Positions 1-64,000 of a stretch of 64,000 nucleotides of DNA are shown one piece after another. Within the stretch, counting starts at the first letter, position 1. Each line of letters starts with the position of its first letter. This stretch comes from Thioalkalivibrio sp. AKL19 (lineage in GTDB: Bacteria > Pseudomonadota > Gammaproteobacteria > Ectothiorhodospirales > Ectothiorhodospiraceae), in assembly GCF_000420165.1 (NCBI RefSeq), contig NZ_ATUK01000011.1, positions 62,001-126,000 of the forward strand, read 5' to 3'. The notes under the pieces are model-generated. The model saw only the letters and a list, made by a program, of their open reading frames with translations. It was not told where the DNA came from and did no database searches. The translations under genes and the position numbers were made by a program.

Positions 1-161
1 AGGCCGCGGCCCTGACCCTGCGCAGCCAGCTGGAAGGATCGGGGTATCTGCGGCCGCCGTCACCGGCGAAGACCGCAGAGGCGCCGGACCCGGATGGCGG
101 GCAGGGCCCTGCGCACAACCGGCGCGTCTATCGGGGACGGGTGATCGAGGACCCGGAGTAG
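1..161 (+). CDS. C-terminal tail of an unidentified protein (partial)
   Basis: An open frame with codons in phase from base 3 enters the window and ends at the TAG at 159-161, giving about 52 residues. The tail is rich in Pro, Ala, Gly and Arg, looks disordered, and ends in RVYRGRVIEDPE. Codon use matches the GC-rich neighbours and the frame points the same way as pip, which begins 73 bases later. There is no domain in the visible part, so the product cannot be named. The reading frame itself is only moderately certain because it rests on a short stretch. Confidence 0.4.
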   Translation, partial: AAALTLRSQLEGSGYLRPPSPAKTAEAPDPDGGQGPAHNRRVYRGRVIEDPE

Positions 162-234
162 CGGCGACGGGCCGCGGGAGGGTTTCGCAGGCGGGGCGTT
201 TTGGCGACACTCGGTGTTTTTCCGGAGAGCCGCC

Positions 235-1221
235 ATGGATGCACTGTACCCCGAGATCGAACCCCACGGGATGGGCCGCCTGAAGGTCGGCGACGGCCAC
301 GAACTCTACTTCGAGGAATGCGGCAATCCGGAAGGGATTCCGCTCGTGTTCCTGCACGGCGGGCCGGGCTCGGGTTGCGAGAGTTGGCATCGCCGGTTCT
401 ACGACCCCGAGCATTACCGCATCGTGCTGTTCGACCAGCGCGGATGCGGACGCTCGACCCCGCACGCCAGCCTCGAGGCGAACACGACCTGGCACGGGGT
501 GGCGGACATCGAACGGCTGCGCGAGCACCTGGGGATCGAGCGGTGGGCGGTATTCGGCGGGTCATGGGGCTCCACCCTGGGGCTGGCGTATGCCCAGAGG
601 CACCCGGAGCGGGTGCTCGGCCTGGTGCTGCGGGGGATCTTCCTGTGCCGCCCGCAGGATATCCAGTGGTTCTACCAATCCGGCGCCGACCGCCTGTTCC
701 CCGAGGCCTGGACCGAATACCAGTCCGTGATCCCCGAGGCGGAGCGCGACGACATGGTGGCTGCCTATTACCGGCGGCTGACCAGTGACGATCGCACGGT
801 GCGCGAGGCGGCGGCGCGGGCCTGGTCCGGCTGGGAGGGGCGCACCTCCTGCCTGGTGCCGAACGACCACGTGATCGCCCATTTCGAGGATCCGGACGTC
901 GCGGTGAGCCTGGCCCGGCTGGAATGTCACTATTTCCTGCACGATACCTTTCTCGAGCCGGACCAGCTGCTGCGCGACGCCGGACGGCTGAGCGGGATTC
1001 CCGGCACGCTGGTGCACGGACGCTATGACGTGGTCTGCCCGGTCAACCAGGCGGTCGCCCTGCACCATGCCTGGCCCGAGGCACAACTGGAAATCGTACC
1101 GGATGCCGGCCACTCCGCCGCGGAGCCGGGGATCGTGCGCCGGCTCGTCGCCGCCACCGACCGGCTGGCCGCGGCACTCGCCGGGCAGGTCGAGCCCGGT
1201 ACCGGCAGGGGCCAGGCGTGA
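235..1221 (+). CDS. pip: Proline iminopeptidase (alpha/beta hydrolase, S33)
   Basis: This peptidase removes N-terminal proline from peptides in the cytoplasm. The 328-residue product is a full-length S33 enzyme. It shows the HGGPGSGC oxyanion-hole loop at 41-48, the nucleophile elbow GGSWGS with Ser110, an acid Asp265 in GRYDVVCP, and His293 in AGHSAAEP. The ATG at 235 is preferred over the upstream GTG at 214 because GGAGAG sits five bases before it and family similarity begins there. The TGA stop overlaps the GTG start of dtd (GTGA), so the two are probably translationally coupled. Identity as Pip rests on the GGPGSG and GGSWGS motifs; the natural substrate could be wider than proline peptides. 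Confidence 0.93.
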   Translation: MDALYPEIEPHGMGRLKVGDGHELYFEECGNPEGIPLVFLHGGPGSGCESWHRRFYDPEHYRIVLFDQRGCGRSTPHASLEANTTWHGVADIERLREHLGIERWAVFGGSWGSTLGLAYAQRHPERVLGLVLRGIFLCRPQDIQWFYQSGADRLFPEAWTEYQSVIPEAERDDMVAAYYRRLTSDDRTVREAAARAWSGWEGRTSCLVPNDHVIAHFEDPDVAVSLARLECHYFLHDTFLEPDQLLRDAGRLSGIPGTLVHGRYDVVCPVNQAVALHHAWPEAQLEIVPDAGHSAAEPGIVRRLVAATDRLAAALAGQVEPGTGRGQA

Positions 1222-1664
1222 TCGCATTGATCCAGCGCGTGAGCGAGGGCCAGGTAACGATCGACGGGGAGGTCGTCGGCGCGATCGGGCCCGGGCTGGT
1301 GGCCCTGGTGGCGGTGGAGCCGAACGACACCGAGGCGAGCGCCGAGCGCATGCTGGACCGGCTGCTGGGCTACCGGGTGTTCGCGGATGCGGAGGGCCGG
1401 ATGAACCGCAGCCTGGGGGAGACCGGCGGCGGGCTGCTGCTGGTGCCGCAGTTCACGCTCGCGGCCGACACGCGCAAGGGGATGCGTCCGAGCTTCTCCG
1501 GGTCCGCCAGTCCGGAACACGGCGCCACGCTATTCGACGTTTTGGTCCGTCGCGCATCCGAACGCCACGCACCGGTCGCCAGCGGGCGCTTTGGCGCGGA
1601 CATGCAGGTGAGCCTGACCAACGACGGGCCGGTGACCTTCTGGCTGGAGGCCCGTGGCCAGTGA
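1218..1664 (+). CDS. dtd: D-aminoacyl-tRNA deacylase
   Basis: This proofreading enzyme hydrolyses D-amino acids, and probably glycine, from mischarged tRNA. The 148 residues span the whole single-domain family. The opening MIALIQRVSEGQVTIDGE, the central QFTLAADT..GMRPSFS block and the C-terminal NDGPVTFWL (the Gly-Pro motif that gates the active site) are all present. The usual Ser before QFTL is Pro here (VPQFTL). The start is GTG, overlapping the pip stop codon by the GTGA arrangement, so no separate promoter is expected. A repeat and the terminator of the opposing gene follow. Confidence 0.93.
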   Translation: MIALIQRVSEGQVTIDGEVVGAIGPGLVALVAVEPNDTEASAERMLDRLLGYRVFADAEGRMNRSLGETGGGLLLVPQFTLAADTRKGMRPSFSGSASPEHGATLFDVLVRRASERHAPVASGRFGADMQVSLTNDGPVTFWLEARGQ

Positions 1665-1695
1665 GCCGCGACGGGCGACCGAACCCAAAACCAGG

Positions 1696-1762
1696 TCAAG
1701 GGCGAATTAACCACAAAGACCTTCTCTGTGTCCTTCGTGTTCTCTGTGGTGACAAATACGGC
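1696..1762. repeat. Imperfect palindromic intergenic repeat, ACGAAG type
   Basis: This lies between the convergent dtd and the small minus-strand gene. ACCACAAAGAC at 1710-1720 pairs with TTCTCTGTGGT at 1740-1750, and the interior carries short purine-rich units resembling CACGAAGGACACAGAGAA on the minus strand. The flanking CAAGGGCGAATT also resembles the arm of the large inverted repeat at 35406-35620. It looks like a dispersed non-coding repeat; no reading frame here is convincing. Confidence 0.5.
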
Positions 1763-1773
1763 GTTCGTGGGCC

Positions 1774-1805
1774 GCAAACGAAGAGACCCGGCACGAGGCC
1801 GGGTC
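1774..1805 (-). terminator. Rho-independent terminator of the small gene at 1841-2137
   Basis: GACCCGGC at 1785-1792 and GCCGGGTC at 1798-1805 form a perfect 8-bp stem with a 5-base loop. Read on the minus strand the stem is followed by TCTCTTCGTTT. It sits 36 bases beyond the stop of the minus-strand gene, the expected place for its terminator. Confidence 0.7.
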
Positions 1806-1840
1806 CCTGAGAGCAACGCTGGGTTCGCTGTGCGCGCGGA

Positions 1841-2137
1841 TCAGGCCGCGCGGCGCAGGAACGGGCGCTGGCCGGACTGGACCGCGCGACGGATGAAGTC
1901 GGCACGGCCGGCCTCGCGCTGGTTCAGGTTGTCGGCGCACTGCGACGGCTCGTAGGCGGCAGCGGAGAGCATCACTTCCAGCTCGCACAGGTCGACCTTC
2001 GGCTCGGTCAGTTCGTCCGGGGTGGTGTTCAGCTTGCGGCCCACCTCCCAGAACATGCGCGGGTTCCAGAGCTTGGTCTGGATGCGCGGGGACTGGAACA
2101 GGGTGACGCAGCGGTTGTTGAGCTCTTGCTGATCCAT
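1841..2137 (-). CDS. Small soluble protein of unknown function
   Basis: This is a 98-residue protein with no signal peptide or membrane segment. The ATG at 2137 is chosen because GGAGA lies six bases upstream; an upstream in-frame start at 2164 has no such site. The sequence is polar and probably helical, with three cysteines (near residues 9, 52 and 68) and the stretch NPRMFWEVGRKLNTTPDELT. It has its own terminator at 1785-1805 and follows glmS by about 105 bases. The ribosome site, codon bias and terminator support a real gene. I recognise no family, and a lineage-specific protein is likely. Confidence 0.7.
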   Translation of the reverse strand: MDQQELNNRCVTLFQSPRIQTKLWNPRMFWEVGRKLNTTPDELTEPKVDLCELEVMLSAAAYEPSQCADNLNQREAGRADFIRRAVQSGQRPFLRRAA

Positions 2138-2242
2138 GAGGGTCTCCTGTGACAGGTTATTCAAGCGCGCCCGAATTTATCCGACCCGGGGCGCGAATAC
2201 AAGCGTTTCCTGATGGAGCGGCCGGTTGGAACGCGCGGCTCG

Positions 2243-4093
<1,851 letters not shown>

Positions 4094-4096
4094 GGG

Positions 4097-5485
4097 TTAC
4101 GTCTCCTTGTTGCCGCTCTTCGTCGGGCGTGGCCAGTCGCGGATGGTGCGTGGCCGGGCACGCGTCAGCGCCAACGCCCCGGGCTCGACGTCGTCGGACA
4201 GAGTCGACCCCGCGCCCACGGTGGCGTCGTCCCCGATCCGGATGGGCGCGACAAGCGCCGTATTCGACCCGATGAACGCGCGTTCGCCAATCTCGGTGCG
4301 ATGCTTGTTGGCCCCGTCATAGTTGCACGTAATGGTACCGGCGCCGAGATTGGCGCCCGCGCCCACGTGGGCATCGCCCACGTAGGTCAGATGGTTGGCC
4401 TTGGCGCCGGGCCCGAGGGTGGCATTCTTGATCTCCACGAAATTGCCAACACGCGCACCAGAGCCGACCTCGGTGCCGGGGCGCAGGCGGGCGAACGGCC
4501 CGATCCTGGCGTCCGCGTCGACCCGCACCCCCTCGAGGATGCTGTGGGCCGCGATCTGCGTGCCGGACCCGATCTCGCAGTCCCGCAGCACGCAGCCGGG
4601 CCCAATATAGACATCGTCGGCGAGCGTGACCGTGCCTTCGATCACGACGTTCACGTCGAGCTCGCAGTCCTGTCCGAACTCGAGAACACCCCGCACATCG
4701 ACCCGGGCGGGATCCGCCAGGGCCAGGCCCCCCCGCATCATCTCGGTCGCCAGCGCCACCTGGTACAGGCGCTCCTGCACCGCGAGCTGTTGCCGGTCAT
4801 TGACGCCCAGTACCGCGGCCGCGTCCTCGCTTTCGACCACGGCAACCTCGTGACCGTCCGCGCGGGCCGCCGCCACGATGTCCGTCAGGTACCATTCGCG
4901 GCCGCTGCCGGATGGTGGCTCGCAGGACGCCAGCCACCCGCGCAGGGCCCCGGCCGGAGCCGCGAGTACGCCCGTGTTGATCAGGTCCACGGTGCGTTCT
5001 TCGGCAGTCGCCTCCTTGTCCTCCACGATCCGCTCGAGGCGCCCTGACGGGTCCAGGATCAGGCGACCATAGCCGCCCGGGTCGGCGACCCGCGCCGCCA
5101 GGACGGTCACGCCATCGCCACCCGCACAGGCCTCGAGGTCGGCCACGGGAATGCGGGGCACATCACCATAGGTGACCAGGACGCGGGCACCGTCCGGAAT
5201 GCCCTCGAGGGCGCGGTACACGGCGTGGCCCGTCCCGCGGGGCTCGCCCTGAGTGACCCAGTCGATTGCCAGGGGGGAATCCGCGAAGGCGGCCCGGATG
5301 CGCTCCTGCTCGTGGCTCACCACTACGTGACAGGCGTCCGCCTTCAGGGTGGCGACGCGATCCAGTACATGCGCGAGGAGAGGGCGCCCGGCAAGGGGTT
5401 GCAGGACCTTCGGCCTGCGCGAACGCATGCGCGTCCCCTTGCCGGCTGCCAGGACCGCGAGATGGAGGGGTGTGATTTCAGCCAT
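4097..5485 (-). CDS. glmU: Bifunctional GlcNAc-1-P uridyltransferase / GlcN-1-P acetyltransferase
   Basis: This acetylates glucosamine-1-phosphate and then couples it to UTP, giving UDP-GlcNAc. The N-terminal Rossmann domain carries the nucleotidyltransferase signature LAAGKGTRMRS followed by RPKVLQPLAGRP. The C-terminal half is a left-handed beta helix with hexapeptide repeats, including NHLTYVGDAHVGAG and GAGTITCNYDG. I place the start at the ATG 5485 (462 residues); a GTG two codons earlier at 5491 is possible and neither has a strong ribosome site. The atp operon terminator lies only about 15 bases upstream, so expression probably depends on read-through or on a promoter inside atpC. Confidence 0.97.
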   Translation of the reverse strand: MAEITPLHLAVLAAGKGTRMRSRRPKVLQPLAGRPLLAHVLDRVATLKADACHVVVSHEQERIRAAFADSPLAIDWVTQGEPRGTGHAVYRALEGIPDGARVLVTYGDVPRIPVADLEACAGGDGVTVLAARVADPGGYGRLILDPSGRLERIVEDKEATAEERTVDLINTGVLAAPAGALRGWLASCEPPSGSGREWYLTDIVAAARADGHEVAVVESEDAAAVLGVNDRQQLAVQERLYQVALATEMMRGGLALADPARVDVRGVLEFGQDCELDVNVVIEGTVTLADDVYIGPGCVLRDCEIGSGTQIAAHSILEGVRVDADARIGPFARLRPGTEVGSGARVGNFVEIKNATLGPGAKANHLTYVGDAHVGAGANLGAGTITCNYDGANKHRTEIGERAFIGSNTALVAPIRIGDDATVGAGSTLSDDVEPGALALTRARPRTIRDWPRPTKSGNKET

Positions 5486-5493
5486 GGCCACAA

Positions 5494-5523
5494 TGATAAA
5501 GGGCCAACCGAGATGGTTGGCCC
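5494..5523 (-). terminator. Rho-independent terminator of the atp operon
   Basis: GGGCCAACC at 5501-5509 and GGTTGGCCC at 5515-5523 form a perfect 9-bp stem with loop GAGAT. On the minus strand the stem is followed by TTTATCATTG. It lies 33 bases after the atpC stop and immediately before glmU, marking the end of the ATP synthase operon. Confidence 0.85.
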
Positions 5524-5555
5524 TTGGCGTAAGTCATCCGTTGCATTTTGCCGGA

Positions 5556-5975
5556 TTATTTCCGGCGCAGCTTCTGGATCATCTGGAGGCGAGCGGCGGC
5601 CTCGGCCAGTTCGGCCTGGGCCTTGGCGTAGTCGAAGTCGGCCTGGGAATTCTCGAGGGCCTCCTCCGCACGCTTCTTCGCCTCGAGCGCCTCGGCCTCG
5701 TCAAGATCCTTGGCCCGCACCGCGGTGTCCGCCAGGACGGTCACGTGGTAGGGCTGGACCTCGAGGATACCACCGGAGACGAACACCGGCTGCGGCTCCG
5801 CGCCTTCCTTTTCCTGGATGCGCAGTTCACCCGGATTCAGCCGGGCGAGCATCTGCGTATGCCCGGCATACACGCCGACCTCGCCACCTTCGGCGGGCGC
5901 CGCGATCATCAGGGCCGTACCGGAGTAAATGGACTCCTCCGCACTGACCACATCCACATGCATATTCATGGGCAT
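5556..5975 (-). CDS. atpC: ATP synthase F1 epsilon subunit
   Basis: This central-stalk subunit couples the c-ring to F1 and inhibits hydrolysis. The 139 residues match the E. coli length. An N-terminal beta-sandwich starts [14 protein letters not shown] and contains [25 protein letters not shown]-terminal helical hairpin rich in Ala, Glu and Lys runs from about residue 88. Of the three nearby methionines, the ATG at 5975 is chosen because AAGGAG lies nine bases upstream. It is the last gene of the operon and is followed by the terminator at 5501-5523. Confidence 0.96.
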
Positions 5976-5988
5976 AACGCCTTGCTCC

Positions 5989-7422
<1,434 letters not shown>

Positions 7423-8283
7423 CTAGACCGCGGCCGCGCCGCTGACGATCTCGGAGATCTCCTGGGTGATCGAGGCCTGGCGCGCCTTGTTATAGACGAG
7501 CTGCAGGTCCTTGATCATCGTGCCGGCGTTGTCGGAGGCGGACTTCATGGCCACCATGCGCGCGGCCATTTCGCAGGCCACGTTCTCGACCACCGCCTGG
7601 TAGATCAGGGACTCGACATAGCGCTCGAGCAGCGTATCCATCACCGGATGCGTGTCGGGCTCGTAGATGTAATCCCAGTGGTGCTTGAGCGATTCGTCCC
7701 GGCTCGGCGCCGTCGGCAGCAGCTGGGTGGCTTCCGGCTGCTGGGTCATGGTGTTGACGAACTTGTTCTCGAGCAGGACAACGCGATCGATCTTGCCGTC
7801 GCGGAAGTTGTCCAGCACCACCTTGACCGATCCGATCAGGTCGTTGATGTGCGGACGATCCCCGAGATCCTTGGCTTCGGCCACGATGTTTCCGCCCAGA
7901 CGCTTGAAGAACTGCAGCGCCTTGTTGCCGATCACGCACAGATCGACCTCGACGCCCTCTTCGCGATAGCGACGCATCTCGCCCACGGCCTTCTTGAACA
8001 GGTTGGTGTTCAACCCGCCGCAGAGGCCGCGGTCGGTCGACACGATGATCAGCGCCACGCGCTTGACCTCGCGTTCCACCATGAACGGATGCCGGTACTC
8101 GGCATTCGCCATGGCGACGTGACCGATGACGTCGTGGATCTTCTGTGCGTAGGGCCGGGACTCTTCCATGCGGTCCTGGGCCTTGCGCATCTTGGACGCG
8201 GCGACCATTTCCATCGCCTTGGTGATCTTCTGAGTATTCTGGATACTCTTGATCTGCGTCCGGATCTCCTTAGTGCCCGCCAT
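7423..8283 (-). CDS. atpG: ATP synthase F1 gamma subunit
   Basis: This is the rotor shaft of F1, 286 residues. The N-terminal helix begins [20 protein letters not shown], followed by [16 protein letters not shown] Rossmann-like middle contains [11 protein letters not shown], and the C-terminal helix carries the [20 protein letters not shown] region and ends near [15 protein letters not shown]. These are the conserved ends that insert into the alpha3beta3 ring. It is separated by 12 bases from atpA and 57 from atpD in the same operon. Confidence 0.98.
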
Positions 8284-8295
8284 TGCGTGCTCCCG

Positions 8296-9837
8296 TTACC
8301 AGCTGTGCTTGGCCTTGAACTCTTCCAGGGCCTTTTTCAGCTTGTCCTGGATGGAGTCGTTGTAGTCGCCAGTGCTGTTGATTTCGTCCAGGAGCTCCTT
8401 CTGCGAGGAACGCGCGTAGGCGATCAGTTCCTTCTCGAAGCTCACGACCTTTTCCGCTTCGACGTCATCGAGGTAACCCTCGTTGGCGGCGTAGAGGGAG
8501 AACGCCATCTCGCCGATCGACATCGGCTGATACTGGCCCTGCTTCATCAGCTCGGTCACGCGCTTGCCGCGATCCAGCTGCTTGCGGGTCAGCTCGTCGA
8601 GATCCGAGGCGAACTGAGAGAACGCCGCCAGTTCGCGATACTGCGCGAGCGCCAGACGCACGCCGCCACCCAGCTTCTTGATGATCTTGGTCTGCGCGGA
8701 GCCACCGACTCGCGAGACCGACAGACCGGCGTTGATTGCCGGGCGGATACCCGAGTTGAACAGATCCGTCTCGAGGAAGATCTGACCGTCGGTGATCGAG
8801 ATCACGTTGGTCGGAACGAACGCGGAAACGTCACCCGCCTGGGTTTCGATGATCGGCAGCGCCGTCAGGGAGCCGGTCTGGCCCTTCACCTCGCCGTTGG
8901 TCTTCTCTTCCACGTACTCGGCGTTCACGCGCGAGGCGCGTTCCAGCAGACGCGAATGCAGGTAGAACACGTCACCCGGGTAGGCTTCGCGGCCCGGCGG
9001 ACGACGCAGCAGCAAGGACACCTGACGGTAGGCCCAGGCCTGCTTGGTAAGGTCATCGTAGACGATCAGGGCATCTTCGCCGCGGTCGCGGAAGTATTCG
9101 CCCATGGCGCAGCCGGCATACGGGGCGATGAACTGCATCGCCGCCGACTCGGAGGCGTTGGCGGCCACGATGATGGTGTTGTCCATCGCGCCGGCCTCTT
9201 CCAGCTTGGCCACCACGGAGGCAACCGACGAGGCCTTCTGGCCCACGGCGACGTACACGCACTTAACGCCGGAGTCCTTCTGGTTGATGATCGCGTCGAT
9301 CGCCACCGCGGTCTTGCCGGTCTGGCGATCGCCGATGATGAGCTCGCGCTGGCCGCGGCCCACCGGGACCATGGCGTCGATCGCCTTGATGCCGGACTGT
9401 AGCGGCTGGTCGACGGACTGGCGCTCGATGACGCCCGGGGCGATCTTCTCGATCGGGCTGGTGACGTCGGTGTTCACCGGGCCCTTGCCGTCGATGGGCC
9501 GGCCCAGGGAATCGACCACGCGACCGAGCAGTTCCTCGCCCACCGGCACCTCGAGGATGCGACCGGTGCACTTGACGGTCTGGCCTTCGGTGATGTGCTT
9601 GTAGTCACCCAGAATGACGACGCCGACCGAGTCACGCTCGAGGTTGAGCGCCATGCCGAAGGTGTCGCCCGGGAACTCGAGCATCTCGCCCTGCATGACG
9701 TCACCCAGGCCGTGCACGCGAGCGATACCATCGGTCACGCTGACCACGGTGCCCTCGTTGGAGGCCTCGGAGGAGGCATCGAATTTCTCGATGCGCTGTT
9801 TGATCAGATCACTGATCTCGGAGGGATTCAGTTGCAT
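8296..9837 (-). CDS. atpA: ATP synthase F1 alpha subunit
   Basis: This is the non-catalytic nucleotide-binding subunit of F1, 513 residues, the E. coli length. It begins [16 protein letters not shown]. Walker A is GDRQTGKTA, and the [20 protein letters not shown] region with [20 protein letters not shown] follows. The [11 protein letters not shown] segment is present. It lies 13 bases after atpH. There is no anomaly in length or motif. Confidence 0.98.
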
Positions 9838-9850
9838 GTTAAATATCCTC

Positions 9851-10387
9851 TTAGCGACTCAAATTGGCAGCCAGGCGGTTCAGCTGGCCTCGCACGGAGC
9901 CGTCGATTACCAGGTCGCCGGCGCGGATGATGGCGCCCCCCAGCAGGGAGCTGTCGACTGAGCATTCGAGATCGACTTCGCAGCCGAGGCCCTTGGCCAG
10001 GCCGTCGTGGATCTCTTTCTCCTGCGCCTGCGTGAGCTTGCGATAGGCGGTGACATCGGCGTGCACGCGCTGTTCCGCAGCGGCCTTCATTTCCTCGAAG
10101 GCGGCGCGAACGGCCGGGAGGGCAGGCAGCCGGCCATTCTCGGCCAGCAGGCGAACCAGGTTCCCCGCCTCGGCGCCGACCTTGTCACCGGCCACATCCA
10201 GGACGAGCTGGGCGCGATCGGGACGCGGGAGCCGCGGATTGGAGAGGAGACTGTGCATCTGCGAATCGCTGGCAATGGCCGCCAGCAACTCGAGCTGCTC
10301 GGCCCAGCCGGCGAGATCGTTGGCCTCGCGGGCCCGCTCGAATGCCGCGCGGGCGTAGGGTCGGGCGACCGAAATCAGGTCTGACAT
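9851..10387 (-). CDS. atpH: ATP synthase F1 delta subunit
   Basis: This peripheral-stalk subunit joins subunit b to the top of F1, 178 residues. It shows the family opening with [12 protein letters not shown], a helical N-terminal domain, and the C-terminal [42 protein letters not shown] region typical of the delta/OSCP family. It is 9 bases after atpF. The identification is secure from both sequence and position. Confidence 0.96.
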
Positions 10388-10396
10388 AACGTCTCC

Positions 10397-10867
10397 TTAG
10401 AGCTTGGCCGCGAGCTTCTTCAACAGATCGCCGTGCGCCTTGGCGTCAATCTCCTTGGCGAGGATCTGCTCGGCACCGGCAACCGCGAGGTCGGAGACCT
10501 GCTTGCGCAGTTCTTCCTTGGCGCGGTTGATCTCCTGCTCGATTTCGGACTGCGCCGCTTCCTTGATGCGCTCGCCTTCCTCGCGAGCCGTGGTCTTGCT
10601 TTCCTCGACCAGCTCGTTGGCTCGCTTCTGCGCGGAGGCCACAATCTCGTTGGCCTGCTGCTTGGCGTCCTTGAGGACCTCGGTCGCACGCTCCTGGGCG
10701 AGCTCCTGCTCTTTCTCGCCTCGCTCCGCGGCGGCGAGACCGTCGGCAATCTTCTTGCGACGCTCTTCCAGTGCGGCGGACATAGGCGGCCAGACGTAGC
10801 GCATCGTGAACCACACGAAGACGCTGAACGCGAGCAGCTGGCCAATGATGGTCAGATTGATATTCAT
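10397..10867 (-). CDS. atpF: ATP synthase Fo subunit b
   Basis: This is the membrane-anchored stator stalk, 156 residues, the same length as E. coli. An N-terminal membrane helix covers residues 1-25 ([20 protein letters not shown]), followed by the conserved WPP motif. A long charged coiled coil rich in Glu, Lys, Arg and Ala runs to the end. It lies between atpE and atpH. Confidence 0.97.
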
Positions 10868-10922
10868 CCTGCTACCTCAGGTTGGACGAGTGTGAGGGGA
10901 CCTCGGGACTCGCTCAGCCTTC

Positions 10923-11189
<267 letters not shown>

Positions 11190-11212
11190 TCAGTTGAGTA
11201 GGGAAAGCGGTA

Positions 11213-12473
<1,261 letters not shown>

Positions 12474-12516
12474 TCAGCGGATGGGCACACCCACCCCTCT
12501 CCCAAAAAGTGCGCGT

Positions 12517-12545
12517 AGTATAAGAGCGCCCTTCTATTAGGTCAA
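12517..12545 (-). promoter_or_regulatory. Sigma-70 promoter of the atp operon
   Basis: On the minus strand TTGACC (12545-12540) and TATACT (12522-12517) are separated by exactly 17 bases, matching five of six positions of each consensus hexamer. The predicted start of transcription is about 40 bases upstream of the atpI ATG. It is the strongest promoter-like site seen in the window. Confidence 0.8.
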
Positions 12546-12637
12546 ACCGTTATGGGCTCCGAGCGGGGCTGCGGCGAGGGTTGCAGGGGGGCCAGGGAAG
12601 CGATTCCGGGCGCGGCGGAACGGGCCCCTCGCCCATG

Positions 12638-13480
12638 CTACTGGATGTGGGCGAGGATGCCGTCGAGCTCGTCGAGGCTGTTGTATTCGATGACCAGGCG
12701 GCCCTTGCCCTGGCGGTTGTAGCGGACCTGCACCGGGGCGCCGAGCTGATCGGACAGACGGCTCTCCAGCTGGCGTACCTCGGGCGAGGGCGCGGCGTCC
12801 TTTTTCGGCTCCGGGGTCGCGGCCAGGACCTTCTTCACCAGCTGTTCGGTGGCGCGCACGGACAGGCCCCGCTTGACGACGGTCGCAGCCACGCCGGGCT
12901 GATCGTCCAGTGGCACCGCCAGCAGGCAGCGTGCATGGCCCATCTCCAGGCGCCCTTCGTTGACGTGTTCCTTAACCGTGTCGTGGAGCTCCAGCAGTCG
13001 CAGCAGGTTGGTCACCGCGGTGCGCGAGCGGCCGACGGCGTCGGCCGCGGCCTGGTGAGTCATCTCGAATTCGCCGATCAGGCGGCGGATGGCCTGCGCC
13101 TCTTCCAGGGGGTTCAGGTCTTCGCGCTGGATGTTCTCGATCAGGGCCATCGCGGCGGCGGCCTGATCGGGGATGTCGCGGACCACCGCCGGCACGGTCT
13201 CCAGGCCCGCGATCTGCGCGGCACGCCAGCGGCGCTCGCCGGCGATCAGCTCGTAGCCGTCGTCCAGGCGCCGCACGACCACCGGCTGCACGATGCCCTG
13301 GGCACGGATCGAGTCCGCCAGTTCCGCCAGGGCGGCCTCGGCCATGTGCACGCGGGGCTGATACTTGCCCCGCCGGATCTGCTCGATCGGGAGCTGGTCG
13401 AGGGTGTCGGCTTCGTCGCCTCCGGCCTGGGCCCCGGAAAGGAGGGCATCCAGGCCGCGGCCCAATCCACGTTTCGCCAT
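12638..13480 (-). CDS. parB: Chromosome partitioning protein ParB
   Basis: This centromere-binding protein is a CTP switch that loads at parS and spreads. The 280 residues begin MAKRGLGRGLDALLSG, the ParA-stimulating N terminus. The CTP-binding ParB domain contains PIEQIRRGKYQPR and the GERRWRAAQIAGL box. A helix-turn-helix follows around EFEMTHQAAADAVGRSRTAVTNLLRL, and a C-terminal dimerisation domain completes the protein. It lies directly after parA. Its likely target is the parS site inside recF at 25013-25028. Confidence 0.96.
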   Translation of the reverse strand: MAKRGLGRGLDALLSGAQAGGDEADTLDQLPIEQIRRGKYQPRVHMAEAALAELADSIRAQGIVQPVVVRRLDDGYELIAGERRWRAAQIAGLETVPAVVRDIPDQAAAAMALIENIQREDLNPLEEAQAIRRLIGEFEMTHQAAADAVGRSRTAVTNLLRLLELHDTVKEHVNEGRLEMGHARCLLAVPLDDQPGVAATVVKRGLSVRATEQLVKKVLAATPEPKKDAAPSPEVRQLESRLSDQLGAPVQVRYNRQGKGRLVIEYNSLDELDGILAHIQ

Positions 13481-13524
13481 GGTCGATCGTTCCTGCAGGC
13501 AGTCGGTAAGGGGGCCGTCGGCGA

Positions 13525-14280
13525 TCAGCGCCGCAGCATCTCGCCGGCCAGGGCCAGGTAGGCCACCGCGCCGCGCGAGGAGGCATCATACAACAAGGCG
13601 GGCTGGCCAAAACTGGGGGCCTCGGCCAGGCGGATGTTGCGCGGGATCACGGTACGGAACACACGGTCGCCGAAGTGGCCGGTGAGCTGCTCGGAGACAT
13701 CCCCGGACAGGCGGTTGCGCGGATCGAACATGGTGCGCAGCAGGCCCGAGATACGCAGCTTGGGGTTGGGCCCGCGCTGGATGCTCTCGATGGTACGCAT
13801 CAGGGCGGTCAGCCCCTCCAGGGCGTAGTACTCGCACTGCATCGGGATCACGACACCGTCGGCGGCCACCAGGCCGTTGACCGTCAGGAGGTTCAGCGAC
13901 GGCGGGCAGTCGACGAGGATGTGATCGTAGTTCTCGGCGGCCGCGGCCAGGGCATCCTGCAGCCGGTACTCGCGGCGCGCCGCGTCCATCAGGCGGACCT
14001 CGGCGACGGTCAGATCGCCATTGGCCGGCACCAGGTCGTAGCCGGCCTCCACCCGATGGGCGGCCTCGGCGACGGTGGCCTGGCCGAGCAGGACCTCGCA
14101 GGAGGTCGGATCGTCGGCATGCTTGTCCACGCCGGAGCCGGTGGTGGCATTGCCCTGGGGGTCCAGGTCCACCACCAGCACGCGCTTGCCCAGGCGGGTC
14201 AGGGACGCGGCCAGATTGACGCAGGTGGTGGTCTTGCCGACCCCGCCTTTCTGATTGGTGATGGCCAGTGTATCGGTCAC
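13525..14280 (-). CDS. parA: Chromosome partitioning ATPase ParA/Soj
   Basis: This nucleoid-bound ATPase moves ParB-parS complexes. The 251 residues show the deviant Walker A NQKGGVGKTTTCVNLA at the N terminus and VLVVDLDPQGNATTGSG next to it. The VDCPPSLNLLTVNGL block and the VIPMQCEYYALEGL segment are typical of chromosomal ParA. The start is GTG at 14280, three bases after rsmG. It forms a unit with rsmG and parB, the usual order beside oriC. Confidence 0.96.
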   Translation of the reverse strand: MTDTLAITNQKGGVGKTTTCVNLAASLTRLGKRVLVVDLDPQGNATTGSGVDKHADDPTSCEVLLGQATVAEAAHRVEAGYDLVPANGDLTVAEVRLMDAARREYRLQDALAAAAENYDHILVDCPPSLNLLTVNGLVAADGVVIPMQCEYYALEGLTALMRTIESIQRGPNPKLRISGLLRTMFDPRNRLSGDVSEQLTGHFGDRVFRTVIPRNIRLAEAPSFGQPALLYDASSRGAVAYLALAGEMLRR

Positions 14281-14283
14281 GAC

Positions 14284-14896
14284 TCAGGCTCTCTCGATGA
14301 TGGCGACGTGGCGCGCGGCCACCTCGCCGGGAATGGTAACCGGGTCCACCCGGCGGTACGACCAGGGTGCCGGCAAGGGATCGTCCACGACCTGGCGCTG
14401 CCCCAGCATGGCCAATACCCGCCCTTCCGGGGCGACCGTGTGGGCCACGCGCGCGAGCATCTCGGCCGGGGCCTTGAAGGCGCGCGACAGCACCGTGGTG
14501 TACAGCGCGTCGGGCTGGAAATCCTCGATCCGCGCATGCACGGCCTCGACATTCGCAAGCCCCTTCAGGCCGATTACGTTGCGCAGGAAGCGGATGCGCT
14601 TGGCCGCACTATCCAGCAGGCAGAAGGTACGCTCGCGCTCCGTGGCGGCCAGGATGAACCCGGGCAGTCCGGCCCCCGTGCCGACGTCGAGCACGCGCTC
14701 GCCATGAAGATACGGCCGCAGGGTCAGGCTGTCGAGTACGTGGCGCGGAATCAACTGCGCCGGATCACGCACCGCGGTGAGATTATGGACCCGGTTCCAG
14801 CGCACGAGCTCCGCCAGGTAGGTGGCCAGCACCTCCCGGGCGCGGGCATCGAGGTGCCAGGCTTCGGCCAGGGGCTCCAGCCGTGCCGCCCAGTCC

Positions 14897-14907
<11 letters not shown>
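14284..14907 (-). CDS. rsmG: 16S rRNA (guanine527-N7)-methyltransferase
   Basis: This SAM-dependent enzyme methylates G527 of 16S rRNA. The 207 residues are the E. coli length. The SAM-binding motif is [16 protein letters not shown], preceded by [25 protein letters not shown], a family hallmark. The GTG start lies within the last codons of mnmG (11-base overlap), so translation is probably coupled. Confidence 0.96.
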
Positions 14908-16771
<1,864 letters not shown>

Positions 16772-17138
16772 GGTCCTGCTGTCCCGACCGTTGCACCGGC
16801 CTGTGGTGATGTCGCGTTCCCCTGACAACCGGGGCACGAAAAGCGGAATTCTAGCAGGGAGTTACGCGAGCGCGAAGCGGCCCCCGGCCGAAATGGTTTT
16901 CCGGGTGCGCAGGACCGGCCGGGTCGCCTGGTTCGCTCCGCGGGGGTGCGTCGGCAATGATGGGAAGGAGAGGCCGCATCCAGCGCCCCCGTCATTGCGA
17001 GGGCCCGAAGGGGCCGCGTCAATCGCCCGCCGCGATCACCGGATTTCGCGGCATGACGTTATGCCAGCTTCCGGAGATTGCTTCGCTTCGCTCGCAATCA
17101 CGGCGAGTGGAGCCGCACAGAGGGCTGCGGCTGCGCCC
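16772..17138. other. Intergenic region between mnmG and mnmE
   Basis: This is a 367-base stretch with no supported gene. It contains the inverted repeat described separately at 16991-17107, and the leader of mnmG (including an AT-richer patch near 16837-16860). No consensus promoter could be picked with confidence. Confidence 0.5.
16991..17107. repeat. Dispersed palindromic repeat, GTCATTGCGAG type
   Basis: GTCATTGCGAGGGCCCGAAG begins at 16991, and the inverted counterpart, containing GATTGCTTCGCTTCGC and CTCGCAATCACG, ends at 17107. The two arms face each other across about 50 bases. The same word type (GTCATCGCGAGTCGCGAAGC) recurs at 55425. The pattern is like the short intergenic repeats found in many proteobacteria. 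It lies downstream of mnmE and upstream of mnmG on the transcribed strand. Confidence 0.6.
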
Positions 17139-18455
17139 CTACTTGCCGATGCAGAAGCCGGCGAAGATCTCGCCGAGCAACGCCTCGTGATCCTGGCGGC
17201 CGAGGAGTTCGTCCAGGGCATGCTCGGCCAGGCGCAGCTCTTCGGCGATCAGGTCCGGGGGCGCAGCCGCGTCGATCGCGGCAAGATGGCTGGCCGCCGA
17301 GCGGAGCCCGTCGAGGTGACGGGCGCGCACGCTGAAGCGCTGCTGGCCGCCGTCGCTTGCGCCCAGACGTTCCACAATCGCCTGCTTGAGGGTGGCAAGC
17401 CCCGAGCCGGTCCGTGCGGAGACCGCGATTTGGTCCTCTGCACCGGCTTCGTCGGCAAGGCAGTCGACCTTGTTCCATACGGTCAGACGCGGGATGTCGT
17501 CCGCGGCCTCGAGGTCCGGAACCGCCTCGGGACGGGTCAGGTCGCGCAGCTCGAGGATCAGGTCGGCCCCGGTGGCCGCCTCGCGCGCGCGCTGCATGCC
17601 GATTTTCTCCACCGGATCATCGCTGGCGTGAAGGCCGGCGGTGTCGATCAGCTCCACCGGAATGCCGTGGATTGCGATCGGCGAGCGCAACACGTCGCGG
17701 GTGGTCCCGGGGCGGTCGGTCACGATCGCAACCTCGCTCTCGGCGAGACGGTTCATCAGGCTCGACTTGCCAACATTCGGGGCACCGACCAGGGCCAGGC
17801 GCAACCCCTGGGCAAAGTAGCGCGCCGGGCGCAGACGATCGAGGAGTTCGCGGATGGTCGTGCGAAGGGCGTCGGCACGGCGTGCGATATCCGCTGCGGC
17901 CTCCGACTCGAGGTCGGTCTCGCCGAAGTCGATCTCCGCCTCGATGATCACGCGCATGTCGCGTATGGCGCGGGAGACGGGTTCCAGCTCGATTGCCAGC
18001 GCCCCGTCGAGACTGGAGCGGGCAAGCCGGGCGGCCTGGGCGGTCTGGGCGTGGATCAGGTCGGCGACGGCCTCGGCTTGCGCCAGGTCGAGGCGGCCGT
18101 TGAGGAACGCCTGTTCGGTGAACTCCCCGGGTCGTGCACGACGCGCGCCGAGGTCCACCGCGGCGGCGACGAGCGCCTCCAGCAGGACCGGGCTGCCGTG
18201 GCCCTGCAGTTCGACCACGTCCTCGCCGGTGTAGGAATGCGGACCGGGGAAGAAGAGGATCAGGCCATCGTCGAGCGCCTCGCCTCGGGCGGGATCGACG
18301 AAGCGGCCGTAGTGGGCGTGGCGCGGACGCAGGACCGTGCGGCCGGTCAGGTGCTGGGCGATAGCCCGGGCCTCGGGGCCCGACAGGCGGACCACACCGA
18401 TACCACCGACCCCCGGCGGGGTGGCAACCGCGACGATGGTGTCCGCCCCGGTCAC
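17139..18455 (-). CDS. mnmE: tRNA modification GTPase MnmE
   Basis: This GTPase partners MnmG in forming cmnm5U34 in tRNA. The 438 residues have an N-terminal folate-binding domain, GDP-binding motifs GAPNVGKSSLMNRLA (G1) and NKVD (G4), the DRPGTTRDVL region, and the invariant C-terminal FCIGK with its catalytic Cys. It starts at GTG 18455, 7 bases after yidC. It belongs to the rpmH-rnpA-yidD-yidC-mnmE run. Confidence 0.97.
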   Translation of the reverse strand: MTGADTIVAVATPPGVGGIGVVRLSGPEARAIAQHLTGRTVLRPRHAHYGRFVDPARGEALDDGLILFFPGPHSYTGEDVVELQGHGSPVLLEALVAAAVDLGARRARPGEFTEQAFLNGRLDLAQAEAVADLIHAQTAQAARLARSSLDGALAIELEPVSRAIRDMRVIIEAEIDFGETDLESEAAADIARRADALRTTIRELLDRLRPARYFAQGLRLALVGAPNVGKSSLMNRLAESEVAIVTDRPGTTRDVLRSPIAIHGIPVELIDTAGLHASDDPVEKIGMQRAREAATGADLILELRDLTRPEAVPDLEAADDIPRLTVWNKVDCLADEAGAEDQIAVSARTGSGLATLKQAIVERLGASDGGQQRFSVRARHLDGLRSAASHLAAIDAAAPPDLIAEELRLAEHALDELLGRQDHEALLGEIFAGFCIGK

Positions 18456-18462
18456 GGCGCGG

Positions 18463-20163
18463 TCAGCTCTTCTGCTTGTCCGGGTCCTCGCCGCTCTCGA
18501 TCTTGCGCGTGATGTACCACTGCTGGGCGATGGAGAACAGGTTGTTGGTGAACCAGTACAGCACCAGACCCGCCGGGAAGAAGGCGAAGAACACGGTAAA
18601 CACGAACGGCAGCGCCATGAAGATCTTCTGCTGCACCGGGTCCATCGGCGGCGGATTCAGCTTGTATTGCACGAACATCGACACGCCCATCAGGATCGGC
18701 AGGATGAAGAACGGGTCACGCGAGGACAGGTCCTGGATCCACAGCCACCAGGGCGCCTGGCGCAATTCCACACTCTCGAGCAGTACCCAATACAGGGCGA
18801 TGAACACGGGGATCTGTACCAGGATCGGGAGACAGCCACCCAGCGGGTTGATCTTCTCCTTCTTGTACAGGTCCATCAGCGCCTGGTTCATGCGCTGCTT
18901 GTCGTCCTTGTAGCGCTCCTTCAGCGCTTGCAGCTTGGGCGCGACCTTGCGCATGCGCGCCATCGAGCGGTAGCTGGTCGCGGACAGCTTGAAGAACGCG
19001 ATCTTGATGAAGATGGTCAGAATAACGATCGACCAGCCCCAGTTGCCGACCACCATGTGGATCTTGTCCAGCAGCCAGAACAACGGCTTGGACAGGAACG
19101 TGAAAATGCCATAGTCGACGGTCAGTTCCAGCCCCTGGGCGATCTGGGACAGCTCGTCCTGCAGCTTCGGTCCCACCCACAGTCGCGTGGAGAACTGACC
19201 GCTGGAACCCGCCGGGATCTGGATCGACTCGGAGTGCAGACCGATCAGGTACTCGTCACCCACCTCGCCCGGGACGGCGCGGGCGTACAGGGCATTCACC
19301 TCGTCCTCGCCCGGGACCCAGGCCGAGACGAAGTAGTGCTGGATCATCGCGACCCAGCCCCCCTGGATGCGCGCCTGGATGGGGTCGTCCCGCAACGACT
19401 CGAAGCGTTCCCGCTCGTAGCTGCCATCGAAATAGGCCGCGCCGGTAAAGGTGTACAGCCACCACGACTCGCGGTCCGGAGTCGGCCCGTGACGCAGCTG
19501 CCGGTACTGACGGCCGCTCCAGGTGGAATCGGAGCGGTTGTGGACCTCGTAGTCCACTTCGATCAGATGCGACCCGCGCGTGAAGGTGTAGGTCTTGGTG
19601 ACCTCGATCTCGCCATCTTCGGACGTCCAGCGCAGCGGGACCTCGACGGTTTCCTGCCCCTCGGCGAGCTCGAAGCGGTCCTGGTCGACCTGGAAGTTGG
19701 CATGATGGGAGGGCGCGCGGGCCTCCATCGACTGGTCGTTCACCCGGTCATGGGTCAGACCGCTCTGCGCGACATAGCCGCGCACGCGATGGTCGAACAG
19801 TCGAACCGGCACCAGCGGATCGTCCTGCAGGTCCTGCGGGTACTGCAGCAGGTCCGCCCGCAGCAGGGTCCCGCCACGGGTATCGATCAGGATCTCGTGG
19901 GTATCGGTGCGCACGGTGATCTGCCGGCGGTCCGGCTCCTGCAGGGTGCTGACCTGCGGCGCGTCATCGGCCCGCGGATCCGTCTCCGACTCGAACTGCG
20001 GGGCGTCCGGCACATCTTCAGGCCGGGCATCCGGGTCCTCGGCCGCCTGCTCGGCGCTGCGGTCCGGCTGGCTCGGGGTGCCGTAATCCTGGTTCCAGGC
20101 CTGCCACATCAGGAACAGGACAAAGGCCAGAGTGAGCCACAGAAGGGGGCGAAGGTTATCCAT
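18463..20163 (-). CDS. yidC: Membrane protein insertase YidC
   Basis: This insertase places proteins in the inner membrane alone or with SecYEG. The 566 residues form the long Gram-negative type: one N-terminal membrane helix (LWLTLAFVLFLMWQAW), a large periplasmic beta domain (about 30-350) and a C-terminal five-helix core. The core contains YRSMARMRKVAPKLQ and the hydrophilic-groove arginine expected in the first core helix, plus NPLGGCLPILVQIPVFIALYW. It is in the usual place between yidD and mnmE. Confidence 0.97.
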   Translation of the reverse strand: MDNLRPLLWLTLAFVLFLMWQAWNQDYGTPSQPDRSAEQAAEDPDARPEDVPDAPQFESETDPRADDAPQVSTLQEPDRRQITVRTDTHEILIDTRGGTLLRADLLQYPQDLQDDPLVPVRLFDHRVRGYVAQSGLTHDRVNDQSMEARAPSHHANFQVDQDRFELAEGQETVEVPLRWTSEDGEIEVTKTYTFTRGSHLIEVDYEVHNRSDSTWSGRQYRQLRHGPTPDRESWWLYTFTGAAYFDGSYERERFESLRDDPIQARIQGGWVAMIQHYFVSAWVPGEDEVNALYARAVPGEVGDEYLIGLHSESIQIPAGSSGQFSTRLWVGPKLQDELSQIAQGLELTVDYGIFTFLSKPLFWLLDKIHMVVGNWGWSIVILTIFIKIAFFKLSATSYRSMARMRKVAPKLQALKERYKDDKQRMNQALMDLYKKEKINPLGGCLPILVQIPVFIALYWVLLESVELRQAPWWLWIQDLSSRDPFFILPILMGVSMFVQYKLNPPPMDPVQQKIFMALPFVFTVFFAFFPAGLVLYWFTNNLFSIAQQWYITRKIESGEDPDKQKS

Positions 20164-20171
20164 GAGCGCGA

Positions 20172-20429
20172 CTACTTTGAGGGTCGGGTGCTGGGAGAAG
20201 CGGAACGCGGAGCCGGGACGGGATCATAACCACCCGGCGACCAGGGGTGGCAGCGCAGGATGCGCCGCAGGCCCAGCCAGAAGCCGCGCAGAACCCCGTG
20301 GGTCTCAACCGCCTCGACGGTATACGCCGAACAGGTCGGGTAGTGCCGGCAGTGCGGGGCCATGAACGGCGAGAGGCCGTACTGGTAGGCCCGGACGGGC
20401 AACAGGGCGATCTTGCGTGGCAGGCTCAT
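20172..20429 (-). CDS. yidD: Membrane protein insertion efficiency factor YidD
   Basis: This is an 85-residue membrane-associated protein. The family signature [14 protein letters not shown], then [15 protein letters not shown] with three cysteines and [15 protein letters not shown], is complete. The ATG overlaps the rnpA stop as ATGA. Its position between rnpA and yidC is conserved in gammaproteobacteria. Confidence 0.96.
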
Positions 20430-20779
20430 TGCAGGCGTTCCAGCAGGCTGTCGATCTCGGCACGCAGGGCGCGGCGATCGGTGGTCGCCGCCCCGCCCCG
20501 CGCGAGCACGATCATGTCGAGCGGCGGCAAGTCGGTACGGCGCAGGCGAAAGGCCTCGCGCACGATCCGCTTGATCCGGTTGCGAGCACTGGCGTGGCGG
20601 ACGTGGCGCTTGCCGATGGCCAGGCCGAGGCGCGCCTCGCCGGAATCCGATCGCCGGTAGAGCAGCGTCAGGTCGCGACCGCGCTGGCGTCGGGCATCCT
20701 CGAAGACACGCCGGTAGTCCGCCCCCGTCAGCAGGCGGACGCGGCGCGGAAAGGTCTGGATGGCTGGCGCCGCGGTCAC
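20426..20779 (-). CDS. rnpA: Ribonuclease P protein component
   Basis: This is the protein subunit that helps the RNase P ribozyme bind pre-tRNA. The 117 residues carry [19 protein letters not shown] at the start and the basic signature [22 protein letters not shown]. It starts at GTG 20779 and lies between rpmH and yidD, 22 bases from the rpmH stop. Confidence 0.95.
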
Positions 20780-20801
20780 GGGTGCCGGCGCGCCGCCCGG
20801 A

Positions 20802-20936
20802 TTACGGGCAGAGGCGCTTGCGGCCCTTGGCGCGGCGAGCGTTCAGGACCTTGCGACCACCGCGGGTGGCCATGCGGGCCCGGAAGCCGTGCGTGCGGGC
20901 GCGAACGAGCCGGCTGGGTTGAAAAGTGCGCTTCAT
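20802..20936 (-). CDS. rpmH: 50S ribosomal protein L34
   Basis: This is a 44-residue protein read from the minus strand: it begins [18 protein letters not shown], continues [18 protein letters not shown] and ends KGRKRLCP. It is full length and unmistakable, with the usual position ahead of rnpA and divergent from dnaA. The final residues CP differ from the common SA or TV endings but are outside the conserved core. Confidence 0.97.
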
Positions 20937-20971
20937 GACAGTTCCCGTGACGCTTGGTTAAAGGGCGGTGA

Positions 20972-21000
20972 AAACTAGCGCCATCCGGACGCAAAGTCAA
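20972..21000 (-). promoter_or_regulatory. Candidate rpmH promoter
   Basis: On the minus strand TTGACT (21000-20995) and TAGTTT (20977-20972) are spaced by 17 bases and lie about 36-65 bases upstream of the rpmH ATG. The -35 box is good and the -10 box weak. Confidence 0.5.
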
Positions 21001-21088
21001 TCACGGGGCTCGGGACATCGCTGGCACCCGATGCCCCCATCGGCGTAGACTCGGTGGCTTCCAATGCCCCCGCTCCGGAGACGAACGC

Positions 21089-22453
21089 GTGTCAGCGAAT
21101 GCCCTGTGGACAGCCTGTCTGGATCGCCTGCAGGGGAAGGTCAGCGAGCAGCAACTGAATACCTGGCTGCGGCCATTGCATGCCGAGGACTCGGATGGTG
21201 CGCTGCGCCTTCTGGCGCCGAACCAGTTCGTGTTCGAGCACGTGCGCGATCATCTGCTCGATTCTATCGAGGAGGCGGTCAGCGAGGTACAGCCGACGGA
21301 CGGTCCCGACGGCCGGCGCGTGCGACTCGGAATCGGCGGGGCGGAGATTGCGGCGGCGCCCGCCGCCCGCGAGGGGGCCGGCGAGCGCAAACCGGCGGAC
21401 AGCGCCAGTCCCCCGCCACGGCCCCAGGGTCCGGTCAGCAACCTGAATCCGGCGTTCACCTTCGACACCTTCGTCGAAGGCAAGTCGAACCAGCTCGCAC
21501 GGGCCGCCAGCCTGCAGGTGGCGGAGAACCCCGGGGTGGCCTACAACCCGCTGTTCATCTACGGGGGAGTGGGCCTGGGCAAGACCCACCTGATGCACGC
21601 CATCGGGCACAGCATCCTGGCGCGGCATCCGGAGGGGCGGATTATCTATCTGCATTCCGAGCGCTTCGTGGCCGACATGATCAAGGCCCTGCAACACAAC
21701 GCGATTGACGAATTCAAGCAACACTATCGCTCCGCCGACGCCCTGTTGATCGACGACATCCAATTCTTTGCCGGCAAGGAACGCTCGCAGGAGGAGTTCT
21801 TTCATACCTTCAATGCCCTGCTTGAGGGTCAGCAGCAGATCATCCTGACCTCGGATCGCTACCCGAAGGAGGTGGAGGGGCTGGAGGAACGGCTGAAGTC
21901 GCGCTTCGGCTGGGGGCTGACCATCGCCATCGAGCCACCGGAACTGGAGACGCGGGTCGCGATCCTGCAGCGCAAGGCCGAACAGGCGGGAATCGAACTG
22001 CCCACCGAGGTCGCGTTCTTCATGGGCAAGCGGATCCGGTCGAATATCCGCGAGCTGGAGGGATCGCTGCGGCGGGTGATTGCCAACGCCCATTTCACTG
22101 GAAAGCCGATTACCCTGGACTTTGCCAAGGACGCGCTGCGCGACCTGCTCGCTGTCCAGAACAAACTGATTACCCTGGAGAATATCCAGAAGACCGTCGC
22201 GGATTACTATCGTGTGAAGGTCACGGACCTGCTGTCGACCCGGCGCAGCCGCTCGATTGCCCGACCACGGCAGATCGCCATGGCGCTGGCAAAGGAGTTG
22301 ACCCAGCACAGCCTGCCGGAGATCGGCCAAGCCTTCGGGGGGCGCGATCACACCACGGTGATCCATGCCTGCCGCAAGGTCGCCGAGCTGCGCGAAGCGG
22401 ATGCCAGCCTGGACGAGGACTACTCGAACCTGTTGCGAACGCTGAGCAGTTGA
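21089..22453 (+). CDS. dnaA: Chromosomal replication initiator DnaA
   Basis: This ATP-dependent initiator melts oriC. Its 454 residues have domain I from the start ([21 protein letters not shown]), a Pro/Ala-rich linker at about 90-115, and an AAA+ domain from [15 protein letters not shown]. Walker A is [15 protein letters not shown] and Walker B is LLIDDIQFF. Domain IV ends with the DNA-binding signature [15 protein letters not shown]. The start is GTG 21089, with GGAG eight bases upstream. It is divergent from rpmH. Confidence 0.98.
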
Positions 22454-22699
22454 ATGGCACCGATCCGCAGCCGTGGAAACCTGTGGATAAGCTGGGTGCA
22501 ACAACGGTATGGAAGCGTGGAAAAAGCCGGCGCCAAAACTGTCCACAGGTTGGCAACAGGGTTCACAGAGGTTGGGGAAGACGATTATAAGGGTGCAAGA
22601 TACTGAAAAAAAAGGATTTTCAGGATCCCCTGCACAGGCGGGGCCGCCCCTTATTATTACTAGATAAATATCTAAACAGACTAGATACAGGACATCGCC
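22454..22699. other. Probable replication origin (oriC) in the dnaA-dnaN gap
   Basis: This 246-base gap has one perfect DnaA box on the minus strand (TGTGGATAA at 22482-22490) and a weaker one (CTGTCCACA at 22539-22547). There are two AT-rich patches, 22604-22620 and 22651-22690, the latter containing TTATTATTACTAGATAAATA in a region that is otherwise about 60 percent GC. The rpmH-dnaA gap (152 bases) has no DnaA box. Origin function is inferred from composition, boxes and position. Confidence 0.55.
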
Positions 22700-23803
22700 A
22701 TGGAACTGTCTTTCAATCGCGAGACGATGACCGAAGCGCTGCAACGGATTGTGGGCGCGGCCGAGAAACGGCTGACGATGCCCATCCTGGGAAACGTCCG
22801 TCTGCGCCCGGACGACAATGGATCCATCCGGATGGATACCACCGATCTGGAGCTCGCCTGGCAGGCCGGTGCCGAAGGGACGATCCCCGGGGAATGCGAT
22901 GTCACCGTGTCGGTCCGCAAGCTGCTGGATGTCGTGAAGGCGGCGCCCGCGGACAGCGACATCCGGGCTCGGGTAGAAGGAGAACGCATGACGGTCGGCT
23001 TCGGCGGATCGCGGTTCAGCCTGGCGACTCTGCCGGGGGCGGACTTCCCGGACTGGGAAGCACGCGGGTCGGAGATGGTGCTCGACGTGCCGCAGAACCG
23101 CCTGCGTCGTTTGCTGGAGGCCACCATGTTCTCGATGGCGCAACAGGACGTGCGCTACTACCTCCAGGGATTGCTCCTCGTCGCGAGCGGCACCAGTCTG
23201 CGGGCGGTCGCCACGGACGGGCACCGGCTGGCACTGGCCGAGGTGGACCTGGAACAGCCGGTCGAGGGCCGGGTCGAGCGCATCGTGCCGCGCAAGGCGG
23301 TGGCGGAGCTGCGACGGAATCTCGCGGATGACGACGCGCCGGTGCGCATCGGATTCGGGGAAGACCAGGTCGTGTTCGAACTCGGCAGTGCGGTCCTGCG
23401 CAGCAAGGTAATCGAGGGACGTTTCCCCGATTACGAGCGCGTGATCCCGTCCGATCTGCCGGCGACGCTGAAGGTGGACCGGGAGACGCTGAAGCAGGCG
23501 CTGGGGCGAGTGGCGATCGTGGCGAGTGACAAGTATCGCGGGGTGCGGATGGTGCTGGGCGAGAATGGGTGCCAGGTGATGACACACAACGCGGATCGCG
23601 AAGAGGCACAGGAGTCGGTAGAGGCGGAGTACGACGGGGGACCGATGGAGATCGGGTTCAACCTGGGCTATCTGGCCGATGTGCTGAATGTGCTCGAGAC
23701 GGAACAGGTGCGCATCGGCCTGCGTGACGGCAATTCCTCGATACTGATACAGGCGGAGCCTCCGGGCGGGGCGCGCTACGTCGTCATGCCCATGCGCCTG
23801 TAG
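22700..23803 (+). CDS. dnaN: DNA polymerase III beta sliding clamp
   Basis: This ring clamp tethers polymerase III to DNA. The 367 residues match the family and form three similar domains. It begins MELSFNRETMTEALQRIVG and ends with the canonical MPMRL tail that contacts clamp loader and polymerase partners. RAVATDGHRLALAEVDL and IVPRKAVAELRR are conserved. A terminal-inverted-repeat element begins at its stop codon. Confidence 0.97.
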   Translation: MELSFNRETMTEALQRIVGAAEKRLTMPILGNVRLRPDDNGSIRMDTTDLELAWQAGAEGTIPGECDVTVSVRKLLDVVKAAPADSDIRARVEGERMTVGFGGSRFSLATLPGADFPDWEARGSEMVLDVPQNRLRRLLEATMFSMAQQDVRYYLQGLLLVASGTSLRAVATDGHRLALAEVDLEQPVEGRVERIVPRKAVAELRRNLADDDAPVRIGFGEDQVVFELGSAVLRSKVIEGRFPDYERVIPSDLPATLKVDRETLKQALGRVAIVASDKYRGVRMVLGENGCQVMTHNADREEAQESVEAEYDGGPMEIGFNLGYLADVLNVLETEQVRIGLRDGNSSILIQAEPPGGARYVVMPMRL

Positions 23804-23960
23804 GGATAGACCTTTCCATGTGCACGTTCGCGTTGGTACCCCAGGGTTCCGCACCATCTGTGGCGGCCCTGTCTTGAGCATGGATAGTGGCTGGGCAGCG
23901 TCCGGCGTTCGCGCGCCCAAGCGATTCGAGCGCGAGGGTGTACGTGGATCGGTGTCTCCC
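23803..23960. repeat. Terminal-inverted-repeat element, copy A (158 bp)
   Basis: The left end, GGGATAGACCTTTCCATGTG then CACGTTCGCG, matches the inverse of the right end (on the minus strand GGGAGACACCGATCCACGTA then CACCCTCGCG). The family is shared with 51294-51516 and 62673-62830; this is the most diverged copy. It fills almost the whole dnaN-recF gap, from the last base of the dnaN stop to 16 bases before recF. The only flanking match is TA on each side, too short to call a target duplication. There is no coding capacity. Confidence 0.75.
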
Positions 23961-23976
23961 TAGGTCCGGGGGCGGG

Positions 23977-25059
23977 GTGCTGGAGTCGCTTTGGTGGCAG
24001 GGAGTGCGCAACCTCGGGGAACAGACCCTGGCGCTGGGGCCCGGGATCAATCGGCTGATCGGGCCCAACGGGGCGGGTAAGACCTCGGTCCTGGAAGCCG
24101 TGCACATCCTGGCCGCGGGCCGGTCTTTTCGTACCCAGCACCTGCGGCGGGCCCTGCAAAGCGGAGCCGAGCAGCTGTGGGTCGGGGGTGTGGTGAACAG
24201 TCCGGCCGGCGGGCTTCATCGGTTGGGACTTGCCTGGGACGGGACGCGACGATCCCGGCTGGATGGGCGCTGGATGCAGGGTCATGCCGCGGTGGCGGAG
24301 TGGTTGCCGGTTCGGACACTGCACGCGGGGTCGTTTGAGTTGTTGACGGGCGGACCGGAGGAGCGCAGGCGGCTCCTGGACTGGGGGTGTTTCCACGCCA
24401 TTCCGGGGTACCGGTTGAACTGGCAACGCTGGAAACGGGCGCATGATCAGCGCAATGCGGCGCTGAGGGTCGGCGACCGGGCCGGGGCGAGGGAGTTCGA
24501 ACGACCGTGGGTGGCGTTTGGCGCGGAGATCAGCGAGGCTCGGGCACGATACGTAGAGGCGTGGGCGAGTGCGACGACGGCGGCTGCCGCTCAGTTCGGG
24601 TTCGGTGAACGGCTGGAAGGCCTTGGGCTGAAGGTCCGGATGGGCTGGGATCGCGAACGGCAGCTAGAGGAGGCTCTGGATCGGAGTCGAGAGAGCGATG
24701 AGGAACGGGGGTTTTCCCAGGTGGGCCCGCAACGGGCGGACCTCGATTTGAGGCTGGGTGGGCGCGCGGCGGCCGAGGCGTCGAGGGGAGAACAGAAGCG
24801 CCTGGTCACCGCCCTGGTGGGGGGGCAGGCGCGGATGCTGGAAGCAGAGACCGGACGGTCGCCGGTCCTTCTTCTGGATGACGTGGTTTCGGAGCTGGAT
24901 CGCGAGGCTGTAGAGGGATTGATGGCGGGGTTGCGCGGATCCCACTGGCAAATACTCGTCACGGCCGTGGAAGACGGGATTCCGGGGCTTCGGGGCGAGG
25001 ATTCGGGACAATTGTTCCACGTGAAACATGGCCACGTAAAACCGGCGCCTGCCGCCTGA
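23977..25059 (+). CDS. recF: DNA replication/repair protein RecF
   Basis: This SMC-like ATPase loads RecA at single-strand gaps with RecOR. The GTG at 23977 gives 360 residues (VLESLWWQGVRNL), the family length; an upstream in-frame start at 23887 would lie within the repeat and is rejected. Walker A is GPNGAGKTSVLEAV, the signature region is EASRGEQKRLVTALV, and Walker B is LLLDDVVSELD. The last coding bases contain a parS site (25013-25028), read as part of QLFHVKH. Confidence 0.95.
   Translation: MLESLWWQGVRNLGEQTLALGPGINRLIGPNGAGKTSVLEAVHILAAGRSFRTQHLRRALQSGAEQLWVGGVVNSPAGGLHRLGLAWDGTRRSRLDGRWMQGHAAVAEWLPVRTLHAGSFELLTGGPEERRRLLDWGCFHAIPGYRLNWQRWKRAHDQRNAALRVGDRAGAREFERPWVAFGAEISEARARYVEAWASATTAAAAQFGFGERLEGLGLKVRMGWDRERQLEEALDRSRESDEERGFSQVGPQRADLDLRLGGRAAAEASRGEQKRLVTALVGGQARMLEAETGRSPVLLLDDVVSELDREAVEGLMAGLRGSHWQILVTAVEDGIPGLRGEDSGQLFHVKHGHVKPAPAA
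25013..25028. other. parS centromere site
   Basis: TGTTCCACGTGAAACA matches the bacterial parS consensus TGTTNCACGTGNAACA at every defined position and is palindromic except for one position. It lies inside the 3' end of recF, about 11 kb from parAB and 2.3 kb from the putative oriC. It is the natural loading site for the ParB encoded at 12638-13480. Confidence 0.88.
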
Positions 25060-25175
25060 CACCTCTTTGCCGTGACGTTTCGGCGATGGCCAGGACGGAC
25101 CTCTCGCCTCGCCACCGCTCCACCGGTCGCCCCCGGCTTTGCGGTATACTGGTGTGTCTGCAACTGGCCGGATGA

Positions 25176-27614
<2,439 letters not shown>

Positions 27615-27650
27615 CGTCCACCGACGACTCTCCGGAACTGACCCGCTTCC

Positions 27651-28175
27651 ATGCAGGTCCTGTCCCTGATCGTCATGCTGGTGGTCCTGACCCTACTCGG
27701 GTTTCGTCTGCATACCCACCTTGCGGTCCACGAACGCCGGGTGGTCGCAGCCTGGGACCGCCTGGATACGCTGCTCACGCAGCGTAACGGGCTGCTCCAG
27801 CAGGCCTATGCAACGGCCGCCCACCCCCACGCGTCACTGTGCACCGTACACACGAAGGTCCAGGACCAGGAGCGTTCCCGACGCCGCGGCGATCTCCCCG
27901 AACTCGCGGACGGCGAGCGCGCTATACGGTCCGCGTGGGATCGCTATATCAATGAAATCATTGAAGAATCCGACTCCTGTCAGGAGAGCCTCGAGCTCAC
28001 CCGGCGGCGCGTCGCGGCCCTGGACCAGGCCATCAGCGAGGCCCTTTCGCGCTACAACGCGGCGGTTTCGGCCTTTACCGCTTTGCGCCGGCACTGGGTC
28101 TTTGGACCGCTTGCGCGCCTGACCGGTTACACCGCCTTCGAACCCGTGGGACCGCCACCCCCTCCCGAGCCCTGA
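27651..28175 (+). CDS. LemA-family membrane-anchored protein (divergent)
   Basis: The 174-residue product has one N-terminal membrane helix (residues 2-18) followed by a helical, mostly cytoplasmic or periplasmic domain. The architecture and the C-terminal block SRYNAAVSAFTALRRHW..GFLARLTGY-like segment (here ending FGPLARLTGYTAFEPV) match LemA proteins, whose function is unknown. The helical stretch EERVVAAWDRLDTLL-like (here ERRVVAAWDRLDTLLTQRN) also fits. It starts 36 bases after gyrB and ends in a proline run. The assignment is by pattern, not by close similarity. Confidence 0.65.
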   Translation: MQVLSLIVMLVVLTLLGFRLHTHLAVHERRVVAAWDRLDTLLTQRNGLLQQAYATAAHPHASLCTVHTKVQDQERSRRRGDLPELADGERAIRSAWDRYINEIIEESDSCQESLELTRRRVAALDQAISEALSRYNAAVSAFTALRRHWVFGPLARLTGYTAFEPVGPPPPPEP

Positions 28176-28305
28176 CGAGCGCTTCCCGACCCCGGGGGAA
28201 CGCCCTCCCGGCGATCCGGTCCGAATGGCATAATCTGCAGGGCAACACGACCCCGTGCCTCCACGGCTCCGTGTTGCCCTGGCTGACCCGACACCTGGAG
28301 AGACC

Positions 28306-30357
28306 GTGTCCAATCCCTTGCTGCAGACCGACCGCCTGCCCGCTTTCCGGTCCATCGAACCGGAGCACGTATTGCCGGCGGTCGAGACCGTCCTGGTCGA
28401 GAACCGGAACGAGATCGACCGTCTGGTCGACGCGGTGGGCGAAACCCCTACCTGGGACTCCCTTGTTCACCCGTTGCAGCGGCTCGACACCCGCCTGGAT
28501 GCGGTCTGGTCTCCGGTCGGCCACCTGAACGCCGTCATGAACGGCCCGGCAATCCGCGAGGCCTACAACGCCAGTCTCCCGTTGCTGTCGGACTACGGCA
28601 GCTGGGTATCCCAGCATCAGGGCCTCTACCGGGCCGTCAAGCGCCTTGCGGAAAGCGCTGAGTACGCCCGGCTCTCGCCGCAGCGGCGCAAGGTCCTGGA
28701 CGACATGTTGCGCGACTTCCACCTCAGCGGCGTGGACCTTCCCGAGGCTGAGCGCGAGCGCCTCCGCGCCATCAACGCCCGGCTGTCCGAGCTGACCGCC
28801 CGATTCGAGGAGAATCTCCTGGATGCCACCCAGGCCTGGACGTGGCAGACCGACGATTCCAAGGCACTCGCCGGTATCCCCGAATCGGATCGGGCCATGC
28901 TCGCGCAGAATGCCCGCGACCACGACCAGACTGGCTACGTGGTGACACTGGACATCCCGAGCTACCTGGCCGTGATGACCCACGCCACGGACCGAGACCT
29001 GCGTTACCGTGTCTACGAGGCCTTCACCACTCGCGCCTCCGACCGTGGCCCCGGGGCCGGTAACCACGACAACAGCGAGATCATGGTCGAGATCCTGCAA
29101 CTGCGCGAGGAAAAGGCGCACCTGACAGGTTTTGCGCATTATGCCGACCGCTCCCTGGCGACCAAGATGGCCGCGAGCGCCGAACAGGTCGAGGGATTCC
29201 TGCAGGACCTTGCTCAACGGGCGCGGCCCCGCGCGGAGCGCGACCTCGAGGAGCTGCGTACCTTCGCCCGCGAGGAACTGGGCCTGGACTGCCTCGAGGC
29301 CTGGGATATGGCGTTTGCGGCGGAGAAAATGCGGGAGCGCCGCCTCGGCCTCAGCCAGGAGATGCTGAAGCCCTACTTCCCCGCCGACCAGGCCGTCAAC
29401 GGTCTCTTCGGGCTCGTCCAGCGCCTGTTCCAGGTGCGCTTCGAGCCCGACGACAACGTCGAGACCTGGCACGATGACGTCCGCTTCTATCGCATATATG
29501 ATGCGAACGGAATCGAACGCGCTGGCTTCTACTTCGATCTGTACGCCCGCAAGAACAAGCGTGGCGGGGCCTGGATGGATGTCTGCCGCAATCGCTTCGT
29601 TTCCGGCGAAGACGCCCAGCTGCCGGTCGCCTACATGACTTGCAATTCCACCCCGCCGGTGGACGGCAAGGCCGCGCTCTTTACGCATGATGAGGTCATT
29701 ACCCTGTTCCACGAGTTCGGCCATGGCCTTCACCACATGCTGACCCGCGTGGACGAGCCCGACATCGCCGGCATCAACGGCGTCGAATGGGATGCCGTCG
29801 AACTCCCCAGCCAGTTCATGGAGAACTGGTGCTGGGAGCGCGAGGCCCTGGACCTCTTTGCCCGGCACCACGAGACCGGGGAGCCGATGCCGGAGGATCT
29901 TTACCAACGCCTGCTCGGAACCCGCCACTTCCACGCCGCTTTGCAGCTGCTGCGCCAGGTCGAGTTCTCCCTGTTCGACATGCGCCTCCATGCCCGCGCA
30001 GCCCCCACGGACGTCGGGGAAGTCCAGCAGCTCCTGGAGTCCGTCCGCGAGGAGGTCGCGGTAGTCCGACCGCCAGCTTTCAATCGTTTCGCTCATGGCT
30101 TTGGCCACATCTTCGCCGGCGGCTATGCGGCGGGCTACTACAGTTACAAGTGGGCCGAGGTCCTCTCCGCCGACGCCTTTGGACGCTTCGAGGAGGAGGG
30201 CCTGTTTTCGCCCGAGGTTGGCGCCGACTACCTGCACGAGATTCTCGAGGCGGGCGCATCGCGTCCGGCCGCCGAGTCCTTTCGCGCCTTCCGCGGTCGG
30301 GACCCGCAGATCGACGCCCTGCTGCGTCACAGCGGCCTCGAGGAGGATGCGGCGTGA
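28306..30357 (+). CDS. prlC: Oligopeptidase A (M3 zinc metallopeptidase)
   Basis: This cytoplasmic peptidase degrades oligopeptides and cleaved signal peptides. The GTG at 28306 is preferred because GGAG lies five bases upstream and gives 683 residues, close to the E. coli 680; starting at 28255 adds 17 unconserved residues. The zinc site HEFGH is in TLFHEFGHGLHHML, with the third ligand in the downstream GVEWDAVELPSQFMENW region. The stop overlaps the exonuclease start (GTGA). Confidence 0.96.
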   Translation: MSNPLLQTDRLPAFRSIEPEHVLPAVETVLVENRNEIDRLVDAVGETPTWDSLVHPLQRLDTRLDAVWSPVGHLNAVMNGPAIREAYNASLPLLSDYGSWVSQHQGLYRAVKRLAESAEYARLSPQRRKVLDDMLRDFHLSGVDLPEAERERLRAINARLSELTARFEENLLDATQAWTWQTDDSKALAGIPESDRAMLAQNARDHDQTGYVVTLDIPSYLAVMTHATDRDLRYRVYEAFTTRASDRGPGAGNHDNSEIMVEILQLREEKAHLTGFAHYADRSLATKMAASAEQVEGFLQDLAQRARPRAERDLEELRTFAREELGLDCLEAWDMAFAAEKMRERRLGLSQEMLKPYFPADQAVNGLFGLVQRLFQVRFEPDDNVETWHDDVRFYRIYDANGIERAGFYFDLYARKNKRGGAWMDVCRNRFVSGEDAQLPVAYMTCNSTPPVDGKAALFTHDEVITLFHEFGHGLHHMLTRVDEPDIAGINGVEWDAVELPSQFMENWCWEREALDLFARHHETGEPMPEDLYQRLLGTRHFHAALQLLRQVEFSLFDMRLHARAAPTDVGEVQQLLESVREEVAVVRPPAFNRFAHGFGHIFAGGYAAGYYSYKWAEVLSADAFGRFEEEGLFSPEVGADYLHEILEAGASRPAAESFRAFRGRDPQIDALLRHSGLEEDAA

Positions 30358-31121
30358 AGATCGCCAGCTGGAACGTCAACTCCCTGAAGGTGCGCCTGCC
30401 GCAGGTCCTCGACTGGCTGGGACGCTCGCGCACCGACATCCTCGCCCTGCAGGAAACCAAGCTGACCGACGAGAACTTCCCGGCAACCGCGATCCGCGAC
30501 GCGGGCTACGAGGTCGTGTATTCCGGCCAGAAGACCTACAACGGTGTCGCGATCCTGTCGCGTACCCAGGCAACCGATATCGTCACCGATCCCCCTGGTC
30601 TCGAGGATGCCCAGCGACGAATTCTGGCCGCCACGATCGGCGATATCCGCGTGGTAAACCTGTACGTGGTGAATGGCGAGAACGTGGGGACCGAGAAATA
30701 CGCCTACAAGCTTGACTGGCTGGCGCGCCTGCGCCACTGGCTGGCGGACGAGATCGCCCGCCACCCCAATACGGTGGTCCTCGGCGATTTCAACATCGCA
30801 CCGGACGACCGCGACGTGCACGACCCCGAGGCCTGGCACGAGCGCATCCTGTGTTCCACGCCCGAACGCGAGGCCCTGATGGCTCTTGCCGACCTGGGGC
30901 TTGCGGACACCTTCCGGGCCTTCGACCAGCCCGAGGCCGAGTTTTCCTGGTTCGACTACCGAGCCGCTTCCTTCCGCCGAAACCGCGGTCTCCGGATCGA
31001 CCTCATCCTGGCCAGCGACCCGCTGCAGGCCCGGCTCCAGGCCGCCGGCATCGATCGTGAACCCCGCGGCTGGGAGCGCCCCTCCGACCACGCCCCCGTC
31101 TGGGCCGAGTTCGCCGACTAG
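30354..31121 (+). CDS. xthA: Exodeoxyribonuclease III
   Basis: This AP endonuclease and 3'-5' exonuclease acts in base-excision repair. The 255 residues begin [19 protein letters not shown] with the metal-binding Asn, then [16 protein letters not shown] with the metal-ligand Glu. The [15 protein letters not shown] block carries the catalytic Asp-Asn, and the [11 protein letters not shown] ending carries the catalytic His. GTG 30354 overlaps the prlC stop and has GGAGG upstream, so translation is probably coupled. Confidence 0.95.
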
Positions 31122-31149
31122 CCCAGCCGGCCTATCACCGGGAGCGCCC

Positions 31150-32613
31150 GTGAAGTACAAGGATCTGCGCGATTTCATTGATGGCCTCGAACAGCGCGGG
31201 GAACTGCGCCGTATCGCCCGCGAAGTCGACCCGAATCTCGAGATGACCGAGATCGCCGATCGCGTCCTGCGCGCCGGCGGCCCCGCCCTGCTGTTCGAGA
31301 ATCCTACCGGCTCGGATATCCCGGTCCTCGCCAACCTGTTCGGCACCCCCGAGCGGGTGGCCATGGGGATGGGCGAGGATTCGGTGGAGGCCCTGCGCGA
31401 GGTGGGCCGGCTGCTGGCGTTTCTCAAGCAGCCCGATCCGCCCAAGGGGCTGAAGGCGGCCTGGGAGCAGTTGCCGGTCTTTCGCAAGGTCCTGGACATG
31501 GCCCCGAAGAAGACCCGGGGCGCCGCCTGCCAGCGCCACGTGATCGAGGGGCAGGATGTCGATTTGTCCCGCCTCCCGGTCCAGACCTGCTGGCCCGGGG
31601 ACGCCGGGCCGCTGATCACCTGGGGGCTGGTGGTCACCCGCGGACCGGAAAAGTCGCGCCAGAACCTCGGCATCTATCGCCAGCAGGTGATCGGCCGCAA
31701 CCGCGTGATCATGCGCTGGCTGTCGCACCGGGGTGGGGCACTCGACTTCCAGGAGTGGACCCGCGCCCATCCCGGCGAGCCGTTTCCCATCGCCGTGGCC
31801 CTGGGCGCCGATCCGGCCACCATCCTCGGGGCGGTCACCCCGGTACCGGATACCCTGTCGGAATACGCCTTCGCCGGGTTGCTGCGGGGCAGCCGTACCG
31901 AGGTCACCCGTTGCATCGGTTCGGATCTCGAGGTCCCGGCTTCCGCCGAATTCGTGCTCGAGGGACACATCCACCCGGGCGACACCGCGCCGGAAGGTCC
32001 GTTCGGAGACCACACGGGCTATTACAACGAGGTGGACGAGTTCCCGGTCTTCACCATCGACCGCATCACCCATCGTGACGAGCCGATCTATCACTCCACC
32101 TATACCGGCCGTCCGCCTGATGAGCCGGCTGTCCTCGGCGTTGCCCTGAACGAGGTCTTCATCCCGATCCTGCAGAAGCAGTTTCCGGAGATCGTGGACT
32201 TCTACCTGCCGCCCGAGGGCTGTTCCTACCGCCTCGCCGTCGTCTCCATGCGCAAGCAGTACCCCGGCCACGCCAAGCGCGTGATGATGGGTGTGTGGTC
32301 CTTCCTGCGCCAGTTCATGTACACCAAGTTCGTGATCGTGGTCGACGACGACGTGAACACCCGGGAATGGAACGACGTCATCTGGGCGATCACCACCCGC
32401 ATGGACCCGGCCCGCGACACCACCCTGGTCGAGAATACCCCGATCGACTATCTCGACTTCGCCTCGCCGGTCTCGGGCCTGGGTTCCAAGATGGGGATGG
32501 ACGCGACATCCAAGTGGCCGGGCGAGACCGACCGCGAATGGGGCCGCCCGATCGCCATGGACGAGGCGGTCAAGCGCCGTGTGGACGAGATCTGGGATGA
32601 ACTGGGGCTATGA
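31150..32613 (+). CDS. ubiD: 3-octaprenyl-4-hydroxybenzoate carboxy-lyase UbiD
   Basis: This prenylated-FMN enzyme decarboxylates the ubiquinone precursor. The GTG at 31150, with GGGAG seven bases upstream, gives 487 residues (E. coli 497). [20 protein letters not shown] is the typical opening, and [29 protein letters not shown] and [18 protein letters not shown] are diagnostic. It follows xthA by 28 bases. The flavin prenyltransferase UbiX is not in the window. Confidence 0.97.
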
Positions 32614-32616
32614 CGG

Positions 32617-33597
32617 GTGACTCACCCGCGAAGCGCGGCCGCCCGCACGGCGTTCCTGCTCGTCCTGGTGCTTGCCCTGGCCGCCTGTGCCGCGACCCCC
32701 GGGCGTGACACCGTGCGCGCAGCACAGGTCCCGATGACGGACGCCGCTGCCACTACCATCGCCCCCGAGCGCATCCGCCGCTGGCCGGCGGAAAACCCGG
32801 CCGCCGTGGTCATTGCCCTGCACAGCTTTCGCGATCATGCCGGTGCCTACCAGGACCTGGGCCCGTGGCTGGCGGAACGCGGCTATGCGGTGCACGCCCT
32901 GGACCAGCACGGTCACGGTGCCAGCGAACCGCATGGCCGCTGGCCGGGCGCCGCGGCCCTGATCGAGGACGTGGCCGTCATGGTGCGCGAGGCACGCGCC
33001 GTATATCCGGACCGGCCGGTGTTCCTGCTCGGCGAGAGTATGGGCGGATCCGCGGCCCTGGCCGCCCTTGCGACGCACCCCGAACTGCCGGTGACCGGGG
33101 TCATCGCGGTGGCCCCGGGCCTGCGCGGCGGCATCCCCGTCCGGGGCCTGTGGGACGCCGCCGTGCGCGCCGGCGAGACCTTCGCCGGCGGCCTCACCGT
33201 CACCATCGACCCGGACTATGCCGGCAGCCTCGCGCCGCCGGCGGTGACGCGTTTCGGCCAGGATGCCCGCATCATCCGCCGGGTGCGCATGGATACCTAC
33301 GCCGGGGTGGTCTGGCTGGCCCAGTATGCTACCGACCACATCGAGCACGTCGACGCGCCGGTGGTCTACCTGTGGGGCGAACAGGACGGGACCATTCTGA
33401 AGGCCTCGGTCTGCGCCGCGGCGGCGGCCCATCCGCGGGGCGAGGCCGAGGTCTGGACCGACCCGCACTGGCCGCATCTGATCCTGCACGCCCCCGACTG
33501 GCGCGATACCGCCACCCGTCTGGTTGACTGGATGCGGCGGGTGGCGCCGCATGACCCGGGCGCGCACCCCGTGCGCAATCCCGACCCCTGCGACTAG
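32617..33597 (+). CDS. Alpha/beta hydrolase lipoprotein (monoacylglycerol lipase-like)
   Basis: The 326 residues begin with a lipoprotein signal: a hydrophobic stretch of Leu/Val/Ala ending LALAAC, so Cys near residue 24 would be lipidated. The hydrolase core shows HSFRDHAGAY (oxyanion region), DQHGHGASE, nucleophile elbow GESMGGSAAL, YLWGEQDGT (acid) and PHWPHL with the probable catalytic His. This pattern is that of serine aminopeptidase S33 / monoglyceride lipases. It starts 3 bases after ubiD at GTG 32617. Its stop codon overlaps the stop of the convergent next gene. Confidence 0.85.
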   Translation: MTHPRSAAARTAFLLVLVLALAACAATPGRDTVRAAQVPMTDAAATTIAPERIRRWPAENPAAVVIALHSFRDHAGAYQDLGPWLAERGYAVHALDQHGHGASEPHGRWPGAAALIEDVAVMVREARAVYPDRPVFLLGESMGGSAALAALATHPELPVTGVIAVAPGLRGGIPVRGLWDAAVRAGETFAGGLTVTIDPDYAGSLAPPAVTRFGQDARIIRRVRMDTYAGVVWLAQYATDHIEHVDAPVVYLWGEQDGTILKASVCAAAAAHPRGEAEVWTDPHWPHLILHAPDWRDTATRLVDWMRRVAPHDPGAHPVRNPDPCD

Positions 33598-34175
33598 TCG
33601 CCCAGGTGGGCGCCGTCCTGCGGCGTGGCCGACCAGGTTGCAATGTCGCGGCCCATGGCCTGTACCGTGCGCCCCAGCACCGAGCAGGAGCCCTTGAAGC
33701 CGCCAAAGGCGCCGCCACCGGAGAAGCGGCGCGCGGTGAAGCTGGCCTGCTCCCTGCCGTCGGCGTACAGCGTGCCCGCGGCCTCGGTGACCTTGCGGTG
33801 GCCAATCCACGCATTGCCACCACTGACCGCATCGGTCAGTTCCACCTTCAGCACCTGTCCCCCGTCGGCCGGATCCACGTCCTCGCTGCGCTCGAAGCGG
33901 ATCCCCTGGGCGGCGCCATAGTGCGCGATGAACTCCGAGAACTGTTCCTCCAGGTTGCACTCCTGGCGGATGTTGCTGGCGATCGTGGCATCGTCGCTGT
34001 AGGGGACCGAATGGGCCACCCGCACTACCGGGGCATCCGCCGGCACATCGGCGCTGGCGGCGGGGGTGTCCTCCTGGGCGGCGGCTTCGCCGGAATCGGT
34101 GGAGCGGGTCTCGTTGGAGGCGCAGCCGCTCGCGAGCAGCAGCCCGGCCCCGGCGGCGATCAGCAGATGACGCAT
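33594..34175 (-). CDS. Predicted lipoprotein of unknown function
   Basis: The 193 residues start MRHLLIAAGAGLLLASGCAS, a clear lipoprotein signal with Cys at 18. An Asp/Glu/Ala/Pro-rich linker (about 22-48) leads to a compact domain. In this domain NIRQECNLEEQF and GFKGSCSVLGR carry the only other two cysteines, perhaps a disulfide. AGGGGxxGG-like glycine runs occur in RRFSGGGAFGGFKG. The start at 34175 has AGGGA upstream. I do not recognise the family. Its stop overlaps that of the hydrolase gene in CTAG. Confidence 0.75.
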   Translation of the reverse strand: MRHLLIAAGAGLLLASGCASNETRSTDSGEAAAQEDTPAASADVPADAPVVRVAHSVPYSDDATIASNIRQECNLEEQFSEFIAHYGAAQGIRFERSEDVDPADGGQVLKVELTDAVSGGNAWIGHRKVTEAAGTLYADGREQASFTARRFSGGGAFGGFKGSCSVLGRTVQAMGRDIATWSATPQDGAHLGD

Positions 34176-34350
34176 GGCATTCCCTTGTCTATTGTGTGGA
34201 TCGACTACGATTTTGCCGAAGCCGCCTGACCAGGGGAACCCCCAATGGCGTTCGCGGGGTTTCACACCCTACCACCCGGCCGTATTGCGGTTGCTTGCGT
34301 TCGGGGTGGCGCTGGCGAGAATGACGGCCTTTCCGCGACAGGGGATCCCG

Positions 34351-35379
34351 ATGGCGTTCGATGTCACCATTCAGCCCAGTGGCCATGTGCTCGAGGTGGA
34401 GGACGACGAGACCGTGCTCGAGGCGGCCCTGCGCCAGGGCTTCGCCTTTCCCTATGGCTGCCGCAACGGTGCCTGCGGCTCCTGCAAGGGGCGAGTGCTG
34501 CAGGGCGAGGTCGACCATGGGCCAAGCAAGCCGCCGGGCATTACCGAGGCCGAACTGGCCGACGGACTCGCCCTGTTCTGCCAGGCGGTCCCGGTGGATG
34601 ATCTGGAGATCGAGGTGCGCGAGATCGGCGCCGCCCGGGACATCGTGGTCAAGACCCTGCCCTGCCGGGTGGCGGCGTTGAACGGCCTCGCCGACGACGT
34701 GATGGAGCTGCGCCTGCAGCTCCCGGCGACCGAACGGCTCCAGTTCCTTGCCGGGCAGTACCTGGACATCCTGCTCAAGGGAGGCGAGCGCCGCAGCTAT
34801 TCGCTCGCCAACGCCCCGCACGACGATGCCCAGCTGGTCCTGCACGTGCGGCACATGCCGGGAGGGCGCTTCTCCACCATGGCGTTCGAGGAGCTCAAGC
34901 CCAAGGCGCTCCTGCGCATCGAGGGACCGCTCGGCAGCTTTTTCGTCGACGAGGACTCGCCGCGACCGCGCCTGTTCGTCGGCGGCGGGACCGGGTTCGG
35001 CCCGCTGAAGGGGATGCTGGATCACCTCGCCGCCGAGGGGCTGGACCGTCCGCATCATTTGTTCTGGGGCGCGCGGGGCGCGGACGGCATCTATGCTCCG
35101 GACTGGCTGCAGCACATGACCGCCGAGCATGGCGGGCATTTCCGTTTCACGCCGGTCCTGTCCGAAACACCGGCCGACACCGCCGCCGGCTTTGCCGCGG
35201 TCAGCGGATGGCCGCACGACGCGGTACTGGCGCAGTACCCGGACCTGTCCGGCTTTGATGTCTACATGGCCGGGCCACCGGCAATGATCCATGCCGCGCG
35301 CGAGGCCTTCCGCGCCGCGGGCCTGCCACCCGAGCAGCTTTACTACGACAGCTTCGAACCCGCCGCTCCGGCCGAGTAA
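34351..35379 (+). CDS. 2Fe-2S flavoprotein oxidoreductase (CDP-6-deoxy-delta-3,4-glucoseen reductase-like)
   Basis: This electron-transfer protein passes NAD(P)H electrons through FAD to a 2Fe-2S centre. The 342 residues have a plant-type ferredoxin domain first (YGCRNGACGSCKGRVL, with a later Cys in LFCQAV), then an FAD domain (RRSYSLANAP) and an NAD(P) domain (GGGTGFGPLKGML). The start at 34351 is preferred because AGGGGA lies close upstream and the ferredoxin fold begins there. It is two genes downstream of ubiD, as in Pseudomonas genomes. The family name is from deoxysugar synthesis, but no sugar genes are nearby, so the true partner is unknown. Confidence 0.88.
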   Translation: MAFDVTIQPSGHVLEVEDDETVLEAALRQGFAFPYGCRNGACGSCKGRVLQGEVDHGPSKPPGITEAELADGLALFCQAVPVDDLEIEVREIGAARDIVVKTLPCRVAALNGLADDVMELRLQLPATERLQFLAGQYLDILLKGGERRSYSLANAPHDDAQLVLHVRHMPGGRFSTMAFEELKPKALLRIEGPLGSFFVDEDSPRPRLFVGGGTGFGPLKGMLDHLAAEGLDRPHHLFWGARGADGIYAPDWLQHMTAEHGGHFRFTPVLSETPADTAAGFAAVSGWPHDAVLAQYPDLSGFDVYMAGPPAMIHAAREAFRAAGLPPEQLYYDSFEPAAPAE

Positions 35380-35405
35380 TCCCCTCGGCACCCGCAGGGC
35401 CCGTT

Positions 35406-35620
35406 CACCACGAAGCGCACGAAGACACGAAGAAATTCAAGGACCCTTAACAGGAAGACGGGAAGGCAGGAAGGTTTTGGGGGTGATCAGGGAGTCCCCC
35501 GACGGCGGTGCTCGAAAGGCGTTGATCTTTTGGTCAGCGGCCAAGCACTAGAACCTTCCGATCTTCCCGTCTTCCTGTTCAGGCTTTTCGCCCTTGAATT
35601 GGTTCGTGCGCTTCGTGGTG
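35406..35620. repeat. 215-bp inverted repeat
   Basis: Four blocks of the left arm pair exactly with the right arm in inverse order. They are CACCACGAAGCGCACGAA (35406-35423 with 35603-35620), ATTCAAGG (35435-35442 with 35592-35599), AACAGGAAGACGGGAAG (35449-35465 with 35563-35579) and GGAAGGTT (35469-35476 with 35552-35559). The loop is about 75 bases. It lies between the convergent reductase and hemD genes. The purine-rich words resemble the element at 1696-1762. It can fold into a long cruciform or RNA hairpin and may act as a bidirectional terminator. Confidence 0.85.
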
Positions 35621-35625
35621 GCTGA

Positions 35626-36453
35626 TCAGGCGCGGTCCGCGCGCAGTTGCTCTGCCAGGCGGTGGACGGCGGTCAGCATGGCGGCGTCGGTGGGGTCCTC
35701 TGCGGTCTCGACGGCGGCTTTGAAGCCCAGTTCCTGCGCGATCTCCGCGATGCGCTCGCTGCCGACGACCAGCGGGGTCTTGCGCAGCCACATGCGCCCC
35801 AGCTTGCCGACCATCTCGTACAGGTTGCGCAGGCCCTCGCCACTGGTGATGGTGATGATGTCGATCTGCCCGCGCGAGAACGAATACATCAGCTCGCCGG
35901 TATCGCCCTCGGGGCGCCCGCGACGGTAGGCCTCGGCAAAGGTCACCTCGGCGCCGCGTTCCTTCAGGGTGTCGCCCAGCAATTCGCGGCCGCCGTCGCC
36001 GCGAAAGATCACCACCCGCTTGCCGGCCACGTCCTGCATCGCCTCCTGCGCCAGCAGCGCCTCGCTGTCGAAGCGCCGTGGCGGAAGGATGTCCGCCGGC
36101 CGGCCGAAACCCTTCAGCTCCTGTGCGGTGCGGTTGCCGATGGCGGCGATCCGGGTGGTCGCCGGCCAGTCGCGTTCCGCGAGGGCCAGGTTGAGCACGC
36201 GTTGCACCGCGTTCGGGCTGATGAACACCGCGATGTCGAAGTCCTCCAGGCGGTCCAGGACCTCGCGCAGGTTGGTGGGGTCACTGGGGGCCAGGATCTC
36301 CAGCACCGGAAAACGGATCACGGTCGCGGCCGCGGCTTCCAGGGCGTTGCAGAACGGCTCCGCCTGGGCGGCCGGGCGAGTGACCAGGATGCCCAGGCCG
36401 GCCAGGGGCCCCTCGGCCTCGGCAGTGGCGTTTTCGTCGGCGTTTGCGGTCAT
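35626..36453 (-). CDS. hemD: Uroporphyrinogen-III synthase
   Basis: This enzyme closes and inverts ring D of hydroxymethylbilane in heme and cobalamin synthesis. The ATG at 36453 (AGGGG eleven bases upstream) gives 275 residues. The family is poorly conserved, but LGILVTRPAAQAEPFCNAL, FISPNAVQRVL, AAIGNRTAQEL and IFRGDGGRELLGDTLKERGA are typical. Position directly after hemC (4 bases) confirms it. Confidence 0.92.
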   Translation of the reverse strand: MTANADENATAEAEGPLAGLGILVTRPAAQAEPFCNALEAAAATVIRFPVLEILAPSDPTNLREVLDRLEDFDIAVFISPNAVQRVLNLALAERDWPATTRIAAIGNRTAQELKGFGRPADILPPRRFDSEALLAQEAMQDVAGKRVVIFRGDGGRELLGDTLKERGAEVTFAEAYRRGRPEGDTGELMYSFSRGQIDIITITSGEGLRNLYEMVGKLGRMWLRKTPLVVGSERIAEIAQELGFKAAVETAEDPTDAAMLTAVHRLAEQLRADRA

Positions 36454-36457
36454 GCGT

Positions 36458-37402
36458 CTACCCCTTCGTGTCCTGGCCGTGTTCGCGATGGGCGGCGGCG
36501 AGCAGCTCGCCCGCGCCGAGCTCCAGCAGCATGTCTGCCAGCCGGATACCCAGGGCCTCGGCTTCGCCGCGCGGGCCCTTGACCTGACGGCGGAGTAGTT
36601 GGCTGCCGTCCACCGCGCCGACCAGCCCGTCCAGTTGCAGGCGGTCGCCGTCCAGGGTCGCGTGGGCGGCCAGCGGCACCTGGCAGCCGCCTTCCAGGCG
36701 CCGGTTGAAGGCTCGTTCGGCGCGGACACGGTCGGCGGTATCCGCATCATTGAGCGGTGCGATCAGGTCCCCGATCGCGCGGTCGCCGGCGCGGCATTCG
36801 ATCGCGATGGCACCCTGGCCGACCGCCGGCAGGCTGACGTCCGGTTCCAGGCAGGTGCGGATGCGATCGTGAAACCCGAGGCGCTTGAGTCCGGCCGCGG
36901 CCAGCAGGATGGCGTCGTATTCGCCGGCGTCCAGCTTGCCGAGCCGGGTGTTCACGTTGCCGCGCAGGTCGCGGACCTCGAGATCCGGTCGCCGCGCGCG
37001 CAGCTGGCACTGCCGGCGCAGGCTGGAGGACCCGACCCGGGCGCCTTGCGGAAGCTCGTCGACATGGGCATAGCGGTTGGACACGAACGCATCCAGGGGA
37101 TCCTCGCGATCCAGGATCACCGGCAGCTCCAGCTGCTCGGGAAGCTCCATCGGTACGTCCTTCACCGAGTGCACCGCGATGTCGGCGCGATCCTCGAGCA
37201 GGGCGATCTCCAGCTCCTTCACGAACAGCCCCTTGCCGCCGATGCGTGCCAGCGGGGAGTCCAGCACGCGGTCGCCCTGGGTGGTCATGCCGACCAGTTC
37301 GACCGGGCGCTCCGGTTCGCGGGCGCGCAGGCGCGCGGCGACATGTTCCGCCTGCCACATGGCAAGCGGGCTCTTTCGGGTAGCAATGCGTACAGGCTTC
37401 AT
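36458..37402 (-). CDS. hemC: Porphobilinogen deaminase
   Basis: This enzyme polymerises four porphobilinogens to hydroxymethylbilane. The 314 residues begin [19 protein letters not shown]. Catalytic Asp is in [12 protein letters not shown], with DPLDAFVS and [21 protein letters not shown] following. The cofactor cysteine is in [15 protein letters not shown]. It lies between algR and hemD on the same strand, an arrangement also found in Pseudomonas. Confidence 0.97.
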
Positions 37403-37494
37403 GCGTCGTCCGGGCGAGCCTCGGCGCGAGCGGCCGGGCGTTCAAAACCGTCTAGTATAACGGCGATCGCCCCAGGCCCCGAATCCCGCGCGTT

Positions 37495-38217
37495 TCAGGT
37501 GCCGTTGCGCAGGTACTCGCGCACCCGCGGGAGCTGGCGGCGGCTGATCGGCATGGGGTCCAGATCGTCGTGGAACAGCAGGCGGTTGTCGGTGGGGCCA
37601 AGGTTTTCGATGCCCTTGATCGAGGCCTTCACCGCCAGGCAGCCGCGGTGCACCCGCAACAGGGCCGGACCGTAGAGGTCTTCGAGGTCGCGCAGCCGGG
37701 CGTCCACGAAACCGGCCAGGCGCGCCGAGCGCGCCATCACGTAGCCACCCTCGGCAATGAAGATGTCCACCCGCTCCAGGGGGACGCGCTCCTCGCGCCG
37801 GCCCACCGTGATGTGCACCTCGCGGGGGAAGGGGTCGCCCGCGCCCTGCTTCTGCTGCACGGCGCGCTGCAACGCCTGTTCCAGGCGCTCGCGCCGGACC
37901 GGCTTCAGCACATAGTCACGCACGCCGGCCTCGAACGCCTCCAGGGGAAAGCGGTCGTGGGCGGTCACCAGGATTACGGTCAGGGCGGGCTTCTCCGCGT
38001 GCAGGCGCCGCGCGAGCTCCAGCCCGCTCTCTCCGGGCATGTCGATGTCCAGCAGCAGGGCATCGGGCGAATGGTCCTGCAGGCGGGTCTCGACATCGCC
38101 GGCGTGGGCCGCCTCGGCCACGACCCGATGGCCCAGTTCGCGTGCCAGTGCCGACAGGCGCTGGCGGGCCACAGGTTCGTCATCGGCAATCAGCAGTTCC
38201 AGTTGGCCGGATTTCAT
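37495..38217 (-). CDS. algR: LytTR-family response regulator (AlgR-like)
   Basis: This is a two-component regulator of 240 residues. The receiver domain has the acidic pair in ADDEP, phospho-acceptor Asp57 in LLLDIDMPG, and the conserved Lys in DYVLKPVRRE. The output domain is LytTR, containing ITVGRREERVPLERVDIF and LLRVHRGCLAVKASIKGIE. The ATG at 38217 overlaps the kinase gene stop by four bases (ATGA). In Pseudomonas AlgR controls alginate and type IV pili; here the target genes are unknown. The neighbours (argH, algZ, hemC, hemD) match Pseudomonas and support orthology. Confidence 0.9.
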   Translation of the reverse strand: MKSGQLELLIADDEPVARQRLSALARELGHRVVAEAAHAGDVETRLQDHSPDALLLDIDMPGESGLELARRLHAEKPALTVILVTAHDRFPLEAFEAGVRDYVLKPVRRERLEQALQRAVQQKQGAGDPFPREVHITVGRREERVPLERVDIFIAEGGYVMARSARLAGFVDARLRDLEDLYGPALLRVHRGCLAVKASIKGIENLGPTDNRLLFHDDLDPMPISRRQLPRVREYLRNGT

Positions 38218-39245
38218 GGGGCTCCCTCCCGGATCGCAAGCGGCAGCCGGATGCGCACCTCGTACTGTGCCTGGCGCTCTTCGGTCTCGAAGTGTACCTG
38301 CCCGCCGAAGGCATGCTGCAACCGCAGGCGGACGGCCTCGGTCGCGGTGCCGGTCCCCTCGCCGCGCGCCTCCGGATCCACGGTATTGCCGATGGTCACC
38401 GTGACGCGCCCCGAATCCATGCGGCAGCGCACCCACACGCGCCCGGCACCGCGAGCGGGTGCAATCCCGTGCTGGATCGCGTTCTCGGCGAGAGGCTGCA
38501 GGATCAGTGTCGGCACCCGGAGATCGAGGCCCGGGTGGTCCGGGCAGTCCCAGTCCAGCGCCAGACGCTCGCCGAACCGGGTCTGTTCGATCCCGAGAAA
38601 GGCCCGGACCAGGTCCAGTTCCTCGCGCAGCGTGTGGCGGTCTCCGGTGGCGAATGTGGCGCGGAACAGGTCCGCCAGATCCAGGGTGATCTGTTCCGCG
38701 CGCACCGGGTCGCTGCGGCAAAGCCCGGCGATGGTGTTCATGCTGTTGTAGAGGAAATGTGGCCGCAGGCGGGCGCGCATGGCCTGCTCCCGGGCCGCCG
38801 CCACGGCCCGGGTTTCGCGTTGCCAGGCCGCCTGCAGGTAGAGGTAGTGCATCGCCACCAGGCTGAGAATGATGGCCACCCCGATTACCGGCCAGCGCAG
38901 CGCCGGGTCGGCCAGGACCAGTTCCTCCGCCAGGCGATAGACGATGGCCGTGTTGGCAATGGGTACCAGGGGCGGCAGCACGATCTGTGCGATCAGTGGC
39001 AACCGATGCAGCGGCCGTTTCAGGGCGCAGAGGATCAGGAGGCTGGTCAGGGCCACCCAGAAGATGAACAGCGCGTGCAGTGCCAGCGCCGACAGCCAGT
39101 CCTGGCCACCGCCGCGCAGCAGGGCAATCGCCAGCGCCAGCAGCACGGCCACCATCAGCACGCGCAGCAGTGTCTCGGCGCTGCAGAAGTCCGGCAGCGG
39201 CGAGAGTTCCCCGTTGGTGTCCCTGGCGGTTCCCCCCTGGGCCAT
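38214..39245 (-). CDS. algZ: Sensor histidine kinase (AlgZ/FimS-like, LytS type)
   Basis: This 343-residue membrane kinase has four predicted helices between about 28 and 138. The His_kinase domain shows the phospho-acceptor His163 in [16 protein letters not shown]. The N box is in [10 protein letters not shown], and a reduced G box near [16 protein letters not shown] follows. It pairs with the overlapping response regulator gene downstream. There is no extracytoplasmic sensor domain, so sensing is probably within the membrane. It is divergent from argH by 115 bases. Confidence 0.88.
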
Positions 39246-39360
39246 GCGTCACTTGCTCCCCGGTTCCCGGGCGTCATCGCGGGCGCGTGGCCGCACCATG
39301 TTCACCCCCCTTTTGTGCCCGTATACTTCCGTGTCTTTCCAAGCCGCTCCAGGATGCACC

Positions 39361-40809
39361 ATGACGCAGGATTCCCCGCACGACAAGCCAGCCGCCACGC
39401 CCGCCGCCCCTGGCGAGGCCAAGCTGTGGGGCGGACGCTTTTCCGAGCCGACCGATGCCTTCGTCGAGCGCTTCACCGCGTCGGTGGATTTCGACCGCCG
39501 CCTGTACCGCGAGGACATCCAGGGCTCGCAGGCGCATGCGCGCATGCTGGCAAAGGTCGAGGTACTGACGCAGGCCGAGGCCGGGGAGATCCTCGCAGGG
39601 CTGGATGCGATTCGCGAGGAGATCGCCGCCGGCGAGTTCGACTGGCAGGTCGGGCGCGAAGACGTGCACATGAACATCGAGGCGCGCCTGATCGAGCGCA
39701 TAGGCGACGTCGGCAAGAAACTGCATACCGGGCGTTCGCGCAACGACCAGATCGCGACCGACATCCGTCTTTGGCTGCGCGCCAGCATCGACGACATCCT
39801 GCGTCTGATCCGGGGGTACCAGGATGGCCTGGTGACCCTGGCCGAGCGCGAGGCGGAGACCGTGATGCCCGGCTTTACCCACCTGCAGACCGCGCAGCCG
39901 GTCACCTTTGGCCACCACATGCTGGCCTGGTACGAGATGCTGGAGCGCGATGCCGAGCGCCTGCGCGATGCGCGGCGCCGGGTGAATATCCTGCCACTGG
40001 GTTCGGCCGCCCTGGCGGGAACACCGTATCCGCTGGACCGCGAATACACCGCCGAACTGCTCGGATTCGACGGCGTTACCCGCAATTCCCTGGACGCGGT
40101 CTCCGATCGCGACTTCGCCATCGAATTCACCGCGGCCGCCGCGACCCTGATGATGCACCTGTCGCGCCAGGCCGAGGAGCTGGTGCTATGGACCAGCGCC
40201 CAGTTCGCCTTCATCGAGCTGCCGGATCGCTATTGCACCGGTTCCTCGATCATGCCGCAGAAGAAGAACCCGGACGTGCCCGAGCTGGTGCGGGGCAAGA
40301 CCGGCCGGGTCTATGGCCACCTGATGTCGCTGCTGACCCTGATGAAGAGCCAGCCGCTCGCCTACAACAAGGACAATCAGGAAGACAAGGAACCGCTGTT
40401 CGACACCGTCGACACCCTGCTGGGCTCGCTGCGCGCCTTCGGTGACATGGTGCCGAACCTGGAGGTCCGCCGGGAGAACACCCTGGCGGCAACCCGCAAG
40501 GGCTTCGCCACCGCCACGGATCTGGCGGACTACCTGGTCGGGCGGGGCGTGGCCTTCCGCGATGCCCACGAGGTCGTCGGCCGTGCGGTGCGCATTGCGC
40601 AGGAACGTGGCGTGGATCTGGCGGATCTGCCGCTGGCGGACCTGCAGGCGATCAGCCCGGCGGTGGGCGAGGACGTCTTCGCGGTGCTGACGCCCGAGGG
40701 CTCGACCGCCGCGCGCAACCTCACCGGGGGCACCGCCCCGCAGCAGGTGCGCCGTCAGGCAGCGGCTGCGCGCGAACATCTGGCCGCACTCGCCCGCGCC
40801 GACCGCTGA
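39361..40809 (+). CDS. argH: Argininosuccinate lyase
   Basis: This enzyme splits argininosuccinate to arginine and fumarate. The 482 residues carry the superfamily signature [20 protein letters not shown], plus [17 protein letters not shown] and [16 protein letters not shown]. About 20 N-terminal residues rich in Pro, Ala and Asp before AKLWGGRF make it slightly longer than the E. coli protein. The start at 39361 has AGGAT upstream. It is divergent from algZ-algR; a TATACT at 39322-39327 may be its -10 box. Confidence 0.97.
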
Positions 40810-40846
40810 GTGCCGGCCGTGCGGCGTTTGCCGCACGGGCCCTGCC

Positions 40847-41350
40847 TCAGATCCGGTCCAGCGTGGACTCCAGCACTTCCCAGTGCACGTTGCCGTGCAC
40901 GACCTCGTAGGCCAGCAGCAGCTGGCCGTGGGCGGAGTCACCCTCGAAGTTCGCCAGCACCCACTGGTGGTTCAGCACGTGGATGCCGTCGCGGCGGAAT
41001 TCGAAGCGTTCGCCCTCCGGTGCCTGGTGGGGGATCAGCCCGGTCTGCTGCATCAGGTCATCGGCCAGGCGCTCGTTGGGGCGCACCATGCCGCGGCGCT
41101 GCAGGTCCTGGATGTGGGCGTTGGTCAGGCCCAGGTCCACCGGGCGCGGCACCTCGTGCCGGGTGTACTGCTGCAACTGCATCTGCGCCTGCAGCAGGTC
41201 GCGGTTGGCCTCCGAAAGATCCTGTTCGAGACCATTGCCGCGGGCGATGTAGATCGCCAGCACGACCACGAAAAACAGCATGAAGCCGAGCCAGACCAGG
41301 CGTTCGCTGGTCTTCAGGTTCTGCGGCTTGGGGTTGTCTTGTTCGGACAC
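40847..41350 (-). CDS. Membrane-anchored protein of unknown function
   Basis: The GTG at 41350 with GGAGG nine bases upstream gives 167 residues. A single membrane helix at about 23-43 (LVWLGFMLFFVVVLAIYI) follows a short polar N terminus. The remainder is a helical stretch rich in Gln, Glu and Leu, then a compact domain ending VHWEVLESTLDRI. Topology suggests a cytoplasmic N terminus and a periplasmic C-terminal domain. The ribosome site and codon pattern support a gene, but I do not recognise it. It is convergent with argH and divergent from selO. Confidence 0.72.
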   Translation of the reverse strand: MSEQDNPKPQNLKTSERLVWLGFMLFFVVVLAIYIARGNGLEQDLSEANRDLLQAQMQLQQYTRHEVPRPVDLGLTNAHIQDLQRRGMVRPNERLADDLMQQTGLIPHQAPEGERFEFRRDGIHVLNHQWVLANFEGDSAHGQLLLAYEVVHGNVHWEVLESTLDRI

Positions 41351-41494
41351 GGGGCTTGCCTCCGGAATGCAGGGTGCCGTTTGCCGTGGGGCATCCGGCC
41401 GGAAAATGAACGCGCGACCGCCGTGGGTTCCTGAACCCGGGTCGATGCGACGCGCATGATAACCGCTGACACCGCAACCTGCCGAGAATGCCCC

Positions 41495-43003
41495 ATGTCG
41501 GTCCCCGACCCCGTCAACGCCGCCGCATCCGAGAGCCAACTGGAGTGGATTAACCACTTTGCCGGGCTGCCGGAGGCCTTTCACGAAACCCCGGCGCCGG
41601 CCCCGTTTCCGGATGCGACCTGCCTGGCGAGCAGCCCGGCCATGTGCGAGCGTCTGGGCCTGGAGGCCGCGGCCCTTGGCCGCGACCCGTGGCTCGGGGC
41701 CTGCACTCACGGTAGCGAGCTGGCGGGCGCCGAGCCTCGGGCCTCGGTGTACGCGGGGCATCAGTTCGGTGTCTTCGTCCCGCAGTTGGGTGATGGTCGT
41801 GCGAAGCTCCTGGGCGAGGTGCGCACGCCAACGGGCGAGACCTGGGAGTTGCAGGTCAAGGGCGCCGGTCCGACGCGCTTCTCGCGCGGTGCGGACGGTC
41901 GTGCGGTCATGCGTTCCTCGGTGCGCGAGTACCTGGTCTCGGAGGCGATGGCCGCGTTGGGCGTGCCGACTACCCGCGCGGTGGCGCTGTTCGGGTCCAG
42001 CCTGCCGGTGTACCGCGAGCGCGTCGAGCCGGCGGCCATCGTGCTGCGTGCCGCGCCCAGCTTCCTGCGCTTCGGCCATTTCGAATACTTCCACTACAAC
42101 GGCTACAGCGCCCGCCTGCAGGAACTGATCGACTACGCCCTGGCGCATGACTACCCGGAACTCCAGGAGGCCGATGATCCCGTCGCCGCGATGCTGGAGG
42201 CGGTGATCGCCCGCACCGCGGAGATGGTCGCCGACTGGCAGGCCATCGGGTTCTGTCACGGCGTAATGAACACCGACAACATGAGCCTGGCCGGGCTGAC
42301 CATCGACTACGGTCCGTTCGCGTTCATGGATGCCTTCGACCCCGGCTACATCTGCAACCACACCGACCAGGGCGGGCGCTATGCCTTCGACCAGCAGCCG
42401 CAGATCGCGCAGTGGAACCTGATCCGCCTGGCCGAGACCCTGGTGATCCATTTCGCCGACGCCACCCGCGAGGCGGCGATCGAGCGCGCCAAGGCGCTGC
42501 TTCAGGGGTTCCAGCCGCAGTACCGGCAGGCCTGGCTGGCGCGTATGCGCGCGAAGCTCGGGCTGCAGGTGGAGCAGGAGGACGACGAGGCGTTGATCCA
42601 GGATCTGCTCGCGCGCATGGCGGCCGAGGGCGTGGATTACACCCGATTCTTCCGCCAGCTGCCGGATCTGGAGCAGGCGGAGATCCGGGCGCAACTGGAA
42701 TCGGAACTGGAGGATGGGGCCGCATGGCAGGCCTGGTGGTCGCGCTATCAGGCGCGGCTGGCGGAGGAGGGGCTGCCCCCTGAAGAGCGGCGCGCGGCGA
42801 TGAATGCCGTCAATCCCAAGTACATCCTGCGCAACCACCTGGCTCAGGCCGCCATCGAGCAGGCCGAGGCGGGGGACCCGTCCGAGGTGCTGCGCCTGCA
42901 GCAGATCCTGGCGCGTCCGTTCGATGAACAGCCGGAATACGAGGCCTATGCGAACCTGCCGCCGGCGTGGGCGAGCGGGATCCAGCTGAGCTGCTCGTCC
43001 TGA
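41495..43003 (+). CDS. selO: Protein adenylyltransferase SelO (YdiU)
   Basis: This pseudokinase-fold enzyme transfers AMP to Ser/Thr/Tyr of target proteins and is linked to oxidative stress. The start at 41495 gives 502 residues; an earlier in-frame ATG at 41456 is less likely. YAGHQFGVFVPQLGDGRA, LQVKGAGPTRFSRGADGRAV and GVMNTDNMS with DYGPFAFMDAFDPG are family hallmarks. The C terminus reads LSCSS, with Cys where eukaryotic and some other members carry selenocysteine. It is followed by a short stem-loop and the convergent pit gene. Confidence 0.95.
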   Translation: MSVPDPVNAAASESQLEWINHFAGLPEAFHETPAPAPFPDATCLASSPAMCERLGLEAAALGRDPWLGACTHGSELAGAEPRASVYAGHQFGVFVPQLGDGRAKLLGEVRTPTGETWELQVKGAGPTRFSRGADGRAVMRSSVREYLVSEAMAALGVPTTRAVALFGSSLPVYRERVEPAAIVLRAAPSFLRFGHFEYFHYNGYSARLQELIDYALAHDYPELQEADDPVAAMLEAVIARTAEMVADWQAIGFCHGVMNTDNMSLAGLTIDYGPFAFMDAFDPGYICNHTDQGGRYAFDQQPQIAQWNLIRLAETLVIHFADATREAAIERAKALLQGFQPQYRQAWLARMRAKLGLQVEQEDDEALIQDLLARMAAEGVDYTRFFRQLPDLEQAEIRAQLESELEDGAAWQAWWSRYQARLAEEGLPPEERRAAMNAVNPKYILRNHLAQAAIEQAEAGDPSEVLRLQQILARPFDEQPEYEAYANLPPAWASGIQLSCSS

Positions 43004-43061
43004 GGAGCGGTATCAACTAGCGGCTCCCCGAGGAAGCCGGCTGCGCGGTGGCAGGCGGAGT

Positions 43062-43081
43062 TCCGGGCTGGAAGGCCCGGA
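43062..43081. terminator. Stem-loop between convergent selO and pit
   Basis: TCCGGGC (43062-43068) pairs with GCCCGGA (43075-43081) across a six-base loop. There is no T-tract in either direction, so it is at best a weak bidirectional terminator. Position between two converging genes is the main support. Confidence 0.35.
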
Positions 43082-43094
43082 TACCGGGATTGGC

Positions 43095-44354
43095 TTACCC
43101 GAGGATGCTGCGCAGGATATAGAAGTAGACCACCGCGAGGATCGCCCCGGCCGGCAGGGTCACGATCCAGGACAGGAAGATCATCCGCACCAGGCCCAGA
43201 TTGATCGCGGCAATCCCGCGCGCCAGGCCCACGCCGAGGATGGCGCCGACCAGGGTGTGCGTGGTGGAGATCGGCAGCCCGGTGCCGGAGGCCAGGACCA
43301 CGGTGGCCGCCGCCGCGGCGGTGGCGGCATAGCCACGGCTGGGGGTGAGCTGGGTGATGCCGGTGCCCACGGTCGCGATCACCTTGTGGCCGTAGGTGAA
43401 CAGGCCGAACACGATCCCGAAACCACCCAGCAGCAGCACCCACATGGGCACGACGGTCTCGGTGCTCACGTCGCCGGTCTGGATCACGTCCACGACCGCG
43501 GCCAGCGGGCCGACAGCATTGGCGACGTCGTTGGAGCCCAGGGCAAAGGCCATCGCGCACCCGGTGACCACCATCTGGACGCCGAACACCTTCTCGACGT
43601 TGGCGAAATGGGAGCCTTCCTCGCCCACGCCCGTGGGGTCGTCAAAGCGCAGGCGCCGGATCGCCATCATGCCGAACACGACCACGATGGCGCTGATCAG
43701 GATCGCGAAGCCATAGGCCTGCACGGGCGTCAGGTCCAGGCCAACGTGGGTCAGACCCTTGAACATCGTCACCAGCGCCGTGACGAAGGCCGTGAGGAAG
43801 ATATAGAGCGGGGCCCAGCGCTTGGCGTTCTTCAGGGGATCGACGGTGTCCAGGATCAGCAACTGAACCGAACGGAACAATGCGAACGCGATCATCCCGC
43901 CGACCATCGGCGACACCACCCAGGACATCGCGATGGTGCCGACTCGTTCCCAGCGAACTACCTCGAAGCCGAGGCCGACCACGGCAAAGCCGATGATGGC
44001 GCCAATGATGGAGTGCGTGGTGGATACCGGCCAGCCGAAATAGGAGGCGAGCATCAGCCATGTCCCGGCGGCCGCCAGGGCCGCCAGCATCCCGTAGACC
44101 AGTAACTCGGGATTGTCGGCCATCAGACTGGAGTCGACCATCCCGCTGCGGATGGTCTGGGTGACTTCGCCCCCCGCCAGCCAGGCCCCGGAGAACACGA
44201 AGATCGCGGCCACGAACACCGCCTGCCGAATGGTCAGCGCGCGCGAACCCACCGAGGTGCCCATGGCGTTGGCGACATCGTTGGCGCCGATGCCCCAGGC
44301 CATGAACAGGCCGAAGATCACTGCAAGGCCGAGCAACAGGGTGCTGTATTCCAT
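43095..44354 (-). CDS. pit: PiT-family inorganic phosphate transporter
   Basis: This low-affinity, ion-coupled phosphate permease has 419 residues and about ten to eleven membrane helices. The two PiT signature repeats are GANDVANAMGTS near residue 23 and GSNDVANAVGPLAA in the second half, with GWPVSTTHSIIGAI and GLPISTTHTLVGAIL repeats. It is 34 bases downstream of a DUF47 gene, the typical pair for phosphate uptake. Whether it uses protons or sodium cannot be told. Confidence 0.95.
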   Translation of the reverse strand: MEYSTLLLGLAVIFGLFMAWGIGANDVANAMGTSVGSRALTIRQAVFVAAIFVFSGAWLAGGEVTQTIRSGMVDSSLMADNPELLVYGMLAALAAAGTWLMLASYFGWPVSTTHSIIGAIIGFAVVGLGFEVVRWERVGTIAMSWVVSPMVGGMIAFALFRSVQLLILDTVDPLKNAKRWAPLYIFLTAFVTALVTMFKGLTHVGLDLTPVQAYGFAILISAIVVVFGMMAIRRLRFDDPTGVGEEGSHFANVEKVFGVQMVVTGCAMAFALGSNDVANAVGPLAAVVDVIQTGDVSTETVVPMWVLLLGGFGIVFGLFTYGHKVIATVGTGITQLTPSRGYAATAAAAATVVLASGTGLPISTTHTLVGAILGVGLARGIAAINLGLVRMIFLSWIVTLPAGAILAVVYFYILRSILG

Positions 44355-44388
44355 GCGGTCCTCGGTGCCTGTGCCTGGGTGCCGGTGG

Positions 44389-45069
44389 TTACTTGGCGAG
44401 CATCAGTTGCAGGCGGCTGCCCACACGCTGGGCCAGGTCCGCCAGCTCGCCGATCGAGTCGATCACGCGGTACATGAAGATCACGTTCACCGGCGGCAGC
44501 TCGGCCTCCTGGGCGAACAGAATCTCGCGGACCTCCCGCTGCGCCTCGTCGGACTCGTGCTCGATCTGGTCCAGTTCGGTAAGGATGCCGTTGACGACCT
44601 CGACCTCGTGGCCGCGGAAGCCCGCTTCCACCAGTTCGTCGAGTTCGTTGATCGCGCGGCCGGCCTGGTCGACTGCATCCACGCTACGGTCGAGGAAGCG
44701 TTTCAGCGGTTCACCCATGTTGTCGGGGAACTGCATCTGGCGGCCCAGCATCAGCCCGGCGATGTCTTTCGCCATGTTGGCGATGCGGTCCTGGATCAGC
44801 AGGGTGTCGAGCACGTCGCGACGCGACATCGCCAGCATCATGCCCTTGGGCAGGTGCAGGCGCAGGTCCTTCTTCAGGCGGTCGGCCTCGCGCTCCAGCT
44901 TCGAGATCTTGCGTTGCTGCTCGCGCGCGGTCTCCCAGTCGTCGCGGGCCATGGCCTCCATAAACGGGGGGAGCTCGGCGATGCAGGCACGCACCTTCTC
45001 CATGTGCGCCTGAAGGGGGCGCACCGGGGAACGGCCGAACAGCTCGAAGACGAAGTTCTTGGGGGACAT
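44389..45069 (-). CDS. DUF47 (PhoU-like) accessory protein of phosphate transport
   Basis: The 226-residue, all-helical, highly charged protein begins MSPKNFVFELFGRSPVRPLQ; the start at 45069 is the methionine nearest to the conserved N terminus. KISKLEREADRLKKDLRLHL and the RRDVLDTLLIQDRIANMAKDI block are characteristic of DUF47 (TIGR00153), a relative of PhoU. Such proteins are nearly always encoded beside PiT transporters, as here, and probably regulate them. It is divergent from the thiC riboswitch. Confidence 0.9.
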   Translation of the reverse strand: MSPKNFVFELFGRSPVRPLQAHMEKVRACIAELPPFMEAMARDDWETAREQQRKISKLEREADRLKKDLRLHLPKGMMLAMSRRDVLDTLLIQDRIANMAKDIAGLMLGRQMQFPDNMGEPLKRFLDRSVDAVDQAGRAINELDELVEAGFRGHEVEVVNGILTELDQIEHESDEAQREVREILFAQEAELPPVNVIFMYRVIDSIGELADLAQRVGSRLQLMLAK

Positions 45070-45174
45070 GGCGGCGCGAAGGTTGTCACAAAGCGATAAT
45101 CTAACGCAAAACACCGCCCTCCGCGCGGACTTGTTCGTGTCGGGACGTACGGTCTGCGCTACACTCCCGGATCA

Positions 45175-47238
<2,064 letters not shown>

Positions 47239-47255
47239 ATCGACTGCGAGAGGCG

Positions 47256-47921
47256 CTAGCGCACCTCGATCCGGCTACGGCCGTTCTTCCTGGCGGCGTA
47301 CAGGGCCTGGTCGGCGCGATTGAAGGTGTCGACCCGGTCCTCTCCGGGGTGGTATTCGGTGACACCGAAGCTGGCGGTCAGCCGCCCCACCGTCTCGAAG
47401 TCGAAGGCGGTGATTCGCGCCTGCAGCTCACGGGAGGCGACGAGCGCCTGTTCGCCGCGCGTCTGCGGTAGCAGCACGAAGAACTCCTCGCCCCCGATCC
47501 GACCGATGGCATCCACCTTGCGCAGGTTCTGGCGCAGCAGGCCGGCGAACTGGCGAAGCACCCCATCGCCGGTGCTGTGTCCCCAGGTGTCATTCACGGA
47601 CTTGAAGTGATCGATGTCGATCAGGATGACAGTGAACGGTTCACCGTAGCGCTCGGCCCGTGCGCGTTCATCGTCGAACAGGCGCTCGATATGCGCACGG
47701 TTCCACAATGAGGTCAGTTCGTCGATCCGGGCGGCACGGGCCAGCTGCTGTTGTTGCAGGAAGGTGTGCTTGTGGGCCTTCTCGAGGATGAAGGCGCTCA
47801 AGCAGCCGAAGGAGAACGCGGCCAGGACCCACATCAGGTGCAGCTGCAGCAGACCCGCCTCCAGTGGCTGGCGGAAGGTGGCGGCGATTACCAGCGCGAT
47901 GATGGCGGTTGCGGCAATCAC
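47256..47921 (-). CDS. GGDEF domain (C-terminal part of a diguanylate cyclase gene split by an amber codon)
   Basis: The 221-residue frame opens with a hydrophobic helix and a linker, then a GGDEF domain. DELTSLWNRAHIERLFDDE, VILIDIDHFKSVNDTWGH and active-site RIGGEEFFVLLPQ are intact, and the domain is full length. It would make cyclic di-GMP. The frame continues without shift into the membrane region encoded at 47925-48353. The two are separated only by TAG (47925-47927 on the complementary strand) and one codon. Restart at GTG 47921 has no clear ribosome site. It may be a pseudogene, a read-through gene, or a sequencing error. Confidence 0.75.
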   Translation of the reverse strand: MIAATAIIALVIAATFRQPLEAGLLQLHLMWVLAAFSFGCLSAFILEKAHKHTFLQQQQLARAARIDELTSLWNRAHIERLFDDERARAERYGEPFTVILIDIDHFKSVNDTWGHSTGDGVLRQFAGLLRQNLRKVDAIGRIGGEEFFVLLPQTRGEQALVASRELQARITAFDFETVGRLTASFGVTEYHPGEDRVDTFNRADQALYAARKNGRSRIEVR

Positions 47922-47924
47922 GGC

Positions 47925-48353
47925 CTAGCGCAGGGCCAGTCCGGAGATCGCAAACGTCCACATGATGCTGAGATAGATCTCGGGGGCGAATATCAGAAAC
48001 TGCGCCGAACCAACGTTCAGATGCAGGTTGGCGGCGTTCGCTACCACTGGGGCCAGGGTCAGCAGCACCCACATCATCGGCTGCAGGCGCCGATCGAAAC
48101 TCATCAGCCCGACCGCCAGCAGCAACCCCGGCACCAGCAGGGCATGGGCCACAAGCCTCGAGGTGTGCAGGTCGGTGGCCACCGATTGCTCGAGGACGGC
48201 GTACAGAAAATACAGCAGGGCCGTCAGGAACGCGACGTAGCGGGCCTGCGGGATCCGCACCTGGCGATGCCAGGCCGCGAAGGCCCGTCGAACGTCTGCG
48301 TCTTCCTGGTGCAACGGGTTTCCCAGGACCCGCAGGCGCCTGATGATATCCAA
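47925..48353 (-). CDS. Membrane sensor part (N-terminal) of the split diguanylate cyclase
   Basis: The 142-residue frame has an acidic-to-basic cytoplasmic start (MDIIRRLRVLGNPLHQEDAD) and four or five membrane helices, then ends at an in-frame TAG directly before further membrane sequence. The fold is that of a MASE-type N-terminal sensor. Joined in frame with 47256-47921 it would give a normal membrane diguanylate cyclase of about 365 residues. The stop falls after ISGLALR, in the middle of the membrane domain, which is unlikely to be a natural end. Confidence 0.7.
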   Translation of the reverse strand: MDIIRRLRVLGNPLHQEDADVRRAFAAWHRQVRIPQARYVAFLTALLYFLYAVLEQSVATDLHTSRLVAHALLVPGLLLAVGLMSFDRRLQPMMWVLLTLAPVVANAANLHLNVGSAQFLIFAPEIYLSIMWTFAISGLALR

Positions 48354-48464
48354 ACCCTGACTCCTATAACCGTTCAGGCCGCAGTGTGCGGATCCGGAGT
48401 GTCGCCGCCGCGGCCCCGCGAACGGGCCATGCGAAACGCTAATCGAAAGTGGCGCCCGCCGGGA

Positions 48465-48836
48465 CTACTGCATGTGGCCGAAGCCGCCCATCAGGCCGGC
48501 GCCGATGCCGAAGAGCATGCCCAGCACCATCAGGATCAGGTAGATCAGCAACAGCACACCAAAGATGGTGAAGTAGATGCGCAGGCGGCCCAGCGCGTAC
48601 TTGATCGCTTCCGGATCGCCGCTTTCGAAGGCACGCTGCGAGGCCCCGGCGGCCTGCATCAGCACCACGCCGGCCCAGATCGGAATCCAGGCAATGATGA
48701 TCCCGATGATCGACAGCGCGGTCAGCACGCCGGAGATGATCATCATCACCCCGATCAACTGCATCCAGAATTTGCCGCGAATGAGTGGTTCGATCAGTCC
48801 GCGGAGGTCGGTCCCGCTGGTTGCATCCTGTTCCAT
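48465..48836 (-). CDS. Small membrane protein, DUF5362-like
   Basis: The 123-residue protein begins MEQDATSGTDLRGLIEPLIR at 48836, with AAGGAG seven bases upstream. Two hydrophobic hairpins, around 30-66 and 93-118, give three to four membrane helices. Between them lies ASQRAFESGDPEAIKYALGRLR, and the end is rich in Gly and Met. Size and pattern resemble DUF5362 proteins of unknown function. It is divergent from the FHA gene. Confidence 0.65.
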   Translation of the reverse strand: MEQDATSGTDLRGLIEPLIRGKFWMQLIGVMMIISGVLTALSIIGIIIAWIPIWAGVVLMQAAGASQRAFESGDPEAIKYALGRLRIYFTIFGVLLLIYLILMVLGMLFGIGAGLMGGFGHMQ

Positions 48837-48994
48837 GTTCAGACTCCTTGTCGTGATGGGGGGATGGTCGGAGCATAGCAGGCCCATTCATGCTGTGACG
48901 CATTCGTTGTTTTGGCGCGCACCGCCCGTGCATACTCGAACGGGTGCCAACCCGAAGAACAGGGCCACGCAAGGCTCGTGAAGCAGGGGGATGT

Positions 48995-49531
48995 ATGAGC
49001 GATCAGGGACGACGCAGGGATGCCGGCCGCAGCGGGCCGCAGGGGACGATGCTGTTTCAGGGGCCCGCCGTGCCCGACGGAGAAGCGACCCAGGACACCG
49101 CGGGCGAGGAGACACCGCCCGGCGGCCACCCGGTGCTGGTGGGACTCTCCGAGCCCTTCGGCCAGCAGCGCCTGACGCTGAAGCCGGGCAAGCGCTCGGT
49201 GGGGCGCCAGGCCGACAACGACATCGTCCTGCAGGAAGGCAGCGTCTCCTCGCAGCACGCCTGGCTGGTCAACGACGGAGGCGAGTGCCGGGTCGTCAAC
49301 CTGCTCTCCACCAACGGGACCTGGGTGAACGACGAGAAAGTCCACGAAGCGGTGCTGAAGGACGGCGACCATGTCCGGTTCGGGCGCGCCGAGTTCATCT
49401 TCCGCCGCCGCGATGACGGCTCCGAAGCCCGGTCCGGTGGCGGCCGGCGATCGCGGTGGCGCTGGCTGGGCATCGCGGTTGCGGTCCTGGTGCTGGCGGC
49501 CGTCGCGCGCATCCTGCTCGAGATGGCTTGA
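48995..49531 (+). CDS. FHA-domain protein with C-terminal membrane anchor
   Basis: The start at 48995 has AGGGGG upstream and gives 178 residues. A disordered, charged N terminus (1-45) is followed by an FHA domain (about 62-140). The phosphothreonine-binding features are RSVGRQADNDIVL, SVSSQHAWL and LLSTNGTWVND. One membrane helix (about 157-174, WLGIAVAVLVLAAVARILL) ends the protein, so it is tail-anchored with the FHA domain in the cytoplasm. It lies 19 bases before a Ser/Thr kinase gene and is its likely reader or substrate. Confidence 0.87.
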   Translation: MSDQGRRRDAGRSGPQGTMLFQGPAVPDGEATQDTAGEETPPGGHPVLVGLSEPFGQQRLTLKPGKRSVGRQADNDIVLQEGSVSSQHAWLVNDGGECRVVNLLSTNGTWVNDEKVHEAVLKDGDHVRFGRAEFIFRRRDDGSEARSGGGRRSRWRWLGIAVAVLVLAAVARILLEMA

Positions 49532-49550
49532 GGCTCAGGGTCGCCGGCGC

Positions 49551-51272
49551 ATGCAGCGGATCGGTCGCTACGGGGTCGGCGAGGAGATCGGGCGCGGTGC
49601 GATGGCCGTCATCCATCGCGGCTACGACCCGGATATCCGGCGTCCGCTGGCGATCAAGTGCCTGCAGCCGGACTATGCCCGACGGCCCGAGTACCGCCGG
49701 CGCTTCCTGGCCGAAGCGCGCGCCGCCGGCACCCTGACCCACCCGGGCATCGTCACCATCTTCGATGTCGGCGAGTCGGATCAGCAGCCGTTCATCGCGA
49801 TGGAGCTGCTGGATGGCATCACCCTTGCGGAGTTCGCGGAACAGTTCCGCCCGCTGCTGCTGCGCAATGTCCTGAAGGTGGCCATCCAGCTGGTGGAGGC
49901 CCTGGACTATGCCCACCGGCATGGTGTCGTGCACCGCGACATCAAGCCCGAGAACATCATCGTCACCAGCGCCACGGCGAATATCAAGGTGATGGACTTC
50001 GGCATCGCCCGCACCCTCAGCGACCCCGACTGGCGCACCGACGACGACTGGCTTGCCGAGGACGACGACGGCTATATCGCAGGATCGCCGCACTATATGG
50101 CGCCGGAGCAGATTCGTGGCCGCGATACCGACGCTCGTGCCGACCTCTATTCCGTGGGCGTGGTGCTGTACGAGCTCCTGACGGGGGGAACCCCGTTTCG
50201 CGGTCACGATGTCGAGACCCTGCTGACCCGGGTGGTCAAGGATCCGGTCCCCGCACCGCGGGTCATCGTGCGCGATTGTCCGCAGGAACTGATCGAGTTG
50301 GTGCTGCGCCTGTTGGCGAAGGAACCGGACGAGCGCTACCAGTCGGCCGGCGAGCTACTGGTGGACCTCGAGCGGATCGACGAGCAACGCGCCGAGCGCG
50401 AAAGGGCAGGTGCCGGGCGTCGGATTATCCCGCTGCGTCTGCGCTGGGCCGCGGTCATGGGGGCGCTGGTGGCGGTCACCCTGGTGGTCGGTGGCACGCT
50501 GGTACACCAGAAGCAGAATGCGGTGATGACCGATCTGGCGTTCGACTACGGGGCCACGCTGGCGCAGATCGTCTCGGTGGAGAGTGCCGAGGACTTGTTG
50601 CTGGAGGACACCATCGCGGTCCAGGGACGCCTGCGCGACATGCAGGCGAACCGGGAGATTGCCCTGCTGAGCGTCGTGGACCACCGCGGCGAGGTGGTGG
50701 CCAGCAGCGACCCGGAGGCCCTGGGCCAGCCCTACGAGCCGCCTTCCGAGGATCGCCTGCTTCAGCGTCGCGACGGCCAGGCCGTGTGGTCCATCACCGG
50801 GCGCGATGGCGCAGAGCTGTTCATGTTCGAGGCCCCGGTTCACTACCAGGATCATCATCTTGGGCAACTCCAGGTCGGGCTGTCCACGGGGTCCCTGCGC
50901 GCGGCGAACGAGGCCACCTTCATGGCCTTGCTGATGCTCACGCTGGTCACCCTCCTCGCGGTGCTCCTGGGGGCCTACGTGCTTGCCCGGCGTCTTCAGG
51001 CGCCGCTGGACCGCCTGCGCGGGGCGCTGGACCAGATCGGTCAGGGGCGGCTCGATACCCGGATCCGTGCCCGTCGGCACGACGACTTCGAGCGGCTCTT
51101 CAGTGCCTACAACGCGATGGCCGACTCGCTGGAGGCGCGCATGAAGCGCCGGGTCGCCGGGACGCCCGAGGGCGGTGCAGCCGGGCCGGTCGCTGACGGC
51201 GACCGCACCCAGGAGCTCGCATCCGACGAGTTGCCGACTGAAGACGTTTCAAGACGTAACGCTACGGACTAA
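49551..51272 (+). CDS. Membrane Ser/Thr protein kinase with extracytoplasmic sensor and C-terminal HAMP domain
   Basis: The 573 residues start with a Hanks-type kinase domain (5-275). Lys36 in AIKCL, HRDIKPEN with Asp130, DFG at 149-151 and APE at 184-186 are all present, so it should be active. The ATP loop is VGEEIGRGAMAVIHRG. Membrane helix 1 is about 298-318, an extracytoplasmic sensor-like domain 320-455 (LLSVVDHRGEVVASSDPEA is Cache-like), and helix 2 457-478. A HAMP domain follows (480-530) with nothing after it but a polar tail. It is downstream of the FHA gene, and a PP2C phosphatase is encoded nearby on the other strand. Confidence 0.92.
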   Translation: MQRIGRYGVGEEIGRGAMAVIHRGYDPDIRRPLAIKCLQPDYARRPEYRRRFLAEARAAGTLTHPGIVTIFDVGESDQQPFIAMELLDGITLAEFAEQFRPLLLRNVLKVAIQLVEALDYAHRHGVVHRDIKPENIIVTSATANIKVMDFGIARTLSDPDWRTDDDWLAEDDDGYIAGSPHYMAPEQIRGRDTDARADLYSVGVVLYELLTGGTPFRGHDVETLLTRVVKDPVPAPRVIVRDCPQELIELVLRLLAKEPDERYQSAGELLVDLERIDEQRAERERAGAGRRIIPLRLRWAAVMGALVAVTLVVGGTLVHQKQNAVMTDLAFDYGATLAQIVSVESAEDLLLEDTIAVQGRLRDMQANREIALLSVVDHRGEVVASSDPEALGQPYEPPSEDRLLQRRDGQAVWSITGRDGAELFMFEAPVHYQDHHLGQLQVGLSTGSLRAANEATFMALLMLTLVTLLAVLLGAYVLARRLQAPLDRLRGALDQIGQGRLDTRIRARRHDDFERLFSAYNAMADSLEARMKRRVAGTPEGGAAGPVADGDRTQELASDELPTEDVSRRNATD

Positions 51273-51293
51273 TGCCGGCCGTTCTCGCGGTCT

Positions 51294-51516
51294 GGGGAAA
51301 CACCGATTCATGTACACGTTCGCGTTGGCATCCCGGGTTCCCCGAGACCAGGCGCGTCGTGCAGTGGGTAGTGGTTCCACCCGCACGTCGTGATCCGAAC
51401 CGGGCGCGCGCGGCGTTGCGGCTCCCCTGTGCAGAATGCAGCATGGCGGTCACCGCGCCTTGTTCGCACGCAAGAGCGACTCGAGCGCGAACGTGTACAT
51501 GAATCAGTCTTTCCCC
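51294..51516. repeat. Terminal-inverted-repeat element, copy B (223 bp)
   Basis: The left end GGGGAAACACCGATTCATGT then ACACGTTCGCG and the inverse of the right end, GGGGAAAGACTGATTCATGT then ACACGTTCGCG, agree at 29 of 31 positions. Compared with copies A and C (158 bp each) it carries about 65 extra bases in the middle (near 51350-51412). It lies between the convergent kinase and LysM genes and supplies the last three codons and stop of the latter. No open frame inside is plausible. Confidence 0.85.
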
Positions 51517-52544
51517 AGGGCATCCAGGCGACGCTGCAGTTCCAGGGCTCGCAGGCGATAGCCGCGCGCCGCCTCGAACCCGGGGTCGATCGCCAGGGCC
51601 TCGTCCCACAGCGCGATGGCCGTATCCAGGTCCTGATTGCGGTAATGGACGATGGCCTCGGCGTGCAGCGCCTCCTTGCGTTGCTGTTCCAGCTCGCCGT
51701 GGTGCTGGCGCGCCGGGGCATGTTGCGGATCGCGTGCGAGTACCTCGCCAAAGGCCTCCAGCGCGTCTTCGGGTTCCCCGGCTGAACGGGCCTCCTGGCC
51801 GCGCTGATACCAGTAGCCGATCTCCGCGTCGCGGGCCAGAGGCTCCAGCCAGCCGGTCCATTCGTCGCGTGCCTCGGGGTGCCGGCGGGCCCGTTCCACC
51901 ACTTCCCGGGCCGACGCGTAGCGCTCCGCGGCCAGATCGGCCTCGAGCGCGCGCCGCAGGCCGTCCTCGCCATCCCCGGGAGCGGCATCCGGATCCAGCG
52001 CCATCAATTGATCATCCAGGTCGCTCTCGCCGTGTTGCAGCCCTGATGGATCCCGCGGGATGCGCAGTTGTTGTCCGGCAAGCAGCCGGTCCGGTCGCTC
52101 GATGTCGTTGTAGCGCGCGAGGATCACGAAGCGATTGGCGTCGCCCAGGTGTTCGCGCGCCAGCCGGGCCAGGGTCTCGCCCGGTTCTACCGTGTGCTGA
52201 AAGTAGTCGTCGCCGAGGCTGGCCCGCGGATCGTCGGAGAGCTGTTCGCGCAGGTTGCGGGCCGTGCGATGGTCCGGCTCGGCTGCGAGCAGCCGGTCCA
52301 GTTCCCGCCCTGCCCGGTCCATCTCGCCACGCTGCAATAGCTGCACGATCTCGGCAATCGCGAGGCGTTTCACCTTCGTTTCTCCCGCCGCCGGTTCGGG
52401 CGGGGTCTCTTCGGCCGGCACCGCTTCTTCATCGACCTCGGCCTCGGGGTCGAACAGGCCCTGCAGCTGCGCACAGCCGGACAGCGAAACGGCCAGTACG
52501 GCGAGCAGCACGAGGCGCGTAAGCGGGGTTTCGGATGGTTTCAT
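51504..52544 (-). CDS. LysM-domain lipoprotein with TPR-like repeats
   Basis: The 346 residues open with a lipoprotein signal ending VSLSGC (Cys24). An acidic linker (28-52) precedes a helical pair and a LysM domain (about 115-162) containing TVEPGETLARLAREHLGD and LLAGQQLRIP, which binds peptidoglycan glycan chains. TPR-like helices fill the C-terminal half (GQEARSAGEPEDALEAFGEV and IALWDEALAIDPGFEAARGY). The start at 52544 has no strong ribosome site. The final residues GKD and the TGA lie in the end of a repeat element, so the natural C terminus may have been altered. Confidence 0.85.
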   Translation of the reverse strand: MKPSETPLTRLVLLAVLAVSLSGCAQLQGLFDPEAEVDEEAVPAEETPPEPAAGETKVKRLAIAEIVQLLQRGEMDRAGRELDRLLAAEPDHRTARNLREQLSDDPRASLGDDYFQHTVEPGETLARLAREHLGDANRFVILARYNDIERPDRLLAGQQLRIPRDPSGLQHGESDLDDQLMALDPDAAPGDGEDGLRRALEADLAAERYASAREVVERARRHPEARDEWTGWLEPLARDAEIGYWYQRGQEARSAGEPEDALEAFGEVLARDPQHAPARQHHGELEQQRKEALHAEAIVHYRNQDLDTAIALWDEALAIDPGFEAARGYRLRALELQRRLDALGKD

Positions 52545-52594
52545 GGCGAGGAGTTGGGGCAAGGCTCGGCGAGTTCCGGAGTATACGGTGGGGA

Positions 52595-53431
52595 TCAATC
52601 CAGCGGCCACAGCAGGATCGCCAGGGCGGCAGCGAGCAGGAGCAGCAGCGCCAGGGTTGGCTGGATCCAAGCCGTCAGGTGCCGGCGCCACAGACTGCTG
52701 CGTGGCCGCGCCGCGCGCCAGGCCGCCACGGCCACGTTGTCGCCTTTGGGCCCCCCGCGCCGCGCCGCCTCGCGGGCCGCCTCGACGGCCGCGCTCTCCA
52801 GGTCCGGACGCTCCAGCAGGTCGGCGATCGCGCCCGGCCCGAACTGCTCCCAGAAACCATCCGAGCACAGCAGGAAGCGGGTGTGCCGGGTGACAGGCGC
52901 CGCATCGTATTCGACCCGGACCGGATCGACCACGCCCAGACCCTGCAGCAGCCGGTTCTGTTCCGGGTGCGTCGCCATCTGCGCCTCGCTGATCACCCCC
53001 TGGTCCACCAGTTGCTGCACCCGCGTGTGATCGCGCGTGCGGCCCTGAAGGGCGTCGCCCTCGAAGTGATACAGGCGGCTGTCGCCGCAGTGGGCCCAGA
53101 CAGCGGCGTGCGGGGTGACGTACAGGGCCACGAGGGTGGTGCCGGGACGCCGCGCCGGATCCGCGCCGGCGTTCTCCAGCAAGGCCGCATGGGTCTCGTG
53201 GAACAGCGTCTCGAGCAGGGCGCGGGGATCCGCGGCCCGCCCCGCATGGCGATGCCACAGGCGCTCGGCGGTTGCCACGGCGGTTTGCGAGGCCAGCGCG
53301 CCACCCTCGTGACCGCCCATGCCATCGGCCACCAGCAGCAGGGTGCTTTGCCCGTCCGGTCCGTGCAGCACGGTCACCGCATCCTGTTGCTCGGCGCGGC
53401 CACCGACCTCCCTGGCGTATCCGGTTTCCAT
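52595..53431 (-). CDS. PP2C-family Ser/Thr protein phosphatase, tail-anchored
   Basis: This metal-dependent phosphatase has 278 residues. PP2C motifs are present in order: QQDAV, LLVADGMGGHEGG with metal-binding Asp, GTTLVALYV, HCGDSRLYHF, RDHTRVQQLVDQG, LLCSDGFWEQF and GDNVAVAAW. A C-terminal membrane helix (about 258-276) anchors it. It is 51 bases upstream of the LysM lipoprotein gene on the same strand. With the kinase and FHA genes it makes a phospho-signalling set. Confidence 0.92.
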   Translation of the reverse strand: METGYAREVGGRAEQQDAVTVLHGPDGQSTLLLVADGMGGHEGGALASQTAVATAERLWHRHAGRAADPRALLETLFHETHAALLENAGADPARRPGTTLVALYVTPHAAVWAHCGDSRLYHFEGDALQGRTRDHTRVQQLVDQGVISEAQMATHPEQNRLLQGLGVVDPVRVEYDAAPVTRHTRFLLCSDGFWEQFGPGAIADLLERPDLESAAVEAAREAARRGGPKGDNVAVAAWRAARPRSSLWRRHLTAWIQPTLALLLLLAAALAILLWPLD

Positions 53432-53506
53432 GTGCGTGCGGCCCCGGTGATCCCGCGACCATGATGACCGAGTTGACCGGTGGGTGACAGTCCCGGGGCC
53501 GGACCC

Positions 53507-54457
53507 TTACCCCGTCGCCCCGATCCAGAACTCGATGGAACGGCCGAGGAATTCGTCCCAGGTCATGTAATGCGAGCCGTCGCAGGAGAAGGTCAGGCTG
53601 ACCATGCCGTTGAACAGGTTGATCGAGGCGGAGCGCAGGTACACGGTTTCGTCCGCGTAGCGCAGGGCGCGCAGGCCTTCCAGCACGCGGCCGATCTCCT
53701 CCTTCGGGATCAGTGCCTCCTCGGGGTACGGCTCGTGAGGGAAGGCCAGGCACACGTCGGGGTCGCCCAGGGATTCATGCGTCAGGATGCGGTAGCGGTA
53801 GGGGTCCTCGGTGGTCCACAGCGTGGCGCGCGAGCTGGAGAAGTGGAACACCCCCTGGAACACGCCGCGCTCGGTAAACAGCTCCTCGAGGATGGCCAGG
53901 GCGGTGTCCATGTTCTGGTCCATCAGGCTTTCGGTGCGGCTTTGCAGGAACAGCGTCCCGCGAATCGACGGGTCACCCTTGATCTGGCGCCATTCGCTCG
54001 GCTCCTCGTACAGGTCCTCGGAGAAGTCGGGCAGGTTGCGCAGGTCGAAATCCGCACCGAGAAAGCCCAGCGCGTTCCCTGCGTCGTCGCGCACCAGTTG
54101 CAGCGCGGTCAGCGAGGGCCGGCGCCCGAGCAGGCTGATGTAGGCATCCGAAAGCAGGAATCCGTTGGCGGGGACGACCTCCTTCATGTAGGGGCGCTGC
54201 GAACGGTCGCGCCCGAAGTGCTCCGGCAGCACCCCGCTGCGCGAGATGTTGTCCGAGAGCTGAATCCCCCGGGTGTTCAGGGCATACACGAAGGTTGCCT
54301 CGGGGATCTGGCGGATTGCCTCTTCCAGGATCGAGTCCAGGGCCTCGCGGTTCGGCCAGGCCGCGGAGAGACGGCTGGCAATCGCCGTCAGGGGCTCGTG
54401 CAGCTTGTCCTCGAGGTAGTCGCGCTGGTGCTCGATCGCCTTTTTCAGTTCCGTCAT
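53507..54457 (-). CDS. PDC/Cache sensor-domain protein without membrane segments
   Basis: The 316-residue protein begins MTELKKAIEHQRDYLEDKLH, a helical segment. The middle looks like a double PDC/Cache sensor: FVYALNTRGIQLSDNISRSG, GRDRSQRPYMKEV, LSDAYISLLGRRPSLT and LGFLGADFDLRNLPDF. A second domain follows to the end (LTFSCDGSHYMTWDEFL). There is no signal peptide or membrane helix, unusual for a domain that normally senses periplasmic ligands. No output domain is visible. It is divergent from the GNAT gene. Confidence 0.78.
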   Translation of the reverse strand: MTELKKAIEHQRDYLEDKLHEPLTAIASRLSAAWPNREALDSILEEAIRQIPEATFVYALNTRGIQLSDNISRSGVLPEHFGRDRSQRPYMKEVVPANGFLLSDAYISLLGRRPSLTALQLVRDDAGNALGFLGADFDLRNLPDFSEDLYEEPSEWRQIKGDPSIRGTLFLQSRTESLMDQNMDTALAILEELFTERGVFQGVFHFSSSRATLWTTEDPYRYRILTHESLGDPDVCLAFPHEPYPEEALIPKEEIGRVLEGLRALRYADETVYLRSASINLFNGMVSLTFSCDGSHYMTWDEFLGRSIEFWIGATG

Positions 54458-54583
54458 GGTGCGGTGTCGTCTCCTTTCGGTGCGGCGCGGATTATCCCCG
54501 ATCAGGGGTTTGGTTGTCGTGAAGCCCCACGCGCGGCCTCCCGCCTGGCACTTTGGCCGGTCGACAAGGTCCGAGCAGGAACC

Positions 54584-55123
54584 ATGCCGACGACCCGCAG
54601 ACCGATGCCCGAATCCCCAGGCCCCGAGCGCACGGGCACGCTCCGTCCGGCCCGTGGCGGTGATCTCGATGCCATCAACCGTCTCGTGGCCGAGGCCATT
54701 GAGGACTGGCCGTTACCCGAGCGCGTGCGCCGGCTGGCCCTGCCGGCCTATCGCTATACCGAGGCCGACCGGATGTTCCTCGACGTGACCGTGCTGGAGC
54801 GCGAGGGCCACGTGGTGGGCGTTGCGGCCTGGGAGGCGGCCGGACCCGGGGAGCTGCCCGAGGGCGCCGCCGACGGGCTCCTGCTGCACGGCCTCTACGT
54901 CGGGCGCTCCGCCCGCGGACAGGGGGTGGGCCGGCAACTGGTCGCGGCCTGCCGCCAAGCCGCGCATGAGGCCGGCGTGGCCGGGGTGCTGGTCAAGGCC
55001 CAGGCCTCGGCCGCCGGCTTCTTCGAGGCCATGGGGTTCGTGCCGGTCCCGGTCCGGGATCGTGACCGCGACTACGAGCAGCGCTACTGGTGGCCGGGGG
55101 AGGGTGCGCCCCCGGCCGCCTGA
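54584..55123 (+). CDS. GNAT-family N-acetyltransferase
   Basis: The 179 residues carry the acetyl-CoA binding core LYVGRSARGQGVGRQLVAAC preceded by DGLLLHG and followed by ASAAGFFEAMGFVPV. The first 20 residues are Pro/Thr-rich and may be dispensable; a second in-frame ATG at 54605 is possible. ATG 54584 has CAGGA upstream. The substrate is unknown. It is convergent with the following small gene. Confidence 0.87.
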   Translation: MPTTRRPMPESPGPERTGTLRPARGGDLDAINRLVAEAIEDWPLPERVRRLALPAYRYTEADRMFLDVTVLEREGHVVGVAAWEAAGPGELPEGAADGLLLHGLYVGRSARGQGVGRQLVAACRQAAHEAGVAGVLVKAQASAAGFFEAMGFVPVPVRDRDRDYEQRYWWPGEGAPPAA

Positions 55124-55125
55124 GG

Positions 55126-55326
55126 TCAGCGCCGTGGACGCTGGCGCCGCCGCCGTCTGGCAAACAGGCCCGCGACGATGGCAACAGCCAGCAGCCCCAG
55201 GGGCCAGGCGTGTCCCGGGGCGCTCAGAAAGTGCGGCAGCGAGAACCCTTCGCCATGGCCGTGCCCGGGATGGGCCACAGCCGGACCGCTGGCCAGGGCA
55301 AGGAGCGTCGGGATCAGCTGGCGCAT
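55126..55326 (-). CDS. Small secreted/membrane protein with His-Gly motif
   Basis: The 66-residue product starts MRQLIPTLLALASGPAVA, a signal-peptide-like stretch cut after AVA. HPGHGHGEGFSLPHF follows, a possible metal-binding His cluster, then a second hydrophobic helix (PLGLLAVAIVAGLF) and a basic tail RRRRRQRPRR. AAGGAG lies before the ATG. The His-rich mature N terminus resembles those of HupE-type nickel or cobalt permeases, but the protein is far too short to be one. It lies just downstream of the hyp operon; the link is speculative. Confidence 0.65.
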   Translation of the reverse strand: MRQLIPTLLALASGPAVAHPGHGHGEGFSLPHFLSAPGHAWPLGLLAVAIVAGLFARRRRRQRPRR

Positions 55327-55363
55327 GGCAGACTCCTTCAGTCCAGTCGAGGACTCCACCTTA

Positions 55364-55383
55364 ACGCCGGGCATGCCCGGCGT
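55364..55383. repeat. 20-bp perfect palindrome downstream of hypE
   Basis: ACGCCGGGCATGCCCGGCGT is fully self-complementary. It is followed by CATGCCCGGCACC, a further partial copy. It lies in the 182-base gap between hypE and the small secreted gene. It could be an operator, a terminator stem or part of the dispersed repeat that follows at 55425. Confidence 0.5.
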
Positions 55384-55424
55384 CATGCCCGGCACCGCCC
55401 CGCCTCGATGGACGCGTGAACGCT

Positions 55425-55460
55425 GTCATCGCGAGTCGCGAAGCGACGTGGCGATCTCCA
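55425..55460. repeat. Partial dispersed repeat, GTCATTGCGAG type
   Basis: GTCATCGCGAGTCGCGAAGC then GACGTGGCGATCTCCA resembles one arm of the repeat at 16991-17107 (GTCATTGCGAG..GAAG..GCGTCAATC). Only one arm is clear here. It is located downstream of hypE. Confidence 0.5.
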
Positions 55461-55508
55461 GGACCACCGTTGCGTCGGTTTCTGCTTCCGCAGCCCCTTG
55501 CGCAGCAC

Positions 55509-63871: not shown

Positions 63872-64000
63872 TCCGGGGTTCCCGCAGGCGGCGCATCACC
63901 CCCCCAAGCCCTGACCGATGGACCGGCCGGCCGCGCAGGTTCTCGGCGTCAGGCTCGGTCTTCGTCGCCTTCGATCGACCGCGGCCAATAGCTCGGTTTG

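Follow-up and report, generated by a model that had tools for sequence, protein, structure and literature searches.

A gap between two convergent genes of Thioalkalivibrio sp. AKL19 contains a sequence whose outer 31 bases match the inverted other end at 29 positions, as had been noted before, and the question raised by this locus is what kind of element recurs in such gaps and how its insertion is tolerated there. Within the window (the whole stretch of DNA that was analysed, 64,000 nucleotides), a sequence-only reading had described three related intergenic repeats and proposed that they are a miniature inverted-repeat transposable element (MITE) or a structured repeat specific to the lineage. 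All three are indeed present. The 18-mer GGGAAACACTGATGCATG, with up to three mismatches allowed, matches the window four times (at both ends of copy B and both ends of copy C) against 0.01 matches expected, and copies A, B and C can be aligned with one another in both orientations.

The repeats of the window and their family

Copy B (51296..51514, plus strand; coordinates of the three copies are those of the element proper, with the target duplication left out) is a shortened element of 219 bp. It lies between the gene of a protein kinase with HAMP and Cache domains (49551..51272, plus strand; Pfam) and that of a TPR/LysM protein (51504..52511, minus strand), the predicted 3' end of which runs over the final bases of the copy. 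The 4-bp flank on its left, CTGG (51292..51295, plus strand), is the inverse complement of that on its right, CCAG (51515..51518, plus strand). The element is absent from the orthologous place in three genomes (G002, G009 and G021). Near this site a further genome (G022, locus L345) has a 29-bp palindromic remnant that consists of the two ends only, and in another (G004, locus L341) a 295-bp copy stands elsewhere in the gap between these convergent genes, following the TAA that ends the upstream gene, and is probably an insertion independent of copy B. Copy C (62674..62829, plus strand), a shortened element of 156 bp, occupies the gap between divergent genes for a fatty acid desaturase (61339..62514, minus strand; Pfam) and an EamA transporter (62943..63845, plus strand; Pfam). 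Copy A (23804..23959, plus strand) is a decayed element of 156 bp in sense orientation, and the TAG stop of dnaN, which encodes the beta subunit of DNA polymerase III (22700..23803, plus strand; Pfam PF00712, PF02767 and PF02768), is immediately 5' of it. The open frame that follows (23887..25059, plus strand) has recF-like sequence; by the gene order dnaA-dnaN-recF-gyrB and its resemblance to RecF it is the putative recF, and its start is likely to be the GTG 3' of copy A.

The equal length of 158 bp previously given to A and C does not describe the unit of the family, since full copies measure 262-344 bp and each of the three in the window is shortened internally. Likewise, the statement that none of the repeats encodes a protein is correct for the window copies, which have no full frame (that of copy A meets a stop 19 codons after its ATG), but does not extend to most full-length copies, which contain an open frame, mostly of 79-99 codons. 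At the gathering score no window copy matched Rfam, the one match in the window being a TPP riboswitch at 45170-45267 (RF00059, 69.5 bits).

A search of the organism's own genome (2.88 Mb) with copy C returned 119 match rows and at least 40 copies: the strongest 40 rows lie at 40 separate places, and 40 of the 83 candidates were scored. Carriers make up 16 of the 58 genomes searched (own included), namely 16 of 30 from Thioalkalivibrio and none of 28 others. A scan of named genomes found at least 106 stretches, and all 80 matches listed carry the title Thioalkalivibrio; furthermore, when 369 genomes of the class were examined, two had the exact end pattern and both are Thioalkalivibrio. Spread on plasmids or phages was considered and ruled out, as neither gave a family match at E 1e-5 and viral contigs gave none.

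The counts below rest on three sets of copies. Set 1 comes from 186 loci with 165 full matches, of which 3 were at locus edges and the remainder merged into 152 distinct copies (36 partial matches were left out); 4 of the 152 had no two neighbours, which leaves 148. Set 2 consists of 82 copies after 2 partial ones and 24 already in set 1 were dropped; it was drawn from matches resembling an intact ATG copy, so that intact frames are over-represented in it, and the predictions for it were fixed before its analysis. Set 3 was obtained by searching two genomes individually, which gave 77 full copies (52 of them new) and 6 partial ones; one of the 52 lacked neighbours, leaving 51. These 281 copies were merged wherever one flank is common, resulting in 214 sites. 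Copies shorter than 262 bp, the three of the window included, stand outside all counts.

Ends, target duplications and empty sites

The element ends in GGAAACACTGAT, which, with CAATG after it, is common to insertion sequence (IS) copies of 1169-1220 bp that have both ends, two of which are flanked by CTAG on both sides. One such IS of 1188 bp in the organism's own genome encodes a 342-aa transposase of the IS5 family (NF033581, E 1.8e-91), and the ends of the repeat match those of this resident element over 12-17 bp. There is no transposase gene inside the repeat itself, copies of which mostly measure 265-313 bp. The main subfamily resembles the left end of the IS (GATCAATG) and a subfamily without the ATG discussed below resembles its right end (GATTTAATC), so each subfamily seems to have arisen by inverted duplication of one IS end. 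The transposase was found in 6 of the 30 genomes of the genus (one by a partial match), all of them carriers, and at E 1e-20 it was not detected in 10 of the 16 carrier genomes; it is the putative source of mobilisation.

The target consensus of the IS5 family is YTAR. The duplication flanking the repeats is a 4-bp YTAR, chiefly CTAG or TTAA: among the 152 distinct copies, identical flanks of 4 bp occur at 67 (44 CTAG and 14 TTAA), of 3 bp at 2 and of 5 bp at 3. Counted once per site, identical 4-bp flanks occur at 87 of 214, against a shuffled mean of 38.5 and a maximum of 54. Inverted rather than direct flanks were considered and rejected, with 9 copies direct only, 3 inverted only, 58 both (these being palindromic) and 82 neither. 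In four loci of the organism's own genome (L065, L066, L069 and L071, the last at position 3455) there are extra GGAAACACTGAT ends that have no partner close by and are not followed by the usual arm sequence.

Orthologous sites that lack the element were found at several places; in these comparisons, genomes that are more distant may have another gene downstream. One site (L013) is filled in 2 of 23 matched genomes and unfilled in 21, one of which has 98 percent flank identity; in the filled state the upstream gene ends in CTAG, the element follows, and the second CTAG is 2 nt from the next start codon. Another (L010), between genes that are putatively lexA and imuA, is filled in 3 of 29 genomes and reduced to a remnant in two more (G021 and G022), where just TAG and the left end precede the ATG of the downstream gene. 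The dnaN-recF gap is filled in 2 of 27 matched genomes, by the decayed copy A and by a 308-bp copy in G004 (L476) directly after the dnaN stop, and no element was seen in the other 25. The numerous copies and the empty sites, both of which the sequence-only reading had named as signs of mobility, together with the target duplications and an IS5-family element with matching ends, support its proposal of a MITE, and it is very likely that the family is a non-autonomous IS5-type MITE of Thioalkalivibrio.

Orientation and reading frame within operons

The orientation of the copies between genes and their open frame go beyond the sequence-only reading and are newly found here. Neighbouring genes were called by a codon-usage script trained on the loci and not taken from curated annotation; the script missed recF beside copy A. 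In set 1, 103 of the 148 copies lie between co-directional genes, with 83 in sense and 20 in antisense; the corresponding ratios are 44:10 in set 2 and 25:7 in set 3. Counted once per site over the 214 sites, sense to antisense is 109:32 between co-directional genes, and 49:10 in tight gaps, by which we mean those where the two gaps beside the element total at most 60 bp.

An ATG lies 14 nt inside the element (element nt 15-17) at 154 of the 214 sites, and its frame mostly crosses the element. In tight gaps the copies with this ATG stand at 45:5 (sense to antisense) and those without it at 4:5 (p 0.005). In loose gaps the ATG-less subfamily is also biased toward sense (16:3), which argues that the ATG is not the whole cause, and overall the ratio does not differ by ATG (89:24 with, 20:8 without, p 0.45). 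The loose-gap figure favours a possible but clearly less probable explanation, namely that this is an ordinary IS5-type MITE whose sense bias has some other directional cause (RNA processing, mRNA stability or biased insertion) and whose open frame is a by-product of few stops. The missing bias of ATG-less copies in tight gaps counts against it (n is only 9), as does the finding that neither of two copies examined contains a promoter- or terminator-like site.

At the 45 sense-tight sites with the ATG, the first stop falls 14 nt before the element's end in 14, in the TAG of the right duplication in 10, beyond it in 19 (16 of which have no stop within 14 nt of flank) and prematurely in 2. By raw count, the end of the frame is at most 60 nt from the next start at 39 of these 45 sites. 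The stop of the upstream gene coincides exactly with the left duplication at 18 of the 49 sense-tight sites, and at 16 it falls 11 or 15 nt into the terminal repeat. YTAR includes TAG or TAA, and thus an insertion at a stop codon keeps the upstream stop and adds another copy of it at the opposite end; in many cases the stop of the upstream gene belongs to the duplicated YTAR. Targeting of stop codons as such was considered and rejected: of the 36 YTAR sites in the window, 10 are stop codons, 19 intergenic and 7 within genes, and a preference for YTAR combined with loss of intragenic insertions can explain the appearance of it. In antisense-tight sites the equivalent frame is closed after 16 codons at 8 of 10. 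At one antisense-tight locus (L204, 2537-2831) this normally closed frame is open to 14 nt before the end.

The ATG with an open frame occurs at 43 of 49 sense-tight sites, compared with 52 of the 105 sites that are convergent, divergent or antisense (p 2.9e-6), a contrast that is partly one of subfamily composition, as 18 of the 33 convergent sites are of the ATG-less subfamily. Among ATG copies only, the frame is open in 43 of 45 sense-tight and 52 of 65 other copies (p 0.023). Stratified by HMM score the contrast of ATG plus open frame gives p 0.016, and the median HMM scores of the classes are similar (313, 306, 307, 302 and 300), which argues that youth alone is no explanation. The antisense control frame gives 41 of 49 against 81 of 105 (p 0.40). 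Regardless of the ATG, the frame is open at 97 of 109 sense sites and 76 of 105 others (p 0.003). The remaining two plus frames and two minus frames are without a context difference, and minus frame 14 differs in the opposite direction (6 of 109 against 15 of 105, p 0.04); an effect of the expected direction that is confined to the ATG frame is not what an ordinary MITE with few stops leads one to expect. That explanation nevertheless gains from a frame on the minus strand that likewise has no stop in 122 of the 152 copies, and from the comparison of ATG copies in sense with all others, which reaches only p 0.059 (81 of 89 against 52 of 65); for ATG-less copies the figures are 16 of 20 in sense and 24 of 40 elsewhere (p 0.15).

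Set 2 bore out the predicted sense excess in tight gaps (21:5) and the predicted ATG with open frame in all 21 sense-tight copies. Over the whole of set 2, however, the open frame was no commoner in sense (37 of 44 against 33 of 38, p 0.76), as an ordinary MITE would have it, and the frame ended at the two predicted positions in only 35 of 70 copies, 31 having no stop in the element and 14 nt of flank. In set 3 the ATG and open frame were present in all 10 sense-tight copies and in none of the 7 convergent ones; the ATG is missing from all seven of the latter, in six of which the frame is nevertheless open.

A recurrent start and frame, with main length classes about 5 codons apart, might suggest a functional small protein of, in most copies, 79-99 aa, and we consider this the most improbable of the explanations weighed here. 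The ratio pN/pS is 0.74 (in 57 of 152 rows, selected for the ATG, the main length class and an open frame) and codon periodicity is slight, both of which also speak for an ordinary MITE; one representative frame has no match in Pfam, NCBIfam or PDB; and the total length is 1 modulo 3 in 28 of the 45 sense-tight copies, leaving 17 off the main frame class. On the strength of the pN/pS, the periodicity and the unmatched representative a protein function was rejected, and the peptide itself seems not to be important. In three genomes (L434, L438 and L441; 1518-2030) the element frame continues in frame into a downstream small-protein gene with a CPYCGTQF motif, forming a 170-aa open frame. At a further locus (L443, 476-1504, minus strand) the ATG of a solitary left end begins a 342-aa open frame, the length of which may be due to chance.

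Termination followed by reinitiation, and polarity mediated by Rho, are established principles. We consider it somewhat probable, from what the sequences suggest, that the family is a non-autonomous IS5-family MITE made compatible with operons by translation across it. Ribosomes finishing the upstream gene would restart at the ATG of the element, translate through the hairpin and terminate close to the start of the next gene; the coupling of transcription to translation would thereby be kept and Rho-type polarity avoided. Antisense copies, the frame of which is shut after 16 codons at most antisense-tight sites, would be polar and lost from operons. No strong Shine-Dalgarno sequence was seen by eye 5' of the ATG, which counts against such a relay, as do the pN/pS of 0.74 with its slight periodicity and the total length of sense-tight copies, which is not fixed to a single frame. 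Such a relay would explain copies inside essential operons, and it is weighed against by the sense copy A at dnaN-recF, in which the frame is lost. The fuller proposal, for which we see an even chance, is that the element is translationally transparent: a stop duplicated at both ends, a left end that acts as stop and restart, an inner frame that carries ribosomes, colonisation of essential operons (dnaN-recF) without polarity, and a left end that can be kept as a stop-start junction. In compact bacterial genomes operons are dense and insertions within them are usually polar. If translation across the element does occur, its stop-restart frame would explain the survival of dozens of copies in such genomes, and it offers a direct way to test whether an insert is tolerated because ribosomes can translate across it. 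Natural experiments are at hand in the subfamilies with and without the ATG, and in the site cut down to stop, left end and ATG in two genomes. An operon adaptation of an IS5-type MITE, which we slightly favour on comparative grounds, would be unusual and is testable.

Known MITEs of the IS5 family share with the present one the IS-like terminal inverted repeats, the 4-bp YTAR duplication, the lack of a transposase, the many copies and the empty sites; the Thioalkalivibrio family differs in its strong sense bias in operons, its putative open relay frame, its long covarying arms and the mixing of three modules of about 15 bp between copies. Family-wide orientation bias or a relay frame is not among the features described in the accessible part of the account of the Chunjie MITE of Geobacter uraniireducens (Chen 2008). 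Rickettsia palindromic elements are likewise mobile palindromic repeats with a conserved peptide frame, but nearly half of them, according to the portion of their description available, lie in frame inside genes, whereas the Thioalkalivibrio frame starts and stops between genes, and an overlap of more than 60 bp between a copy and a predicted gene was seen in 0 of 148 cases in set 1 and 0 of 82 in set 2. The enterobacterial repeats RU-1 to RU-3 (Delihas 2007) are MITE-like and have open frames; the available excerpt describes fusions within gene loci and does not describe insertion at a stop codon or a relay. MITEAba12 of Acinetobacter similarly has a known IS parent and target duplications, but its own features, as far as the accessible text gives them, are insertion without a preferred orientation, two or more stops in each of the six frames and the 9-bp target duplication of its parent. 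The GTAG REPs and REPINs of Thioalkalivibrio are also palindromic repeats of this genus, and differ, in the part of their description at hand, in being 20-40 bp long and associated with RAYT; the length of mostly 265-313 bp and the IS5-family ends set the present repeats apart from that class. In open-licence papers we found no description of this family or of a relay MITE, which is weak evidence of absence.

Pairing of the arms

The strong hairpin that had been anticipated was confirmed, although selection on an RNA fold was not. For one full element (L002) the predicted folding energy is -175 kcal/mol for the plus strand and -170 kcal/mol for the minus strand, with z scores of -10.6 and -10.8. 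At nt 13-20 the two arms agree fully in 103 of 152 copies (shuffled mean 15), and for the 88 pairs common to both strands, over the 214 sites, 900 cells are changed yet still Watson-Crick paired, against a shuffled mean of 259. These values would suit a structured non-coding RNA with its fold kept by selection, an explanation that we regard as very improbable. Selection on RNA would favour G-U pairs on the transcribed strand, and sense copies do not have more G-U than A-C (134 and 181, respectively, in the 88 columns; 86 and 100 in the 82 that are well paired), which argues against selection for an RNA fold; despite the strong covariation, RNA structure was on this ground rejected as the main cause. 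Moreover, 308 of 701 double changes in the well-paired columns of all copies are of transversion type, and in 8 full-length loci no Rfam match up to E 1 covered the element, in keeping with the result for the window copies. Elsewhere in one locus (L003, 723-818) there is a sub-threshold Rfam match to anti-hemB, at 39.6 bits against 49.5.

The strand-symmetric covariation instead points to correction of the arms at the level of DNA. Template switching homogenises the arms of inverted repeats and can create and maintain hairpins, as the accessible portions of two papers describe (PMC8604942, PMC8794818). The identity of the arms may be maintained here by such switching between them, and the arms would then be a bacterial case of template switching that holds long hairpins paired without selection on RNA.

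Nearly all of the 152 distinct full copies are near 265, 280, 295 or 310 bp and, judged by eye, a segment of about 15 bp is present or absent at each of three places, in mixed combinations. Among twelve pairs of orthologous copies (flank identity 78-99.5 percent), at least one such segment separates the two copies in seven and none does in five, and we read these differences as conversion between copies at separate sites. At least one pair (L096/L113) differs at the two sides of a stem in a matching way.
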